Shown here: piece by piece, positions 1 through 64,000 of the stretch
How positions within the stretch are numbered: the stretch's first letter is position 1
Layout: each line of letters starts with the position of its first letter
Source of the DNA: Acidimicrobiia bacterium
Lineage (GTDB): Bacteria; Actinomycetota; Acidimicrobiia; Acidimicrobiales; CATQHL01
DNA: 64,000 nt
Direction of reading: 5' to 3'
Assembly (NCBI GenBank): GCA_009840735.1
Contig: VXNF01000014.1
Span: forward strand, 1-64,000
Notes under the pieces: generated by a model
Databases searched by the model: none
The model's input: the letters and a program-made list of their open reading frames with translations, nothing else
What the model was told of the DNA's origin: nothing
Position numbers and translations under genes: made by a program

Positions 1-41
1 GCCTGGAGGTGGGGCCTGGAGGTGGGGCCTGGCGGGGCGGC

Positions 42-635
42 CTAACGGGTGTCGCGGGCGCTCTCGGACGCGGCCCGCTCGAGTCGGGCCAGGAAGCTTT
101 CGGTCTGGCCAGGGTCCTCTGGGGCGGGCCCATCGTCGCTGCTGTCGCCGGCACCGTCGCTGGCGCCCTCCTCGGGCCCGTCAGCTGCGCCCACGTCTGT
201 TCTCTCGCCTGGTCCCGCGTCGGGCGGAGGGACCGCGGGGACCGCGCCGTCGGGGTCATCCGCAGCCAGATCCTCGCCGGCCGGCCCCCCGCCAGCGTCG
301 AGCAGCTCCAACGCCTCAAGGAGCCCGCGGCGGCGCTCGGCAAGCGTCCGCTGCAAGTCCCGGATCGCCTCGGCCAGACCGTCACGGCGACTCTGCAGCT
401 CGGCGATCTCCGCCAGCGTGTCTTGGCGAACCTGATCGATAGCGGTGCGCGCCCGCTCGGCGGCCAGCGCCGCCAACGGCTCGCTTCGCTCGGCCACGAG
501 TTCGTCCAGAGCCTCGGCCGCCTCGCGCAGGAAGGCGTCCACCTCGGCGGCGTCATAGCCCCGGAATCGCTCGGTGAAGCGAACCTCGCGCAGCGTCTCG
601 GGAGAGAGTTCCACGAGCGCAACCGTAGTGCTCAC
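42..635 (-). CDS. divIVA: DivIVA domain-containing protein
   Basis: N-terminus ...PETLREVRFTERFRGYDAAEVDAFLREAAEALDEL matches the DivIVA/Wag31 N-terminal domain; located at the end of the dcw cluster after yggT/sepF. Confidence 0.85.
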   Translation of the reverse strand: MSTTVALVELSPETLREVRFTERFRGYDAAEVDAFLREAAEALDELVAERSEPLAALAAERARTAIDQVRQDTLAEIAELQSRRDGLAEAIRDLQRTLAERRRGLLEALELLDAGGGPAGEDLAADDPDGAVPAVPPPDAGPGERTDVGAADGPEEGASDGAGDSSDDGPAPEDPGQTESFLARLERAASESARDTR

Positions 636-693
636 CGGCCAGTCGACCCGGAATCCCCGTCGCAGATTCCAGCGGCCGATTCCCGCAGCAGAC

Positions 694-945
694 TCAGCAG
701 ATGCGCGCCCGGAGGTAGAACAGCACCACCATGACGATCGTGGGCGCGAAGTCGAGCGCCACCGCGCCCACCCGCAGCGGCCGCAGCAACCGGCGCAGCG
801 GACGCAGGATCGGGTCTGTGACCATCATGAGGCCCCCGGCGACGGTGGCGGCGGCGCCGTCGGGTCGGATCGGGAACCAGCTCAGCAGGGCGCGGGCCAA
901 GAACGCCAGCGCGTACAGCAGGAGAATCCAGCAGAGGACGACCAC
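694..945 (-). CDS. YggT family membrane protein
   Basis: 83 aa, two hydrophobic segments, ...ALLSWFPIRPDG...DPILRPLRRLLRPLR...LDFAPTIVMVVL typical of YggT; between sepF and divIVA. Confidence 0.88.
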   Translation of the reverse strand: MVVLCWILLLYALAFLARALLSWFPIRPDGAAATVAGGLMMVTDPILRPLRRLLRPLRVGAVALDFAPTIVMVVLFYLRARIC

Positions 946-963
946 GGCGCCGACCCGTGGGCC

Positions 964-1497
964 TCAGGCGTCAGCGGTCAGACTTCGTTCCTCGAGGGCC
1001 ACGCGCACGTCGCTGGGCGTGAGCAGGTAGACGCCCGGCGTCACCCGCTCCACCTGCCCGTCGAGGGCGTAGCAAAGCCCCGCGGCGAAATCCACCAGCC
1101 TGCGGCGCAGGTCGCTGTCGGCGTCTTGCAGGTTCACGATCACCGGCTGGCGCTGTTTGAAGTGGTCGCCGACTTCCTGGGCCTCGTCGAAGACTCCAGG
1201 CGACACCACGATCGGTCGGACAGCCGCTGTGGGCGGGCGAGGGCGCGCCACGCTGACCGCGGGCCGCAGCGTCGGTTCGGGAATGACCGGTTCCCCGGCG
1301 GGCGGCACGGCGGTCAGACCGCCGGGCTCGACGACTGGCGCCGGCTCGAGGGTCATCGGGCCACGCTCGTGGCTCGGCGCGCCGTAGGTATCGGTGCCGG
1401 CGTGGCCCCGAGCGGGCACGCCGAGATGGCCCGCGTACGGTTCTCCCTCGTCGGGCCCCAGGCCCAACCAGTTCACGAAGGATTTCAAGGCCGACAT
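964..1497 (-). CDS. sepF: Cell division protein SepF
   Basis: Starts MSALKSFVNWLGLGPDE; C-terminal ...VFDEAQEVGDHFKQRQPVIVNLQDADSDLRRRLVDFAAGLCYALDGQVERV typical of SepF; start trimmed from the longer ORF. Confidence 0.92.
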   Translation of the reverse strand: MSALKSFVNWLGLGPDEGEPYAGHLGVPARGHAGTDTYGAPSHERGPMTLEPAPVVEPGGLTAVPPAGEPVIPEPTLRPAVSVARPRPPTAAVRPIVVSPGVFDEAQEVGDHFKQRQPVIVNLQDADSDLRRRLVDFAAGLCYALDGQVERVTPGVYLLTPSDVRVALEERSLTADA

Positions 1498-1668
1498 GGG
1501 CTCTCCTCCAGAGATGTGCGGGCGATCCGCCCCGCCTCGGGTCCGGAGCGGCAACGCTTGCCGACGGCGGTCGGTCTCCGCGCACCGTCGGGGCGCGGCG
1601 TTGTCGTGGGCATATTCGTCACACCTCGCTGTCCGGGCCAGTCTAGTCCTCTCGGGAACCCCACGCCG

Positions 1669-2412
1669 TTACCGTTCATCCGCTGGGGGGTCGGCTGGGG
1701 GATCGGCTGGGAACCCGGCTGGGAACCCGGCTGGGAGATCCGCTGGGTCATCGGCTGCGGCATCATCGAGCAAGACACGCCCGAGTCGCAGCATGTTGGC
1801 GCCCTCTCGCACAGCCGCGGTGAAGTCGCCGCTGGTCCCCATGCTCCGCACCGGCAGGGCAAGCTCGTCAGCCAGGGCGCGGACCTGACGGAACTGGCGG
1901 CGCAGCGCCTCGTGACCTCCGGGCAGCGCCATGCACATGAGCCCGACAGGATGCAGCCCGCGGTCGGCGGCCTCGGCCACGAGGCGGCGCGCCGTCGCCT
2001 GATCGCACCCTCCCCGACCCGCTGTCGCCTGCTCGGTCACCTGCACAAGGATCTGCGCGCCCGGACTGTGCCGCGCGATCTCACTCAGCAGGCGGGAACG
2101 GTCGACGCTCTGCCACAGCTCGACGTGCGGCGCCAGACGGCGAACCTTGTTGGCCTGGAGGTTGCCGATGAAATGCCAGCGGGCCCCCGCCAGGCTCGGG
2201 GCCTTGTCGAGCAGTTCCTGCGCGTAGTTCTCGCCTAGCTCGTGCAGGCCTGCCGCCAAGGCCGCGGCGGCGCTGAGGCGGTCACGTCCTTTGGTCACCG
2301 CCACGATTCTGGTCGCGTCGGGGTCGCCGCCCGCCTCGGCGATCTGGGCGCGGATGCGCGCCAGGCCCCTCCGGACCTGCGTCGCGCGCCGGTTCAGCTG
2401 GCGCTGATCCAT
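1669..2412 (-). CDS. YggS family pyridoxal phosphate-dependent protein, with proline-rich repeat tail
   Basis: MDQRQLNRRATQVRRGLARIRAQIAEAGGDPDATRIVAVTKGR... ELGENYAQELLDKA ... WHFIGNLQANKVRRL ... LRLGRVLLDD. Confidence 0.9.
   Translation of the reverse strand: MDQRQLNRRATQVRRGLARIRAQIAEAGGDPDATRIVAVTKGRDRLSAAAALAAGLHELGENYAQELLDKAPSLAGARWHFIGNLQANKVRRLAPHVELWQSVDRSRLLSEIARHSPGAQILVQVTEQATAGRGGCDQATARRLVAEAADRGLHPVGLMCMALPGGHEALRRQFRQVRALADELALPVRSMGTSGDFTAAVREGANMLRLGRVLLDDAAADDPADLPAGFPAGFPADPPADPPADER
1681..1760. repeat. ~12-bp tandem repeat encoding the C-terminal PADx/PAGF tail of the YggS homologue
   Basis: + strand units around cggctgggaacc/cggctgggggat repeat about 6-7 times; encoded peptide (minus) PADDPADLPAGFPAGFPADPPADPPADER. 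Confidence 0.8.
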
Positions 2413-3065
2413 GCGGCTAGGACGTGACGCTCGGTCTCGCCGCGGGCTCGGTGCGAGTACCACAGCTCCGGCTCGCAGGAGGTGCAGCGGCCCGCCTCGG
2501 TGAGGTGTCCGACTCCGCTGCGCGCCAGCTCGGTCCGCACTGCGGCGGGGATGTCCAGCGCCGGTGTGCCCCAGGCGGTCCGCGCCGCCACTTGCGGGCC
2601 GAACCGCTCGACCATGTCCCCCAGCGGCTCCTGTCCGAACTCGTAGCACTCCGGGCCGATGCACGGTCCCACATAGGCGCTGAGCTGGCGCCCGCCGAGA
2701 CGCCGCACGGCCGCCGCCGCCTGCTCGAGCACGCCCGCGGCCAGTCCCCGCCACCCGGCATGGGCCACCGCCACGACGCCTTCGGCAGCCACGAGCGCCA
2801 CCGGGGCGCAGTCGGCGGTCCTGACTGTCAGCACCGCGCCGGGCGTGGCCGTGACCGCGGCGTCAGCAGCCGACCCGTCGGCGTCGCCGGGCGCCGTCAC
2901 CGTCACGACGCGCGCGCTGTGCTGCTGGCGGAGCTTTGTCCAGGTGCCCTCGGCCAGCGAGGCCTGCTGCTCAACCGAGCAGTCTGCGAAGTCGCCGTCT
3001 CGCCTGTCGCTGACTCGCACCTCGGCTCGTCCGCCGCCGTTCAACTCCAGCGTCAGCGCCAGCAC
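2394..3065 (-). CDS. pgeF: Polyphenol oxidase/laccase-domain (YfiH/PgeF) family protein
   Basis: LRQQHSARVV...RTADCAPVALVA...VAVAHAGWRGLAAGVLEQA...AYVGPCIGPECYEFG motifs; downstream of ftsZ as in many actinobacteria. Confidence 0.9.
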   Translation of the reverse strand: MLALTLELNGGGRAEVRVSDRRDGDFADCSVEQQASLAEGTWTKLRQQHSARVVTVTAPGDADGSAADAAVTATPGAVLTVRTADCAPVALVAAEGVVAVAHAGWRGLAAGVLEQAAAAVRRLGGRQLSAYVGPCIGPECYEFGQEPLGDMVERFGPQVAARTAWGTPALDIPAAVRTELARSGVGHLTEAGRCTSCEPELWYSHRARGETERHVLAAWISAS

Positions 3066-3078
3066 TGCCTGCCCGAAC

Positions 3079-4158
3079 TCACCGGAGAAACGACGGGATG
3101 TCCAACTCCAAGTCGTCGCTGGTCTCTGCGGCGGCTTCTTCGGCCTCGGCGAAGGGATCCGGCAAGCTGCGCCGAGCCGAGACAGCGTCCTCCCGTCGGC
3201 CTCCCGTCTCGTCCCAGCGCTCGAAACCGGCGGCGATCACCGTGACCCGCATCGACTCACCGAGCTGCTCGTCGATGACGGCGCCGAAAATGATGTTGGC
3301 GTCCTCGTGTGACACGCCTCCGATGACCTCGGCCGCTTGGGTGACCTCCAGCAGACCCATCTCGGAGTTGCCCGAGATCGTCAGCAACAGGCCGCGGGCG
3401 CCCTCGATGGAGGACTCGAGCAGCGGGCTGGCAATGGCTTTGCGGGCCGCGCTGGCGGCGCGGTCCTCACCCGAGGCGGTGCCGACGCCCATGAGGGCTG
3501 AGCCGGCGTCGGACAGCACGGCCCGCACGTCGGCGAAGTCGGTGTTGATCAGACCGGGCGTGGTGATGAGATCGGTGATCCCTTGCACGCCTTGCAGGAG
3601 CACATCGTCGGCCATCTGGAAGGCGTTAAGCAGGCTGGTGCTCTCCGAGACTTCGTTCAAGAGACGGTCGTTGGGGATCACGATCTGGGTGTCGACCTTC
3701 TCTTTGAGACGTTGGATGCCCTGCTCGGCCTGCACGGAGCGTTTGCGCCCCTCGAAGCGGAACGGACGGGTCACCACCGCGATGGTCAAGGCGCCCAGAT
3801 CTCGTCCGATCTCGGCAATGACCGGGGCGGCGCCGGTTCCGGTACCGCCGCCTTCGCCGGCGGTGATGAACACCATGTCAGCGCCGTCGAGCGCCTCCCG
3901 CAGCTGCTCGGTGGCGGCGTTGGCCGCCGTCTCACCGACCTCGGGATCGCTGCCGGCGCCGAGGCCCCGCGTCAGGTCGCGTCCGATGTCGATCTTGATG
4001 TCGGCGTCGCTCATGAGCAGGGTCTGCGCATCGGTGTTGACCGCCACGAACTCCACGCCGCGCAGTCCCGCCTCGATCATCCGGTTCACAGCGTTGACGC
4101 CGCCGCCGCCGACGCCGACGACCTTGATGACAGCCAAGTATTGATGTGGGGCGCTCAC
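3079..4158 (-). CDS. ftsZ: Cell division protein FtsZ
   Basis: [36 protein letters not shown] tubulin signature, C-terminal peptide [15 protein letters not shown] start preceded by GGGAGGAAG. Confidence 0.98.
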
Positions 4159-4249
4159 GGCTTCCTCCCGGTTTGCTGCGGCAAGGGCCGCCTGTTTCTC
4201 TCGGTGTCGCCCGGTCCGCGAGTCGCGACCGAGCTGATTGGGGACTGCC

Positions 4250-4268
4250 TCAAGTTCAACTTGAACTT
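4250..4268. promoter_or_regulatory. Perfect palindrome AAGTTCAA-C-TTGAACTT in an AT-rich island upstream of ftsZ
   Basis: + strand 4252-4268 aagttcaacttgaactt has 8-bp perfect arms around c4260; lies in the ftsQ-ftsZ intergenic gap. Confidence 0.55.
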
Positions 4269-4296
4269 TATATCAGCCTCTGGTATATGAAGAAGT

Positions 4297-5088
4297 CTAC
4301 TGACAAGGATTGTGCCGCGTCAACACTGGATTTCCGGGGGCACGCACGTCAAGAGTCGCCAAACAGCGCAGGTTCACCTGCTCCATGACAGTGTGGACGG
4401 CGAGCATCTTGGCACCGAGCCGCGAGCCGTCGCCGAGCAACACGCGTCCGGCGCCATGGAGGTTTAGCACGAAGCCGTCGGAACCGGCTTCGATTGCTCG
4501 AACCGCTGGCTTGACCGGGTCGTAGAGAGCGCTTGCGACAGCCACGGCACCGCGTTGGTCGGCATTCAACCAATCCCCCGGCGCAGCGTGAGCCACGTTC
4601 ATTCCCAATATCGGCACCATCCCTGCAGCGGGGTACGGCTCAAGCGCCAGCACGCGCCCGTCCTCCTCCACGACGGCCCAAGCGCCCGGAATCGCCACGG
4701 CCGCCGCGGCCGAGCGTTCGGTCACCGAGAACTGCACCGCTCCGTCCCAGGACTTCTTCGAGTATACGTCTTGCACCCACGGCAGCCGGGCGATACGAGT
4801 CCGGGCGGCGGCAAGGTCGAGGCCCAGCAACGGTTCACCGGCACGGATTCCCGACGCCGAAATTATCTCAGCAGCGTCGGTTGTTTTGGCGCCGCGCACT
4901 TCGAGACGGTCCACGTCGAGCATTTCGCTTCGCGTCACCAGATACCCGCAAACAAGCGCCAGTCCGACCGCCAGTGCCAGCCACAACAAGCGACGTCGGC
5001 GGGACTCTTGAAGTTGGGTGGCTGCATCCACCGCGGCGCGTCTCTGCGCGATCCGGGGATGGGTGAGGCCCGGGGCGTGAACGGTCAT
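4297..5088 (-). CDS. ftsQ: Cell division protein FtsQ (POTRA domain)
   Basis: One N-terminal TM, then LEVRGAKTTDAAEIISASGIRAGEPLLGLDLAAARTRIARLPWVQDVYSKKSW; position between murB and ftsZ. Confidence 0.92.
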   Translation of the reverse strand: MTVHAPGLTHPRIAQRRAAVDAATQLQESRRRRLLWLALAVGLALVCGYLVTRSEMLDVDRLEVRGAKTTDAAEIISASGIRAGEPLLGLDLAAARTRIARLPWVQDVYSKKSWDGAVQFSVTERSAAAAVAIPGAWAVVEEDGRVLALEPYPAAGMVPILGMNVAHAAPGDWLNADQRGAVAVASALYDPVKPAVRAIEAGSDGFVLNLHGAGRVLLGDGSRLGAKMLAVHTVMEQVNLRCLATLDVRAPGNPVLTRHNPCQ

Positions 5089-6152
5089 AGCTGTCTCCCT
5101 CGCGATTGCTCAAGGCCCATACCCTCCTGGTTCTGTCCCCCAGAATTTCGTTCTCCGATCCCCGCTCCCACATCGCCGGGTCCGTCGAATCCCAGGTCTC
5201 GCAAGCTGGGCTCGTCGAATCCCACGAGACAGGTCTCGTGGCGCAGCCGTATCCCGCTGTGGGACCGCACGCGGCGCGCCACTTCAGTCATGAGGGCCAG
5301 GACGTCACTAGCCGATCCCCCTAAGTCGGCTTGAATGAAGTTGGCGTGGACCGTGGACACCGCGGCGGAGCCGATCCGGAGCCCTTTGCAACCGGCGGCC
5401 TCCGCAAGTCGGCCCGCCGAATCGCCCGGGGGATTGGCGAATACCGATCCCGTATTCGCTCCGCCGGGCTGATGACGCCGCCGCCACGCAACGATCTGGC
5501 GGATCAGTTCTTCCTCGCGTTCTCGCTGGCTGGACCGGAGTTGGCATTCAACCTCAACTACAACGTGATGCCGTTGCAAAGCAGATGTGCGGTACCCGAG
5601 CGCCAGTTCCTCCAATGCAAACCGTCGCTGCCCTCCAGAGGCGAAGTCCGCAATGTCGGCCCAGCGCAGGACCTCGCGCATGTCCGAACCGTGACCCCCG
5701 GCGTTCATGCGTACCGCGCCGCCGACACTGCCAGGCACACCCACGGCCCAGCCGAGGCCACCCAGTCCCGCGGCGGCACAACGCCGCGCCAGCACCGGTA
5801 GGAGCGCGGCGGCGCCCGCGGTGACCGATGAGCCCTCGATGCGAGCCGCAGCGAACGCGCTCGTCAGGCGTAGCGCCACGCCCTCGAACCCGCTGTCCGC
5901 CACGAGCAGGTTCGAGCCGTTGCCGACCACGAGCACGTTCCAGCGCTCGACAGCCGCAAAGCCAGCGAGGCACCGAAGATCCGCCGCTGTACCCACCTCG
6001 ACGAGCAGTCGAGCGCAACCCCCGACGCGGTAGGTGCTTAGGGCACCGAGCGGGGCCTCGACAGCGACCCGACTGTCAGACAGGCGCGCAGCCAGCGACC
6101 GAGCCAGGCGCGGCCAGTCCGGCGCGGCGGGCGGGCGACCGTGTTCGGGCAT
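5085..6152 (-). CDS. murB: UDP-N-acetylmuramate dehydrogenase
   Basis: LSTYRVGGCARLLVEV...VVGNGSNLLVADSGFEGVALRL...GLGGLGWAVGVPGSVGGAVRMNAG...GSVFANPPGDSAGRLAEAAGCKG; start trimmed to MPEHGRP, ATG overlapping the murC end. Confidence 0.95.
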   Translation of the reverse strand: MPEHGRPPAAPDWPRLARSLAARLSDSRVAVEAPLGALSTYRVGGCARLLVEVGTAADLRCLAGFAAVERWNVLVVGNGSNLLVADSGFEGVALRLTSAFAAARIEGSSVTAGAAALLPVLARRCAAAGLGGLGWAVGVPGSVGGAVRMNAGGHGSDMREVLRWADIADFASGGQRRFALEELALGYRTSALQRHHVVVEVECQLRSSQREREEELIRQIVAWRRRHQPGGANTGSVFANPPGDSAGRLAEAAGCKGLRIGSAAVSTVHANFIQADLGGSASDVLALMTEVARRVRSHSGIRLRHETCLVGFDEPSLRDLGFDGPGDVGAGIGERNSGGQNQEGMGLEQSRGRQL

Positions 6153-7561
6153 CAGCCCAGCGCCTCGATCAATTCCGCCGGCAGGGTGGTCAGGTCGCCG
6201 GCGTTGAGGGTCAGGCACAGGTCGCCCGGTCGCAGCTCGCGCAGCAGGTAGCTGTGGAGGTCGCCGCGGTGGGGAAGCCAGGCGACGCGCTTGTAGGGCT
6301 CGGCCTCCAACAGAGCGTCGACGAGCAGTTTGCCGCTGACACCGGGCTGCGGCGGCTCGCCGGCGGCATAGACGTCGGTCAGCACGACGAGTTCGGCAGC
6401 GGCGAAAGCGGTGGCGAAGTCCCGCCACAGCGCCGCCGTTCGGGTGTAGCGGTGCGGTTGGTAGACGCACACGATCCGCCGCCAGCCCCCGGCTCGGGCC
6501 GCGGCGAGCACCGCGGCCACCTCGCCGGGCAGATGGGCATAGTCGTCGATGAAGGTGACCCCGGCGGCGGCGCCTCGAAATTCGTACCTGCGGGCGACTC
6601 CGCCGTAGTGAGCGAGAATCTGCGCGCTGCGGACCAACGGGACGCCCAGTTGCTCCGCGGCACCCATGGCTGCCGCCGCGTTGGCGGCGTTGTGCAGTCC
6701 CGGCACCGGGAGCCGCACCCGCACACGGTCTCCGCCCCGGCGGGCCAGCGTGAAGTCGACGGTGGAGCGTGCGCTCACCACGTCGTCGAGGCGCAGGCTC
6801 GCACCGTCTCCTGTTCCGTAGCTGAGCGCATCCGGGTGCCGCGCCGCGAACCGCGCGCCCCACGGATCGTCGGCGCAGACCATGGCGAACCCCGGCAGGC
6901 TCGCCAGGAAGTCCTCGAACGCCGCGTGCAGTCGCATGAGGCTGCGGTAGTGCTCCAGATGATCCGCTTCGACGCTCGTGACCACGGCCGCTTCGGGATC
7001 GAGTTGCAGGAAACTGCCGTCGCTCTCATCGGCCTCCACGACTAGCCATTCCCCGCCGGCCCACACCGCTCCGCTGCCGATCTCGTTGACGTCGCCGCCC
7101 ACGACGAAGGAGGGCCGACATCCGGCCTCATCAAGAATCAGGGCCAACATCGAGGAGGTCGTCGTCTTGCCGTGCGTGCCGGCGACGGCCAGGGTCCGTC
7201 GCAAGCGGCAGACGGCGGCCAGAATGTCGGCGCGGGAGCACACCGGGATGCCGGCGAGGCGAGCCGCGGCCACCTCGACGTTGCTGTCACCCACGGCGCT
7301 GGAGCGGGCGACGAAGTCGGGGCGTTGGCCCGTCGGCACCGCCGCGCCGGTCGTGGCGGGGTCGGTCACATGCTCGGCCCGGTGCCCCACCACCACACCG
7401 AGCCCGCGGGCCTCGAGACGCTCGAAGGCGACCGACGCCTTCAGGTCCGACCCGGTAACGAGGTGGCCGGCGTCGGCCAACACCGAGGCGATGGCGCTCA
7501 TGCCCGCCCCGCCGACACCCACTAGGTGAACGTGACGGCGACCGTCGAGAGACACGTTCAT
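6152..7561 (-). CDS. murC: UDP-N-acetylmuramate--L-alanine ligase
   Basis: VHLVGVGGAGMSAIASVLADAGHLVTGSDL ... AVAGTHGKTTTSSMLALIL ... HNAANAAAAMGAAEQLG ... FIDDYAHLPGEVAAVL. Confidence 0.97.
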   Translation of the reverse strand: MNVSLDGRRHVHLVGVGGAGMSAIASVLADAGHLVTGSDLKASVAFERLEARGLGVVVGHRAEHVTDPATTGAAVPTGQRPDFVARSSAVGDSNVEVAAARLAGIPVCSRADILAAVCRLRRTLAVAGTHGKTTTSSMLALILDEAGCRPSFVVGGDVNEIGSGAVWAGGEWLVVEADESDGSFLQLDPEAAVVTSVEADHLEHYRSLMRLHAAFEDFLASLPGFAMVCADDPWGARFAARHPDALSYGTGDGASLRLDDVVSARSTVDFTLARRGGDRVRVRLPVPGLHNAANAAAAMGAAEQLGVPLVRSAQILAHYGGVARRYEFRGAAAGVTFIDDYAHLPGEVAAVLAAARAGGWRRIVCVYQPHRYTRTAALWRDFATAFAAAELVVLTDVYAAGEPPQPGVSGKLLVDALLEAEPYKRVAWLPHRGDLHSYLLRELRPGDLCLTLNAGDLTTLPAELIEALG

Positions 7562-8718
7562 GGCGGCGATCCCTCGCCGGCTGCTGCGATCAACAGTGCC
7601 GCAACCCGCCCCGCGGCGTCTGGCTGGGCGAACCGGGCGGCCGCCGCTTGCATAGCCTCCAGCCGCGCCGGGTCGCCGAGGATGTCGGTGATCTCCGTGG
7701 CGAGGCGCTGTCCGTCGAGCTCGGACTCCGGGATCACGACCGCGGCACCCGCAGCGGCCAACGCCGCAGCGTTGGCGACCTGGTGGTCAGCACTGGCGCC
7801 CGCCATCGGCACCACCACTGCGGCCCGGCCGGCCGCTGCCGACTCGGCCAGCGCACTGCCGCCCGCTCGACTGACGACGAGGTCCGAAGCTGCCAGAGCC
7901 GCCGGCATGTCGTGCTCGTAGGCCAGGCGCTGGTAGTGGAGCCCCCGGTGCGGGTCCTGCGCTTCCGGCGAGGGTGCCTGATTCGCCCCAGCCTGGCCGA
8001 CGAGGTGACGCACCGTTACCTCGGAGCGGTCTTCCAGCAGAGCGCAAGCGCCGTCAACAGCCGCGTTGAGGCGCCTTGAGCCCTGCGACCCGCCGGTCAC
8101 CAGAACCAACCGGCGACTCTCAGCCACGCCGAGGGCGGCGCGGGCGGCGCTGCGCGCCTCGCCGCCGGCGGTGCCCTGCGGGGAGTCAGGGTGCATGCGA
8201 GCGATGGCCGCGCGCACCGGCAGTCCGGTCCGCACCGCACCCGCTAGGGCAGTGCCGTCGAAGGCGGTCGCGCAGGCTTTGGCCCAACGGGCGCTCAGCC
8301 GGTTGGCGGCGCCGGCCACAGCGTTGGCCTCCAGGACGACCACCGGGACGCCCCGCAGCCGGGCTGCTATCGCGCAGGCGGCGCTGACGTAGCCACCCTG
8401 GGCCAACACCACCTTGGGCGAGGTCCGCGCCAGCACCCCCCAGCACTGCCAGACGCCGCACGCCAGGGCGCAGGCCGCCCGCAGATTAGCCGCCGCGATG
8501 CGGCGCTGGAAGCCGCGGGCGCAGATCCCCGTCGCCGCGAATCCGGCGGCGGCAACAACCTCGGAGTCAAGCCGACGCCGGCTCACGACGAAGTGGAGCT
8601 CCGCCCGTCCTGCGTCAGCCAGCGCCTCGGCGACGGCCAGTCCGGGATAGATGTGCCCCCCGGTTCCGCCGCCTGCGATGACCGCCCAGGCGGGCCCGCG
8701 GCAGCCCGTGGCGGTCAT
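7558..8718 (-). CDS. murG: UDP-N-acetylglucosamine--N-acetylmuramyl-(pentapeptide) pyrophosphoryl-undecaprenol GlcNAc transferase
   Basis: VIAGGGTGGHIYPGLAVAEAL ... VLAQGGYVSAACAIAARLRGVPVVVLEANAVAGAANRL ... LVTGGSQGSRRLNAAV ... DLVVSRAGGSALAE; start trimmed. Confidence 0.95.
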   Translation of the reverse strand: MTATGCRGPAWAVIAGGGTGGHIYPGLAVAEALADAGRAELHFVVSRRRLDSEVVAAAGFAATGICARGFQRRIAAANLRAACALACGVWQCWGVLARTSPKVVLAQGGYVSAACAIAARLRGVPVVVLEANAVAGAANRLSARWAKACATAFDGTALAGAVRTGLPVRAAIARMHPDSPQGTAGGEARSAARAALGVAESRRLVLVTGGSQGSRRLNAAVDGACALLEDRSEVTVRHLVGQAGANQAPSPEAQDPHRGLHYQRLAYEHDMPAALAASDLVVSRAGGSALAESAAAGRAAVVVPMAGASADHQVANAAALAAAGAAVVIPESELDGQRLATEITDILGDPARLEAMQAAAARFAQPDAAGRVAALLIAAAGEGSPP

Positions 8719-9923
8719 GGCCTGTGACCTTGGCGCGCCACGTTCATGAGGATGCCGACGGCCGCCAGGTTCACGATGAGGCTGGAGCCTCCGTAAGAGA
8801 CGAACGGCAGGGTCACCCCCAGCGTGGGCAGCAGGCTCTGCGCCACCGCGATGTTGGTGAAGGCCTGCAGCACGAACCAGCCGGAGATTCCCGCCGCCAG
8901 CAAGGCACCGTAAGGATCCGGCGCGTCGCGCACTACACGGATCCCGACGAAGCCCAGACACAGGAACAGCCCGACCACCGCTAAGGCACCGATGAACCCC
9001 AGGTTCTCGGCGATCGTCACGAAGATGAAGTCGGTGTGGGCGTAGGGAACGTACGCCAGATTGGAGCGCGCCCCTCCGGGGCCCACTCCGGTGAGGCCGC
9101 CGGCGGCGATGCCCACCTGTGCCTGCAGAGCCTGATAGCCGGCCCCGTACGGGTCAGCCCAAGGGTCGAAGTAGGAGGCGAGACGCTGGCGCCGGTAGCC
9201 GAACTGGAAGCTGAACAGCACCGCCGCCACCGCTCCCAGTGCTATCAGCGCCGCCACGTGCCGCGTCGGCAGCCCGGCGAGGAACAGCATGACAAGCAGG
9301 ATCCCTGCGAGGATCAGCACGGTGCCCAGGCTGGGCTGGGCCAGGATCAGGCCCGCCATCGCCCCGAACACCAACAGCAGGGGCAGAACGGTCTGACGAA
9401 TGCTCGCCACGCGGTCGAGCCGTCGAGACAGCAGCGACGCGGCGAACAGCACGAGCGCCAGCTTGGCCGCCTCTGAGGGTTGGACGACCAGGCCGCCCAG
9501 CCGGAGCCAGCGCGCCGAGCCGTTGCCGACCAGGACCAGCGGCGACGGCACCAGCAGGCTGGCCAGCGCGGCCAGCGTGACGATCAGCGCGCCCGTGGTC
9601 AGCAGCGGCGCCCGCCAGCGCTGATAGTCGATTCGCAGGGTCACGACGCAGGCGGCCATGCCGAGGCACAACCAGAGGGCGTGACGCTTGGCGTGGAAGA
9701 ACGGGTCGCCGGTGGCCTCCAGCGAGGTCACCGTGGCAGAAAGCACCACCATCACCAGCCCCAGCAGGCTCAAGAGCACCACGATCACGGCCACCGCCGC
9801 GAAGGCGCGGGTGTTGCGCCCCGCCGGCGGGCACCGCAGGGCCCGTCTCGCCGCGGGCGCGCTGGGCCGCCCGGTCGATCCTCCCACAGCGCCGTGGCGG
9901 TCAGCGGTTGCAGTCGAGGCCAT
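8715..9923 (-). CDS. ftsW: Cell division protein FtsW (SEDS glycosyltransferase)
   Basis: Polytopic; VQPSEAAKLALVLFAASLL, QPSLGTVLIL, PYAHTDFIFVTIAENLGFIGAL, LPTLGVTLPFVSYGGSSLIVNLAAVGILMNV. Confidence 0.95.
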   Translation of the reverse strand: MASTATADRHGAVGGSTGRPSAPAARRALRCPPAGRNTRAFAAVAVIVVLLSLLGLVMVVLSATVTSLEATGDPFFHAKRHALWLCLGMAACVVTLRIDYQRWRAPLLTTGALIVTLAALASLLVPSPLVLVGNGSARWLRLGGLVVQPSEAAKLALVLFAASLLSRRLDRVASIRQTVLPLLLVFGAMAGLILAQPSLGTVLILAGILLVMLFLAGLPTRHVAALIALGAVAAVLFSFQFGYRRQRLASYFDPWADPYGAGYQALQAQVGIAAGGLTGVGPGGARSNLAYVPYAHTDFIFVTIAENLGFIGALAVVGLFLCLGFVGIRVVRDAPDPYGALLAAGISGWFVLQAFTNIAVAQSLLPTLGVTLPFVSYGGSSLIVNLAAVGILMNVARQGHRP

Positions 9924-11248
9924 CAAGCCTCCTCGCCGACAGCGGCGCGCACCACCGAGGCGTAGTGCTCGCCTCGCTGCTGATAGGACCCGTACCAGTC
10001 GAAGGAGGTACACCCCGGCGAGAGCAGGATTGCCTCGCCTCGCCTCGCCAGTTCCGCGGCGACGGCCACGGCCCCTTCCATGTTGGTCGCCCGGTGGACG
10101 GGCCGATCGCCCGCGAAGGCGCCACAGACCTCGCCTGCGGCCTCGCCGATGGCCACCACGGCCCGCACCGATGCGGCGCCGGCCAACCGGCGAAGGTCGA
10201 GACCCTTGTTGCGCCCGCCGGCGATCAGCACCACCGACTCGAACGCGCCGGCGGCGGCCAGCACCGCGTCGGGGGTCGTGGCCTTCGAGTCGTCGTACCA
10301 GCGGTTCGCCTCGGTCTGCGCCACCAGCTCCAGTCGGTGCGGCAGCCCGCGGAACGATTCGAGGGCGGCGCGCGTGTCCGCGGCGGCGGCGCCGGCAGCG
10401 GTGGCGCAGGCGGCGGCGGCGCAGGCGTTGTGCAGGTCGTGGGGGAAGCGCCTCGGCAGACGGGCGACCTCGACGAGCGTCTCACCGCAGAGCCAAATCG
10501 ACCCGTCGAGCACGGCGGCGTCGCTGCTCGCCGTTCCGAAGCCCAGCTGGCGCCCTGACGGCCGCCGGGCCGAAACGACCGGGTCTCCCTCGTTCACGAC
10601 CGCGGTGTCGTCCGGTCCCAAGTGGCGCCAGACGGCCGCCTTGGCCTCCGCGTAGGCCTCCACCGAGACGTGTACGTCCAGATGGTCCGGCGCGAAGTTG
10701 AGCCAGGCCGCCACCTGAGGCCGGAAACACCGGCTCCGCGCCAATCGGAACGACGACGCTTCAACCACGAAGGTCGCCGGGGCGGGATCCTCGATGGCCG
10801 CCACGAGCGGCAGCTCGTTGTTCCCCGCGGCGACCGCTCCGGCGCTGCGCCTCAGCGCCGCGGCCACCAGGGTCGTGACCGTCGTCTTTCCGTTGGTGCC
10901 GGTGACGGCCACAATCGGGCGGTCGTCCCAGGCGGCGGCCAAGTCGAACTCGCTCAGGATCACGGTCCCCGCCGTCGCCGCGGCGTGCATCGCCCGGTGA
11001 CCGTCCGCCAGACCGGGGGTGGGCAGGAAGGCACCGCAACGTCGCATCAAGGCTGCCAGCTCCTCCGTCGACGAGGGCGCCGGGTGCAGCACGCCGCCCG
11101 CATCGGCCATCGCCTGCTGCGCCTCCGGTGCCGGCGCGTCGTCTACCGCAATGAACTCCCAGCCGCGGCGGCCGAGCGCGGCGGCCACCGCCCGGTTCGT
11201 GGCGCCCACGCCCCAGAGCAACAACGGGCCGTCGGTCGGGCCGATCAT
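9923..11248 (-). CDS. murD: UDP-N-acetylmuramoyl-L-alanine--D-glutamate ligase
   Basis: LLLWGVGATNRAVAAALGRRGWEFIAVDD...VAVTGTNGKTTVTTLVAAAL...LNFAPDHLDVH...YDDSKATTPDAVLAA...VVLIAGGRNKGLDL; start trimmed. Confidence 0.95.
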   Translation of the reverse strand: MIGPTDGPLLLWGVGATNRAVAAALGRRGWEFIAVDDAPAPEAQQAMADAGGVLHPAPSSTEELAALMRRCGAFLPTPGLADGHRAMHAAATAGTVILSEFDLAAAWDDRPIVAVTGTNGKTTVTTLVAAALRRSAGAVAAGNNELPLVAAIEDPAPATFVVEASSFRLARSRCFRPQVAAWLNFAPDHLDVHVSVEAYAEAKAAVWRHLGPDDTAVVNEGDPVVSARRPSGRQLGFGTASSDAAVLDGSIWLCGETLVEVARLPRRFPHDLHNACAAAACATAAGAAAADTRAALESFRGLPHRLELVAQTEANRWYDDSKATTPDAVLAAAGAFESVVLIAGGRNKGLDLRRLAGAASVRAVVAIGEAAGEVCGAFAGDRPVHRATNMEGAVAVAAELARRGEAILLSPGCTSFDWYGSYQQRGEHYASVVRAAVGEEA

Positions 11249-12303
11249 GACGATCCTCCCACGGCGGACCGCGACTCCAACAACGGGAAGTAGTCGGCGT
11301 AGAACAGCCCCAGAGCCACCGCCGTGGCGAACCCGGCGAGCAGCCAGAAGCGCACGATGACCCAGGTCTCGTGCCAGCCGCGCTGCTCGTAGTGGTGATG
11401 CATGGGCGCCATGGCGAACAGGCGTCGCCCGCCCATCGACTTGAACACGCCGATCTGCAGGATCACCGACAGTGCCTCCATCACGAACAGGGCGGCCATG
11501 ATCGGCAGCAGCAGGTGGGTGTTGGTCGTGAGCGCCAGACAGGCCAGAGCGGTCCCTATGGCCAGAGCCCCGGCGTCGCCCATGATGATCTGCGCCGGAG
11601 CCGCGTTCCACCACAGGAACCCGACGCAACCGCCGAGCATCGCCGCACCCACGACGGCCAAATCCAAGGCATGCGGCAGGTCGTACAGGTCCATGTGCCG
11701 GAAAGCCCAGTAGCCGATGATCGTGAAGGCGGCGAAGTTGAAGATGCTCGAGCCGGCGGCCAGACCGTCTAGCCCGTCGGTGAAGTTGACCGCGTTGGAC
11801 GCCCCAACGACGATCAGCACCGCCCACAGGCTCCAGCCCACCGGCCCCATGTCCCAGCCGATGCCGCCCGAGCGGGTGAAAGACAGCTCGGTGCTGACGT
11901 CGGTCGCCAAGACGGTGACGCTGGCGAAGCCGCCGCCGACGGCGCACAGCCCGAGCATCTTGGCCCGCTTGCTGAGCCCTCCGCTGTGGCCGCGGGACAC
12001 CTTCAGCCAGTCGTCCAGCGCCCCCACCGCGGTGGCGCCCAGGATCGCCAGCATCACGAACAGCCCCGTGCGGGTGAAGATTCCCCCGTGGATGTAGTGG
12101 CTGCCGGCGTAGCCGGCGCAGGCCCCTCCCACAATGGCCAGGCCTCCCATCGTGGGAGTGCCCTGCTTGGTGGCATGGCTCTCCGGGCCGTCGCCGCGGA
12201 TCGGCTGCGCGAGGTTCCGTGACCGGAAAAAGGCGATCAACAGGCGCGTGCCCCCCAGCGACACGACGGTCGCGATGGCTGCGGCCAGCAGGAGCCGGAT
12301 CAC
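11245..12303 (-). CDS. mraY: Phospho-N-acetylmuramoyl-pentapeptide-transferase
   Basis: GPESHATKQGTPTMGGLAIV...NAVNFTDGLDGLAAG...IIMGDAGALAIGTALACLAL...FAMAPMHHHYEQRGWHETWVIVRFWLL. Confidence 0.97.
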   Translation of the reverse strand: MIRLLLAAAIATVVSLGGTRLLIAFFRSRNLAQPIRGDGPESHATKQGTPTMGGLAIVGGACAGYAGSHYIHGGIFTRTGLFVMLAILGATAVGALDDWLKVSRGHSGGLSKRAKMLGLCAVGGGFASVTVLATDVSTELSFTRSGGIGWDMGPVGWSLWAVLIVVGASNAVNFTDGLDGLAAGSSIFNFAAFTIIGYWAFRHMDLYDLPHALDLAVVGAAMLGGCVGFLWWNAAPAQIIMGDAGALAIGTALACLALTTNTHLLLPIMAALFVMEALSVILQIGVFKSMGGRRLFAMAPMHHHYEQRGWHETWVIVRFWLLAGFATAVALGLFYADYFPLLESRSAVGGSS

Positions 12304-13733
12304 GCGGTCGCCACCTCCGCTCGGCCCCGCAGCAGCTCCCGGACCACCGCGGCGTCGTCGAAGGGCAGCGACCGACCGCCGATGATCTGGCAGGTCTCGT
12401 GCCCTTTGCCGGCCACGATCACTACATCGCCCCGCTCGGCCTCGGCCAACGCGGCCGCGATGGCGCTTCTGCGGTCCAACTCCAGCTCGGCACCGCCGCC
12501 CTCAACGCCGGCCATGACCGCCCGGGCGATGCTCGCCGGGTCCTCGCCGCGGGGATTGTCGGAGGTGACGATGACCCTGTCGGCCAAGCGGGAGGCGATC
12601 TCGCCCATCGCCTCCCGCTTGCCTTCATCCCGCTCGCCGCCGCAACCGAAGACCACGGTCAGACGAGCCGGCGCGGCCAGCAGGCTTCGGCCGGCGCGCA
12701 GCAGCTGCTCCAATGCCGCCGGAGAATGTGCGAAGTCCACGATCACCGCTGCCGGCGATTCGGCCACGACCTCGAATCGGCCCGCTAGCCGCGGCGCCCG
12801 CCGGAGCCCCTCGGCGATCTCGCTGTCGTCGACTCCGAGGGCGTCGGCAACGGTGGCCGCCACCACTGCGTTGGCGACGTTGTGGGCGCCCCCCAGCGGC
12901 AGCGTGATCTCACGGCGCCGCCAGCGGATGCGGCTGTGGCCGACCGCCGCCTCCAGCAACGCGGCGTCGGCCCGCGAGCAGCGCCGCAGGTCGCCTGTGA
13001 CTTCCTCCGCGAGCCGCCGACCCCAGAGATCGTCGGTGCAGACCACCGAGACGGCGCTGCGGGCGTCCTCAAAGAGGACGCGCTTGGCCCGGTAGTAGTC
13101 CTCCATGTCCCGGTGGTAGTCGAGATGCTCCGGGGAGAGGTTCGTGAACGCGCTCGCCGCGAAGCGCAGTCCCTCCAAGCGCTTCTGGGCGAGCCCGTGC
13201 GAGCTGGCCTCGACAGCCGCGGCAGAAGCCCCGGACGCTCGGGCCGCGGCGAGCCGGCGGGCCAAGTCGCTGGCCCGGGGAGTGGTGAGGGGCCCGCTCA
13301 GGGTGCCGATGGCCACGCAGCGGCGGCCGGCGCATTCCAGGATGCTGCTCAGCAGGTGGGCGACGGTGGTCTTGCCGTTGGTGCCGGTCACCCCGAGGAG
13401 CTCCAAGTGCTCCTGCGGCGAGCCGGCGGCCGCCAACGCCAAGGGGCCCACCGCGGCGCGCGCCTCGCGCACGACCAGCTGCGGCAACCCAACGGGCATG
13501 GGACGCTCGACGAGCAGCGCCGCGGCGCCCGCCGCGACGGCCGCGGCGGCGAAGTCGTGGCCGTCACCGGATCGGCCGGGCACGCAGCAGAACAAGGCGC
13601 CGACCCGCACGTCGCGGGAATCCTCGCACACCGAGGAAATCGAGGGGTCCTGCGATCCTGCGCCCGCCGGGACGTGCAGCCGGCCGCCGACTCGGCTACG
13701 GCGCCGCAACGAGAGCAGGGTCGGCTCACCCAT
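12300..13733 (-). CDS. murE: UDP-N-acetylmuramyl-tripeptide synthetase
   Basis: SSVCEDSRDVRVGALFCCVPG...VTGTNGKTTVAHLL...LSPEHLDYHRDMEDYYRAKRVLF...VIVTSDNPRGEDP (DNPR motif associated with meso-diaminopimelate specificity); start trimmed to MGEPTLL. Confidence 0.95.
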   Translation of the reverse strand: MGEPTLLSLRRRSRVGGRLHVPAGAGSQDPSISSVCEDSRDVRVGALFCCVPGRSGDGHDFAAAAVAAGAAALLVERPMPVGLPQLVVREARAAVGPLALAAAGSPQEHLELLGVTGTNGKTTVAHLLSSILECAGRRCVAIGTLSGPLTTPRASDLARRLAAARASGASAAAVEASSHGLAQKRLEGLRFAASAFTNLSPEHLDYHRDMEDYYRAKRVLFEDARSAVSVVCTDDLWGRRLAEEVTGDLRRCSRADAALLEAAVGHSRIRWRRREITLPLGGAHNVANAVVAATVADALGVDDSEIAEGLRRAPRLAGRFEVVAESPAAVIVDFAHSPAALEQLLRAGRSLLAAPARLTVVFGCGGERDEGKREAMGEIASRLADRVIVTSDNPRGEDPASIARAVMAGVEGGGAELELDRRSAIAAALAEAERGDVVIVAGKGHETCQIIGGRSLPFDDAAVVRELLRGRAEVATA

Positions 13734-15513
13734 TGGCGTCGCTCCCGCCGGTGGCAACCTGCACGGGTTGCGGCGCCCGGGGGGCCGGCGGAGGAACCTT
13801 GAGGCGCCGCAGGGCGATCTCGGCCAGTTCGGCGAACGCCGGCCCGGCAGCGCTCCCCCCGAAGATGGTGGCCGTGGGCTCGTCGATGACCACGATCAGG
13901 GAGAGCTCCGGCGCCGATGCCGGCAAGAAACCCACGAAGGTGGCGACGTAGCGATAGTTCCCGGCGGCGTCTTCGTAGCCGCCGTCGGGGTGCGGCTTGC
14001 GGGCCGTGCCGGTCTTCCCCGCGACTTCATAGCCGTCGACCGCGGCCCGCTGGCCGGTCCCGCTGGCCACAGCTTCGCTCAGGATCCGCCGCATGTGGGT
14101 GGCTGCCGCGCTGGAGATGACCCGCCGAGGCTCGATGGCGGTCCCCGAGCTCGTGACGGCGCCGTCCGCAGTGGTGAAGTCCGCCACGATCCTCGCCGGA
14201 ACGTAGACGCCGTCATTGGCGATGGTGTTGAACGCTTGGAGGAGCTGCAGCGGCGTCAGTGAGACCCCCTGGCCGATGGAGATCGTGGCGAGGGAGGTCC
14301 CCGACCATTTCGACAGGGCCGGCAGCAGGCCCGCGGATTCGCCGTAGAGCCCGAGCCCGCTGCGGGCGCCGAGTCCGAAGCGACGCAGATAGTTCTCGAG
14401 TGCCGCGGCGCCGAGCCGCTCGCCCCACATGATCGTGCCGACGTTGGAGGACTCCACGACGATGTCGCGCACCGAATAATCGAGGACGGGATGGGGGGTG
14501 TAGTCGGTGAACTCGGCGTCGTAGAGCACGAGACGGTCAGGAACCGAGATCGTTGTGGCCGGCGTGGCCAGTCCGGCGTCGAGCACCGCGGAGAAGGTGA
14601 GGCCCTTGATCGCCGAGCCGGGTTCGAAGGCCCAGGTGATTGCCTTGTTCTCGGCGCCGGTGATCACCTCCCCGCTCTCATCGCGGCCTGCGGTGGACAT
14701 GGCCAGGATCTCGCCGGTCGCCGGGCGGGCCACGATGATCACCCCGCCGGCCGCGTCGGTCTCGCGCACTTGCGCCGCCAGGATGCGCGCCGCCTCGAAC
14801 TGCAGCACGCCGTCGATGGTGAGGCGCAGGTCCGCGCCGTCGATCGCCCGGACCGACTCGCTGACGCCCCCGGGCACACTGCGGCCTCCCGGATACATCT
14901 CGCGCAGCTCGGAGCCGTTGCGGGCGGCGAGGACTTCGTCGTGGAGCATTTCGATGCCGGAGATGCCTCGGTGGTCGGTGCTGACCGAGCCGACGATCTC
15001 CGCCGCGAAGTCGCCCAGCGGATACTTGCGATGGAGTTCGGGGACCGTCGCCACCCCCGGCAGCCCCAGGTCCCGCACCGCCGCGGCCTGCTCGGGGGGC
15101 ACTTGACGTTCGAGGTAGACGAAGCGGCCCGGCGCCGACATCTTCTCAGCGAGCGTCGCCGCCTCGCCGTCGAGCAGCGGGACGAGCGCGCCGGCCGCCG
15201 CTGCGGGGTCGCCCACCACGGAGGGATCCGCGTACACCGCCGACCACTCCACAGAGGTGGCCAGCGGTTCTCCCGAGCGGTCCAAGATGTCGCCGCGCAC
15301 GCCCATCACTGCGCTCTCCTGCAGGCGATGATCCCGCGCCCAGGCGAGAATTCGCTCGTCGTCGCGGAACTGCAGGTCGAAGGTCCGCACGCCGAGCGTG
15401 GCCGCCATGGCCAGCAGCGTCAACACCAGGACCGCCCGCCGGCGCCCGGAACGGTAACCGCGTGGCCCGGAGGCCTCCACCGGTCGCGCCCGGTGGCGGG
15501 CGAGCCTGCTCAC
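13726..15513 (-). CDS. ftsI: Penicillin-binding protein 2/FtsI-type transpeptidase
   Basis: N-terminal TM; RGDILDRSGEPLATS; WAFEPGSAIKGLTFSAVLD (SxxK); SSNVGT (SxN); YEVAGKTGTARKP (KTGT). Confidence 0.95.
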   Translation of the reverse strand: MSRLARHRARPVEASGPRGYRSGRRRAVLVLTLLAMAATLGVRTFDLQFRDDERILAWARDHRLQESAVMGVRGDILDRSGEPLATSVEWSAVYADPSVVGDPAAAAGALVPLLDGEAATLAEKMSAPGRFVYLERQVPPEQAAAVRDLGLPGVATVPELHRKYPLGDFAAEIVGSVSTDHRGISGIEMLHDEVLAARNGSELREMYPGGRSVPGGVSESVRAIDGADLRLTIDGVLQFEAARILAAQVRETDAAGGVIIVARPATGEILAMSTAGRDESGEVITGAENKAITWAFEPGSAIKGLTFSAVLDAGLATPATTISVPDRLVLYDAEFTDYTPHPVLDYSVRDIVVESSNVGTIMWGERLGAAALENYLRRFGLGARSGLGLYGESAGLLPALSKWSGTSLATISIGQGVSLTPLQLLQAFNTIANDGVYVPARIVADFTTADGAVTSSGTAIEPRRVISSAAATHMRRILSEAVASGTGQRAAVDGYEVAGKTGTARKPHPDGGYEDAAGNYRYVATFVGFLPASAPELSLIVVIDEPTATIFGGSAAGPAFAELAEIALRRLKVPPPAPRAPQPVQVATGGSDANG

Positions 15514-15881
15514 GGCGCCGGAGGGGTGGCCGGGTCGAGGTAGTTGACCGTCGCCGGCGGCACCATGCCGAGACGGTCGCGCGCTTCGCTGGCGAGGCGA
15601 GCCGGTGACAGCAGTTCGGCGCGCCGCAAGCGCAGCTCGCGATCCAGGCTGACCGCCTCGTCGATCTGTCGGTCGAGTTGGTCGATGCGCCCCTGCGCCT
15701 GCGTGACCACGGCCTGGAGGAGGCCCACCGCGAACAGTCCCCCGAGAAGCACGAGCACCACCCGCAACCCGACGCGGCGAAGTTGGCCCGGCCTGGCACG
15801 TCGGGCCGCCACGACTTCGAGCCGGGAGGGCGCCTTGACCTGCGGGTCAGCCGGCTGGGGGGTTCGGAGCGGCCGGTTCAT
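15510..15881 (-). CDS. ftsL: FtsL/DivIC-like septum formation protein
   Basis: Short single-TM protein followed by coiled-coil (IDQLDRQIDEAVSLDRELRLRRAELLSPARLASEARDRLGMVPP) between rsmH and ftsI. Confidence 0.82.
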   Translation of the reverse strand: MNRPLRTPQPADPQVKAPSRLEVVAARRARPGQLRRVGLRVVLVLLGGLFAVGLLQAVVTQAQGRIDQLDRQIDEAVSLDRELRLRRAELLSPARLASEARDRLGMVPPATVNYLDPATPPAP

Positions 15882-16822
15882 GCTGCTGGCAGCGCCAGCT
15901 TCTCGAAGGCGCGCAGGCGAGCGCTGGCGGCGCGAGGGTTGCGCGAGGTCTCAGCCGGACCGGGCCGGGCCGCCCCGCGGCTCAGCAGTCGGATGCGGCC
16001 AACGGCGCCGCAGACACAGGGGAGGCGCGGCGGACAGGCGCAGCCGCCGACCGCCGCGGCGACCAGCGTGTCCTTCACGAGACGATCCTCCCCGGAGTGG
16101 TAGCTCAGCACCACTCCCCGCCCGGCGGGCGCTAGGCGGTCGATGGCCTGCGTGAGAGCCGGAGGAATCTGGGCGAGCTCGTCGTTGACTGCGATCCGCA
16201 GCGCCTGGAAGCTGCGCTTGGCGGGGTGTCCGCGCCGGCGGTGCCGCGCCGGGACGGCGGCGCGCACGACCTCAGCCAATTCGAGGGTGTCGCCCAGCGG
16301 GCGGCGGGCCACGATGGCCTGGGCGATCCGGCGGGAATGCGGCTCGTCGCCGAAGTCCGACAGCAGGCTCGCGAGGCGCTCGGCGGGCCACTCGTTGACG
16401 ATCGCCGCGGCGCTGGGGGCGGCGGGATCCATGCGCATGTCGATCGGGCCGGCGGTTCGATAGCTGAACCCCCGATCGGGGTCGTCGATTTGCATCGAGC
16501 TGACTCCGAGGTCGAACAGCACGCCAGCGAGCTCCGCAATACCCAGGTCGGCGAGGACCGCGCTCAGGTCTACGAAGCGGCACTGTCGCATCCGGACGCG
16601 GCTCGGGAGCCGGCGAGCGGCGGCGGCCAGTGCCGACGGGTCCCGATCCAGCCCGACGAAGCTCAGATCGGGACGACGCTCGAGCAGGGCGGCGGTGTGA
16701 CCGCCCGCGCCCAGCGTGGCGTCGAGGAGCACTCCCGCCGGGATCGGCGCCAGAGCTTCGGTGACTTCGCGAGCCATGACGGGGGTGTGCCCGGCGATTC
16801 CGGGTCCCTCATGGACGGCCAC
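15878..16822 (-). CDS. rsmH: 16S rRNA (cytosine(1402)-N(4))-methyltransferase
   Basis: GHTPVMAREVTEALAPIPAGVLLDATLGAGGHTAALLER...FDLGVSSMQIDDPDRGFSYRTAGPIDMRMDP...RRGHPAKRSFQALRIAVNDEL...SYHSGEDRLVK. Confidence 0.97.
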   Translation of the reverse strand: MAVHEGPGIAGHTPVMAREVTEALAPIPAGVLLDATLGAGGHTAALLERRPDLSFVGLDRDPSALAAAARRLPSRVRMRQCRFVDLSAVLADLGIAELAGVLFDLGVSSMQIDDPDRGFSYRTAGPIDMRMDPAAPSAAAIVNEWPAERLASLLSDFGDEPHSRRIAQAIVARRPLGDTLELAEVVRAAVPARHRRRGHPAKRSFQALRIAVNDELAQIPPALTQAIDRLAPAGRGVVLSYHSGEDRLVKDTLVAAAVGGCACPPRLPCVCGAVGRIRLLSRGAARPGPAETSRNPRAASARLRAFEKLALPAA

Positions 16823-16843
16823 GGCGCCGTTGCGCCCGCGGTC

Positions 16844-16967
16844 CGCCGTTCAGCAATCCCCCGGCTGCCAGGACCTCGCGGCGATTTGGTTCGTCGCAAG
16901 GAAGGTGGCAAGTGGGCGGAGTAGGGACTGGCTGTCCTCCTGTCAGCCGGGGGATTGCTGAACGGCG
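16844..16967. repeat. Long inverted repeat (about 30-bp arms, 1 mismatch) in the mraZ-rsmH intergenic region
   Basis: + strand 16844-16867 cgccgttcagcaatcccccggctg is the exact reverse complement of 16944-16967 cagccgggggattgctgaacggcg; the match continues after one mismatch to arms 16844-16873 and 16938-16967. Confidence 0.9.
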
Positions 16968-16987
16968 AACGAACGCGAGCCGATCGT

Positions 16988-17458
16988 TCACAGCCAACTG
17001 CTCTCAGACCAGGAACCGAGGCCACCCTCGTCGGCGTAGGCGCCGGCACCGCCGACTGTCTCCAGCCAGACCTCGCTGTTCCACAATTCGATTCGCTCGC
17101 CCACGCCGGCCACGAACACCCGCGCCTCAGCCCCGGCGGCGTCGATGCGCAGCACCTCGCGCAGCGGCTCGGGCACCACGATGCGCCCCTGCGCGTCCCC
17201 CCGGACGGGGTAGCCGTTGCCGGAGAACCAGCGCAGCAGATTCTGGCCCGCGGCCCCGGAGCGCACCTCTCCTTCGAGGCGCCGGTAGGCGGCGTCGAAA
17301 CTCTTCTGCCGCCACAGCCCCAAGCAGGGACTGCCGGGGACACGACCGAGGATGCAGCGATCCTCGGTGTCCAGTCCGCCGCGAAACTCCGGCGGGAGCG
17401 AGACGCGCCACTTGGCGTCGATGATCCGCTCGTGACTGCCGGAGAATGTTCTGTCCAT
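16988..17458 (-). CDS. mraZ: Transcriptional regulator / division protein MraZ
   Basis: MDRTFSGSHERIIDAKWRVSLPPEFRGGL...DAQGRIVVPEPLREVLRID...VGERIELWNSEVWLE: two SpoVT/AbrB-like MraZ repeats. Confidence 0.95.
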   Translation of the reverse strand: MDRTFSGSHERIIDAKWRVSLPPEFRGGLDTEDRCILGRVPGSPCLGLWRQKSFDAAYRRLEGEVRSGAAGQNLLRWFSGNGYPVRGDAQGRIVVPEPLREVLRIDAAGAEARVFVAGVGERIELWNSEVWLETVGGAGAYADEGGLGSWSESSWL

Positions 17459-17591
17459 CTCGTGTGGTGCCTCGCGCCGCAGCGCCGGGGGTTGGGAACG
17501 GTCCGGGCGCTCCTCGCGGGCGGCGCCTCTCGTGGCGCTCCCGTCCGGGCGCTCGTTAGCGGGTGCAGTATAGGGACTGCTCCCCGTCTTT

Positions 17592-17638
17592 CACCACAAT
17601 AACCCACTTTGCCCCACCACGCAAAGCAATCGCCCCAC
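17592..17638 (-). promoter_or_regulatory. Candidate MraZ operator (10-nt phased GTGGG-type repeats) upstream of mraZ
   Basis: Minus strand reads GTGGG-GCAAA-GTGGG-TTATT-GTGGT (17617 to 17593), plus another GTGGG around 17638-17634; a TATACT box lies downstream at 17572-17567. Confidence 0.7.
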
Positions 17639-17686
17639 GGACCGCGCGGCCAGAGTCCCGGCGCACTCCGCTCGGCCGGTGAGGCG

Positions 17687-18403
17687 CTAGTCGGCGGCCG
17701 CCCCCGCTTGCAGCGTCTCGCGCAGCGCTTGGAGGATCTGGGGCTCGCCGAGTTCCAGACCCGCGCCGCAAGCGGCCAGGTGGCGCTCAGCCCGCGCCCG
17801 CAGCTGCGCCGGCAGCGCCAGCAGCTCGACGAGGGCGCCGGGATCCCAGCGTCGCAGCACACCGCACTGGAACCGCGCCCCGCCGCTGGCGCGCCGCTGG
17901 GACAAGCCGACCACCTTCTGCCCAGCCACGAACACCTCGCCGGGACCGCGGCCGGCGAAGCAGACCGACGCTCCCCAGGGACCGGGCTCGTAGCGGCCTT
18001 CGTAGACCTCCGCGGCGATCCCGCAGCCCGCCAAGGCGCGCCGCCAGAGCCGCCCGAGCCACAGGAAGGCGCGTGCCGAGTCGGGATGCCACAGCGGATC
18101 GTCCCGCGGCACCCAGATGTCCACCCACAGCAGATCCGCCGGTGAGACCAGCACCGCTCCCCCGCCCGAGCGACGCCGCACGACGGTCAGCCCGCCCCGG
18201 CGCAGCGCCGCCGCGTCCACCGCGCCGGAGCGCTGGCCGCTGCCGAGCACCAGAGCAGCCGAGACGGGCCGCATGACCCACACCTCCCGGCGCGGCCGGG
18301 CGCCGGGGGCAATGCCGTGCAGGGCGCGCACCGACCCCGTGTACTCGATGATGCTCCAGTGGGCCGGCGAGGGGCCCGGCGCGGCGGCCGCGCCGGGCCT
18401 CAC
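17687..18403 (-). CDS. Lipoate--protein ligase A-like (BPL/LplA family) protein
   Basis: REVWVMRPVSAALVLGSGQ...GLTVVRRRSGGGAVLVSPADLLWVDIWVPRDDP...VFVAGQKVVGLSQRRASGGARFQCGVLRRWDP; GTG start overlaps the upstream HNH stop codon (GTGA). Confidence 0.82.
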   Translation of the reverse strand: MRPGAAAAPGPSPAHWSIIEYTGSVRALHGIAPGARPRREVWVMRPVSAALVLGSGQRSGAVDAAALRRGGLTVVRRRSGGGAVLVSPADLLWVDIWVPRDDPLWHPDSARAFLWLGRLWRRALAGCGIAAEVYEGRYEPGPWGASVCFAGRGPGEVFVAGQKVVGLSQRRASGGARFQCGVLRRWDPGALVELLALPAQLRARAERHLAACGAGLELGEPQILQALRETLQAGAAAD

Positions 18404-18909
18404 GCCGAGAGGGCCCGGTCGTCGCGCAGGTAGGCGCTCCACTGGTCGGGGACCTCGCCGGCGCTCAGGCGGATGAGCGTGGTCCAAGTCGGCGGCTGGG
18501 GCGTCCGGCGCAGCCGCATGCCGATCTCGCTGGGGAGTCGGTCCCGCTTGCGGGTGTTGCAGCGCCGACAGGCCGCCACCACGTTGTCCCAGGAGTGTCC
18601 GCCGCCGCGGCTGCGGGGTCGGACGTGATCGATGCTGTCGGCACGGTGACCGCAGTACTGGCAGCTGTGATCGTCCCGCGCCAGCACACCGCGGCGGCTC
18701 AGCGAGCCGCGCCGCTGGTACGGCACCCGCACGTAGTGTTGCAAGCGAACCACCGACGGGATCGGGAGGCTGAGGCTCTCCGAGCGCAGCACCGCGTCGC
18801 TGAGGTGGACGGCGTCCGCTTTGCCGTCGAGCACGAGTACCGCGGCGCGGCGAGCGGGCACGACGCTCAGCGGCTCGTTCGTGGCATTGAGCACCAGGGC
18901 CTGGGTCAT
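18400..18909 (-). CDS. HNH endonuclease family protein
   Basis: ARDDHSCQYCGHRADSIDHVRPRSRGGGHSWDNVVAACRRCNTRKRDRLPSE: HNH motif with paired CxxC; start trimmed to MTQALVLNATNEPL. Confidence 0.9.
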   Translation of the reverse strand: MTQALVLNATNEPLSVVPARRAAVLVLDGKADAVHLSDAVLRSESLSLPIPSVVRLQHYVRVPYQRRGSLSRRGVLARDDHSCQYCGHRADSIDHVRPRSRGGGHSWDNVVAACRRCNTRKRDRLPSEIGMRLRRTPQPPTWTTLIRLSAGEVPDQWSAYLRDDRALSA

Positions 18910-18943
18910 AGCCCCACAAGCTACCCCCACGGCGCCCAATGCC

Positions 18944-19204
18944 TCATCGGTCCCCAGCACAGACTTGCCTGAAGCGTTGCGCCCAGCGCAGCCAGGCCAG
19001 GACGTCGGACGCCGCAGCCAGGCGGTGCGGGTCGCCGTAGGCGGTCACTGACCGGAAGGCCCGGTACGGCGCCGAGGCCACCGCCGGCGCCTGCCGCAAC
19101 GCCTCGGGCCACAGGCGAGGGCGACGCAGGACCTCCCAGCCCACCGTCAGGACCAAGCTCGCGGCGACCCACGGCCGCCGATTGCGACTTGTGCGACCCA
19201 CCAC
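18944..19204 (-). CDS. Small hypothetical protein (86 aa)
   Basis: Open frame with one hydrophobic segment (WVAASLVLTVGWEVL), divergent from the moxR operon; no family recognised. Confidence 0.4.
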   Translation of the reverse strand: MVGRTSRNRRPWVAASLVLTVGWEVLRRPRLWPEALRQAPAVASAPYRAFRSVTAYGDPHRLAAASDVLAWLRWAQRFRQVCAGDR

Positions 19205-19294
19205 CGGCGTACCCTACTGGGGCGCGGGCCCCCGAGCGGGCTAGGCCGTCGCGGCCCGCGCAGGACCGCAGGCAACTGACCACCGGATGCCAGA

Positions 19295-20284
19295 GTGAGC
19301 AACCCCAGCCCCGAACAGCAGGCCACCGCGCCGAGCGCCGGCGGGTTCCCGGCGACCTTCGAGGCCATCGCGGCCAACATCGAGCGGGTGGTCAAGGGCA
19401 AGCGCCGCCTCGTTCGACTCCTGCTGCTGTGCCTGTTGGCCGAGGGCCACGCGCTGCTGCGCGACCCTCCCGGGGCGGGCAAGACCGTGCTCGCCAAGAC
19501 TGTGGCACGCACGCTCGGCCTGGAGTTCGGCCGCGTCCAGTTCACACCCGACCTGCTGCCCAGCGACGTGGTCGGGGTGTCGCTGTGGAATCCGGTGCGC
19601 AACGGCTTCGAGTTCAGGCCGGGTCCGGTGTTCGCCGGGCTGCTGCTGGCCGACGAGATAAACCGCACCTCGCCGCGCACGCAGTCGGCGCTCCTCGAGG
19701 CGATGGCGGAGCGACAGGTCACCGTCGACGGCACCACCCACCGGCTCGCCTCGCCGTTCCTGGTGATCGCGACGGAGAACTCCGAGGAGATCGAAGGGAC
19801 CTTCCCGCTCCCAACCAGCCAGCTCGACCGCTTCCTCATGAGCCTCAGCGCCGGTTTCCCCGACCGTGCCGCCGAGGCGGAGATTCTGGACTCGCAGCTC
19901 ACCGGGGACCCCCTCGAGGCACTCCCGGCGGTCGCCGACACGGCTGCGGTGCAGGCCATGATCGAGGCGGTCCGGGCGGTCCATGTGGCGCCGGCGGTGC
20001 GCGACTACCTCGTGGACTTGGCCTTCAACAGCCGCGCCCACGGCGCCATCGCCGGCGGGATGTCGCCGCGGGCGGTGCTGGGCCTGCAGCGCGCCGCGCA
20101 GGCGCGGGCCGCCTCGTCGGGCCGGAACTTCGTGCTGCCCGACGACATCAAGGGCGTCGCCCGGCCCATCCTGCTGCACCGCATTACCCTCCACCAGAGC
20201 GCCCAATTCAACGGCGCGACCCCCGCGGCGGTGATCGAGGAGATCCTGGCCGACACCCCCAGCCCGCCGGTCAGCGTTCGCTGA
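19295..20284 (+). CDS. MoxR-family AAA ATPase
   Basis: VVKGKRRLVRLLLLCLLAEGHALLRDPPGAGKTVLAKTVARTLGLEFGRVQFTPDLLPSDVVG...LLADEINRTSPRTQSALLEAMAERQVTVDG. Confidence 0.95.
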   Translation: MSNPSPEQQATAPSAGGFPATFEAIAANIERVVKGKRRLVRLLLLCLLAEGHALLRDPPGAGKTVLAKTVARTLGLEFGRVQFTPDLLPSDVVGVSLWNPVRNGFEFRPGPVFAGLLLADEINRTSPRTQSALLEAMAERQVTVDGTTHRLASPFLVIATENSEEIEGTFPLPTSQLDRFLMSLSAGFPDRAAEAEILDSQLTGDPLEALPAVADTAAVQAMIEAVRAVHVAPAVRDYLVDLAFNSRAHGAIAGGMSPRAVLGLQRAAQARAASSGRNFVLPDDIKGVARPILLHRITLHQSAQFNGATPAAVIEEILADTPSPPVSVR

Positions 20285-20298
20285 GCAGGAACGGCACG

Positions 20299-21435
20299 GT
20301 GACCAGAGCCGGCGCCCTGGCGCTGCTCTCGGCCCTGCTGTTCGGGGCCACCGCGCTGCTGTTCGGGCTGCCGGAGCTGTTCTTGGCGGCTGTGGTGTGC
20401 GCCGGGCTGGTGCTGCTGGCCGGTATCGCCGTCTCGGTCCGGCCCCCGCTCCGGGCGGTCTGCAACCCGGCGCGTCGGCGCATTCAGAGCGGCACGCCGC
20501 TGGAGATCCTCCTGCGGGTCAGCAACGGGGCCCGGCACCGGCGCGTCGCCGCCGCAGCGATCTTCGACGAGTCCCATCATCGTCCCGGAGCGGTCCTGCG
20601 GCTGGCGACGATGCTCTCCGGAGCGGTCATCGAGGAGCGGTACCTCCTGTTGACTGCCAAGCGCGGCTGGCGCGCCGTGGGCCCGCTCACGGTGGAGGTG
20701 GAGGACCCTCTGGCCTTGGCGCGGCGGCGGCACCGTCTGCTGCCGCAGGGCCGCGTCCTGGTCTGGCCGCGGATCGACGAACTAGCGGCGCTGCCGGAGA
20801 GGATCGACTGTGCCAGCGAGCGACGACGGCAAGCCCAGTTGGTCGGCGGCGCGGCCACGGACTTCCACAGCCTTCGACGCTTCGAGCCGGGCGACGACCC
20901 GCACCGGATCCACTGGCCGTCCAGCACTCGCTACCAGGAACTGCTCGTGCGTCGCTTCGAGACCGTGCAGCGGCCGGAGACGCTGCTCTTCTTGGAGACC
21001 GACGAGGCCGCGGCCAGCCCCGGGACCTTCGAACGGATGGTGTCCGCAGCGGCCGGCCTGGCGGTGATGGCCACAGCCGAGGCGGGATCGGTCCGGCTCG
21101 TCACCCGCGACGCCTCAGACGTGCGCGCCCAGGGCATCCCGACGGCGGTGCTCGACACTCTGGCCCTCATCGGACAGATCCCGACCGGTACCCGGCCTGC
21201 GCCGCGGCTGCCGGTCGGCGCGGCGCGCATGAGCCTCCTGGCCGTCACCGGCGACGGGATCCGCGACTCCCCGCCGGCGCTGGATCTCTTCCAGGGTCGA
21301 CGGATCGTCCTGCGGTTCTGGCACGACGAGCCCCCACCGGAGCAGCGCGACGTGGTCGACATCGGGCCCGGGGAGTCCACGGTGAAGCGATGGGATGAGT
21401 TCCGGGCGCTGCGCACCGGCGCCGGCGCCCCGTGA
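20299..21435 (+). CDS. DUF58 domain-containing protein
   Basis: GGAATDFHSLRRFEPGDDPHRIHWPSSTRYQELLVRRFETVQRPETLLFLET; two N-terminal TMs; GTG start, downstream of MoxR; start trimmed from the longer ORF. Confidence 0.85.
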   Translation: MTRAGALALLSALLFGATALLFGLPELFLAAVVCAGLVLLAGIAVSVRPPLRAVCNPARRRIQSGTPLEILLRVSNGARHRRVAAAAIFDESHHRPGAVLRLATMLSGAVIEERYLLLTAKRGWRAVGPLTVEVEDPLALARRRHRLLPQGRVLVWPRIDELAALPERIDCASERRRQAQLVGGAATDFHSLRRFEPGDDPHRIHWPSSTRYQELLVRRFETVQRPETLLFLETDEAAASPGTFERMVSAAAGLAVMATAEAGSVRLVTRDASDVRAQGIPTAVLDTLALIGQIPTGTRPAPRLPVGAARMSLLAVTGDGIRDSPPALDLFQGRRIVLRFWHDEPPPEQRDVVDIGPGESTVKRWDEFRALRTGAGAP

Positions 21436-23744
21436 GCGCACCGGCCACCCCGGAGCGGGGCACGCTGGCAGCGGAGCTGCTGGCGACGACGGTCACGCTG
21501 GCTGCCCTCGCGGGAGGTGTCCGCCTCTTCGACGGCCACTCTTTCCTGGCCCCTGTGCTGGGCACGGCGCTCTTGACGCACCTGCTCGTCGCCTTAGTGC
21601 GTCGAGCCGGCCGGGGCGTGGCGCTCGGCGCGCTCGTCTCGGCGCTGGGCGCGGCCGGACTGCAGCTGTGGGTTCACTACCCACACACGACGGCCTACGG
21701 GCTGCCCCGGCGGGCGACCGCCGAAGCGCTCGCCTCTGACCTCGGCGGCATCGGGGGGCTGCTGGCGACCTCGGCGGTGCCGCTGCGTGAGGACACCGGC
21801 CTCCTCGTGGCCGCCGCGGCGGTCGCTTGGCTGCTCTCCCTGCTGAGCGACTGGGGGGCTTTCCGGGTCGGGGCGCGGAGTGAGGCATTGGCCCCGGCGG
21901 CAATCCTGGTCGGGTCAGTGGCCGCTTTCGGCACCCACCGGGGCGCCATCAGCTACCCGACCGCCGTCGCGGCCTGCACCGTCGCCTTCGCCTTGGCCCA
22001 CGCCGCGGCACGGTCCGCGGCGGCGCCGGCGGTACACACCGCGGGGCAACGCCGGGGGTTCCTGCCGCGGGGGCTGGCCGCCGGGGCCACCGCGGTCGCT
22101 GCCGGCGCGCTGATCACCACCGCCCTGCTGCCGACGATCAGCGACGGCCCGCTGAGGGCGCTGCTGGATCCCTCGGTGAGCCCGACCGACAGTGGCCGAA
22201 AGGTCGTCCTCAGCCCCCTCGTGGCAGTCCCGGGCCGGCTCCTGCAGAACCCCGATCTGGAGCTCTTCACCGTCCGGAGCACCGGGCGGGCCTACTGGCG
22301 GCTGACCGCCCTCGGAGACTTCAACGGGGTGGTCTGGTCGCTGGACGAGAGCACTGCTGGCGCAGGCAAGTCACTGCCCGCTGCCGCCGCCACCACCGGG
22401 CCGGTGAGCAGGACCGCCCAGAGCTACCAGATCGGCGCGCTGGCCGCGGTCTGGCTCCCGGCGGCCTACCAACCGGTGGCTTTCGAGCCGCTGGGTTCGC
22501 CCTTCGAGGCCGGTTTCGAACCGAACTCCTCCACGCTTCTGGTGGGCTCGGGGCACAGCGACTCCGACGGGCTGGCCTACACGGTCCAGTCGGATGTGCC
22601 GCGCTTCGACCGGACCTTCCTGGCCGCGCTGCGCAACGACCCCGCGGCGGTGCCGCCGGGTTCGGTGGACCTGCCGGCGGACCTGAGCCCGTCGCTGGCC
22701 ACCGCCGCCGCCGCGGTGACCGCGGAGAGCGACGGGCCGTACGAGCAGGCGCTGGCCCTGCAGAGCTGGTTGCGCGACAGCTTCGAGTACGACCTCGAGG
22801 CGGCGCCGGGCCATTCGGTCGCCCGGCTCGAGTCGTTCCTGTTCGAGGAGCGCCGGGGCTACTGCGAGCAGTTCGCAGCCGCCTTCGCCACCCTCGCTCG
22901 GACTCTCGGCCTGCCGGCGCGGGTGGCGGTCGGCTTCACCCCGGGGGTGGCCCTCGAGACCGACGCGGCCGGCCGAACGCTCTACAGCGTGCGCGGCCAG
23001 CACGCCCACGCCTGGCCGGAGGTCTACATGAGCGGCGCTGGCTGGGTGGCCTTCGAGCCCACCCCCGGGCGCGGCGCCCCCGGAGCGGAGCTGTACACGT
23101 TCTTGGCCGAACAGCAGGATTCACCGCTGGCGTCGCAGGCACCCACGGTGCCCGAACCTCCCGCGGGGCCCGGACCGAGCATCGAGGGGCCGCCGCCGGC
23201 GGCACCGCCGGTTCCCACTGCCGGGGAGGCTCCCGCCGATAACGGCGGCATTAACGCGGCCCGCGCCGGGCGCCTCGCCGGCCTGGCCCTCGCCGCTGCC
23301 GCCGCTGCCGCCGCTGCCGCCGCCCTGTACGCGGTCGCCACCGCCGCCCTCGGCGCCCTGCAGCGCCGACGCCGACGCCGCTGGGCCGCGGGCGACGCGG
23401 GCCGCGGCGCGGTCGTGGCCTGGGAGGAAGCCATTGAGCTGTTGCGCCCGCGCCGCATCAGGCCGCAACGCTCCGAGACGCCCCTCGAGGTGGCCGCACG
23501 GGCCGCCCGCTTGCTCGGCTCGGCACCGGAGCCGTGGCAGCGACTCGCTTTCTGCGTCTCGGCGGCGGCGTTCGCCGGCGGCCCCATGCCAGCCGAGCTC
23601 CGACAGCAAGCCGCCGCCGCCGCCAACGAGATCGCCGCCGACCTGCAAGAGTCCCGCACGACCGCAGATCGCCTGCGCGGCGCCGTCGACCCGCGACCCT
23701 GGAGATTGCTGCTGCGCTCTCTGCGCCGTCAGTCGCTCCGCTGA
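21432..23744 (+). CDS. Transglutaminase-like (TgpA/DUF3488-type) membrane protein
   Basis: N-terminal polytopic region; FLFEERRGYCEQFAAAFATLARTLGLPARVAVGFTPG...HAWPEVYMSGAGWVAFEPTPG (Cys-His-Asp transglutaminase core); C-terminal TM (poly-Ala). Confidence 0.93.
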   Translation: MSAPATPERGTLAAELLATTVTLAALAGGVRLFDGHSFLAPVLGTALLTHLLVALVRRAGRGVALGALVSALGAAGLQLWVHYPHTTAYGLPRRATAEALASDLGGIGGLLATSAVPLREDTGLLVAAAAVAWLLSLLSDWGAFRVGARSEALAPAAILVGSVAAFGTHRGAISYPTAVAACTVAFALAHAAARSAAAPAVHTAGQRRGFLPRGLAAGATAVAAGALITTALLPTISDGPLRALLDPSVSPTDSGRKVVLSPLVAVPGRLLQNPDLELFTVRSTGRAYWRLTALGDFNGVVWSLDESTAGAGKSLPAAAATTGPVSRTAQSYQIGALAAVWLPAAYQPVAFEPLGSPFEAGFEPNSSTLLVGSGHSDSDGLAYTVQSDVPRFDRTFLAALRNDPAAVPPGSVDLPADLSPSLATAAAAVTAESDGPYEQALALQSWLRDSFEYDLEAAPGHSVARLESFLFEERRGYCEQFAAAFATLARTLGLPARVAVGFTPGVALETDAAGRTLYSVRGQHAHAWPEVYMSGAGWVAFEPTPGRGAPGAELYTFLAEQQDSPLASQAPTVPEPPAGPGPSIEGPPPAAPPVPTAGEAPADNGGINAARAGRLAGLALAAAAAAAAAAALYAVATAALGALQRRRRRRWAAGDAGRGAVVAWEEAIELLRPRRIRPQRSETPLEVAARAARLLGSAPEPWQRLAFCVSAAAFAGGPMPAELRQQAAAAANEIAADLQESRTTADRLRGAVDPRPWRLLLRSLRRQSLR

Positions 23745-24112
23745 TCGCGGTTGAACCGGTCGCGCATCCGCTGGCCGGGCGTCCCGCTGTCGTCGCGCCA
23801 AGCGCCGCTCAGGGGATTGCGCGAGATCTGCTGCAACCCGGCCTTGCCGACGAGGCGCGCATTGCGCTCGAAGAACATCGCCGAGGCCAGCATGATCAAG
23901 AAGCCCACGAACGAGAGCCAGAACGACGTGGACAGGGTGAAGACCATGAAGACGATTCCGGCGATGAACCCTAGGACCGAGCGCCGCAAGTTCCGGAAGC
24001 CGTGGCGAAACACCGTGGTGGAGCGAACCTCTTCGGCCAACTCCGGGTCTGTCTCATAGAGGTTCGCCTCGATCTCGCTGAGAATCCGTTGCTCGTCCTC
24101 CGACAGCGGCAC
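23729..24112 (-). CDS. DUF3040 domain-containing membrane protein
   Basis: VPLSEDEQRILSEIEANLYETDPELAEEV... then two TM helices; GTG start; converges on and overlaps the transglutaminase gene 3' end by 16 bp. Confidence 0.85.
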   Translation of the reverse strand: MPLSEDEQRILSEIEANLYETDPELAEEVRSTTVFRHGFRNLRRSVLGFIAGIVFMVFTLSTSFWLSFVGFLIMLASAMFFERNARLVGKAGLQQISRNPLSGAWRDDSGTPGQRMRDRFNRDQRSD

Positions 24113-24347
24113 GTGCCTTGCTCCCTTCACGTTCGACGGCGTTCCGGTCAGCCGATCCCCGACCGGCCGACACCGCAAGTCTCGCACACGCGACGCCCCG
24201 CCACAACGCCACCTCGCCCATCCAGCGGACTCGAACCCCCGCCGCCGCCGCGGCGACAGCGGCGCGGCGTCCTAGCATGGGCGAGGTGAGCGGCCCCGAG
24301 CGCCCGGCGGCTTTGACGCTGGGCGTGCAGCGGCAGGCAGGATTCGG

Positions 24348-24659
24348 GTGAGCGGCCCCGAGGGCCCGGCTACGGCACGCTCGGCGCTGCCGGGACGCCG
24401 GGCGCGAGCACTGGCGACCCTGGCGATCCTGTTGGCGGGGGCTTGCGGCGGGCTCATCGGCTACGCCCTCGTGGACGTGAGCTGTTCGGGGGACTGCGGC
24501 TGGCAACTCGGCCTCGGCACCCTCGTGGGCGCCGTGGCGAGCGCCGCCGGCGTGGCCGTGGTCACATCGCTCACGCTGCGCGCCATGCACGAGTGGCGCA
24601 CGGCCCCGCGGGCAGCCGCGTCGCCGAGAACCCGACGGGGACCGGCGCGGCGCACCTGA
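24348..24659 (+). CDS. Small hypothetical membrane protein
   Basis: 103 aa with two hydrophobic segments (ATLAILLAGACGGLIGYALVDV; LGTLVGAVASAAGVAVVTSLTL); directly upstream of the response regulator. Confidence 0.45.
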   Translation: MSGPEGPATARSALPGRRARALATLAILLAGACGGLIGYALVDVSCSGDCGWQLGLGTLVGAVASAAGVAVVTSLTLRAMHEWRTAPRAAASPRTRRGPARRT

Positions 24660-24689
24660 GCACGACAGCGGGGCGCGAATTGCGGCAGC

Positions 24690-25379
24690 ATGGTGACCAT
24701 GGCGACGCGCATCCTGACCGTCGAGGACGACGAGAGAATCCGCACCTCCCTGCGGCTGGCCCTCGAGGACGAAGGCTGGGAAGTGGAGGAATCCTCCAAC
24801 GGGGAGGCCGCCCTGAACACCTTCCGGCGCCACCCCGCCGACGTGGTCCTGATCGACATCATGCTGCCGGGGGTGGACGGGTTCGAGGTCTGCCGCTCTC
24901 TACGGCGGATCAGCAACGTTCCCATCGTCATGGTGACCGCCCGAGAGGACACCCACGACATCGTCGCCGGGCTCGAGGCCGGCGCCGACGACTACCTCAC
25001 CAAGCCGTTCGCGCCCAAGGAGCTGTCGGCGCGCATCCGGGCCTTGCTGCGCCGCGCCCGCAGCGCCGAGGGGGCGCCGACGAACTTCATCTTCAGCGAC
25101 CTTGAGGTCAACGCCGAGGAGGGCACCGTGCGCCGCGGCGGCCAGGAGATCGGCCTCACCAAGACCGAGCTCCGACTGCTCGTGGAGTTGGCCTCCACCC
25201 CTGGGCGCACCCTCAGCCGGGAGGTGCTGCTGGAACGGATCTGGGGCTACGACTACTTCGGCGACAGCCGTCTCGTGGACGTACACATCCGCCGCCTGCG
25301 GACCAAGATCGAGACCGACCCCGCCCAGCCCCGCCGAGTCGTGACCGTGCGCGGCGAGGGCTACAAGCTGCAGCCGTAG
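24690..25379 (+). CDS. OmpR/PhoB-family response regulator (MtrA-like)
   Basis: ILTVEDDERIRTSLRLALEDEGW...DVVLIDIMLPGVDGFEVCR...VMVTAREDT...GADDYLTKPFAPKELSARIRALLRR; winged-helix ...TPGRTLSREVLLERIWGYDYFGDSRLVDVHIRRLRTKIE; start may be 24699. Confidence 0.93.
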   Translation: MVTMATRILTVEDDERIRTSLRLALEDEGWEVEESSNGEAALNTFRRHPADVVLIDIMLPGVDGFEVCRSLRRISNVPIVMVTAREDTHDIVAGLEAGADDYLTKPFAPKELSARIRALLRRARSAEGAPTNFIFSDLEVNAEEGTVRRGGQEIGLTKTELRLLVELASTPGRTLSREVLLERIWGYDYFGDSRLVDVHIRRLRTKIETDPAQPRRVVTVRGEGYKLQP

Positions 25380-25384
25380 GTGCT

Positions 25385-26764
25385 GTGGCCGCACGCGTGT
25401 CGCTCCGGCTGCGCGTCAGCCTCGTTTTCGGTCTCGGCGCCCTCGTGCTCTCCGCAGGTCTGTCTCTCATCACCTACGAGCTGACTCGGGACAATCTGCT
25501 GAACCGCCGAGAAGAGACGTCCCTGGCCCGCGTGGCGTTCAACGCCACCCAGGTGAGCCGGCTCATCGACGCCGAGTCGACCGAGCAGCAGCTGCGTGAC
25601 CTGCTGCAGAGCCTCTACACGCCGCTCGGCGCCCGCCCGGTCATCCGCTTCGGGGACCTCTGGCTCTCCGCCAACCCGGTGGAGTTCAGCGAGCCGCAGA
25701 TCGACCCGCTCCTCAAGGCCACGGTGGCGGGGGGCCGCGCCGCGCAGATGCGCTACGTGGTGGGCGAGACCCCGTTCGCCGTCATCGGTATCCCCTACTT
25801 CGACATCGACGCCGCCTACTACGAGGCCGTGCCGTTGGACGACATCGCCGACACGCTCAGCTCGCTGCTGATCGCGCTCCTCACCGGCAGCGCCGTCACG
25901 GTGCTCGTCGGCATCGGTATCGGCATCTGGGCATCCCAGCGCGCCGTGCAACCGCTCACCGACATCGGCGAGGCGGCCGAAGCCATCGCCGCCGGCGACT
26001 TGAACACGCGCCTCGAAGGCGCCGACCCCGACCTCGAGCGGCTGTCGCGCTCGTTCAACCAGATGGCCAGCGCCTTGCAGGACCGCATCGAGCGAGACGC
26101 CCGATTCGCATCGAACGTCAGCCACGAGCTGCGCTCGCCGCTCATGACCCTGACCGCCTCGTTGGAGGTGCTGCGCAAGCGCGAGTCCGAGCTGCCGGTG
26201 CGCTCCCAGATGGCGCTCAACCTGCTCAGCGCCGACCTGGATCATTTCAAGCAGCTCGTCGCCGACCTGCTGGAGATCTCCCGCTACGACGTCGGCGCCG
26301 CCGCTTTGGAGCTCGAAGAGTTCGAGATCATCGAGTTCGTCCAGCAGGCGGCGCGCGTCTCGGGCCACTCGCCGCGCCTCACGCGGGATCCCGGCACCGA
26401 GGGACTCGTGCTGCGCGCCGACCGGCGGCGCCTGGCGCAGGTCATGGCGAACCTGTTGGAGAACGCCGACAACCACGCCGGCGGCGCCACCGGCATCCAT
26501 GTGGGGCGCTCGGACTCCGTGGTGGAGATCTCGGTGATCGACGCCGGTCCGGGCGTCGCGCCCGAGGACCGCGCCGTCATCTTCGACCGCTTCTCCCGCG
26601 GCAGCCGCTACACCTCCGGCGGGCGTTTCAGCGGCACGGGCCTGGGACTGGCGCTCGTGGCTGAGCACGTCCGCCTGCACGGCGGCTCGGTGCGCGTGAC
26701 CGATCCGGCCGGCGGCGCTGCCGGCGCCTGCTTCACCGTGACGCTGCCGGTGGCGGAGCTGTGA
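25385..26764 (+). CDS. Sensor histidine kinase (HAMP-HisKA-HATPase; MtrB-like)
   Basis: Two TMs, HAMP, DARFASNVSHELRSPLMTLTASLEVL H-box, LMANLLENADNHAGG..., DAGPGVAPEDRAVIFDRFSRG, GTGLGLALVAEHVRLHGG. Confidence 0.93.
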   Translation: MAARVSLRLRVSLVFGLGALVLSAGLSLITYELTRDNLLNRREETSLARVAFNATQVSRLIDAESTEQQLRDLLQSLYTPLGARPVIRFGDLWLSANPVEFSEPQIDPLLKATVAGGRAAQMRYVVGETPFAVIGIPYFDIDAAYYEAVPLDDIADTLSSLLIALLTGSAVTVLVGIGIGIWASQRAVQPLTDIGEAAEAIAAGDLNTRLEGADPDLERLSRSFNQMASALQDRIERDARFASNVSHELRSPLMTLTASLEVLRKRESELPVRSQMALNLLSADLDHFKQLVADLLEISRYDVGAAALELEEFEIIEFVQQAARVSGHSPRLTRDPGTEGLVLRADRRRLAQVMANLLENADNHAGGATGIHVGRSDSVVEISVIDAGPGVAPEDRAVIFDRFSRGSRYTSGGRFSGTGLGLALVAEHVRLHGGSVRVTDPAGGAAGACFTVTLPVAEL

Positions 26765-27390
26765 TGGCTGCACGGGCGCGCCGCCTGCTTGCCCGGGCCT
26801 CCCGCCTGGGCTTGGCGATCCTCGGGACGGCCGTCGCCGCGGCGGCCTGCGGCGTGCCCCAAGATCCGGCGCCGCGCGTCTTGGAGGCGTCCGCCCTCCC
26901 GGAGGAACTGGCGATCCCCTCCACGACGACCACCTCCACTGAGGCCCCCGTGCCGCGCCAGAGCGTCAACCTCTACTTCGTGGACGGAGAGGCGCTGAGC
27001 GAGCCCATCCAGCGGGAGCTAGCCACCCCCGCCGGCCTCCTGGCCTCCCTCGAGGCCCTGATCGAGGGCCCCACCGAAGAGGAGGCCGGCGACGGTCTCA
27101 CGTCGGTCATCCCCGCCGAGACGGTGATCCTCGGCAGTGATCTCAGCAACGGCGTGCTGCAGGTGAACCTGGCCGAGGGGACCCTCGAGCAGATCGAGGG
27201 GGCGCTGCAGAGCCTGGCGATCGCCCAGTTGGTCTTCACCGCCACCGAGCTTCCCGGCGTCGAATGGCTCTGGGTGCTGATCGAGGGCGAGCCGCGAGCC
27301 CTGCCCACCGACGAGGGCGACGTGGAGGCGCCGGTGGGCCGAGTCCACTACGCCTCCCTCGGGCCGCCGGGCTCGGTCTGGCGACCCTAG
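26761..27390 (+). CDS. GerMN-domain lipoprotein (LpqB-like)
   Basis: Lipobox-like ...AVAAAACG; SVNLYFVDGEALSEPIQREL...LEALIEGPTEEEAGDGLTSVIPAETVILGSDLSNGVLQVNLAEGTLEQ; ATGA overlap with the kinase. Confidence 0.85.
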   Translation: MMAARARRLLARASRLGLAILGTAVAAAACGVPQDPAPRVLEASALPEELAIPSTTTTSTEAPVPRQSVNLYFVDGEALSEPIQRELATPAGLLASLEALIEGPTEEEAGDGLTSVIPAETVILGSDLSNGVLQVNLAEGTLEQIEGALQSLAIAQLVFTATELPGVEWLWVLIEGEPRALPTDEGDVEAPVGRVHYASLGPPGSVWRP

Positions 27391-28418
27391 GACCGGCAGG
27401 CCTCCGCCACCGCCCAGAGGCTGTCGGGGATCGGCTTGAGCGCCGCGGTGGCCTCGCCGAGGGGGACCAGCGCGATCTGCCCGGCGTCGACCGCCACCAT
27501 CTGGCCGAACTCTCCCGCGTGCGCGGCCTCCACCGCCGCCACCCCATAGGCGCTGCACAGGACGCGGTCGAAGGCGATCGGCGTGCCGCCGCGCTGGATG
27601 TGGCCCAGCACGGTGATCCGAGTCTCGAGGCCGGTGCGCCGCTCGATCTCGGTAGCCACGATGGCGCCGATGCCGCCGAGGCGGACGTGTCCGAACTCGT
27701 CGAGGCTCGGCTCGGGCACTGCGAGGGTCCCGGCGACCGGGCGGGCACCTTCGGCCACCACGACCACCGAGGAGCGGGCACCGGTCTGGTGCAGGGCGCG
27801 CAGCTCCGCCGCCACCGCGGCGATGTCGAAGAGCCGCTCGGGCACCAGGATGGCGGCGGCGCCGCCGGCGATCCCCGCCCACAGCGCCACGTGGCCGGCG
27901 TGGCGGCCCATGACCTCCACGACCATGACCCGGTTGTGCGACTCGGCGGTGGTGTGCAGCCGGTCGATGGCGTCGGTGGCGGTCTGCACCGCGGTCTCGA
28001 AGCCGAAGGTCACCTGAGTGCCGCCGACGTCGTTGTCGATGGTCTTGGGCACCCCCACGAGTGCCACCCCGAGGTCGCGGTGCAGCTTGTGCGCCACGCT
28101 CAGCGTTCCCTCCCCGCCCACGACGATCAGCGCCTCCACGCCGCGGCGGGCCAGCACCTCGACCACCTGCGACGGGCCGCCGTCTGACATGTAGGGCTGG
28201 AGGCGCGAGGTTCCCAGGATGGTGCCGCCGCGGGACAGGATCCGAGCGGCGCGCTCGGGGGTGACGAGGGTCGCCTCGTCCTCGGTCACGCCTCGCCAGC
28301 CGTCCCGGAAACCCAGGACTTCGTCGCCCCAGCGTCGGGCGCCGTGCAGCACCACGGCCCGGATCACGGCGTTGAGCCCCGGGCAGTCGCCGCCGCCGGT
28401 CAGGATGCCGAGGCGCAT
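27387..28418 (-). CDS. 6-phosphofructokinase (PfkA family)
   Basis: MRLGILTGGGDCPGLNAVIRAVV...RGGTILGTSRLQP...VVGGEGTLSVAHKLHRDLGVALVGVPKTIDNDVGGTQVTFGFETAV...EVMGRHAGHVALWAGIAGGA; start trimmed. Confidence 0.93.
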   Translation of the reverse strand: MRLGILTGGGDCPGLNAVIRAVVLHGARRWGDEVLGFRDGWRGVTEDEATLVTPERAARILSRGGTILGTSRLQPYMSDGGPSQVVEVLARRGVEALIVVGGEGTLSVAHKLHRDLGVALVGVPKTIDNDVGGTQVTFGFETAVQTATDAIDRLHTTAESHNRVMVVEVMGRHAGHVALWAGIAGGAAAILVPERLFDIAAVAAELRALHQTGARSSVVVVAEGARPVAGTLAVPEPSLDEFGHVRLGGIGAIVATEIERRTGLETRITVLGHIQRGGTPIAFDRVLCSAYGVAAVEAAHAGEFGQMVAVDAGQIALVPLGEATAALKPIPDSLWAVAEACRS

Positions 28419-28425
28419 CGCCAGC

Positions 28426-29601
28426 TCAGCCCAGGTCGGGGAGGGCCTTGCGCAGGTTGCGGACTGCCTGGCCGATGCGCTGTTCGTTCTCGATAAGGGC
28501 GAAGCGAACATGGCCCTCGCCGCCGGGCCCGAACCCTCCGCCCGGTGAGGTGGCCACGCCCGCTTCAGTGACGAGATAGGAGGCGAACTGCACCGAGTCC
28601 ATGTGGCGGTAAGCCGCCGGGATCGGTGCCCAGACGAACATCGTGGCCTGGGGCGGATCCACCGGCCAGCCGATCCGCGCCAGACCTTCGCAGAGGCTGT
28701 CGCGGCGACTCTGGTAGGTCTCGTTCACCAGCTTGGGGTAGTCGGCCGCCTCGTTGAGTGTCACGGTGGCGGCGATCTGGATGGGCTGGAAGGTGCCGTA
28801 GTCCAGGTAGGACTTGAGCTTGGCCAGCGCAGCCACCACTTCGGCGTTGCCCGCCATGAACGCCACTCGCCAGCCGGCCATCGAGAAGGACTTGGTCAGG
28901 GAGTAGAACTCCACCGCCACGTCGAGCGCCCCGGACGCCTGCAGGATGGACGGCGGCCGGTAACCGTCGAAGGCCACGTCGGCGTAGGCGAAGTCGTGGA
29001 CGACGAGCACCTCGTGGGCGCGGGCGAAGTCCACGACGCGCTGCATGAAGTCCAGGTCCACGCACGCGGTGGTCGGATTGTGGGGGAACGACAGGAGAAT
29101 GACCCGCGGCTTGGGCCACGAGTACTCCCAGCGCTGGCGGAGCACCTCGTCGAGGTCGTCGCCGGTGGCGAGGGGAATGTGGCGGATCTCAGCGCCTGCG
29201 AACAGCGGCGCGTAGAGGTGGATGGGATACGACGGCGCCGGCACCAGCACCGCGTCGCCCGGCTGCAGCAGCACCCACATGAGGTGCGAGAGTCCCTCTT
29301 TGGCACCGATGGTGTTGATGACCTGGGTCTCGGGGTCGAGCTCGACGCCGAACCGTCGCAGGTAGAGGTCCGACACGGCGCTGCGGAGCTTGGGAATCCC
29401 GCGGCTGAGCGAGTAGCGGTGGTTGCGCGGGTTGCGCACCGCCTCGGCCAGTTTCTCCACGGCGATGTCCGGCGACGGGATGTCCGGGTTGCCGAAGCCG
29501 AGGTCGATGATGTCCTCGCCGCGGCGACGGCCCTCCACCTTGAGGCGGTCGATCACCGAGAACACGTACGGTGGGAGGTTGGTGATGCGGCGGAACTCCA
29601 T
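28426..29601 (-). CDS. Aminotransferase class I/II (alanine aminotransferase-like)
   Basis: MEFRRITNLPPYVFSVIDRLKVEGRRRGEDIIDLGFGNPD...PAPSYPIHLYAPLFAGAEIRHIPL...SFPHNPTTACVDLDF...YSLTKSFSMAGWRVAFMAGNAEVV. Confidence 0.92.
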   Translation of the reverse strand: MEFRRITNLPPYVFSVIDRLKVEGRRRGEDIIDLGFGNPDIPSPDIAVEKLAEAVRNPRNHRYSLSRGIPKLRSAVSDLYLRRFGVELDPETQVINTIGAKEGLSHLMWVLLQPGDAVLVPAPSYPIHLYAPLFAGAEIRHIPLATGDDLDEVLRQRWEYSWPKPRVILLSFPHNPTTACVDLDFMQRVVDFARAHEVLVVHDFAYADVAFDGYRPPSILQASGALDVAVEFYSLTKSFSMAGWRVAFMAGNAEVVAALAKLKSYLDYGTFQPIQIAATVTLNEAADYPKLVNETYQSRRDSLCEGLARIGWPVDPPQATMFVWAPIPAAYRHMDSVQFASYLVTEAGVATSPGGGFGPGGEGHVRFALIENEQRIGQAVRNLRKALPDLG

Positions 29602-29612
29602 CGGCGCCGAGG

Positions 29613-30659
29613 CTAGCGAGCGAGCGCGTCAGCCCCGTGGCGGAGCGGGCCGCCTCGTGGCGCCTCATCCACGGAGGCGCCGTCCAGTCCGCCGAAGCCC
29701 GCGCCAGCTAGGTCGTCCAGCGCCAGGCGAGCCGCCCCGATGACCCCCGCCCGGTCGCCGTGGCGGGCAGGGCGCACGGCCACCGGCGGCCGCCGCTCCT
29801 GATCGATGTAGATCTCGGCCAGCTCGTCTCGCACCGGCGCGAGGAACACCTCGCCCAGCTCCGACAGGCCCCCGCCCAGCACGACCACTTGCGGGTCGAT
29901 CAGCAGGATCAGGTTGTTGAGGCCCAGCGCGACCCACCGCGAGCACTCGCGCAGCAGCCGCCGCGCCACCGGGTCGCCGGCGGTCGCCAGCTCGCCCACG
30001 TGCCTGCCCCGCAGGTCGCCGACCCGGCCGGCCACCCGCTCCCGCAGCGCCGGCGCCCGTCCGGCTTCGGCTGCGGCGCGGGCCGCCCGGCCGAGGGCGT
30101 CGCCTGACGCCACCTGTTCCCAGCAGCCGCGGCGACCGCAGAGGCACTCGGGGCCGTCGGGCGCCACGACCATGTGCCCGGCCTCGCCGGCCAGTCCGTG
30201 GGCGCCGCGGCGGATCGCTCCGTCGAGCAGGGTCGCAGCCCCGATCCCGGTGCCGAAGGTACACAGCAGCCCGTCGCTGAACCCGTCCGCGGCGCCGCCC
30301 TCCATCTCGCCGCGCAACGCGGCCGTGGCGTCGTTGTCCACCGTCACGGGGCGCGCCAGGCGCTCGGCCAGCTCGGCCCGCAGCGGGAAGTCGTCGATGG
30401 CAGGGATGTTCGGCGAAGTCGTCACGACCCCCGAGCGGCCCACCAGCCCAGCGCAGCCCACGCCCACGGCGCCGACGGGCACGGACAGCTCCGACTCGAA
30501 GCTCGCCACCATGTCGCAGATCGCCTCGGTGATGCCCGCCATCGTCTCGGGCCGGTCGCTGCGCCGCACGCCGACGCCGGCGGAAGGATCGGCGCCGAGG
30601 ACTTCGGCGCGGATGTTGGTGCCGCCCACGTCGAAGCCGGCAACGGCGCCGGCGCTCAC
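29613..30659 (-). CDS. ROK family kinase (glucokinase-like)
   Basis: AVAGFDVGGTNIRAEVL...VTVDNDATAALRGE...GTGIGAATLLDGAIRRGAHGLAGEAGHMVVAPDGPECLCGRRGCWEQVASG. Confidence 0.92.
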   Translation of the reverse strand: MSAGAVAGFDVGGTNIRAEVLGADPSAGVGVRRSDRPETMAGITEAICDMVASFESELSVPVGAVGVGCAGLVGRSGVVTTSPNIPAIDDFPLRAELAERLARPVTVDNDATAALRGEMEGGAADGFSDGLLCTFGTGIGAATLLDGAIRRGAHGLAGEAGHMVVAPDGPECLCGRRGCWEQVASGDALGRAARAAAEAGRAPALRERVAGRVGDLRGRHVGELATAGDPVARRLLRECSRWVALGLNNLILLIDPQVVVLGGGLSELGEVFLAPVRDELAEIYIDQERRPPVAVRPARHGDRAGVIGAARLALDDLAGAGFGGLDGASVDEAPRGGPLRHGADALAR

Positions 30660-30690
30660 GGGGACGCTCGCCGGGGCGGGCCGCTGGGCT

Positions 30691-31164
30691 TCACCCAGCA
30701 GGTCGGGCGCGCTCAGCGGCCAGCGCCTCGATGCGCCGTCGCAGCTGATCCAGCGCCGTCAGCATGATGCGGGACTCGGCGCGGCGCTTCACGAACCCGG
30801 GCACTGCCACCGTCAGCTCGGCCGCCAGCGAATAGGTGATGAGCGTCTTGGCGCCGTCCTCGCCCGCCGGCGCCATCTCGTACTCGCCGTCGAGCTGACG
30901 GACCTGATCCCCCTCGGTCAGCCGCCACGCCACCCGCAGCGGGTTGGTACCGTAGAAGTACTTGAGGGTGTAGCTGACGCTGCGGCCCATGGCCGCGGCG
31001 CGGAACGCCACGAGTCCCCCGGCGCCGCTGTCGTCGCGGCGCAAGACCCGGGCCTCCTTGACGTCCGGCGCCCACTGCGGGTATTGCTCGAAGTCCACGA
31101 CGACTTCGAAGCAGTCCATAGGTGAAGCGTTCACCAGCGTCTGACGCGTCGAGAAATCAACCAT
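30691..31164 (-). CDS. SRPBCC (START/polyketide cyclase-like) family protein
   Basis: MVDFSTRQTLVNASPMDCFEVVVDFEQYPQWAPDVKEARVL...KYFYGTNPLRVAWRLTEGDQVRQLDGEYEMAPAG; start trimmed. Confidence 0.85.
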   Translation of the reverse strand: MVDFSTRQTLVNASPMDCFEVVVDFEQYPQWAPDVKEARVLRRDDSGAGGLVAFRAAAMGRSVSYTLKYFYGTNPLRVAWRLTEGDQVRQLDGEYEMAPAGEDGAKTLITYSLAAELTVAVPGFVKRRAESRIMLTALDQLRRRIEALAAERARPAG

Positions 31165-31648
31165 GCCGCCTCCGCTGCACACCGGGGGACCGGCCCGCGA
31201 ACGTGCCGAAGCAGGCACCCCAGAGAGCGATCACGCCCAAGCCGTACACGCAGCCAAGAATACCGAACGCCAGCGGGCCGAAGGGGTGAAGGGCGGCGCC
31301 GGTAAGTCCTGCGGCGCACTGCAGCCCTACGGCGACCCGCAGTTCGCGGCGCAGCGAGCGGGGTGCCCCCGGCATCTGCACGAACGCCGCCAGCGTCGAG
31401 ACCTGCTCGAAACGACTGCGGCGCACCGCTGCCACATAGGCCCGCCCGAAGGCCAGACAGCCGGCGCCGAACAGCACCAGTGCCACGACCTGCGCGGCCG
31501 TGGCGGCACGGGCCGGCCAGGCCGCCCCTGCAGCGACGGCCACGCAGACCACCGCTGTGCCAGCTCGGGAGGCGACTTGCAGCCAACGCCAGGGCGGCGC
31601 TCCCGGGCTCTCGTCGGCCGCCGCGGCGCTCAGCTCAGCGCGCGGCAC
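31157..31648 (-). CDS. Hypothetical integral membrane protein
   Basis: 163 aa with four predicted hydrophobic segments; overlaps neighbouring genes in an operon-like order. Confidence 0.6.
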   Translation of the reverse strand: MPRAELSAAAADESPGAPPWRWLQVASRAGTAVVCVAVAAGAAWPARAATAAQVVALVLFGAGCLAFGRAYVAAVRRSRFEQVSTLAAFVQMPGAPRSLRRELRVAVGLQCAAGLTGAALHPFGPLAFGILGCVYGLGVIALWGACFGTFAGRSPGVQRRRHG

Positions 31649-32784
31649 AAGTCCCCGGCCAGGCGGTCGTAGCCGAACTGCTCTTCGGCCCGGCGTCGGG
31701 CCGTCGCGCCGAGGCGGCGACGCCGGTCGGGATCCTCAATCCGCGACGCCAGGGCGGCGGCCACCGCAGCGGCATCGCCCGGGTCGGAGACGACGAGACC
31801 GGCGACGCCGTGCTCCACAGCCTCGGCCGCTCCCCCGCTGGCACCGGCGACCTGCGCCACGCCGGCCGCTGCCGCCTCCAAGAAGACGATCCCGAACCCC
31901 TCCTGCTCGAGCCCGAACCAGCGTCGGCGGCACAGCATGGCGAACAGGTCCGCCGCCCCGTAAAGCTCGGCCAGTTCCGCCTCGGCCACCCGCCCGAGCA
32001 GGCGCGCCGGCGCGCCGGTGCGGCGCACGAGCCTCGCCAGCCTGTCGCGGTCCCGGCCGTCGCCGGCGATGAGCAGCCGGATCGGTGACCTGTGGGCCGC
32101 GAGCTGCGCCACCGCCTCGATCAGGCGGTCCATGCCTTTGCGCGGCACGAGACGGCTGACGCTCAGGATCAGGGTCTCTGCCTCGCCCAGCCCGAGGCGG
32201 CGGCGCGCCGCCTGCCGACGCTGCGCCGAAAGGGGCGCGAAGCGGTCCAAGTCGACCCCCGGCGGCACGTAGCTGTCGGTGGCCATGTCGGGGCAGAGCC
32301 GCTTGGCCTCGCCGGCGGCGTACCGGCTGGCGGATATCACGACCTCGGCGCCCGCCAGGGTGCGCCGCAGCACCGGCCCGGCGACCGGCAGCCGCGCCGG
32401 CACCGTCACCTCGGCGCCGTGCAGCACGACCCCGTAAGGAACATCTAGGCGCGGCCCCAGAGCCCCCACCGGCACCGCCGGGTCGAAGACCACCAACTCG
32501 GCACCGACCCGCTCCAGCAGCCCGCGGATCTCGCCGAGCAGCGACGGAGTGGGCAGCAGGAAGCGGGCCTTGCTGCGCACGATCTTGTACGGCTCGCCGG
32601 CGTCGAAGGCCGCCGACGCCGGGTGCGGGCGGGTGAGGACGCAGAACCGGTCAGGCGGCAGGCGCCGCCAGAGCTCCCAGAGATAGTTCTGGATCCCCCC
32701 CAGCTTCGGCGGGTAGTCGTTGGTGACCAGCAGGTGGCGGCGCGGGCTGCACCCGTCGCCGCCCGAGGGCGCAGGCTCAGCCAC
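31630..32784 (-). CDS. Glycosyltransferase family 4 protein
   Basis: VTNDYPPKLGGIQNYLWELWRRL...YGVVLHGAEVTVPARLPV...ILSVSRLVPRKGMDRLIEAVAQL...LLIAGDGRDRDRL...EGFGIVFLEAAAAGVAQVAG. Confidence 0.92.
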   Translation of the reverse strand: MAEPAPSGGDGCSPRRHLLVTNDYPPKLGGIQNYLWELWRRLPPDRFCVLTRPHPASAAFDAGEPYKIVRSKARFLLPTPSLLGEIRGLLERVGAELVVFDPAVPVGALGPRLDVPYGVVLHGAEVTVPARLPVAGPVLRRTLAGAEVVISASRYAAGEAKRLCPDMATDSYVPPGVDLDRFAPLSAQRRQAARRRLGLGEAETLILSVSRLVPRKGMDRLIEAVAQLAAHRSPIRLLIAGDGRDRDRLARLVRRTGAPARLLGRVAEAELAELYGAADLFAMLCRRRWFGLEQEGFGIVFLEAAAAGVAQVAGASGGAAEAVEHGVAGLVVSDPGDAAAVAAALASRIEDPDRRRRLGATARRRAEEQFGYDRLAGDLCRALS

Positions 32785-34030
32785 GAGTCGCTCGCCGGGT
32801 CGTCGCTGGGGTCGCCTCCGCGGCGATTCCCAGCCGGCTCGCTACCCAGTCGGCGTGACGGGCCAGCATCTCATCGTCCCCGCGGCGGTAGCGCTGCACC
32901 GTCTCGAGAACCTGCGGATCGCCGCCACAGCCGACGTTGCCCAACACCACGAGTGCGTTGCGCCGCAGGTAGCGGGGGTCGCGCTCGGGGATGTACCAGC
33001 GCCCGTAGCGCTCCATGAGATCCTCGTCGCCGGCAGCCAGCAACGCCAGCACGTCCAGGGTGGGATCCTGCGCGCTGTCGCCGGGGCGATCCGGGGTATC
33101 GCTCTCGGGCCGCCGGTTCGGCGGGCAGACCTCCTGGCAGTCGTCGCAGCCGTAGATCCGGTCACCCAGAGCCTCCCGGAACTCGACGGGGAAGTCGCCG
33201 GCAGCCTGCAGCAGCCACGCCAGACAGCGGCGGGCATCCACGACTCCCGGCGCAATGATCGCACCGGTCGGACAGCCGTCCAGGCAGCGACGGCACGGTC
33301 CGCAGCCGTCGGGCACCCGTTCTGCGGCGGGTCGCAGCGCCGCGTCGGTGACCACCGAGCCCAGCACGAACCAGCTCCCGGCACCGGGAAGCAACAGGTT
33401 GCTGCTCTTGCCGTAGTAGCCCAGTCCGGCCCGGTGGGCAGCCTCTCGGTCCACGAGGGCGTTGTCGTCGGCCACGACCACCGCCCGGTAGCCGGCTGCG
33501 CGCAGAACCTCCGACACCGCCCCGAGGGCGCTGCGCAACTCGCCGTAGACGTCGCCGGTCGCATACCGGGCGACCCGCGCCCGCGGCCGACCCCCCTCTG
33601 GCTGCGCCGCTGCGGTCTCGGCCTCGCCTACCCCGGCGGCGCTTCGTTCGGCTAGTCGTGGAGGGGGTGCGCCGACGCGGGCGTAGCGCATGGCGCCCAC
33701 CACGAGAGACGACGCGCCGGGCAGGATCCGGGAGGGGTCGGTGGAGCGGTCGGGGTTCCGGTACGTGAACTGCATGCCGCCAGCCAGCCCGTCGGCTCGG
33801 CGCTCGCGCAGATCACGGCGCGTGCCCGCGAAGACCTCGACGGCCGCTACGCCGACCGCGGTCAGCCCGGCCCGCCGGCCCGCCTCCAGGGTCTCTGCCC
33901 GGAGCCCCGCGTGCGGGTCGCTCTCCCCCGACCCGTCGCGGCCGGCGTCGTCGCCAACAGCCTCCGGCACCCCGCTCTGGGCTATCTCACGTCCTTGAGC
34001 GCGCCGCTCGCCGGTTCCGCCCGATGGCAC
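32777..34030 (-). CDS. queG: Epoxyqueuosine reductase
   Basis: VVADDNALVDREAAHRAGLGYYGKSSNLLLPGAGSWFVLGSVVTDAAL...CGPCRRCLDGCPTGAII...LGDRIYGCDDCQEVCPPN: QueG 2x[4Fe-4S] pattern. Confidence 0.92.
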   Translation of the reverse strand: MPSGGTGERRAQGREIAQSGVPEAVGDDAGRDGSGESDPHAGLRAETLEAGRRAGLTAVGVAAVEVFAGTRRDLRERRADGLAGGMQFTYRNPDRSTDPSRILPGASSLVVGAMRYARVGAPPPRLAERSAAGVGEAETAAAQPEGGRPRARVARYATGDVYGELRSALGAVSEVLRAAGYRAVVVADDNALVDREAAHRAGLGYYGKSSNLLLPGAGSWFVLGSVVTDAALRPAAERVPDGCGPCRRCLDGCPTGAIIAPGVVDARRCLAWLLQAAGDFPVEFREALGDRIYGCDDCQEVCPPNRRPESDTPDRPGDSAQDPTLDVLALLAAGDEDLMERYGRWYIPERDPRYLRRNALVVLGNVGCGGDPQVLETVQRYRRGDDEMLARHADWVASRLGIAAEATPATTRRATRG

Positions 34031-34176
34031 GCTCCGAGCGTACGGCCCACAGTCGTACCCGCCGAGACACCCGCGCCCAAGAGCCGCCCGCGAGCCGCCA
34101 CAGGTGCCCTAAGGCCTCACCACCGCATGCTTCTCGACGGCGACGGCGACGCCCGTCGCATCAGGCCGCAAGTGTC

Positions 34177-34533
34177 CTACAGCCGCACCACGGCGCGCCG
34201 TAGAGTGCAGCTGACCGGGTCGACCGCGTAGCCGCAGGACTCCAGCGCGGTGAGCCCCAGCAACGGCTCGACATCGTCGGGGCCGAGCACGACCCCGCAG
34301 CCCGTCCGCTCGCCCATGAACTCGACCTCGGCGACGGTCATCTCGGCCCGATACTCGCTCCCATCTGCCAGCAGGAACGTCCTCGTGCCGCGCGGCTTCA
34401 ATCCGATGGCCTCGAGGTGCCGACGCGGCACGATCGAGTCGGTCGCGCCGGTACCGACCACGAACTCGCCCTGCCAGCACCGGTCCGGCGCCGCCGGGTT
34501 TCGGATAGTCACGTCCACTCTGGTCTCACCCAT
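34177..34533 (-). CDS. Retropepsin-like (clan AA) aspartic protease-family protein with VGTGATDS in place of the expected DTGA core
   Basis: MGETRVDVTIRNPAAPDRCWQGEFVVGTGATDSIVPRRHLEAIGLKPRGTRTFLLADGSEYRAEMTVAEVEFMGERTGCGVVLGPDDVEPLLGLTALESCGYAVDPVSCTLRR; SD AGGAGG upstream. Confidence 0.82.
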   Translation of the reverse strand: MGETRVDVTIRNPAAPDRCWQGEFVVGTGATDSIVPRRHLEAIGLKPRGTRTFLLADGSEYRAEMTVAEVEFMGERTGCGVVLGPDDVEPLLGLTALESCGYAVDPVSCTLRRAVVRL

Positions 34534-34747
34534 GCTGTCCACCTCCTGGGCGTCTCGCCTCGCCGACTTCGGCTCGTCCTCGTGACACTACAGCCACCAT
34601 AAGCGACCCGTCAACTATCCACAATACTTGAAATAATGTGCATACCGAGAATCTCGCCCCGCCAGGTCGGCGACTCGTGCCCCCCCGATGCCGAGCCCAG
34701 CGCCACGAACGCCTACGGCAGTTGCCGCGGTCAGACCAAGACGGGCA

Positions 34748-35824
34748 TCATTCGGCGAGCGAGAGCAGGCGGTCGGCGTACCACTCGAGGGGGCGGCGGT
34801 GAATCCACGCATCAATCGGCGCTTCCCAGGCACGGATCTCCGCCACCCTTTCGCGCCAGCGCCGAGGAATGCCGCTGATGCCAAATCGCGCTCCGAGCGC
34901 CGCGCCCGCCGGAGCAGCGGTGCTGTCCGTGTCGCCGCCAGCGTTGACTATGGCCGTCAACCCGTCCTCGAAGCTCTCCGGGTGGCACGCGGACCAGAGC
35001 ACCGCGCCGAGCGTCTTGGGGGCGAACCCGATCCCGCCGCTGTCCAACTCCAGATCCTCGATCCGAGCGCCCCAGGCGAGAGCGACTTCAACGACGTCCC
35101 GAACCGCGGCGGGTGGAGTGTCAGGATGATCAGTGGGCACCTGCCGCCCGCGGGAGGCGCGGATTGCGGCCGTGGCTCGCTCAACCAGATCGCGGGAGGT
35201 GATTCGCTCATCACGCAGGCATGCGGCGATAGCGAAGTCCGCCAGCAGGGTAGACCACACGCAGCGCCAGTCCCAGTGTGTGACGATCGCGGAGACCACG
35301 CTGTTGCGCGCAAGAGCGGCATCGTCTCGCATCCAGCGCAGGGCCACAGGCCCACAACGCATGACCGAGCCGTTGCCAGCGCTGCTTCGGCCCGACTCCT
35401 CCCACACAAGGCGAGCCGCGTCGGCCGCCGAGTCTCCTTGCGGCGGCCGGACCTTGCCGGTAGCCGGCTGGCCGGAGCGGACGTAGTTCCTCAGCTCGCG
35501 GCGCGGGTACGCGCCACCGTACCGCTCCAGCACCCGACGCGTCAGGCCGCCCATGCCGGCACCGTTCAACTCGCCCCACGCCCAGAAGCGGTAGGCCAAA
35601 TCAGCAAGATCGAGGTCCTCGCCCGCTATGCAGGCTTCTGCTAGCAGGATCGCCTGTGCGAGATCGTCGTCGTCGGGGAATCCCCCTCGCGCGGTGATCT
35701 CGCACACGCCGTGGGGATTCTGAGCTGCGATCCAGGCTCGGCTCTTACCTTCCCAGGGGATTCCGAGGAGGTTCCCCACTCCAACACCCACCATCAATCC
35801 TGTTGCTCGCTCACTCAATTCCAT
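34748..35824 (-). CDS. ADP-ribosylglycohydrolase family protein
   Basis: GLMVGVGVGNLLGIPWEGK...GGFPDDDDLAQAILLAEACI...SSAGNGSVMRCGPVAL...TAIVNAGGDTDSTAAPAGAALGARFGISGIP. Confidence 0.9.
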   Translation of the reverse strand: MELSERATGLMVGVGVGNLLGIPWEGKSRAWIAAQNPHGVCEITARGGFPDDDDLAQAILLAEACIAGEDLDLADLAYRFWAWGELNGAGMGGLTRRVLERYGGAYPRRELRNYVRSGQPATGKVRPPQGDSAADAARLVWEESGRSSAGNGSVMRCGPVALRWMRDDAALARNSVVSAIVTHWDWRCVWSTLLADFAIAACLRDERITSRDLVERATAAIRASRGRQVPTDHPDTPPAAVRDVVEVALAWGARIEDLELDSGGIGFAPKTLGAVLWSACHPESFEDGLTAIVNAGGDTDSTAAPAGAALGARFGISGIPRRWRERVAEIRAWEAPIDAWIHRRPLEWYADRLLSLAE

Positions 35825-35870
35825 CCGTCCCGCTCCTTTACATAGTTGACGGTCAGACTTCGGGGCTCGG

Positions 35871-36953
35871 TTAGTCGCTGGGGGCGGTGGCGGCTTGGGC
35901 CTGCGATGCTTGCACCCAGCGGGCCAGGGCGGCTGCGGCGGTGCCGCTGTCGAGGGCGGCGGCGGCGAGGCGCAGGCCTTCGGGCAGGTCGGCAGCCATG
36001 TCGCCCACCACGAGGCCGGCGGCGGCGTTCAGGCACACGATCTCCCGCCAGGGCACCGACTCGCCCGCCAACAGCGCCTGCGTCGCCGCCACGCCTGTGG
36101 CCACGTCCTCACCGGCCAAGTCGGCCAACTCGACGGTGGCCAGGCCCAACTCCGCCGGCGTGACGGTGTAACGCTCGATGCGACCCTCGCGCAGCTCGAT
36201 CACCCTCGTCGGCCCGACCGTGGACAGCTCGTCGAGACGGGGATAGCCGTGGACCACCATGGCTCGCTGCGTGCCGGTGACGGCCAGCACCTCCGCCATC
36301 CGCTCGGCCATGGCCGGGTCGTTCACGCCGATCACCTGACGGCGCACGCCGGCAGGGTTCGCCATCGGCCCCAGGTAGTTGAAGGCCGTGGGCACCCCCA
36401 GGCTGCGCCGCGTGGGGCCGGCGTGGCGCAGCGCCGGGTGGAACAGCGGCGCCAAGCAGAAGGCGATGCCCGCCTCACGCAGGCACGCCGCCACCCCGGC
36501 CGGACCCAGATCCACCACCACGCCGAGCGCTTCGAGCAGATCCGCCGATCCGCAGGAGGACGAAACGGCTCGGTTCCCGTGCTTGCAGACTCGGGCGCCG
36601 GCACCGGCGGCCACCAGAGCCGCCATCGTTGAGATGTTCAGCGACCCGCTGCCGTCGCCTCCGGTGCCGCAGGTGTCGATAAGCCCCATGGCTTCGGCGT
36701 CCACCCCGACGTCGAGGGCAGCGGCCCGCAGGCCATCGAGGAGTCCCGCCAGCTCCGCCGCCGTCTCGCCCTTGGTCCGCAGCCCGATCAGCAGGCCGGC
36801 CATCTGGGCCTCCGAGGCGGCGCCGGTCAGCATGGCGTCCGCCGCGGCGCGTGCCTGGCGGCCCGACAGGTGCTCGCCGGCGGCGAGCGTCCGGAACAGC
36901 TCGGCGAAGTCCACCGGGCTGTCGGGCTTCAGGGCGTCTGGATTCGGAGCCAT
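35871..36953 (-). CDS. trpD: Anthranilate phosphoribosyltransferase
   Basis: LIDTCGTGGDGSGSLNISTMAALVAAGAGARVCKHGNRAVSSSCGSADLLEALGV...FCLAPLFHPALRHAGPTRRSLGVPTAFNYLGPMANPAGVRRQVIGV; start trimmed. Confidence 0.95.
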   Translation of the reverse strand: MAPNPDALKPDSPVDFAELFRTLAAGEHLSGRQARAAADAMLTGAASEAQMAGLLIGLRTKGETAAELAGLLDGLRAAALDVGVDAEAMGLIDTCGTGGDGSGSLNISTMAALVAAGAGARVCKHGNRAVSSSCGSADLLEALGVVVDLGPAGVAACLREAGIAFCLAPLFHPALRHAGPTRRSLGVPTAFNYLGPMANPAGVRRQVIGVNDPAMAERMAEVLAVTGTQRAMVVHGYPRLDELSTVGPTRVIELREGRIERYTVTPAELGLATVELADLAGEDVATGVAATQALLAGESVPWREIVCLNAAAGLVVGDMAADLPEGLRLAAAALDSGTAAAALARWVQASQAQAATAPSD

Positions 36954-36967
36954 GCAGTTCTCATAGC

Positions 36968-38440
36968 ATGCCAAGCGTGGATGGCCGCGCCGCATCGAAT
37001 TCGGCGGGAATCCTCGTGATCGACGTCGGCAGCACGAGCGTGCGCACCGCCGTCGTGGACCCCTCCGGGCGGCTCCGGCACACCCGCCGGGCACCGACCC
37101 CGCGGCGCTCGCCCGGGCCGGGACTCCTGGAGTTCGATCCGGTCGCTCTGGCTGAGGCCGCCCTCGGGGCCGCGGCGGCGACGCTGCAGGAGTCCGGCGA
37201 AGTCGAAGCCGTCGGCATCGCCAACCAGCGCGCCTCGACAGTCGTGTGGGACCGCGCCACCGGCGAGCCGGTCGGACCGGGGCTCGGCTGGCAGGACCTA
37301 CGCACGGCGCTGGACTGTCTTGCGCTGCAGGGCGACGGACTGCGCCTGGCGCCCAACCAGCCCGCCACCAAGGCGGCCCATCTGATCTCCACCGCTAGCG
37401 CCGCGCCCGAGACGCTTTGCGTCGGCACACTGGACTCCTGGCTGGTCTGGCAGCTCACCGGCGGCGCCGAGCACCTCACTGACGCCACGAACGCGGCGAT
37501 CAGCGGGCTCACCCACCTGGACCGCGTGGAGTGGGACCACGCCACAGCCGAGCGGCTCGGCATCCCCATCGCGGGCCTGCCGCAGATCCGCAACAGCAGC
37601 GGCGTGCTGGGCGAGGCCACCGCGCTGGCAGGCGCGCCGCCGATCACCGGTCTGGCCGGCGACCAGCAAGCGGCGCTTGTGGGCGCGGGCTGCGTCCGGC
37701 GCGGCGACGTGAAGATCACCTTCGGCACCGGTGGCACACTGGACGCCTGCCTGGGGCCCGGCGACCCGCCCGCGGACATCCGGGGGCCCAGCGGCACCTT
37801 CCCCATCGTGGCCTGGCAGCAGCGGGGTGAGGTGACCTGGGGCATCGAGGCGCTGATGCTCAGTGCCGGCAGCTGCGTTCGATGGCTGTGCGAGCTCGGC
37901 CTGATCGAGCGTCCCAGCGACTCCGAGGCTCGCGCCGCCGCCTGCCCGGACAGCGGAGAGGCGAGCTTCGTACCCGCCCAGATGGGGCTCGGCGCCCCGG
38001 ACTGGGACTTCGGCGCACGCAGCGCCTTCGCCGGGATGACCACCGTCACCGGCGCCGCGCAACTCGTTCGTGCCGTGCTGGAAGGCGTGGCGCTCCGCGG
38101 GGCGGACCTGCTCGAAGCCGCCCGAGCCGACAGCGGCCTGGAGCTGGCGGCGCCGGTAATCGACGGGGGCATGAGCGCCAACGCCGTCTTCGCCCAAGCG
38201 CTGGCGGACGCCGCCGGCTGCGCCATCGCCCTGGCGCCGGAGATCGAGTGCACCGCCCTCGGCGCCGGCTACTTGGCGGGGGTGGGAATCGGCCTCTGGG
38301 ACGGCTGGGACGAGGTGGCCTCGCTGCGTTCGCCGCGTGGGACCGTCGAGCCCCGCCGACCGGCTGACCGGGCCCGCTGGCGGGAGACCAAGCGGCAAGC
38401 CGCAGGCTGGCACCCCGACCTCAGCGCAGTCTCTTTCTGA
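36968..38440 (+). CDS. FGGY-family carbohydrate kinase (glycerol kinase-like)
   Basis: GILVIDVGSTSVRTAVVDPSG...ESGEVEAVGIANQRASTVVWDRATGEPVGPGLGWQDLRT...ITGLAGDQQAALVGAGCVRRGDVKITFGTGGTL; start trimmed. Confidence 0.9.
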   Translation: MPSVDGRAASNSAGILVIDVGSTSVRTAVVDPSGRLRHTRRAPTPRRSPGPGLLEFDPVALAEAALGAAAATLQESGEVEAVGIANQRASTVVWDRATGEPVGPGLGWQDLRTALDCLALQGDGLRLAPNQPATKAAHLISTASAAPETLCVGTLDSWLVWQLTGGAEHLTDATNAAISGLTHLDRVEWDHATAERLGIPIAGLPQIRNSSGVLGEATALAGAPPITGLAGDQQAALVGAGCVRRGDVKITFGTGGTLDACLGPGDPPADIRGPSGTFPIVAWQQRGEVTWGIEALMLSAGSCVRWLCELGLIERPSDSEARAAACPDSGEASFVPAQMGLGAPDWDFGARSAFAGMTTVTGAAQLVRAVLEGVALRGADLLEAARADSGLELAAPVIDGGMSANAVFAQALADAAGCAIALAPEIECTALGAGYLAGVGIGLWDGWDEVASLRSPRGTVEPRRPADRARWRETKRQAAGWHPDLSAVSF

Positions 38441-38573
38441 CCGGCCGGCGCCGGCGCGCCAGACGACACACCGGCGCCCGCGCCCGTTCTGAGCCTCGGC
38501 GTGCCGAGAGCCGCCGGGGCGGCGCTGCGCTGGCGGGCGTGGCGGGTGGGCGCTGCGCTGGCAGACTGTGAGC

Positions 38574-38943
<370 letters not shown>

Positions 38944-38945
<2 letters not shown>

Positions 38946-39429
38946 ACCGCCGCCGGGATGGGCGCGGCGCCGCGGCCAACCGGCCGGCCCGCAGGAACTC
39001 CTCTCGGCGAACCGGGTCGGCCAGATCGAATCGTCGCCACGACCACCACAGCGCGGCGGCGCCGATCAGCTCCAGCGCCAAGAGCAGCCAGACCGGCCGC
39101 AGGCTCGCGCCGGACGCCTCACCGCCGCCGAGGGGCCACCAGAACGTCGCGGTGCGCAGCCAGGCGCCGTCGAGGATGAGATGGCAGAGGATGCCGATCG
39201 GCACGCCCAGCCAGCGCCGCTGAGCCAGACGCCGGCCCCAACCCGCCAGCATGACGGCGGTCATGACCCCGATCGGGAACAGCAGCGCACCCATGACCCA
39301 CAGATCGTCCACGGCGAGCGCCAGTGAGGGTGCCACGGCACCGGCCAACACGAACCGGTAGTCCAGTCCGCGGCTGGCGAAGACGGCCGCCACCGCTGGC
39401 ACCGCCAGCCCGGCGAACCAGAGCAGCAC
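38944..39429 (-). CDS. Membrane protein, possibly a membrane-bound metal-dependent hydrolase (YdjM-like)
   Basis: 4-5 hydrophobic segments; ...RRWLGVPIGILCHLILDGAWL; GTG start near the end of the zinc-ribbon gene; start trimmed from the 246-aa ORF. Confidence 0.6.
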
Positions 39430-39433
39430 CGCT

Positions 39434-40177
39434 TCAGATGACGAGGATGCGCCCGCAAGAGGGGCAGGTGGCGCTGGCCTTGTCGTCTTCTCCGGGCGGC
39501 GCCTCGCCGATCTCGGGGAGCCTGCGCAGCCGGTCCACGTCCATGAGGGGCAGCGTGAGTTGGCACCCCAGGCAGCTCGTCGCCTCGAGCCGAGCCACGG
39601 CCACGCCGCCAAACTGCGGGCGGAGCCGCTCATAGCGCGCCAGCAGGTCCGCAGCGATGTCCTGGGCCACCGCGGCCCGCTCACCGCGCACGCGCTCGCA
39701 CTCCCCGTCGATCCCCGCCGCCGCCACCGCGAGGCGCTCGGTGGTCGCGGCGATCGAGCCGGCGAGCCCGCTGCTGCGCTCCTCTAGGGCCGCTAGGTCT
39801 CCGCCGGCGGTCTCGAGTTCCTCCATCACCTCGAGGAGTTTGTCCTCCACCACGCGCTGGCGTCGCCCGAGCGCGGCGACCTCCTCCTCTAGGCTCTGCA
39901 GCTCCCGGATGCCGGTCACCTCCCCGGAGTACAGGAGGGTTCGCTCCCGGTCGCGCTTGGCCACGACCGAGGTGAGGTCGTCGTCGTAGCGTCGCTGGAG
40001 TCGGTTCAGCTCGCCTTGGCGCGCCCGAGCTTCCTCGATGCGACCGTCGAGGTCCGCCGCCTGGCGCTCGAGTTCGAGCAACTCCGCCCGCTCGGGCAGC
40101 TGTGCATGGCGATGCTCGAGTTGCGCGACGCGGGTGTCGTGCGACTGAAGCTCGAGGAGGCGTTCCAGAGGGTTCAC
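39434..40177 (-). CDS. Coiled-coil/C4-type zinc-ribbon protein (zf-RING_7-like)
   Basis: VNPLERLLELQSHDTRVAQLEHRHAQLPERAELLELE... long coiled coil, then ATSCLGCQLTLP...ASATCPSCGRILVI; start trimmed (GTG). Confidence 0.88.
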   Translation of the reverse strand: MNPLERLLELQSHDTRVAQLEHRHAQLPERAELLELERQAADLDGRIEEARARQGELNRLQRRYDDDLTSVVAKRDRERTLLYSGEVTGIRELQSLEEEVAALGRRQRVVEDKLLEVMEELETAGGDLAALEERSSGLAGSIAATTERLAVAAAGIDGECERVRGERAAVAQDIAADLLARYERLRPQFGGVAVARLEATSCLGCQLTLPLMDVDRLRRLPEIGEAPPGEDDKASATCPSCGRILVI

Positions 40178-40326
40178 GTCTCGGCGCTCGGTTCTCGGCT
40201 CTGCTCTCCCATTGCCGCTTCTGACCCTAAACGACGCTGGCCTGCCCGCCAAGATCCCCAAGATCCTCAGCGGGCCGCTGGGTCGCTCCCCCGGACGGAC
40301 TCCAACTCGCCGGCCCCGAGAAAGGC

Positions 40327-40362
40327 GACGCCCCGCCGAAGGGGGGACATCGGCGGGGCGTC
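40327..40362 (-). terminator. Strong GC-rich hairpin, probable intrinsic terminator on the minus strand
   Basis: 13-bp perfect stem gacgccccgccga / tcggcggggcgtc with 10-nt loop; minus-strand 3' flank GCCTTTCTC is mildly T-rich. Confidence 0.6.
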
Positions 40363-40754
40363 CGATCACCGCCGCGGCAGGGGGGATGCCCGGGGTGAGA
40401 TTCCTTGCCGCTGCAGCGGCAGACTGCGCCCCGCAGGCTAACGGAGCCGCGCCCCGCTACCGCTGCCTGCGGTGTGACATCGGCCACAGCTGCCCCTCAG
40501 CAGGCACCGCGGAGACCTCTGCGACGCCCCGATTCGCCGGATCAGCCCCGGCGGGTGTACACTGCAGCAAGCGACTCAGGTCGTCCTTCGGAGGGGATGG
40601 CGGGTCTGGAGAGAATCTCGCTGATCCCGGCTGCTCCAACAGTCCCAGACCCGCACCCTCCACCCTCCTGCCATTCTGCGAGGGCGATCCCCTTTGGGTT
40701 CGATTCGGCTCGGTGCGGACGAGGCTGTGAAGGCGACCCGCTGCAGGGGCGATG

Positions 40755-40829
40755 TGGGCACTGGCGGACTCGAACCGCCGACCTCTTCCTTGTAAGGGAA
40801 GCGCTCTGAACCGACTGAGCTAAGCGCCC
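40755..40829 (-). tRNA. tRNA-Val (anticodon TAC)
   Basis: Minus strand GGGCGCTTAGCTCAGTCGGTTCAGAGCGCTTCCCTTACAAGGAAGAGGTCGGCGGTTCGAGTCCGCCAGTGCCC: cloverleaf with loop CTTACAA, T-loop GGTTCGAGTCC. Confidence 0.96.
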
Positions 40830-40839
40830 AGCCGCGAGG

Positions 40840-41685
40840 CTAGCGATCCAACGCCGCCCGCAGCTCCGTCAGCAAGGTCTCCCCGGCCGCCGCCAGAACC
40901 GTGCGGAGTGCGCCGGGGTCGGTGGTGGTGAGGTCCCTTCCGGCTGCATCCTCGATCCGGGCACCGGCCTCGCGGCACACCAACATGGCACCCAGATAGT
41001 CCCACGGACAGTGCGCAGCGAAGTCCACGAATCCGTCGAGGCGACCGTCGGCCACCGCGCAGAGATCCAGTGCTGAGGCGCCCAGCGCCCGGAACTGGCG
41101 CCAACCGAGGTGCCGAGGCGGGCAGCCGGAGAGCCCGACGACTGCTTCGGAGAGCTCGCTCGCCGCCGACGGCCGAATCGGCGACCCGTCTCGGTAGGCC
41201 CCACCGCCGCGGACCGCCGTGTAGCTCTCGCCGGACACGAGGTTTCTGACCAACGCAGCCAGGGCGCCGCGCTCGTCCACCGCGCACAGGCTCGTGGCAT
41301 ACCACCCGAGGCCCTGCGCTGCGTTGGTGGAGCCGTCGAGCGGGTCGACCACCACGATGATCGGTCGATCCTTCCGGTGCAGGCCGGACTCTTCGCTGCA
41401 TACCCCGAGACCGGCGTCAAGCAGCGCCGTCACGGCTGCCCCGTCGGCCACGATGTCGCTGCGGTGCTGGCCGGGACGAGTTCCCGCGGGGCCCCAGTCC
41501 TCCAGCTCGCTCAGCGCGCCCGCAACAGCTCCGGCGGTCTCATCGAACAGCGACAACAGGTCTTCCGGCTCGATGGCAGCGAGGCTAGGGCGCTGCGGGC
41601 TGCGCGGCGCGCATTCCGCGGCGAGCACCGACCGGTAGGGTTGGGCGCCCAACGCTCGCTGCCCGAACGCCGAGGAGCCGTCCAT
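40840..41685 (-). CDS. Inositol monophosphatase family protein
   Basis: DIVADGAAVTALLDAGLGVCSEESGLHRKDRPIIVVVDPLDGSTNAAQGLGWYATSL...CPWDYLGAMLVCREAGARIEDAAG; exact start uncertain. Confidence 0.92.
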   Translation of the reverse strand: MDGSSAFGQRALGAQPYRSVLAAECAPRSPQRPSLAAIEPEDLLSLFDETAGAVAGALSELEDWGPAGTRPGQHRSDIVADGAAVTALLDAGLGVCSEESGLHRKDRPIIVVVDPLDGSTNAAQGLGWYATSLCAVDERGALAALVRNLVSGESYTAVRGGGAYRDGSPIRPSAASELSEAVVGLSGCPPRHLGWRQFRALGASALDLCAVADGRLDGFVDFAAHCPWDYLGAMLVCREAGARIEDAAGRDLTTTDPGALRTVLAAAGETLLTELRAALDR

Positions 41686-42248
41686 TGTCCATCGTCGACT
41701 TCCCCGGGTTCGTCACTGATCTGAAGTACCACGCTGCCGAGGGCGGCTTCCACTATCACGAGGACCACCACTGCATCGACGTCACGACCGGCCGCCAATG
41801 GTGGGAAATCCAGCTGCACCCGGACTACGACTGCGACGGACCCCTCGAGCTGCACATCGTGGCCGATCTGGATCCCCGGACCCAGATCGCCTTCGAGGAC
41901 GAGGTGAACAAGCTGCACGAGGACGCCGACTGGCCCGAGGAAGGCTTCGACCTACTGCTTCGCTTCCACTGGCGACTGCCGCCGCTGCCCAACAGCCCCA
42001 ACCTGTTGGAGTTGGCGACCGAACTCTCCGCGCTCGGCGGCACCGCCTTGCCGCTCCACGTCTGGGCAGCGGACACCATCGCCATGGTCACCGACGACGT
42101 AGCCCGGACGGTGCACGTGGAGTCGGAGCGGGCGATCCCGCTGGCGCACCTGCTGGGCGAGCACGAATTCCTCGACGAGACGTTCGGCCTCATCGGCGCC
42201 GTCACCCGCTACCTCCACGACCGCGCACCCGCCTGGCTCGGCGAGTGA
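41685..42248 (+). CDS. Conserved-looking hypothetical protein
   Basis: 187 aa, balanced composition, TTG start (MSIVDFPGFVTDLKYHAAEGGFHYHEDHHCIDVTTGRQWWEIQLHPDYDC); no family recognised. Confidence 0.7.
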   Translation: MSIVDFPGFVTDLKYHAAEGGFHYHEDHHCIDVTTGRQWWEIQLHPDYDCDGPLELHIVADLDPRTQIAFEDEVNKLHEDADWPEEGFDLLLRFHWRLPPLPNSPNLLELATELSALGGTALPLHVWAADTIAMVTDDVARTVHVESERAIPLAHLLGEHEFLDETFGLIGAVTRYLHDRAPAWLGE

Positions 42249-42285
42249 ACCCCCCAAGCCGCCGAGGCGACTGCGCCGAGGGCGG

Positions 42286-42358
42286 TGGGCTCGGTGGGGA
42301 TCGAACCCACGACCGAACGATTATGAGTCGTCTGCTCTGACCACTGAGCTACGAGCCC
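42286..42358 (-). tRNA. tRNA with CAT anticodon (elongator Met, or Ile2 if lysidine-modified)
   Basis: Minus strand GGGCTCGTAGCTCAGTGGTCAGAGCAGACGACTCATAATCGTTCGGTCGTGGGTTCGATCCCCACCGAGCCC; loop CTCATAA. Confidence 0.93.
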
Positions 42359-42437
42359 GAAGACAACCTAGGAGACTGCCGCCGAAGCCGCACCGACCGA
42401 GGGAGGCGACACCGCGGGGACGCCGCGGGCGGCCAAG

Positions 42438-42510
42438 CTCCGGGGGTGGGGCTCGAACCCACGACAAACGGCTTAACAGGCCGGCGCTCTGCCAACTGAG
42501 CTACCCCGGA
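42438..42510 (-). tRNA. tRNA-Asn (anticodon GTT)
   Basis: Minus strand TCCGGGGTAGCTCAGTTGGCAGAGCGCCGGCCTGTTAAGCCGTTTGTCGTGGGTTCGAGCCCCACCCCCGGA-G; loop CTGTTAA. Confidence 0.96.
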
Positions 42511-42531
42511 TCGCGCTCCCACGATATCAAC

Positions 42532-43455
42532 TCAGGATTCCCCTATGAGTTCTCGGACCTCGGCGCCGAGGCCGCTGCGGCGCAGTCGAGACAGCGTGCG
42601 CGCCTCGATCTGGCGGAGACGCTCCTTGGTGACACCGAACTGGCCGCTCAGCTCGGCCAGGGTCCGGACGCGCCCGTCGGCCAGCCCGAAACGCAGGCGC
42701 AGCAGCCGCCGCACCCGCTCATCGTCCACCGCGGCCAGCGCCTCCTCGGCGGCCTCGCGCACCGCGGCGCTGCGCAGCCTCTCAATCACCACGTCGTCGG
42801 GGCCGGCCTCCTCGCCGTCTGCGAGCATCTCCCCCAGCGACGTGTCCTCGCCGAACGGCGCCGACAGCGAGACGGGTGAGGCGCGCAGCTCGCGCACCCG
42901 CGCCACCTGGTCCTCGGGGATCCCGCAGCGGCGTGACAGTTCGGCCAGCGTCGGCACCCGGCGATGCTCCTTCTCGAAGTCCTGCTCGGCCCGCGTGATC
43001 TGGGTCGCCGCGGCCGACAGGTGCGAGGGCAGGCGCACGACCCCTCGCTGATTCTTGATGGCTGCGAGCATGGCGCTGCGAATCCACGATCCCGCGTAGG
43101 TCGAGAACCGCCAACCCTTCTCCGGGAGGTACCTCGTCGCCGCGGCCATGAGCCCCACGTTTCCCTCTTGGACGAGGTCGGCGAACGAGACTCCTCGCCC
43201 TTGGTAGCCCTTGGCCAGATACACGACGAGACCCAGGTTCGCTTCGGTCAGCCGGCGCCGCGCCGCTTCGCCTTCCCGGAGGAGGCGGCGGAGGTCAGCG
43301 CGCCCCCCTTCGCCCTCTAGGCCGTCGTCGTCCTCCAGCGTCGCCTGGGCTGCCAGCCCCGCCTGCACCTGCCGGCCTAGCTCGCATTCCTCCTCGGCGC
43401 TCAGCGCAGCCACCCGGCCGATGCCGCTGAGGTAGGCGGTGAGCCCGTCGCTCAT
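42532..43455 (-). CDS. RNA polymerase sigma-70 family factor (RpoD-like)
   Basis: LTEANLGLVVYLAKGYQGRGVSFADLVQEGNVGLMAAATRYLPEKGWRFSTYAGSWIRSAMLAAI (region 2), region 3, ...FGVTKERLRQIEARTLSRLRR (region 4); immediately downstream of dnaG. Confidence 0.93.
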   Translation of the reverse strand: MSDGLTAYLSGIGRVAALSAEEECELGRQVQAGLAAQATLEDDDGLEGEGGRADLRRLLREGEAARRRLTEANLGLVVYLAKGYQGRGVSFADLVQEGNVGLMAAATRYLPEKGWRFSTYAGSWIRSAMLAAIKNQRGVVRLPSHLSAAATQITRAEQDFEKEHRRVPTLAELSRRCGIPEDQVARVRELRASPVSLSAPFGEDTSLGEMLADGEEAGPDDVVIERLRSAAVREAAEEALAAVDDERVRRLLRLRFGLADGRVRTLAELSGQFGVTKERLRQIEARTLSRLRRSGLGAEVRELIGES

Positions 43456-45278
43456 CGCCGCAGTTCCTCGCTGCCAGACCGGTCCTCCGCCAGCATGGCT
43501 GCCAGCCGCTCGGCCACCTCCGGCGCCCAGTTCCCGGTGCGCAACTCGTCGCGGGCGAGTTGCGTGTCGCGCAGCCGGAGGCCCAGATCGGCGTCACCGG
43601 ATTGGCGAGCCGCCCGGCGGAGCTCGGCTATCCGGCGCGTCGCCGCGTCGTGGACGAACCGGCCGATCACCGCACGCGGGTTCGCCGGCGGTTCACGCAC
43701 CGCCAGGTGCGCCACCGCGGCGTCCACCTCGTCGCCGGCGCGATCCACGAGCGCCCGCAGGGAGGCCGCGCCGAGCAGCGCCACGAAGATCCACTGGTGT
43801 GCCTCGGACTCGAAGAGCTCGGCGCTCACCCAGTCGGGCAGCGCCTGCGGGTCCTTGGCGCGCAGCAGCAGAATCTGCTCGGCGATGCTGGGATCGCCGG
43901 CCTCGGCGCCAGCGGCGGCTGTGGCCCCCTCGCCGCCGGGACCAGCCGTCTGCCCGCGGCGGGCACGCCGAGAGGTGCGGTGGCGTTCAACGGTCGGCCG
44001 CAAGAGGTCCGGATCCAGCGAGCACCGACCGGCGACATAGTCCAGATACTGATTGCGCACGACTTCGTCGGGGTGTTCATCGAGCGCCTCGAGGGCCTGC
44101 TCGGCAAAGCGCACCCGCCCCGAGGCGGTCGCCTCGGAGACCCCTTCCAGCGCCCGATCGATTCGGTACTCGAAGAACACCGTGGGCTCAGCCAGCGTCT
44201 GGCGCAACAGGTCGGGGTCCCGGCGCGCCAGGTCGTCTGGATCAGCGCCGTCGGGAAGCTCGGCCACGAACACGTCGAGCTCGTGCTTGCCCTCCCATTG
44301 GTAGATGCGGTCGGCGGCCGCCGAGCCAGCGGCGTCGGCGTCGAATGCCAAGACGATCCGCTTGGTGAACCGGCTTAGTGTCTGCACATGGTTCTCAGTG
44401 AGAGCTGTGCCGCATGTGGCGACCGCGTGGCGAAGCCCGGCGGCGTGGAGTCCGATCACGTCGGTGTAGCCCTCGCAGACGACCACCTCGCCCGCCCCGT
44501 CGCGGGCACTCACGATGGCGTCCTTGGCCCAGTTCAGCCCGTAGAGCAGCCGGCTCTTGGCGTACAGGGCTGATTCCGCCGTGTTCTTGTACTTCGGTCC
44601 GGCCGGGCCGTCGGCGTCGGGCAGGATCCGCCCGCCGAAGCCCACCGGGTCGCCGCGCACGTCGAAGACCGGGAACAGCACCCGGCTGCGGAAATGGTCC
44701 GTGAGGCGGCCCCATTCGTTCTGGCGCGCCAAGCCCGCCTCGATCAGCACCTCGGCGGGGGCTTTCGAACGCAGGGCGCGGCTCAGGGCGTCCCAGCCGG
44801 CGGGCGCCCAGCCCAGCCTGAAGGCTCGCACCTCGTCGCCTGTCAGACCGCGGGAGCGCAGGTAGCGCCGCGCCGCCCCGGCGTCTGCGTGCTCCAGCAA
44901 ACGCTCGTGGTACCACTCCACCGCCGCCGCCACCGCTTCGATCAACTTCTTGCGCCGCCCGCTCTGGGCCGCCTCCCCCTTGTTGTCGTAGCGCAGCGTG
45001 ATGTCGGCGCGGGCGGCGAGGAGCTCCACAGTGGGAGTGAAGTCCAAGCCCTCGGTCTGGCGCACGAAGGTGATGGCGTCGCCCGAGGCGCGGCATCCGA
45101 AGCAGTAGTACAGCCCTTCCTCGGCGTTGACGGAAAACGACGGCGTCTTCTCGGCGTGGAAGGGGCAGAGACCCTGCCAGCGCCGACCCGCCTTGCGCAG
45201 CGCCACCGTGTTGCTGATGAGGCCGACGATGTCGGTCGCCTCGCGGACTCGGGCCACGTCCTCGGCCAGGATGCCCAC
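43452..45278 (-). CDS. dnaG: DNA primase
   Basis: VREATDIVGLISNTVALRKAGRRWQGLCPFHAEKTPSFSVNAEEGLYYCFGCRASGDAITF (zinc-binding domain), TOPRIM EVVVCEGYTDVIGLHAAGL...VLAFDADAAGSAAADR; GTG start chosen at VGILAED. Confidence 0.95.
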   Translation of the reverse strand: MGILAEDVARVREATDIVGLISNTVALRKAGRRWQGLCPFHAEKTPSFSVNAEEGLYYCFGCRASGDAITFVRQTEGLDFTPTVELLAARADITLRYDNKGEAAQSGRRKKLIEAVAAAVEWYHERLLEHADAGAARRYLRSRGLTGDEVRAFRLGWAPAGWDALSRALRSKAPAEVLIEAGLARQNEWGRLTDHFRSRVLFPVFDVRGDPVGFGGRILPDADGPAGPKYKNTAESALYAKSRLLYGLNWAKDAIVSARDGAGEVVVCEGYTDVIGLHAAGLRHAVATCGTALTENHVQTLSRFTKRIVLAFDADAAGSAAADRIYQWEGKHELDVFVAELPDGADPDDLARRDPDLLRQTLAEPTVFFEYRIDRALEGVSEATASGRVRFAEQALEALDEHPDEVVRNQYLDYVAGRCSLDPDLLRPTVERHRTSRRARRGQTAGPGGEGATAAAGAEAGDPSIAEQILLLRAKDPQALPDWVSAELFESEAHQWIFVALLGAASLRALVDRAGDEVDAAVAHLAVREPPANPRAVIGRFVHDAATRRIAELRRAARQSGDADLGLRLRDTQLARDELRTGNWAPEVAERLAAMLAEDRSGSEELRR

Positions 45279-45314
45279 GGTCAGCCTCCGCCGCCGCCTA
45301 GTCCTTCCGCAGCG

Positions 45315-45389
45315 GCGCCCGCCAGGAGGGCGCCCAGCAGGCGGGCGCCCGCCAGGAGGGCGCTCAGCTGGAGGGCCTCCGACTGGCGG
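45315..45389. repeat. Minisatellite: five in-phase 15-bp tandem units upstream of dnaG
   Basis: gcgcccgccaggagg | gcgcccagcaggcgg | gcgcccgccaggagg | gcgctcagctggagg | gcctccgactggcgg. Confidence 0.9.
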
Positions 45390-45471
45390 CATGTGGTCAT
45401 GGCGGCAAGCTACCAGGGCTCATTTTCCCCGTCGCCGGGGCCGGCGCGCCGCTGGGGCCTCGGCGGGCGGC

Positions 45472-46833
45472 TCAGTGGGCCAGCCGCTCGTGCAGGTAGC
45501 CCGCCAGGTCGGCGATCGCCAGACGGTCCTGGGCCATGGAGTCCCGCTCGCGCACGGTCACGGCGTCGTCCTCGAGCGTGTCGAAGTCCACCGTCACGCA
45601 GTACGGGGTGCCCAGTTCGTCCTGGCGACGGTAGCGACGGCCGATGGACTGCGTGACGTCGAAGTCCACCATCCAGTGGGGCGTCAGCCTCCCCAGAACC
45701 TCCCGCGCCGCCGCGATGAGGTGTTCCTTTTTGGACAGCGGCAGCACCGCCACCTGATAGGGGGCCAGACGGGGATGCAGGCGCAGCACCGTGCGGCGCT
45801 CGCCTCGCACCTCCTCGGTGTCGTAGGCGGCCAGCAGGAAGGCCATGAGGGCCCGGGTCGCCCCCGCGGCGGGCTCGATCACGTGGGGGACGTAGCGCTC
45901 GCCCGAGGCGGGGTCGGAGAACTCCAGCGTCTGGCCGGAGTGCTCGGCGTGGCGGCGCAGGTCGTAGTCGGTCCGGTTCGCCACCCCCTCCAGCTCCCCC
46001 CAGCCCCACGGGTAGCGGAACTCCACATCGGAGGTGGCGTCGGAGTAGTGGCTGCGCTCGTCGGGGCCGTGGGGGCGCAGGCGCAGCAGGCGCCGAGGGA
46101 TTCCGAGGTCGACGTACCAACCCAGCCGCTCGGCGCACCAGTACTCGTACCAGCGGGGCGCCTCGTCGGGCGGCACGAAGAACTCCAGCTCCATCTGCTC
46201 GAATTCCCGCGTGCGGAAGATGAAGTTGCCGGGCGTGATCTCGTTGCGGAACGACTTGCCGATCTGGGCGATGCCGAATGGGGGCCGCAGCCGACAGGCG
46301 CGCTGCACGTTGGCGAAGTTCATGAAGGCGCCCTGGGCGGTCTCGGGCCGCAGGTAGACCTCGGCGCCGGTCTCGACGACGGGACCTGCGTGGGTGCGGA
46401 ACATGAGGTTGAACTGGCGCGGCTCGCTCAAGGTTCCCGACTTGTTGCAATCCGGGCAGCGCTGCGGGTCGTCGAGCTGATCCTCCCTGTGCCGGCGGCC
46501 GCAGTCGCGGCACTCCACGAGAGGGTCGGCGAAGCTGTCGAGGTGGCCCGAGGCCGCCCAGACGGCCGGGGGCGACAGGATGGCAGCGTCGATCCCCACC
46601 ACGTCGGGGCGCATCTGCACGACCGAGCGCCACCAGGCCTCCTTCACGTTGCGCAGCATCAGGGCGCCGACCGGTCCGTAGTCGTAGGTCGACCGGAACC
46701 CTCCGTAGATCTCAGCGGACTGGAAGACAAAACCCCGCCGCTTGCAGAGGTTCACCACCGCCTCGAGGCGCTCGCCGTCCTGCTTGGAAGGGACCTCGGC
46801 GGCCGGTGGCTCCGAGGGGCCGGTCTCAACCAC
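45472..46833 (-). CDS. glyS: Glycyl-tRNA synthetase (single-chain, archaeal/eukaryotic/actinobacterial type)
   Basis: LEAVVNLCKRRGFVFQSAEIYGGFRSTYDYGPVGALMLRNVKEAWW...ARPETAQGAFMNFANV-type motif (LRPETAQGAFMNFANVQR)...FRNEITPGNFIFRTREFEQMELEFFV. Confidence 0.96.
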   Translation of the reverse strand: MVETGPSEPPAAEVPSKQDGERLEAVVNLCKRRGFVFQSAEIYGGFRSTYDYGPVGALMLRNVKEAWWRSVVQMRPDVVGIDAAILSPPAVWAASGHLDSFADPLVECRDCGRRHREDQLDDPQRCPDCNKSGTLSEPRQFNLMFRTHAGPVVETGAEVYLRPETAQGAFMNFANVQRACRLRPPFGIAQIGKSFRNEITPGNFIFRTREFEQMELEFFVPPDEAPRWYEYWCAERLGWYVDLGIPRRLLRLRPHGPDERSHYSDATSDVEFRYPWGWGELEGVANRTDYDLRRHAEHSGQTLEFSDPASGERYVPHVIEPAAGATRALMAFLLAAYDTEEVRGERRTVLRLHPRLAPYQVAVLPLSKKEHLIAAAREVLGRLTPHWMVDFDVTQSIGRRYRRQDELGTPYCVTVDFDTLEDDAVTVRERDSMAQDRLAIADLAGYLHERLAH

Positions 46834-46868
46834 GACCGCAGGCTACCGGTGGGCGTGGCGTGTCTCGA

Positions 46869-47645
46869 TCATCGGCTGCGGTCCGGCGACGCGGCCACGG
46901 CGTCGAGGAGCGCCGGCGCCCGCAGCCGCCGCTCGGTGTGCTGCTCCAGCACCGCCACGCCGAGCCGCTCGACGGCGGCGGTGGCCGCTGAGGCGGGCCG
47001 CGCCAGCGCCTCGGCCAGCCCGCCACTGAGGATCCCCCGCAGGACGGCTACGGTCTCGCCGTCCACCGCCACGGCGGCCTTGGGCCGGCACGGCAGGCAG
47101 GTGAGGCCGCCACCGGCGATGTCGAGCGCCACGAGCCCAGTGGCCGCCCCGCAGTGGACGCAGCCGCCGACGTCGGGGGCGATGCCCTCGAGCTCCGCCA
47201 GGCGCCACAGGAACGCGCCCACGCTGAGCGCCGAGGGGTGCGTCACTAGCGAACGCAGACCGCGGAGGAGCCGGTCGTACAGTTCGGGTGCCGGCGTGCG
47301 CTCCAAGGTCAGCCGGTCGACCGCCTCCAGCATCGCCATGGCCCGACCGAAGGATGCCAGGTCCGCCCGGAGGGCCGCGAACTGCTCGGTCCCCTCGCTG
47401 CTGTCGGCGCCGGTGATGGTGTCGAGATCGCCCCGCCCTCGCCACAGCGAAACGTCCACATGGCTGCCGGGCTCTAGGCGCGAACCGAATCGGCTGCGCG
47501 TGCGGCGGACGCCCTTGGCCACCCCCCGGATCTTGCCGTGGTGCTGCCCCAGCAGGACGACGATGCGGTCGGCCTCGCCGAGGCGGTAGGTCCGCAGCAC
47601 CACCGCCCGGTCGCGGTAGGGACCCGTCCAGTCGGGCGCGCTCAC
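46869..47645 (-). CDS. recO: DNA repair protein RecO
   Basis: YRDRAVVLRTYRLGEADRIVVLLGQHHGKIRGVAKGVRRTRSRFGSRLEPGSHVDVSLWRGRGDLDTIT...VHCGAATGLVALDIAGGGLTC. Confidence 0.93.
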   Translation of the reverse strand: MSAPDWTGPYRDRAVVLRTYRLGEADRIVVLLGQHHGKIRGVAKGVRRTRSRFGSRLEPGSHVDVSLWRGRGDLDTITGADSSEGTEQFAALRADLASFGRAMAMLEAVDRLTLERTPAPELYDRLLRGLRSLVTHPSALSVGAFLWRLAELEGIAPDVGGCVHCGAATGLVALDIAGGGLTCLPCRPKAAVAVDGETVAVLRGILSGGLAEALARPASAATAAVERLGVAVLEQHTERRLRAPALLDAVAASPDRSR

Positions 47646-48361
47646 TGGTCAAGACCGCCGAAGCGGCGCTCGCGCCGCCGGTACTCAGCCACCGCCTCGA
47701 AGAGGTGCTCCCGGCTGAAGTCGGGCCACAGCACGTCCAAGAACACCATCTCGCTGTAGGCCACTTGCCATAGCAGGAAGTTGGAGAGACGATACTCGCC
47801 AGAGGTGCGGATCAGCACGTCGGGGTCGGGCATGTCGGGGGTGGCTAGGTTGGCGCGGATCGTCGCCTCGCTGATGTCGCCGGGCGGCGCCCCCGAGGCC
47901 ACGATCTTGCGCACCGCCTCGGTCAACTCGGCCCGACCGCCGTAGTTGAAGGCCACCGTGAGCGTGAGCCGCCTGTTCGCCGCGGTCAGTTCCGACGCCG
48001 TGTCCATCTCGGCGAGGAGGCGACGAGGCAAACGGCGGTCGCGCCCGCCGATGAAGCGCAGGCGCACGCCCCGCTGGTGCATCTCGTGGCGTCGCGCCGC
48101 CAAGTTCAATCGGTTGAAGTCCAGCAGGAAGCGCACCTCCTCGCGGGGCCGGCGCCAGTTCTCCGTGGAGAAGGCGTAGACGGTCAACCACTGCACGCCG
48201 ATCTCCAGCGCCCCATCGACGGCGCCGAACAGAGCGTCCAGCCCAGCCTCATGGCCCGCGGTGCGCGGCAAGCCGCGTTGGGCCGCCCAGCGCCCGTTCC
48301 CGTCCATGACACAGGCAACATGGGCGGGCACGGCGGAGAGATCGACAGCGGAATGACTCAT
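47642..48361 (-). CDS. uppS: Isoprenyl (undecaprenyl) diphosphate synthase
   Basis: AHVACVMDGNGRWAAQRGLPRTAGHEAG...LTVYAFSTENWRRPREEV...FNYGGRAELTEAV...PDPDVLIRTSGEYRLSNFLLWQVAYSEMVFLDVLWPDF; start trimmed. Confidence 0.97.
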   Translation of the reverse strand: MSHSAVDLSAVPAHVACVMDGNGRWAAQRGLPRTAGHEAGLDALFGAVDGALEIGVQWLTVYAFSTENWRRPREEVRFLLDFNRLNLAARRHEMHQRGVRLRFIGGRDRRLPRRLLAEMDTASELTAANRRLTLTVAFNYGGRAELTEAVRKIVASGAPPGDISEATIRANLATPDMPDPDVLIRTSGEYRLSNFLLWQVAYSEMVFLDVLWPDFSREHLFEAVAEYRRRERRFGGLDQ

Positions 48362-48572
48362 GGGGCACCTGTCGGCAAGTCGGCACTGCGCCGGTCCTGA
48401 GGCCATTTGTAGCAGTCGTGACGCGGCTTCAGCGGCCATACGGCGCCGAGAGGCCGCCACACGGCCTCCCTGCCGCCGGCGCCGCGACAGCAAGCGCCGC
48501 GGCGCCGCAACCCCGTTACCGCCACCGCCGCGACCGCCCGGCGGCGCTGGGCAGCGTTGCTACCCTGCGGGG

Positions 48573-50504
48573 GTGAGCCTCGCCGAGCGGAGCCTCGCCC
48601 TGCTGGCCGCGACCATCGAGGCGCTCGGGCCCGCAGGCGAGCAACGCGCCGGCCAAGAGCAGATGTGCGCCGCCACAGCAGAGGCCTTCGCGGGTGGCCG
48701 GCACCTGGCGGTCGCGGCGGGCACAGGCACGGGGAAGTCGCTGGCCTACCTCGTTCCCGCCGTCCTGAGCGGCCAGCGAGTGGTCGTGGCCACCGCCACG
48801 AAGGCGCTGCAGGACCAGCTGGCCACCAAGGAGTTGCCGTTTTTGGCCGGGTTGGCTGCGACGCGGCGACTTCGACCCGGCGGGCGGCCATTCCGCTGGG
48901 CGGTGCTGAAGGGGCGATCCAACTACATCTGCCGCCAACGCGTGGCTGAGGCCTCCCGGACCGGACTGCAACTCGAGCTCGCCGCCTCCGGCGAGTCGGA
49001 CGGCCCCCATGACGGCGCCGGCGGGCCGAGCGCGACCGCCGGTGCCGAGGACTTCGCCCGGCTGCTCGCCTGGGCCGACCGAGCCGCCACCGGCGACCGG
49101 GCCGACGTGGATTGGGAGCTCCCTCCGGGGCTGTGGGAACGCCTGAGCGTGAGCGCTGCGCAGTGCCCCGGTCGGACCCGCTGTCCGGCGGGCGGCGCCT
49201 GCTTCGCCGAGGCCGCACGAGAGCGCGCCGACCGCGCCGACATCGTCGTCGTCAACACGCACCTGCTCGTGCTGGCCCTGCTCGGCACGCCCCTGCTGCC
49301 GCCGCATGACCTCGTGGTGATCGACGAGGCGCACCAGTTCGAGGACACCGTCACCGCCGTCGCCGGCGTGAGCCTCGGCGAGCGCGGCCTGCGCAACGCG
49401 GGCCAAGAGGTCAACGCCGTGGTCGCTCAGTCGGGGGCACCGCTGGCGAACTCCGGCCGGCGCATCGCCGAGATCCTGCGCGAGCACCACGGCAAGCGCC
49501 TGCCATCCGACGGCCCGCACGAGTTGGTCGAGGCCCTCACGCTGGCGAGCGCCCGCCTCGAGGCGGCCGGCGCCGCCCTGCGCGCCGCGCAGCCCGACGG
49601 CGACGACGCCGAAGCGCAGCGGCTGCGAGCGCTCGGCGAGGTGTCGGCGCTGCGCGAGAGCGTCGCCGAGCTGCTGGGGAGGCCCGAGGGGACGGTGGCG
49701 TTCGTGGCGGGCACCTCCAGTGCGCCCGAGTTGCGCCTCGCCCCGCTGGAGGCCGGCGGGCTCCTGCGTGAGCCCCTCTTCGAGGCTCGGACCGTCGTCA
49801 TGACTTCGGCCACCCTGGGGGCGGCAACGCCGGCCGCACTCGGCTTGGAGGTCGACGACTACCGGTACCTGGACGTGGGCAGCCCGTTCGACTACCGCTC
49901 GGCCGGACTCCTCTACTGCGCCGTCGACCTGCCGCCTCGCAACTCCCCCGCTTTCCCGCCCAGGGCGATCGACGAGCTCGAATCTTTGATCAACGCCGCC
50001 AAGGGCCGCACCCTGGCGCTGTTCACGAGCCACCGCATGCTGGAGGAGGCCGCCGGGGCACTCCGAAGCCGTCTGCGCTGGCCGCTGCTGCGCCAGGGGG
50101 ACTATCCGCCGGCGCGGCTGCTCGAGCGCTTCGCAACCGACGACGCCACCTGCCTGTTCGCCACCATCGGCTTCTGGCAGGGCGTGGACGTGCCCGGCCC
50201 GGCGTTGACGCTGGTCACCTTGGACCGCCTCCCCTTTCCCCGCCCTGACGACCCGCTGTTGGCGGCTCGGCGGGAGCACATCGGCGACGACGCCTTCCGG
50301 CTGGTGGATCTCCGGCGCGCCGGCATCCTCCTGGCGCAGGGGACGGGTCGCCTGATCCGTTCAGCAGCCGACCGCGGAGTCGTGGCCGTGCTGGATCCCC
50401 GGCTGGCGACCGCTCGCTACCGGACCGCACTGCTCGAGGAAGTGCCGCCGCTGCGCCGCACCACCGACCGGGCAGTCGTGCTGGACTTCTTGGCGTCGCT
50501 CTGA
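48573..50504 (+). CDS. ATP-dependent helicase, DinG-like
   Basis: AVAAGTGTGKSLAYLVPAVL (Walker A), VVNTHLLVLAL...LVVIDEAHQFEDT (DEAH), VMTSATLG, LFATIGFWQGVDVPGPALTLVTLDRLPFPRPDDPLL, GIL LAQGTGRLIRS; GTG start. Confidence 0.92.
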   Translation: MSLAERSLALLAATIEALGPAGEQRAGQEQMCAATAEAFAGGRHLAVAAGTGTGKSLAYLVPAVLSGQRVVVATATKALQDQLATKELPFLAGLAATRRLRPGGRPFRWAVLKGRSNYICRQRVAEASRTGLQLELAASGESDGPHDGAGGPSATAGAEDFARLLAWADRAATGDRADVDWELPPGLWERLSVSAAQCPGRTRCPAGGACFAEAARERADRADIVVVNTHLLVLALLGTPLLPPHDLVVIDEAHQFEDTVTAVAGVSLGERGLRNAGQEVNAVVAQSGAPLANSGRRIAEILREHHGKRLPSDGPHELVEALTLASARLEAAGAALRAAQPDGDDAEAQRLRALGEVSALRESVAELLGRPEGTVAFVAGTSSAPELRLAPLEAGGLLREPLFEARTVVMTSATLGAATPAALGLEVDDYRYLDVGSPFDYRSAGLLYCAVDLPPRNSPAFPPRAIDELESLINAAKGRTLALFTSHRMLEEAAGALRSRLRWPLLRQGDYPPARLLERFATDDATCLFATIGFWQGVDVPGPALTLVTLDRLPFPRPDDPLLAARREHIGDDAFRLVDLRRAGILLAQGTGRLIRSAADRGVVAVLDPRLATARYRTALLEEVPPLRRTTDRAVVLDFLASL

Positions 50505-50533
50505 GCGTCCCGGCCCGCCCAGAGCGCGCTGCG

Positions 50534-51427
50534 TTAGCCGCAGTAGCGCTCCACGGCGTCCGGCCGGTCCTGCCAGCGGGGATCCACCGAGACGTGCAGC
50601 TCCAGGTAGGCGCCCGGCGGGAGCTGGCGGCGCACCTCGGTTCCGACCCGCTTCAGCACCGAACCGCGGTGGCCGACGACGATGCGCCGCTGCGAGGCCC
50701 GCTCCACGAGGATCTCACAGCGGATGCGCGGCCAGTCCCACTCGGTGATCCGCGTAGCGATGGCGTAGGGCAGTTCGTCGCGCACGACCGCCAACAGCTG
50801 CTCCCGCACCAACTCCGCCACCGCCACCTCCTCGGGGAGCGAGCTCACCATGCCCTCGGGGTAGTACGGCGGACCCGCCGGCATCCTTCCCAGCAGGTGC
50901 TCCACGAACCCCTCGACGCCCTCGCCGGTGCGCGCCGACAGCGGGAAGTAAGCCTCGGCAGGAACCTCCGAGAGCCGTGCGAGCTGCTCGAGGATCCGCT
51001 GTGGGGCAGCAGCGTCGGTCTTGTTGACGACAACGACGCCGTCGGCGGGCAGCCTGGCGGCGACGAACCGGTCGCCGGGGCCGAACGTGGCCGTGGCGTC
51101 CACGACCAGACAAACCACATCCACGTCCTCGAGGGCGTCGTTGGCCGTGGCGTTCAACCGCGACCCTAGGGCCGTGCGCGGCTTGCCGATGCCGGGCGTG
51201 TCCACGAAGACGACCTGCACGCCGCTGCGGTGCAGGACTCCGTGGACGGCGCGCCGCGTGGTCTGCGGTTTGTCACTGACGATAGACACCTTCGTGCCGC
51301 AGAGCCGGTTCAGCAGGGTCGACTTGCCGACGTTGGGCCGCCCGACGAGCGTCACGAACCCCGACCGGAAGCTCACCTGCCCAACCGGCGAGGCCGGCGA
51401 CACCGCGGGGCCGGACGGCGGCGGCAC
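50534..51427 (-). CDS. era: GTPase Era
   Basis: VTLVGRPNVGKSTLLNRLCGTKVSIVSDKPQTTRRAVHGVL...DTPGIGKPRTALG...VVNKTDA; C-terminal KH region IVVGHRGSVLKRVGTEVRRQL. Confidence 0.96.
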   Translation of the reverse strand: MPPPSGPAVSPASPVGQVSFRSGFVTLVGRPNVGKSTLLNRLCGTKVSIVSDKPQTTRRAVHGVLHRSGVQVVFVDTPGIGKPRTALGSRLNATANDALEDVDVVCLVVDATATFGPGDRFVAARLPADGVVVVNKTDAAAPQRILEQLARLSEVPAEAYFPLSARTGEGVEGFVEHLLGRMPAGPPYYPEGMVSSLPEEVAVAELVREQLLAVVRDELPYAIATRITEWDWPRIRCEILVERASQRRIVVGHRGSVLKRVGTEVRRQLPPGAYLELHVSVDPRWQDRPDAVERYCG

Positions 51428-51518
51428 GCGACAACCGAGGCAGGGGGTCGGGGGGCCGATTTGCGACGCCTTGGGTCCGCGCCGAAGGAACAGGCAGCAC
51501 CCCGGCGCCCGATTGGGC

Positions 51519-52772
51519 TCACTCCGAAGCCCCGCCGTCGATGTCGGTCACCAGAACGCGGGCGATGCGCCGACGCTGCACCCGCTCCACCAGGAAGCGA
51601 TGGCCGTCCACCTCCAGGCTCTCCCCCTCGTCGGGGACCCGCCCCAGCATGGTGAAGATCAGCCCCCCCACGGTGTTCCAGCGACCTGAGGGCAACTCCG
51701 CCGCCAGCGCTTCGGAGAGTTCGCTCAGAGGGACCCGTCCGCTCACCCGGAAGCCGCCGTCCTCCAGCTTCTCCACGAGCGCCTGCTCGACGTCGAACTC
51801 GTCGGTGATCTCCCCCACCATCTCCTCGAGCAGGTCCTCCAGCGTGACGAGTCCCGCGGTGCCGCCGAACTCGTCGATCAGGATCACCAGATGCGAGCGC
51901 CCGGCTTGCATCTCCGCCAGCAGCTCGGCGGTCCGCTTGGTGTCGGGGACGAAGCCGATCTGGCGCATCACCTCGCCCACGGGCCGGTCCTCGCCGTCGC
52001 CGCGCACCGCCGCGATGAGATCCCGCACGTGCGCGAAGCCCACGATGTCGTCTATCCCCTCCCCATAGACGGGGATACGGGTGAGGCCGTTGAACAGGGC
52101 CACCTCCAGGGACGCCGAGACGCTGACGGTGCCGGCGATGGCGACCATGTCCGGGCGCGGCACCATGACCTCGCGGGCGATGGTGTCGCCGAAGGAGATC
52201 ACCGACTCGATGAGGCGGTGCTCCTGGGCTTCGATGCTCGCATCAGCGGCGGCGAGCTCCGCCACGGCCAGCAGCTCCTCCTCGGAGACCGCCTCGGGTT
52301 CGCGCCGGGGGCTCGGCCCGAACCGCCCCGCTCGCTGGGGAAACCCCATGAGCAGCCGCAGCGGCGTGTAGAGCAGGAGGATCCGCAGGAAGGGCGCCAC
52401 AGAGCGCGCCACCCGCTCGGGCCGGCGAATGGCGAGAGACTTCGAGCCGACGCCGATAGCCAGATAGAGCACGACGAGTTCCACGGCGAACGCCACGCCC
52501 AGCGCGCCGGCACCCCAGCGCCGCTGCACCAAGAAGTCCACCAGCGTGGCGATCCCGAGGAGGCTGGCCAGCACCAGGCCGAGCACCAGGGCGAGCACCT
52601 GACGGCGCCGCTCGAGCAGCCAGGCCAGCGCGCTGGACTCGGCGGCCTCCTCTTCGATCAGCACCCTCGCCTGGCTGCGGCGCAGCCGAATCAGGCTCGT
52701 CTCCGCCGCCGACAGCACGACCGCGCAGAGGCTCAGCACCGCCACGCCAGCGATCGCCAGCGCCTCTGTCAC
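51519..52772 (-). CDS. Hemolysin/CNNM-type protein with CBS and CorC domains
   Basis: DUF21 N-terminal TMs; VMVPRPDMVAI, GLTRIPVYGEGIDDIVGFAHVRDLI, SHLVILIDEFGGTAGLVTLEDLLEEMVGEITDEFD, CorC_HlyC C-terminus. Confidence 0.94.
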   Translation of the reverse strand: MTEALAIAGVAVLSLCAVVLSAAETSLIRLRRSQARVLIEEEAAESSALAWLLERRRQVLALVLGLVLASLLGIATLVDFLVQRRWGAGALGVAFAVELVVLYLAIGVGSKSLAIRRPERVARSVAPFLRILLLYTPLRLLMGFPQRAGRFGPSPRREPEAVSEEELLAVAELAAADASIEAQEHRLIESVISFGDTIAREVMVPRPDMVAIAGTVSVSASLEVALFNGLTRIPVYGEGIDDIVGFAHVRDLIAAVRGDGEDRPVGEVMRQIGFVPDTKRTAELLAEMQAGRSHLVILIDEFGGTAGLVTLEDLLEEMVGEITDEFDVEQALVEKLEDGGFRVSGRVPLSELSEALAAELPSGRWNTVGGLIFTMLGRVPDEGESLEVDGHRFLVERVQRRRIARVLVTDIDGGASE

Positions 52773-52775
52773 CGT

Positions 52776-53387
52776 TCAGCCCGCCCGCCAGGCAGCGGCG
52801 CCCGGCTTGCCAGGGTGGGTGCTGGCCGGTCGGTGGAGCCGGGCGAGCAGGGCGCGGGTTCGCCGCTTCATCCGGAGGGACTCCAGCGGGCCTGCGTGGT
52901 CGTGCCCCAGCAGGTGCAGCACGCCGTGTACGACGAGCAGCGCCAGCTCGTCCTCGAGCGAGTGGCCTGCCTCGCCCGCTTGGCGAGCCGCCACCAGCGG
53001 GCAGACGACGACGTCGCCCATGAGCAGCGGAGGGTCCCCGGCGGGCGCGGCGCGGCGCGCCCGCCGGGAGTTCGCCTCCACCGGGAAGGCCAGGACGTCG
53101 GTCGGGTGATCGCTGTCGAGCCAGTCGGCTGCCAACTCGGCGATCTCGGTCTCCCCCACGAACGCCAGACCCAACTCGGCGGGGCGTCGGACCCCTTCGC
53201 GCTCAGCCGCCGCCGCGGCCAGGAGACCCCAGCGCCCCAAGTCGAGCGGCACCGCCGCCGCGCCGCGGCGCCGGTCGGTCGCCTCCACCGCGACGCACCC
53301 CTGCGCCACCCGCCGGCGATCCGCTCCGTCGGGCCGGTCCGGCGGTCGGTGTGGGTCCGGACGGTCCGCAGATTCGTCCTCGCTCAC
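52776..53387 (-). CDS. ybeY: Endoribonuclease YbeY
   Basis: LAFVGETEIAELAADWLDSDHPTDVLAFPVE...LALLVVHGVLHLLGHDH (HxxxHxxGxDH). Confidence 0.95.
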   Translation of the reverse strand: MSEDESADRPDPHRPPDRPDGADRRRVAQGCVAVEATDRRRGAAAVPLDLGRWGLLAAAAAEREGVRRPAELGLAFVGETEIAELAADWLDSDHPTDVLAFPVEANSRRARRAAPAGDPPLLMGDVVVCPLVAARQAGEAGHSLEDELALLVVHGVLHLLGHDHAGPLESLRMKRRTRALLARLHRPASTHPGKPGAAAWRAG

Positions 53388-54382
53388 CCCGACCGGTCCC
53401 GCGGAGGCCCGTCGCCCGCCTCGCTGCTGGCCTTGTCGTAGGCGTTGACGATGTCGGTCACGATGGGATGGCGGACGACGTCCCGGCTGCTCAGATAGAC
53501 GAAACGGACGCCGTCGATGTCCCCCAGCAGCGTCTCGAGGCCGTCGAGGCCGCTGCGACCCCCGGCAACGTCAACCTGGGTCACGTCGCCGGTGATCACC
53601 GCCCGCGACCCGAACCCGATGCGGGTGAGGAACATCTTCATCTGCTCGGGGGTGGTGTTCTGAGCCTCGTCGAGGATGATGAAGCTCCGGTTCAGCGTCC
53701 GCCCGCGCATGAACGCCAGCGGCGCCACCTCCACGATCTCCTGCTCGAGCAGCCGCTGCACGCCCTGGTGGTCCAGCATGTCGTGCAGCGCGTCGTACAG
53801 CGGGCGCAGGTACGGATCCACCTTGGCGGCCACGTCGCCAGGCAGGAAGCCGAGACGTTCGCCGGCCTCGACGGCCGGGCGGGTGAGCACGATCCGCTCC
53901 ACCTCCCGCGCCTGCAGCGCGGCGAGCGCCGCAGCGACGGCCAGCCAGCTCTTGCCGGTCCCCGCCGGGCCGATCGCGAACGTGGCTGTCGCTGAGCGGA
54001 TGGCGTCCACGTACGCCTTCTGGCCCCGCGAGCGGGGGCGCACCGCCGGGCCGCGGGCGCCGCGGAGCACCTCGTCGCTCAGCACTTCGCTGGGGCTCTC
54101 ATCGGCGGCTACCAGGTCGATGACGTGAACTAGCGAGCGCGAGTCCAGCGGGTGGCCCTGGCGGACGAGCGTGATCAGCTCTTCGAGGACCCGCGCCACG
54201 CTCGGCGCGTCCGGGCCGGTGACGGTCACCTCGTTGCCCCGCACGTGGATGCCGCTGTGGGGGAAGGCCGCCTCCAGCAGCCGCAGGTGGCGGTCGGCGG
54301 GCCCGAGGAGGTTGGGCAGCAGGTGATTGCCGGGGACCGTGACCCGAGCCCGGCTGGCGGGCTGCTCAGCCACCGAGGACAA
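53384..54382 (-). CDS. PhoH family protein (PhoH-like ATPase)
   Basis: VRPRSRGQKAYVDAIRSATATFAIGPAGTGKSWLAVAAALAAL...RIVLTRPAVEAGERLGFLPGD...FIILDEAQNTTPEQMKMFLTRIGFGSRAVITGDVTQVD. Confidence 0.96.
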   Translation of the reverse strand: MSSVAEQPASRARVTVPGNHLLPNLLGPADRHLRLLEAAFPHSGIHVRGNEVTVTGPDAPSVARVLEELITLVRQGHPLDSRSLVHVIDLVAADESPSEVLSDEVLRGARGPAVRPRSRGQKAYVDAIRSATATFAIGPAGTGKSWLAVAAALAALQAREVERIVLTRPAVEAGERLGFLPGDVAAKVDPYLRPLYDALHDMLDHQGVQRLLEQEIVEVAPLAFMRGRTLNRSFIILDEAQNTTPEQMKMFLTRIGFGSRAVITGDVTQVDVAGGRSGLDGLETLLGDIDGVRFVYLSSRDVVRHPIVTDIVNAYDKASSEAGDGPPRDRSG

Positions 54383-54464
54383 CGCGGGTCGCCAGCGTGG
54401 GCCTGCTTACGGTCCGCAGCGGGCGTCGCTCAGCGCGTCGCCCATCTCGAGGTCCGACAAACGA

Positions 54465-54731
54465 CTAGCTCTCCGGTACCGAGTCTTCCTCGTCCGCATC
54501 GGAGGCCCGCGCCGGAACCGGATCGGGGTAGAGGTGCTTCAGGGTGCCCGGCTCGACCCGGGACTCCTCGATGAATGCGTCGACGTCGCTCGCCTTGAAG
54601 CGGAAGACGCGCCCGAAGCGATACGCCGGGAGCTGCCCGATGTCCACGAACCGGTAGATCGTGCGGGTCGTGAGACCGAGACGTCTCGCCGTGTCTTCGG
54701 TACTGAGCCAATCAATGTCCGATTCCGCCAT
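54465..54731 (-). CDS. Helix-turn-helix (excisionase/BldC-like MerR-type) DNA-binding protein
   Basis: DWLSTEDTARRLGLTTRTIYRFVDIGQLPAYRFGRVFRFKASDVDAFIEES; start trimmed to MAESDID. Confidence 0.88.
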   Translation of the reverse strand: MAESDIDWLSTEDTARRLGLTTRTIYRFVDIGQLPAYRFGRVFRFKASDVDAFIEESRVEPGTLKHLYPDPVPARASDADEEDSVPES

Positions 54732-54911
54732 GTCCGTGAACCTCACAGCCTCGCGTCGTTTCGCCCCCGCTGGTGCATCGGTGTTGCACCACAGAGACTT
54801 AGGGGTTGTCGCACCTTGTTACAGGCTGTTGACCAACTTGGCAAAACAAGGCGATGCACACGATGCTAGCCGATGTCCTGACGCCACGGGCACCCGCCCG
54901 CAGCGGCCTGC

Positions 54912-55916
54912 TCAACCCGCTGCTCCGACGCTGTCCGGCGCCGCCACGTCCAGCAGGATCTTGCCGAAGTTGGCGTTGGATTGCATGTGGGCGTGCGCTT
55001 CGGCTACCTGCTCGATGCGGTAGCGCCGGTCGATCACCGCCCGGAGCCGCCCCGCCTCGAACAGCGGCAGAACCTCGGCGGCGAAACGTCGGCTGAGGGC
55101 GATCTTCTCCTCCAGCGGGCGCGACCGCAGCACGGTTCCCACAAGGCGGGCGCGCTTGACCATGAGCCGTCCCAGCGGGAGCGTGGCCTCGCCGCCGCCG
55201 AGCAGCCCCACCTGCACGATCGAGCCGCGTTCTGCCAGAGCCGCAAGGTTGCGAGCCAGGTAGTCGCCGCCTACGACGTCCAGAACGACATCGGCGCCGC
55301 GCCCGGCGGTCAGGTCGCGGGTCGCCTCGACGAAGTCCTCGCTCCGGTAGTCCACCGCCAAGTCGGCGCCCAGCTCGCGACATCCCGCCAGCTTCGCGGC
55401 TGAGGCGGTCACCGCCACCGTCGCCCCCAGCGCCTTGGCGAGCTGGATCGCGGCGGTCCCCACGCCCGAGCCGCCGCCGTGGACCAGCGCGGTGCGGCCC
55501 GAGGTCAGCCCGCCTTGGCAGACCAGCGCATCCCAGGCTGTGATCCACGCCTCGGGGATGGCTGCGGCGTCGCTCAGCGCCACGCTCGCAGGGGGGCGAA
55601 GTGCCATCCGCTCGTGGACGACGAGCTGCTCGGCGTAGGCGCCGCCGTCGGTGAGGCCCATGACCTCCTCGCCCGCAGCGATGCGCCGGACTCGCTCGCC
55701 GACCGCGCGGACCCGCCCGGCGAACTCCAGCCCCAGAATCTCCACGGCGGCCTCGGTGCCCGGATAGCGGCCCGTTCGCTGCAGCAGGTCGGCTCGGTTG
55801 AGTGCCGTCGCCACGACGTCCACGAGCAGCTCGTCGGGCCCCGGCGCAGGCGGCTCGACCTCTCCGAGCCGCAGCACCTCGGGACCGCCGTAGCCGGACA
55901 GAACGACGGCGCGCAC
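54912..55916 (-). CDS. NAD(P)H:quinone oxidoreductase (zinc-type/QOR MDR family)
   Basis: MRAVVLSGYGGPEVLRLGEVEPPAPGPDELLVDVVATALNRADLLQRTGRYPG...ALVHGGGSGVGTAAIQLAKALGATVAVT. Confidence 0.93.
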   Translation of the reverse strand: MRAVVLSGYGGPEVLRLGEVEPPAPGPDELLVDVVATALNRADLLQRTGRYPGTEAAVEILGLEFAGRVRAVGERVRRIAAGEEVMGLTDGGAYAEQLVVHERMALRPPASVALSDAAAIPEAWITAWDALVCQGGLTSGRTALVHGGGSGVGTAAIQLAKALGATVAVTASAAKLAGCRELGADLAVDYRSEDFVEATRDLTAGRGADVVLDVVGGDYLARNLAALAERGSIVQVGLLGGGEATLPLGRLMVKRARLVGTVLRSRPLEEKIALSRRFAAEVLPLFEAGRLRAVIDRRYRIEQVAEAHAHMQSNANFGKILLDVAAPDSVGAAG

Positions 55917-56756
55917 TTAGGCGAGCCTACCGCTGCCGGGGGCCTCGGAGCCTTCGGGGCGCGCCTGGGGGTCACCGGAGGCGCGGAGCGCGTCGCGAAT
56001 CATGCGCAGGGCGATCATCACGAGCAGCCCGGCGAACAGCGCCGAGGAGAGCCCCGACGGAATCGCTCCCGCCAGCATCCCGCCGCCGAAGGCTGCCAGC
56101 ATGCCCATCGCCCCGACCACTGCGGCGCCCCGCAGGTCCACGTTCTCGTTGCGCAGGTTGCGCAGCGTCCCCACGACGGCCGTCGGGAGCACCACCAGCA
56201 GGGAGGTTCCTTTCGCCGTGACGTCGCCCACGTCGAAGAGCAGCACCAGCGCCGGGACCACTATCACCCCTCCCCCGACCCCCATCAGACCAGCCACGAG
56301 GCCCACCAGCACGCCGCATCCCACGAGACCGAACGCGGCGCCCACCGTCAGGGCCATGGCGCCGACGCCGCCGGTCTCCCCGGCCAGCATGCGCCCGGCG
56401 GTGACCGCCAGCAGCACGACGAAGGCCACCTGCAGGCTCCGCAGGCGCACCCGGTGCAGCAGGTCCACACCGGCGAGGACGCCGAGACCCGATCCGGCGA
56501 AGATCAGCGATGCGGCGACGACGTCCACCGCCTGCTGCAGCGCGTAGGCGACGAGTCCGGCGGCGGCGAACAGGGCCGACGCGGCGAGTGAGGTGCCGTG
56601 CGCCACCCGCTGGCCATAGCCCCCCAGCAGCATCAGACCGGGGGCGATGAAGATTCCCCCGCCCACGCCGAACAGCCCGGCGATGAACCCGGCGGCCACG
56701 CCGACGCCGCGGAGCAGCCACCGCGGGCGGGCTCGCTCGCCGGCGGCCGCCGTCAC
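55917..56756 (-). CDS. Sulfite exporter TauE/SafE family protein
   Basis: GVGVAAGFIAGLFGVGGGIFIAPGLMLLGG...VGLVAGLMGVGGGVIVVPALVLLFDV: two TauE repeats. Confidence 0.93.
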   Translation of the reverse strand: MTAAAGERARPRWLLRGVGVAAGFIAGLFGVGGGIFIAPGLMLLGGYGQRVAHGTSLAASALFAAAGLVAYALQQAVDVVAASLIFAGSGLGVLAGVDLLHRVRLRSLQVAFVVLLAVTAGRMLAGETGGVGAMALTVGAAFGLVGCGVLVGLVAGLMGVGGGVIVVPALVLLFDVGDVTAKGTSLLVVLPTAVVGTLRNLRNENVDLRGAAVVGAMGMLAAFGGGMLAGAIPSGLSSALFAGLLVMIALRMIRDALRASGDPQARPEGSEAPGSGRLA

Positions 56757-57670
56757 GCCGGCGGTCTGGCGTCGGCCGCCAGATCCGTCTCCTTCGGCCG
56801 CTGCTGTCGCGGCCCGCCCGCGTACTCGAATCCGAAGCGGCCCTTGATGCAGAGATGGCCTTCGGTCACCTCGTGGTCCTCCGGCGAGGTGACCCGAAAG
56901 ATCACCTCGTCCTGGGTGTGCAGCTCGAGGTTGCAGCCGACGCCGCAGTAGGGGCAGACCGTGGTGGTCACCGACTGGGCCTCGGGGTCAAACCGGCCCG
57001 AGGCCCGCAAGTCGAACTCCCGGGTGAAGATGAGCGCGCCCGTGGGGCAGACTCCGATGCAGTTGCCGCAGTACACGCACGCCGAGTCCGGCAGCGCCAC
57101 GTCGTACTCGGTGGAGATCCGGGCGTCGAACCCCCGTCCCGCCACGGCGATGGCGAAGGTGTGCTGCGCCTCGGTGCCGCAGGCGTCAACGCACTTGTAG
57201 CAGAGCACGCAGCGGTCGTAGTCCCGGACGTACAGCTCGTCGTGGCGCCGCACCGGCTCGGACAGCCGAGCCCGCTGGGGTCCGTGACGTTCAGGGTCGA
57301 CGCCGTACTCCTCGAGCCAGCGCAGAATGTCCGCCTCGGCGCGGGACAGGTCCACCGAGGAGGCGAGCAGCTCCAGGACCATCCGGCGAGACGCCTGCAC
57401 CCGTTCGCCGCCGGTGCGGATCTCCATGCCCTCGGCCACCCGGCGGGAGCAGGCGGGAACCAAGGTGCGCGAGCCCTCGAGTTCCACGACGCAGACCCGG
57501 CAGGCGTTGACCGGGGTGATCGTCGGCGCCCAGCAGATCGTCGGCACCTCGACGCCTGCGCCGCGGCAGACCTCCAGGATGGTGCTGCCCTCGGCCGCCG
57601 ACCGCTCGACGCCGTCGAGGCGCACCGCCACCTTGCGGCGCGGGATCGCCACGGGCACCGGGCTGCTCAC
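56753..57670 (-). CDS. Iron-sulfur protein resembling the N-terminal part of NAD-dependent formate dehydrogenase alpha subunit / HoxU (lacks the molybdopterin catalytic domain)
   Basis: [2Fe-2S]: CWAPTITPVNACRVCVVEL...VPAC; two [4Fe-4S]: CVLCYKCVDAC and CVYCGNCIGVCP; molybdopterin-type Fe4S4: CPYCGVGC...GHLCIKGRFGFEY, then stop ~22 aa later. Confidence 0.88.
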   Translation of the reverse strand: MSSPVPVAIPRRKVAVRLDGVERSAAEGSTILEVCRGAGVEVPTICWAPTITPVNACRVCVVELEGSRTLVPACSRRVAEGMEIRTGGERVQASRRMVLELLASSVDLSRAEADILRWLEEYGVDPERHGPQRARLSEPVRRHDELYVRDYDRCVLCYKCVDACGTEAQHTFAIAVAGRGFDARISTEYDVALPDSACVYCGNCIGVCPTGALIFTREFDLRASGRFDPEAQSVTTTVCPYCGVGCNLELHTQDEVIFRVTSPEDHEVTEGHLCIKGRFGFEYAGGPRQQRPKETDLAADARPPA

Positions 57671-59436
57671 GGCGAGGCGCCTGCGACGCTGCTGCGGCCA
57701 TCGGCGGCCCCTGCGGCGCCGCCGATGAGGCCCAAGCGCAGAGCCGAGCCGACCGCCGAAGCCGCCGTGTGGCCCAGCCCGCAGATGGAGGCGTCGCCCA
57801 TGACTGCGGCGAGGTCCTTCAGCAGGTCGCCGTCGCCAGCCAGCGCCGAGCCCGAGCGCAGGCGCGCGATCGTCTCGTTCTGGCGCACGGTGCCCACCCG
57901 GCACGGCACGCACTGCCCGCAGGACTCGTCGCGGAAGAAGGCGGTGATCCGCTCCACGATGTCGCCCATGTCTGTCGCCGCGCCGAACACGGTCACCGCG
58001 CCGGAGCCCAGCGTGAGGCCCGCCGCCCCGACACCCTCGAAGGTCAGCGCCACCTCGCCTGCATCCTGGGGCACGAAGCTGCCGGCGGCGCCGCCGAGCA
58101 GCACGGCGCCGGCGTCCCGCGGCGACCCGGCCAGCTCCAACAAGTCACTGAGGCGGGTCCCGAACGGCACCTCGTAGACGCCGGGGAGGGCCACGTCGCC
58201 GGCCACGGAGAACAGCTTGGTGCCGGGGCTATCCGCGGTGCCCACAGCGGAGAAGGCACCCGCGCCCTCGGTCAGGATCACCGGCACGTTGTGGAGCGTC
58301 TCGACGTTGTTGACCACGGTGGGCCGGCCGAACAGCCCTGCCTCGGTCGGGAACGGCGGCTTGGAGCGGGGCTCGCCGCGGTAGCCCTCCAGCGAATTGA
58401 ACAGCGCCGTCTCCTCGCCGCAGATGTAGGCGCCGGCACCCCGCCGAACCTCGATGTCGAAGGCCAGGCCGCTGCTGGCCACGTCGACGCCCAACAGCCC
58501 GTGCCGGCGGGCCTGCTCGACGGCGGCGATGACGCGCTGCTCGGCGGTCGGGTACTCCCCCCTGATGTAGACGTAGCCCTGCGTGGCACCGACGGTAACC
58601 CCGGCGATCGTCATGGACTCGACGAGGGCGAAGGGGTCGCCTTCCAGCAGCACCCGGTCCTTGAAGGTTCCCGGCTCGGACTCGTCCGCGTTGCACACCA
58701 CGTAGCGGTCCCGGCGCGCCGAGGAGGCCACGGCCCGCCACTTCACCCCGGTCGGGAAGGCGGCGCCGCCCCGGCCCCGCAGCCCCGAGTCGGCGATCTC
58801 GCGCAGCACCGACTCGGGCCCCATCGCCAGCGCTGCCCGCAGCGCCCGGTAACCGCCGTGCGCCCGGTACTCCTCGAGACTCGCGGGGTCTGCGGTGCCG
58901 ATCCGCCCGGTCAGCCAGGCGGGCCCCACAGCGACCACACGAGCCGGCGCCGCCTCGGTTCCCGCGGCGGTCCAGCGCGCCGCGTCGGCGCCGGCGCGCT
59001 GCACGAACGCCGCCGGCGCCCGGTCGCACTGTCCGAGGCACGGGCTCGTGTGAACGCCGACCGACTCGCCGCTCTGCCAGCCGTCGTGCCCGTCGGGTTC
59101 GCGGTAGTCGGGATGGAGGCGGCAGACGATGTCGTCACAGACGTGAACGACGGTGCGCGGACCTTCGGTGGTCCGCAGCAGCGCATAGAACGTGGCGACT
59201 CCGAAGGCCTCGGCGCGGGGCACGTCGAGGCGGGCGCACAGCTCCGCCAGCGCCTCCGGGCTAATCCAGCCGACCCGGTCCTGCAGGGCGTGCAGCGCCG
59301 GCAGCAGCAGGTGGCGGCGGTCCGGCCCGCGCCGGATCACCCGAGCCTCAACGGCCTGCACCCGGCGACCAACAACCGCCTCCAGCGCCTCCGCTTCCGC
59401 CGGCGTCGGAGCGGCGGCCGGCGGTCGAGACTCCAT
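57667..59436 (-). CDS. NuoE-NuoF fusion (diaphorase subunit, FdsB/HoxF-like)
   Basis: N-terminal NuoE-like (FGVATFYALL...CDDIVC...SPCLGQCDRAP), then NuoF-like SGLRGRGGAAFPTGVKW, YVVCNADESEPGTFKDR, GAGAYICGEETALFNSLEG, ESCGQCVPCRVGT (DESCGQCVPCRVG). Confidence 0.93.
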   Translation of the reverse strand: MESRPPAAAPTPAEAEALEAVVGRRVQAVEARVIRRGPDRRHLLLPALHALQDRVGWISPEALAELCARLDVPRAEAFGVATFYALLRTTEGPRTVVHVCDDIVCRLHPDYREPDGHDGWQSGESVGVHTSPCLGQCDRAPAAFVQRAGADAARWTAAGTEAAPARVVAVGPAWLTGRIGTADPASLEEYRAHGGYRALRAALAMGPESVLREIADSGLRGRGGAAFPTGVKWRAVASSARRDRYVVCNADESEPGTFKDRVLLEGDPFALVESMTIAGVTVGATQGYVYIRGEYPTAEQRVIAAVEQARRHGLLGVDVASSGLAFDIEVRRGAGAYICGEETALFNSLEGYRGEPRSKPPFPTEAGLFGRPTVVNNVETLHNVPVILTEGAGAFSAVGTADSPGTKLFSVAGDVALPGVYEVPFGTRLSDLLELAGSPRDAGAVLLGGAAGSFVPQDAGEVALTFEGVGAAGLTLGSGAVTVFGAATDMGDIVERITAFFRDESCGQCVPCRVGTVRQNETIARLRSGSALAGDGDLLKDLAAVMGDASICGLGHTAASAVGSALRLGLIGGAAGAADGRSSVAGASP

Positions 59437-59579
59437 CCTGCCAGCCTAGGAGCGCGCCTCAGCGTCGCAGAGTCAGCCCGTCACACCCGCACCGGACCGC
59501 GCTCAGGCGGCCGAACGGCCACGCAGCAGCTCGGCTAGGCGCGGCGGGCTCAAGTTGGTATGCGTGATGGCCACCCCAG

Positions 59580-60749
59580 CTACCCGACCTGCGTCGGCCA
59601 GTGGCGCTTGTAGCGCGTCACGAGCCAGCGGTTGAACTGCGCCAGGGTCTCCTCCTGCCAGGAGTACCGCCCGCGCGGCGCGAACACCGAGTTCAGGCCC
59701 TGCTGCACCATGCGGTCGGCATAGACGTCCTGCACATTGAAGTTGTCGACGCCCTGTTCGGCCTGCTCGAACAGGTACTCGAACATCGGGTCCGCTAGCG
59801 CCGAGGCCTCGAAGCAGTAGCCGATGTGGATGGTGATCTCTCCGGGCCCGTCGGGGCTGATGATGAAGTAGGCGACCTCATCGGGCACGATCGCCAAGGA
59901 CAGCGTCGGCGGGATCAGCACGAACGACCCGCGGCGGCGCTGCGCCTCGGTGAGGTTGGCGAAGACAGGCAGCAGACACTTCTTCGTCGGATTGAAGGAG
60001 CCGTCGATGTCGGTGAAGTGCTGGATGCGCCCGATGGCGCCGTCGTCGGGATCCCACGGCAGATAGTCGTTCAGGTGGCTGGGGGCGAAGGTCTGGAGCG
60101 GGCCGTGCAGCCGGCTGGCGTGGTAGGGGTCGTTGAAGTTCTCCATCATGACCTTCCAGTTCCACGGCAGGTCCGGCAGGGTCTTGCCCTCGCGGGTCAC
60201 CGTGTTCGGCAGGCCGAAGTTCTCCAGGATGTCGTCGATCTTCGCCAGGGTGGGTCCCAGCGGCTGCGCCTCGGAGTCGAAGTTGCAGAACACGAACCCC
60301 TGCCACAGTTCGGTGCGCAGCCGCGGCAGGCCATGGTCGGCCCGCTCGAAGCCGACGGCGCGCTCCATCGCCGGCGCGCCCAGCAACGCCCCGTCGAGCC
60401 CGTACGCCCAGTGGTGGTAGGGGCAAGTGAAGCGGCGCGTGTTGCCCGAACCTTCGGCCAGCACCATGCCGCGGTGCTGGCAGACCGCGGAGATGACCCC
60501 GATCTCACCGTCGCTGTCGCGCAGCAGGATCAGCGGCTCCCCCGCGAGCGTGATGCAGCGGAAATCCCCGGGCTCGGGAACCTGATCGGCTCGCCCCACG
60601 CAGAGCCACTCGCGTTGGAAGAGTGCCCGCCGCTCAAACTCGTAGAACTCCCCGGACGTGTATATGACCGGCGGCAGCAGGCACGACTCGTTCACCGAAC
60701 CCACCGACGAGGCGAAGGACTCGCGCAGTTCATCGCTCAGGACAGTCAT
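59580..60749 (-). CDS. Rieske non-heme iron aromatic ring-hydroxylating oxygenase, alpha subunit
   Basis: Rieske motif CQHRGMVLAEGSGNTRRFTCPYHHWAY (CxH-x17-CxxH); catalytic-domain start NWKVMMENFNDPYHASRLH; SD GGGAGG before ATG. Confidence 0.93.
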   Translation of the reverse strand: MTVLSDELRESFASSVGSVNESCLLPPVIYTSGEFYEFERRALFQREWLCVGRADQVPEPGDFRCITLAGEPLILLRDSDGEIGVISAVCQHRGMVLAEGSGNTRRFTCPYHHWAYGLDGALLGAPAMERAVGFERADHGLPRLRTELWQGFVFCNFDSEAQPLGPTLAKIDDILENFGLPNTVTREGKTLPDLPWNWKVMMENFNDPYHASRLHGPLQTFAPSHLNDYLPWDPDDGAIGRIQHFTDIDGSFNPTKKCLLPVFANLTEAQRRRGSFVLIPPTLSLAIVPDEVAYFIISPDGPGEITIHIGYCFEASALADPMFEYLFEQAEQGVDNFNVQDVYADRMVQQGLNSVFAPRGRYSWQEETLAQFNRWLVTRYKRHWPTQVG

Positions 60750-61070
60750 CTCGTGCCTCCCTTCGGGCGATGCGACCCGGCGCCTGGGGCACTGCCGCCC
60801 CCTGGATTTCCGCGCAGGCTCACGAGCGCGCAGGCAAAACATATTCTCGCCGCCGGTGGCCCGCACCGTCAGCCGCCCCGCCCGCGCCCGACAGAGAACA
60901 CCCGCCCCCGCCGCTAGGGCTAACGTGGTCCGGCGCGGCGGAACGTGGCCGCGGCGGAAGAGGCCCGAACAAGCAGTCCCGCCAGATTCCGCTACCCTTT
61001 GGCCAGCGGGAGACGTCCTGACCGAGACCGCCGCAGCGAGCGACGAGAGATCGGACAGTTAGGAGCAAAG

Positions 61071-61412
61071 ATGATGGAAGTGACTTCCGAGCGGCGAGGC
61101 TCGACGGTGATCATCAGCACCGCCGGCCGGGTCGACGGATCGAATGCCAGCGATTTCCAGGACGCCCTAGAGGCCAACATCGGCGCCGAGGACAGCGCCG
61201 TCATCCTGAACCTCGCCGAGTTGGACTACATCAGCAGCGCCGGGCTGCGCATCATCCTGCTAAGCGCCAAGAACCTCCGCCAGCGCGAGGTGGGGTTCTC
61301 CATCTGCTCGCTGTCCTCGTCAGTACACGAGCTCTTCATCATCAGCGGCTTCGACCAGATCATCGCCATCCACAGTTCGCCCGAGACCGCTCTGGCCGCC
61401 CAGGAGAGCTGA
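61071..61412 (+). CDS. STAS-domain anti-sigma factor antagonist
   Basis: MMEVTSERRGSTVIISTAGRVDGSNASDFQDAL...AVILNLAELDYISSAGLRIILLSAKNLR; SD AGGAG. Confidence 0.93.
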   Translation: MMEVTSERRGSTVIISTAGRVDGSNASDFQDALEANIGAEDSAVILNLAELDYISSAGLRIILLSAKNLRQREVGFSICSLSSSVHELFIISGFDQIIAIHSSPETALAAQES

Positions 61413-61482
61413 GGGGCCAACGCCCGGCGCCCGCCCAGCAGGGACCGGCCCCGAGCCGCCCCGCCGGGGAGATCGGAGAGCG

Positions 61483-62652
61483 ATGGCTGAAGCGACATAC
61501 AAGATCCTCGTCGTGGACGACGAGGTCGACCTCGAGCCGCTCATGCTGCAGCGGATGCGGCGCGACATCCGCTCGGGCCGCTACTGCTTCGTCTTCGCTC
61601 ACAACGGCGTCGAGGCCCTCGAGAAGCTGAGCGAGGACGAGGGCATCGACATGGTGCTCTCGGACATCAACATGCCGCAGATGGACGGGCTCACCCTCCT
61701 CGAGCAGATCCCCACCGTCGACCCCAACATCAAGTCGGTGATCGTCTCGGCCTACGGGGACATGAAGAACATCCGCACGGCCATGAACCGCGGGGCCTTC
61801 GACTTCGTCACCAAGCCTCTGGACTTCGCCGACCTGCGCATCACCATCGAGCGCACGCTGGCGCACCTCACCGAGTGGCGCGCCGCCTTGGCGTCGCGCG
61901 ACCAGCTGGTGTCGCTGCAAAGGGAACTCGACGTCGCCAGCAAGATGCAGAAGTCGATCCTCCCCACGCGGTTCCCGAGCAAGGGCGACTACGAAGTCTT
62001 CGCCCACATGGAACCGGCCCGAAACGTCGGGGGCGACTTCTACGACGTGGTCAACCTCGAGAACGACCGCATCGGACTGTGCATCGCCGACGTGTCCGAC
62101 AAGGGGGTGCCCGCGGCGCTGTTCATGATGTCCAGCCGCACCCTGCTGAAGGGCGCCTCCATCGGCTGCGAGAACCCCGGCGACGTGCTGCGGGAAGTCA
62201 ACGACCTGCTGCGCGAGACGAACGACTCCGAGATGTTCGTCACCCTGCTGTACGGGATCTTCGACCCCGCCACGGGGGACTTCACCTACGCCAACGGCGG
62301 GCACAACGAGCCGCTGCTGGTGCGGCCCGACGGAACCTCGTCGTTGCTGCCTCGCACCGGCGGGATCATCCTCGGGGTGGTGCCGGGCGTCGAGTTCGCC
62401 CACAACACCGTCAACATCGGCCCCGGCGAGACCCTGTTCCTCTACACCGACGGGGTCAGCGAGGCCATGAACGTCGAGGCGGAGGAGTTCGGCATGGACC
62501 GGCTCGCGGCGATCTTCGCCGAGAACCCGCCGCGCGACGCGGAAGCCACGACGATGGGCGTCTTCAAGGCGGTTCACGCCTTCGCCGGCGAGACCCCCCA
62601 GTCCGACGACATCACCTGCCTGACGCTGCACCGAAAAGAGCCGGGGAGTTGA
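61483..62652 (+). CDS. Response regulator with SpoIIE/RsbU-type PP2C phosphatase output domain
   Basis: Receiver ILVVDDEVDLEPLM...DMVLSDINMPQMDG...VSAYGD...VTKPLDF; PP2C LPTRFPSKGDYEVFAHMEPARNVGGDFYDVVNLENDRIGLCIADVSDKGVPAALFM...YANGGHNEPLLV...LFLYTDGVSEAMN. Confidence 0.95.
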   Translation: MAEATYKILVVDDEVDLEPLMLQRMRRDIRSGRYCFVFAHNGVEALEKLSEDEGIDMVLSDINMPQMDGLTLLEQIPTVDPNIKSVIVSAYGDMKNIRTAMNRGAFDFVTKPLDFADLRITIERTLAHLTEWRAALASRDQLVSLQRELDVASKMQKSILPTRFPSKGDYEVFAHMEPARNVGGDFYDVVNLENDRIGLCIADVSDKGVPAALFMMSSRTLLKGASIGCENPGDVLREVNDLLRETNDSEMFVTLLYGIFDPATGDFTYANGGHNEPLLVRPDGTSSLLPRTGGIILGVVPGVEFAHNTVNIGPGETLFLYTDGVSEAMNVEAEEFGMDRLAAIFAENPPRDAEATTMGVFKAVHAFAGETPQSDDITCLTLHRKEPGS

Positions 62653-63074
62653 GCGCGCAATTCCGGCTGGAGGTCGGCGCCACCCAGAACGAGTCCGTCG
62701 ATGACGCCCTCCGGCGAATCGAAGCTTCACTGGATGAGTTCAGCAGCCTCGAGCACTGCCCCGCCGACCTCGCCTTCAAGCTGCACCTCATCATCGAGGA
62801 GCTGGCGCTGAACGCCATGACCTACGGCGGCGCGGAGAGCGTGCAGATCACGATAACGGCCGAGGCCGAGGCGGTCACCGTGGAGATCTCCGACGACGGC
62901 GACGCCTTCGACCCGCTGAACGACGCCCCCGAACCCGACCTCGACGCGGCCCTCGAGGACCGGGCTGTCGGCGGGCTGGGGATCCATCTGGTTCGCACGC
63001 TGACCGACGACCTGAGCTACCGCTGGGATGGGGAGCGGAACTACCTAACGCTGGTCACGCGGCAGGCGGAATGA
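62649..63074 (+). CDS. Anti-sigma regulatory factor-type HATPase (RsbW-like)
   Basis: CPADLAFKLHLIIEELALNAMTYGGAESVQITITAEAEAVTVEISDDGDAFDPL...VGGLGIHLVRTLTDDLSYRWDGERNYLTLVT; TTG start overlapping the upstream TGA. Confidence 0.9.
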   Translation: MSAQFRLEVGATQNESVDDALRRIEASLDEFSSLEHCPADLAFKLHLIIEELALNAMTYGGAESVQITITAEAEAVTVEISDDGDAFDPLNDAPEPDLDAALEDRAVGGLGIHLVRTLTDDLSYRWDGERNYLTLVTRQAE

Positions 63075-64000
63075 TCGGACCGCTGCGGCGGAGGCTCCCC
63101 TGGGCTCTGGGGGTTCTTGCCCTGATGCCGGCGGTGGCGGCGGCCTGCACCGCGACCAACGGAGCGGATCAGCCCCGCATTGGCGGCGCCACGCGCCCGG
63201 CGCCCCCCGAGGCAGCCTCCGACAGCGCGTCCTCCGGGGCCACCGCCGAGGGAGTCTTCGACGACTCGGTCCTCTTCGGCCAGTCGGCCGCCTTCAGCGG
63301 CCCGGCCCAGGAACTCGGCCTGAACATGCGCCTCGGCATCGAAGCCGCCTTCGCCGAAGCCAACCGCAGCGGCGGGGTCCACGGTCGCCGGCTGGAGCTG
63401 GCGTTCCGGGACGACGCCTACGAGCCGGAGGCGGCGGTCACCAACACCCAGCAGCTCATCGACGCCGACGGGGTGTTCGCCCTGATCGGCGAGGTCGGCA
63501 CCCCGACCTCGCGTTCGGCCACCCCGGTCGCCGCCGCCTCCGGCGTGCCGTTCATCGCCCCGTTCACAGGCGCGGAGTTCCTGCGGGACGACGACTGGCG
63601 CAACATCATCAACCTGCGCTCCTCGTACTACCAGGAGACCGAGGAGATCGTCGCCCGGCTGATAGCCGATCAGCGCGCCGACCGCATCGCGGTCATGTTC
63701 CAAGACGACTCCTTCGGCCGCGCCGGATACCGCGGGGTGCTGCGGGCCCTCGACCGGCGCGGCATGGAACCGGTCGCCATCGGGCTGTACCCCCGCAACA
63801 CCGCCGCGGTGCGCACCGCCCTGTTGGACCTCCAGCAGGGCGAACCCGACGCCGTCGTGCTCGTGGGCGCCTACGAGCCCGTCGCCGCCTTGATCGCCTG
63901 GGCGCGCTACCTGGGCGAAGATTGGACGTTCGTCACGATCTCCTTCGTGGGCGCCAACGCCCTAGCCGAAGAGTTGGGGCCCTTCGGCGACGGCGTGTAC
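63071..64000 (+). CDS. ABC-type branched-chain amino-acid-like substrate-binding lipoprotein (LivK-type), truncated by window end
   Basis: Not in the ORF track because no stop is reached; ATG overlaps upstream TGA (ATGA); MIGPLRRRLPWALGVLALMPAVAAACTATNG (lipobox) ... LFGQSAAFSGPAQELGLNMRLGIEAAFAEANRSGGVHGRRLELAFRDDAYEPEAAVTNTQQLID. Confidence 0.9.
   Translation, partial: MIGPLRRRLPWALGVLALMPAVAAACTATNGADQPRIGGATRPAPPEAASDSASSGATAEGVFDDSVLFGQSAAFSGPAQELGLNMRLGIEAAFAEANRSGGVHGRRLELAFRDDAYEPEAAVTNTQQLIDADGVFALIGEVGTPTSRSATPVAAASGVPFIAPFTGAEFLRDDDWRNIINLRSSYYQETEEIVARLIADQRADRIAVMFQDDSFGRAGYRGVLRALDRRGMEPVAIGLYPRNTAAVRTALLDLQQGEPDAVVLVGAYEPVAALIAWARYLGEDWTFVTISFVGANALAEELGPFGDGVY

Follow-up and report, generated by a model that had tools for sequence, protein, structure and literature searches.

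The closest described system to the RNA reported here is the mraW RNA motif (RF01746), listed for Actinomycetales (PMC2864571). A transcription start of C. glutamicum falls within this motif (PMC3890552), and in C. diphtheriae the motif is found upstream of the transcription start (PMC5784534). Like the RNA described below, RF01746 is a long hairpin, imperfectly paired and C-rich in its apical loop, located upstream of rsmH (mraW) in actinobacteria; the two differ, however, in their loop cores, with ACUUCCCC in RF01746 and CUCCGCCC in the RNA of Acidimicrobiia. A first-pass annotation of the window (the whole 64-kb stretch of DNA analyzed) had mentioned this motif in connection with the hairpin between mraZ and rsmH, but without claiming a match. 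Applied at its gathering threshold, the RF01746 model finds no match in the window, in 20 relative loci or in 100 genomes from the order, and the same search recovers the C. glutamicum control and matches in 9 of 150 genomes of the phylum. Our refined covariance model (R2) reaches no more than 17 bits on the RF01746 matches; the two RNAs may still be homologous. As both model and loop mismatch, the Acidimicrobiia RNA should not be filed under RF01746. An Rfam scan of the element at gathering and relaxed thresholds yields only chance matches (mir-602, HOXA11-AS1_5). As a separate matter, the RF01746 loop GUACUUCCCC (L125-L133) is closer to the complement of 16S GGGGAGUAC (helix 27) than to any sense stretch, possibly by chance.

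Two broader classes of RNA also merit comparison. Autoregulatory ribosomal protein leaders imitate the rRNA site of the protein that they control, and RNase III processing stems occur inside operons. With the former, the RNA at hand shares a structured leader beside a gene for an rRNA-acting protein, a translation start that in part of the copies lies inside the structure, and a possible likeness to the rRNA target; it differs in that the product is a methyltransferase, the likeness is limited to ~10 nt and the binding of RsmH to the leader is only putative. With the latter it shares a long and almost perfect helix lying between genes of one operon, but a plain RNase III site would have neither a conserved loop nor side hairpins nor a start codon within the helix.

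The inverted repeat between mraZ and rsmH

A repeat search of the window places at this junction two arms of 33 nt each, 94% complementary and separated by a 64-nt spacer, with 24 contiguous pairs (Table 1). The annotation's reading, arms of 30 bp with a single mismatch and 24 perfect pairs, is correct if slightly short. On the minus strand, the gap between the two genes reads GUUCGCCGUUCAGCAAUCCCCCGGCUGACAGGA ... UCCUGGCAGCCGGGGGAUUGCUGAACGGCGGAC. Folding of the 130-nt element RNA gives -85 kcal/mol (z = -11.5), and of the element with its flanks (191 nt) -110.9 kcal/mol (z = -7.3), such that the stable mRNA structure predicted ahead of rsmH is borne out far beyond chance; the imperfect stem noted within the loop is likewise real, and corresponds to the hairpin that we designate P3. 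No second arm match occurs in the 64-kb window at up to three mismatches (0 expected), and the whole element is single-copy in the 2.72-Mb assembly, where the next best match, the element's own arms aside, is a 33-nt fragment with E = 0.05.

Table 1. Features of the window discussed in the text, with the basis for each
Feature	Coordinates	Strand	Basis
P1 closing helix, 5' strand	16938..16970	-	Inverted repeat; covarying helix in 72 sequences
P1 closing helix, 3' strand	16841..16873	-	Inverted repeat; covarying helix
P3 hairpin (nested stem CCUUGCG/CGCGAGG)	16874..16901	-	Folds, pair counts
Conserved P2 loop block CCCUACUCCGCCCACUU	16910..16926	-	Nearly invariant in 72 sequences; 16916 aligns with 16S C1402
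mraZ, upstream gene	16988..17458	-	ORF, stop at 16988; conserved in 37 of 41 relatives
rsmH (mraW), downstream gene	15878..16822	-	ORF, GTG start at 16822; genome G002 has ATG in that position, in support
Possible 15-codon upstream ORF, TTG start (ATG in G008)	16809..16856	-	Frame and length the same in eight genus members and G008
RNase P RNA, class A, bacterial	38579-38944	+	Rfam scan (RF00010, 214 bits)
tRNA genes	40755-40829, 42286-42358, 42438-42510		

A structured RNA of the Acidimicrobiia

Sequence comparison shows this hairpin to be a copy of a structured RNA, not catalogued before, that occupies the mraZ-rsmH junction of most Acidimicrobiia. The element is present at the same junction in all eight genomes of the window's genus, the other seven copies being 86-93% identical. 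Under strict filters, a covariance model (R1) built from these eight sequences and that of G008, a genome of another genus in the same family, has matches in 117 of 299 order genomes. When order loci are instead reached through mraZ, one per family, 19 of 21 carry the element; one of the remaining two is cut off before rsmH and the other truly lacks it. Across the class, 209 of the 247 genomes sampled, representing 109 of 125 genera, have an R2 match to the element. An exact search of named genomes for the loop block returned 96 stretches, nearly all labeled Acidimicrobiia or Acidimicrobiales, and R2 matches 77 of the 80 that were fetched. Outside the class there are no convincing copies; the matches in the phylum sample are marginal (E 0.002-0.005) and, not resembling the element, are taken as chance. 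The RNA is absent from Rfam 15 and did not appear in literature searches of open-licence papers. What emerges is a class-wide, strongly covarying RNA, new to Rfam 15, ahead of a widely conserved ribosome-modification gene, and this suggests that actinobacterial rsmH leader RNAs come in at least two forms, RF01746 and the one described here.

The consensus structure rests on an alignment (A2) of 72 elements from the order-level R1 matches. Most copies form a three-way junction, in which a closing helix, P1, of 27 pairs plus one encloses two hairpins. P2 is closed by GAUGG-AAG/CUU-N-CCAUC and displays a nearly invariant loop, CCCUACUCCGCCC(G/A)CUU, with a core that few other parts of the RNA rival in conservation. 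P3 is built around GGGGAGAMAUCCCG. In other orders of the class, P3 is replaced in some members by just a short stem, and the loop core persists.

Covariation in relatives was one of the checks proposed in the first-pass annotation, and it speaks clearly for the structure. Compensatory changes on both sides are seen in 38 of the 43 pairs across the 72 sequences, and 91.2% of cells are paired. The covariation score of 0.461 compares with 0.211 in shuffles, which ignore relatedness, and at most 0.161 in slides, which keep relatedness and lean towards the consensus-derived structure; both controls are thus exceeded by a wide margin. A separate comparison with G008 agrees, the outer stem there being largely different in sequence with its pairing kept. 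The annotation had also named a lack of covariation coupled with dozens of copies as the outcome that would argue against an rsmH-specific RNA; we find instead abundant covariation and a single copy.

The gene context is just as constant. Over 139 distinct elements, rsmH lies directly downstream in 134 and mraZ directly upstream in 132, and a few of the exceptions are at contig ends. Taken with the conservation and covariation, this fixed context lends strong support to the idea, already voiced in the annotation, of a cis-regulatory RNA before rsmH.

P1 and the start region of rsmH

GRGGG-CUGCNG-AUG-AGC is a common sequence of the P1 3' strand, which in many relatives contains a Shine-Dalgarno-like stretch together with the rsmH start codon. 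An in-frame AUG or GUG start of rsmH falls within this strand in 43 of the 134 copies with rsmH mapped, the window not among them, and in 30 of these 43 it is the sole possible start, none occurring later before the conserved N-terminus. In 34 other copies the P1 start opens a separate short ORF, and for 20 of these ORFs the stop is no more than 20 nt from an rsmH start, in many cases as an ATGA overlap. A pattern search finds no AUG or GUG behind a purine stretch in P1 in the other 57, the window's copy included, which counts against the reading given below. Given these placements, the ribosome-binding region of rsmH, or possibly that of a coupled ORF, appears to be built into P1 in the lineages concerned. 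Genome G010, which has no element, features an ordinary GAGGAGAGAGAG-ATG after the mraZ stop.

We consider it probable that P1 is the closing helix of a structured rsmH leader RNA that controls translation by hiding the rsmH start region. The structure and its context can be read from the sequences; the translational control is what we infer from the buried start region. P1, when closed, would hide the start region of rsmH, or that of a short upstream ORF coupled to rsmH, and translation of rsmH from the mraZ-rsmH transcript would then be low. A trans-acting factor recognizing the P2 loop, or cleavage of P1 by RNase III, would set the amount of RsmH. Because P1 is so stable, it is difficult to see how a ligand could simply open it, and cleavage or transcripts starting inside the element may be needed; short rsmH transcripts escaping the hairpin are conceivable in Acidimicrobiia, since transcription of Corynebacterium mraW starts inside or downstream of its motif. 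At the element, too, the division and cell-wall cluster may break up into parts under separate control.

The copy in the window is a derived variant. Its P1 is without an AUG, the aligned stretch reading UGA, and in its genus rsmH starts 18 nt beyond the P1 arm, with P2 weak and the lower half of that hairpin lost. Because of this displaced start and weak P2, control in the window genus might operate through the adjacent stem or through the putative 15-codon upstream ORF, which starts in the P1 3' strand and overlaps the rsmH start. In one genus member, G003 (L062 1501-1635), the loop reads CUACUCCCAUCACUU and the otherwise nearly invariant CCGCCC has been lost.

Likeness to the C1402 region and other readings of the hairpin

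The target of RsmH in 16S rRNA is C1402 (PMC5053481). The loop profile, UACUCCGCCCGC, was compared at every position with complete 16S genes from four order genomes, on both strands. Its best match, by a clear margin, is at E. coli positions 1395-1406, around C1402, and 14 further loops outside the profile lead to the same site. The likeness hints at possible feedback by RsmH itself. Substrate mimicry is a natural reading with RsmH encoded immediately downstream: the P2 loop ACUCCGCCCG would imitate 16S 1396-1405 (ACACCGCCCG), which holds C1402, and free RsmH bound to the loop would keep P1, and with it the rsmH start, closed, perhaps methylating the leader in the process. The constant placement of the element beside rsmH is consistent with such self-repression, which would tie the supply of RsmH to the number of unmethylated small subunits.

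We nevertheless regard self-repression by mimicry as a tentative possibility, rather doubtful on balance. Shuffled loops reach an equally good match in 0.7% of trials when columns are shuffled and in 1.8% when letters are, in a comparison chosen after the loop had been seen, and some loop windows have rival matches when longer stretches with 23S and flanking sequence are included. Position 1398 differs from the loop in nearly all copies, G003 lacks the CCGCCC, and the loop of RF01746 does not match the C1402 site. METTL15, the human homolog, makes its contacts with the RNA backbone and shows no sequence preference in RNA binding (PMC10828496), which also counts against recognition of a mimic. 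Through this leader one can ask directly whether an rRNA methyltransferase is open to regulation by a decoy of the rRNA site that it modifies.

Position 1405 of 16S rRNA, normally G, is A (CACCGCCCAUC) in just two of the 299 order genomes, G008 (L145) and G133 (L146). In the family of G008 the rsmH leader loop mostly has the same A. Coevolution of loop column 74 with 16S G1405 is suggestive at most, as the loops of several other families also have A.

An unlikely alternative to a translational leader is that P1 serves mainly as an RNase III processing site separating the mraZ and rsmH mRNAs, with cleavage destroying the mraZ end and perhaps freeing the rsmH start region. The retention in all lineages of at least 27 nearly perfect base pairs, even as their sequence drifts, is what such a site would call for, but RNase III would need no invariant loop, no P2 or P3 and no start codon in the helix. 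It is the processing half of the annotation's "attenuator/RNA processing site" that stands, as a candidate. The other half, in which the hairpin would end mraZ transcripts before the rsmH cluster, is very improbable: a strong GC-rich hairpin does lie between the two genes, but it is followed by CGCGGGCGCAACGG with no U-tract, a terminator scan is negative at the site, and the P1 3' strand is already RsmH-coding in many copies. An intrinsic terminator is rejected on the same grounds. Finally, a MITE-like insertion, as the annotation had also entertained, or a REP-like mobile repeat, would suit a near-perfect intergenic inverted repeat of ~130 bp, but has next to no chance of being correct for an element found class-wide once per genome, between mraZ and rsmH, with compensatory changes in its stems.

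Two DNA-level candidates within the loop fare poorly as well. The CCCUAYWCC stretch resembles the mraZ -10 region (TCCCTATACT), but the last T of TANNNT is missing from it, and covariation in the RNA would not be explained by an internal promoter. A MraZ box was considered and rejected on the plus strand, where AAGTGGG appears only if column 74 is A and has no 10-bp partner.

Turning to sites upstream of mraZ, a second R2 match in L030 (1126-1218, genome G032) is a very strong GC-rich hairpin without the loop, and seems unrelated. In the window, the minus strand at 17567-17620 shows GTGGGGCAAAGTGGGTTATTGTGG boxes and, after them, a hexamer resembling a -10 element, TATACT. The arrangement is shared by the genus and G008, and probably represents MraZ's own operator and promoter.
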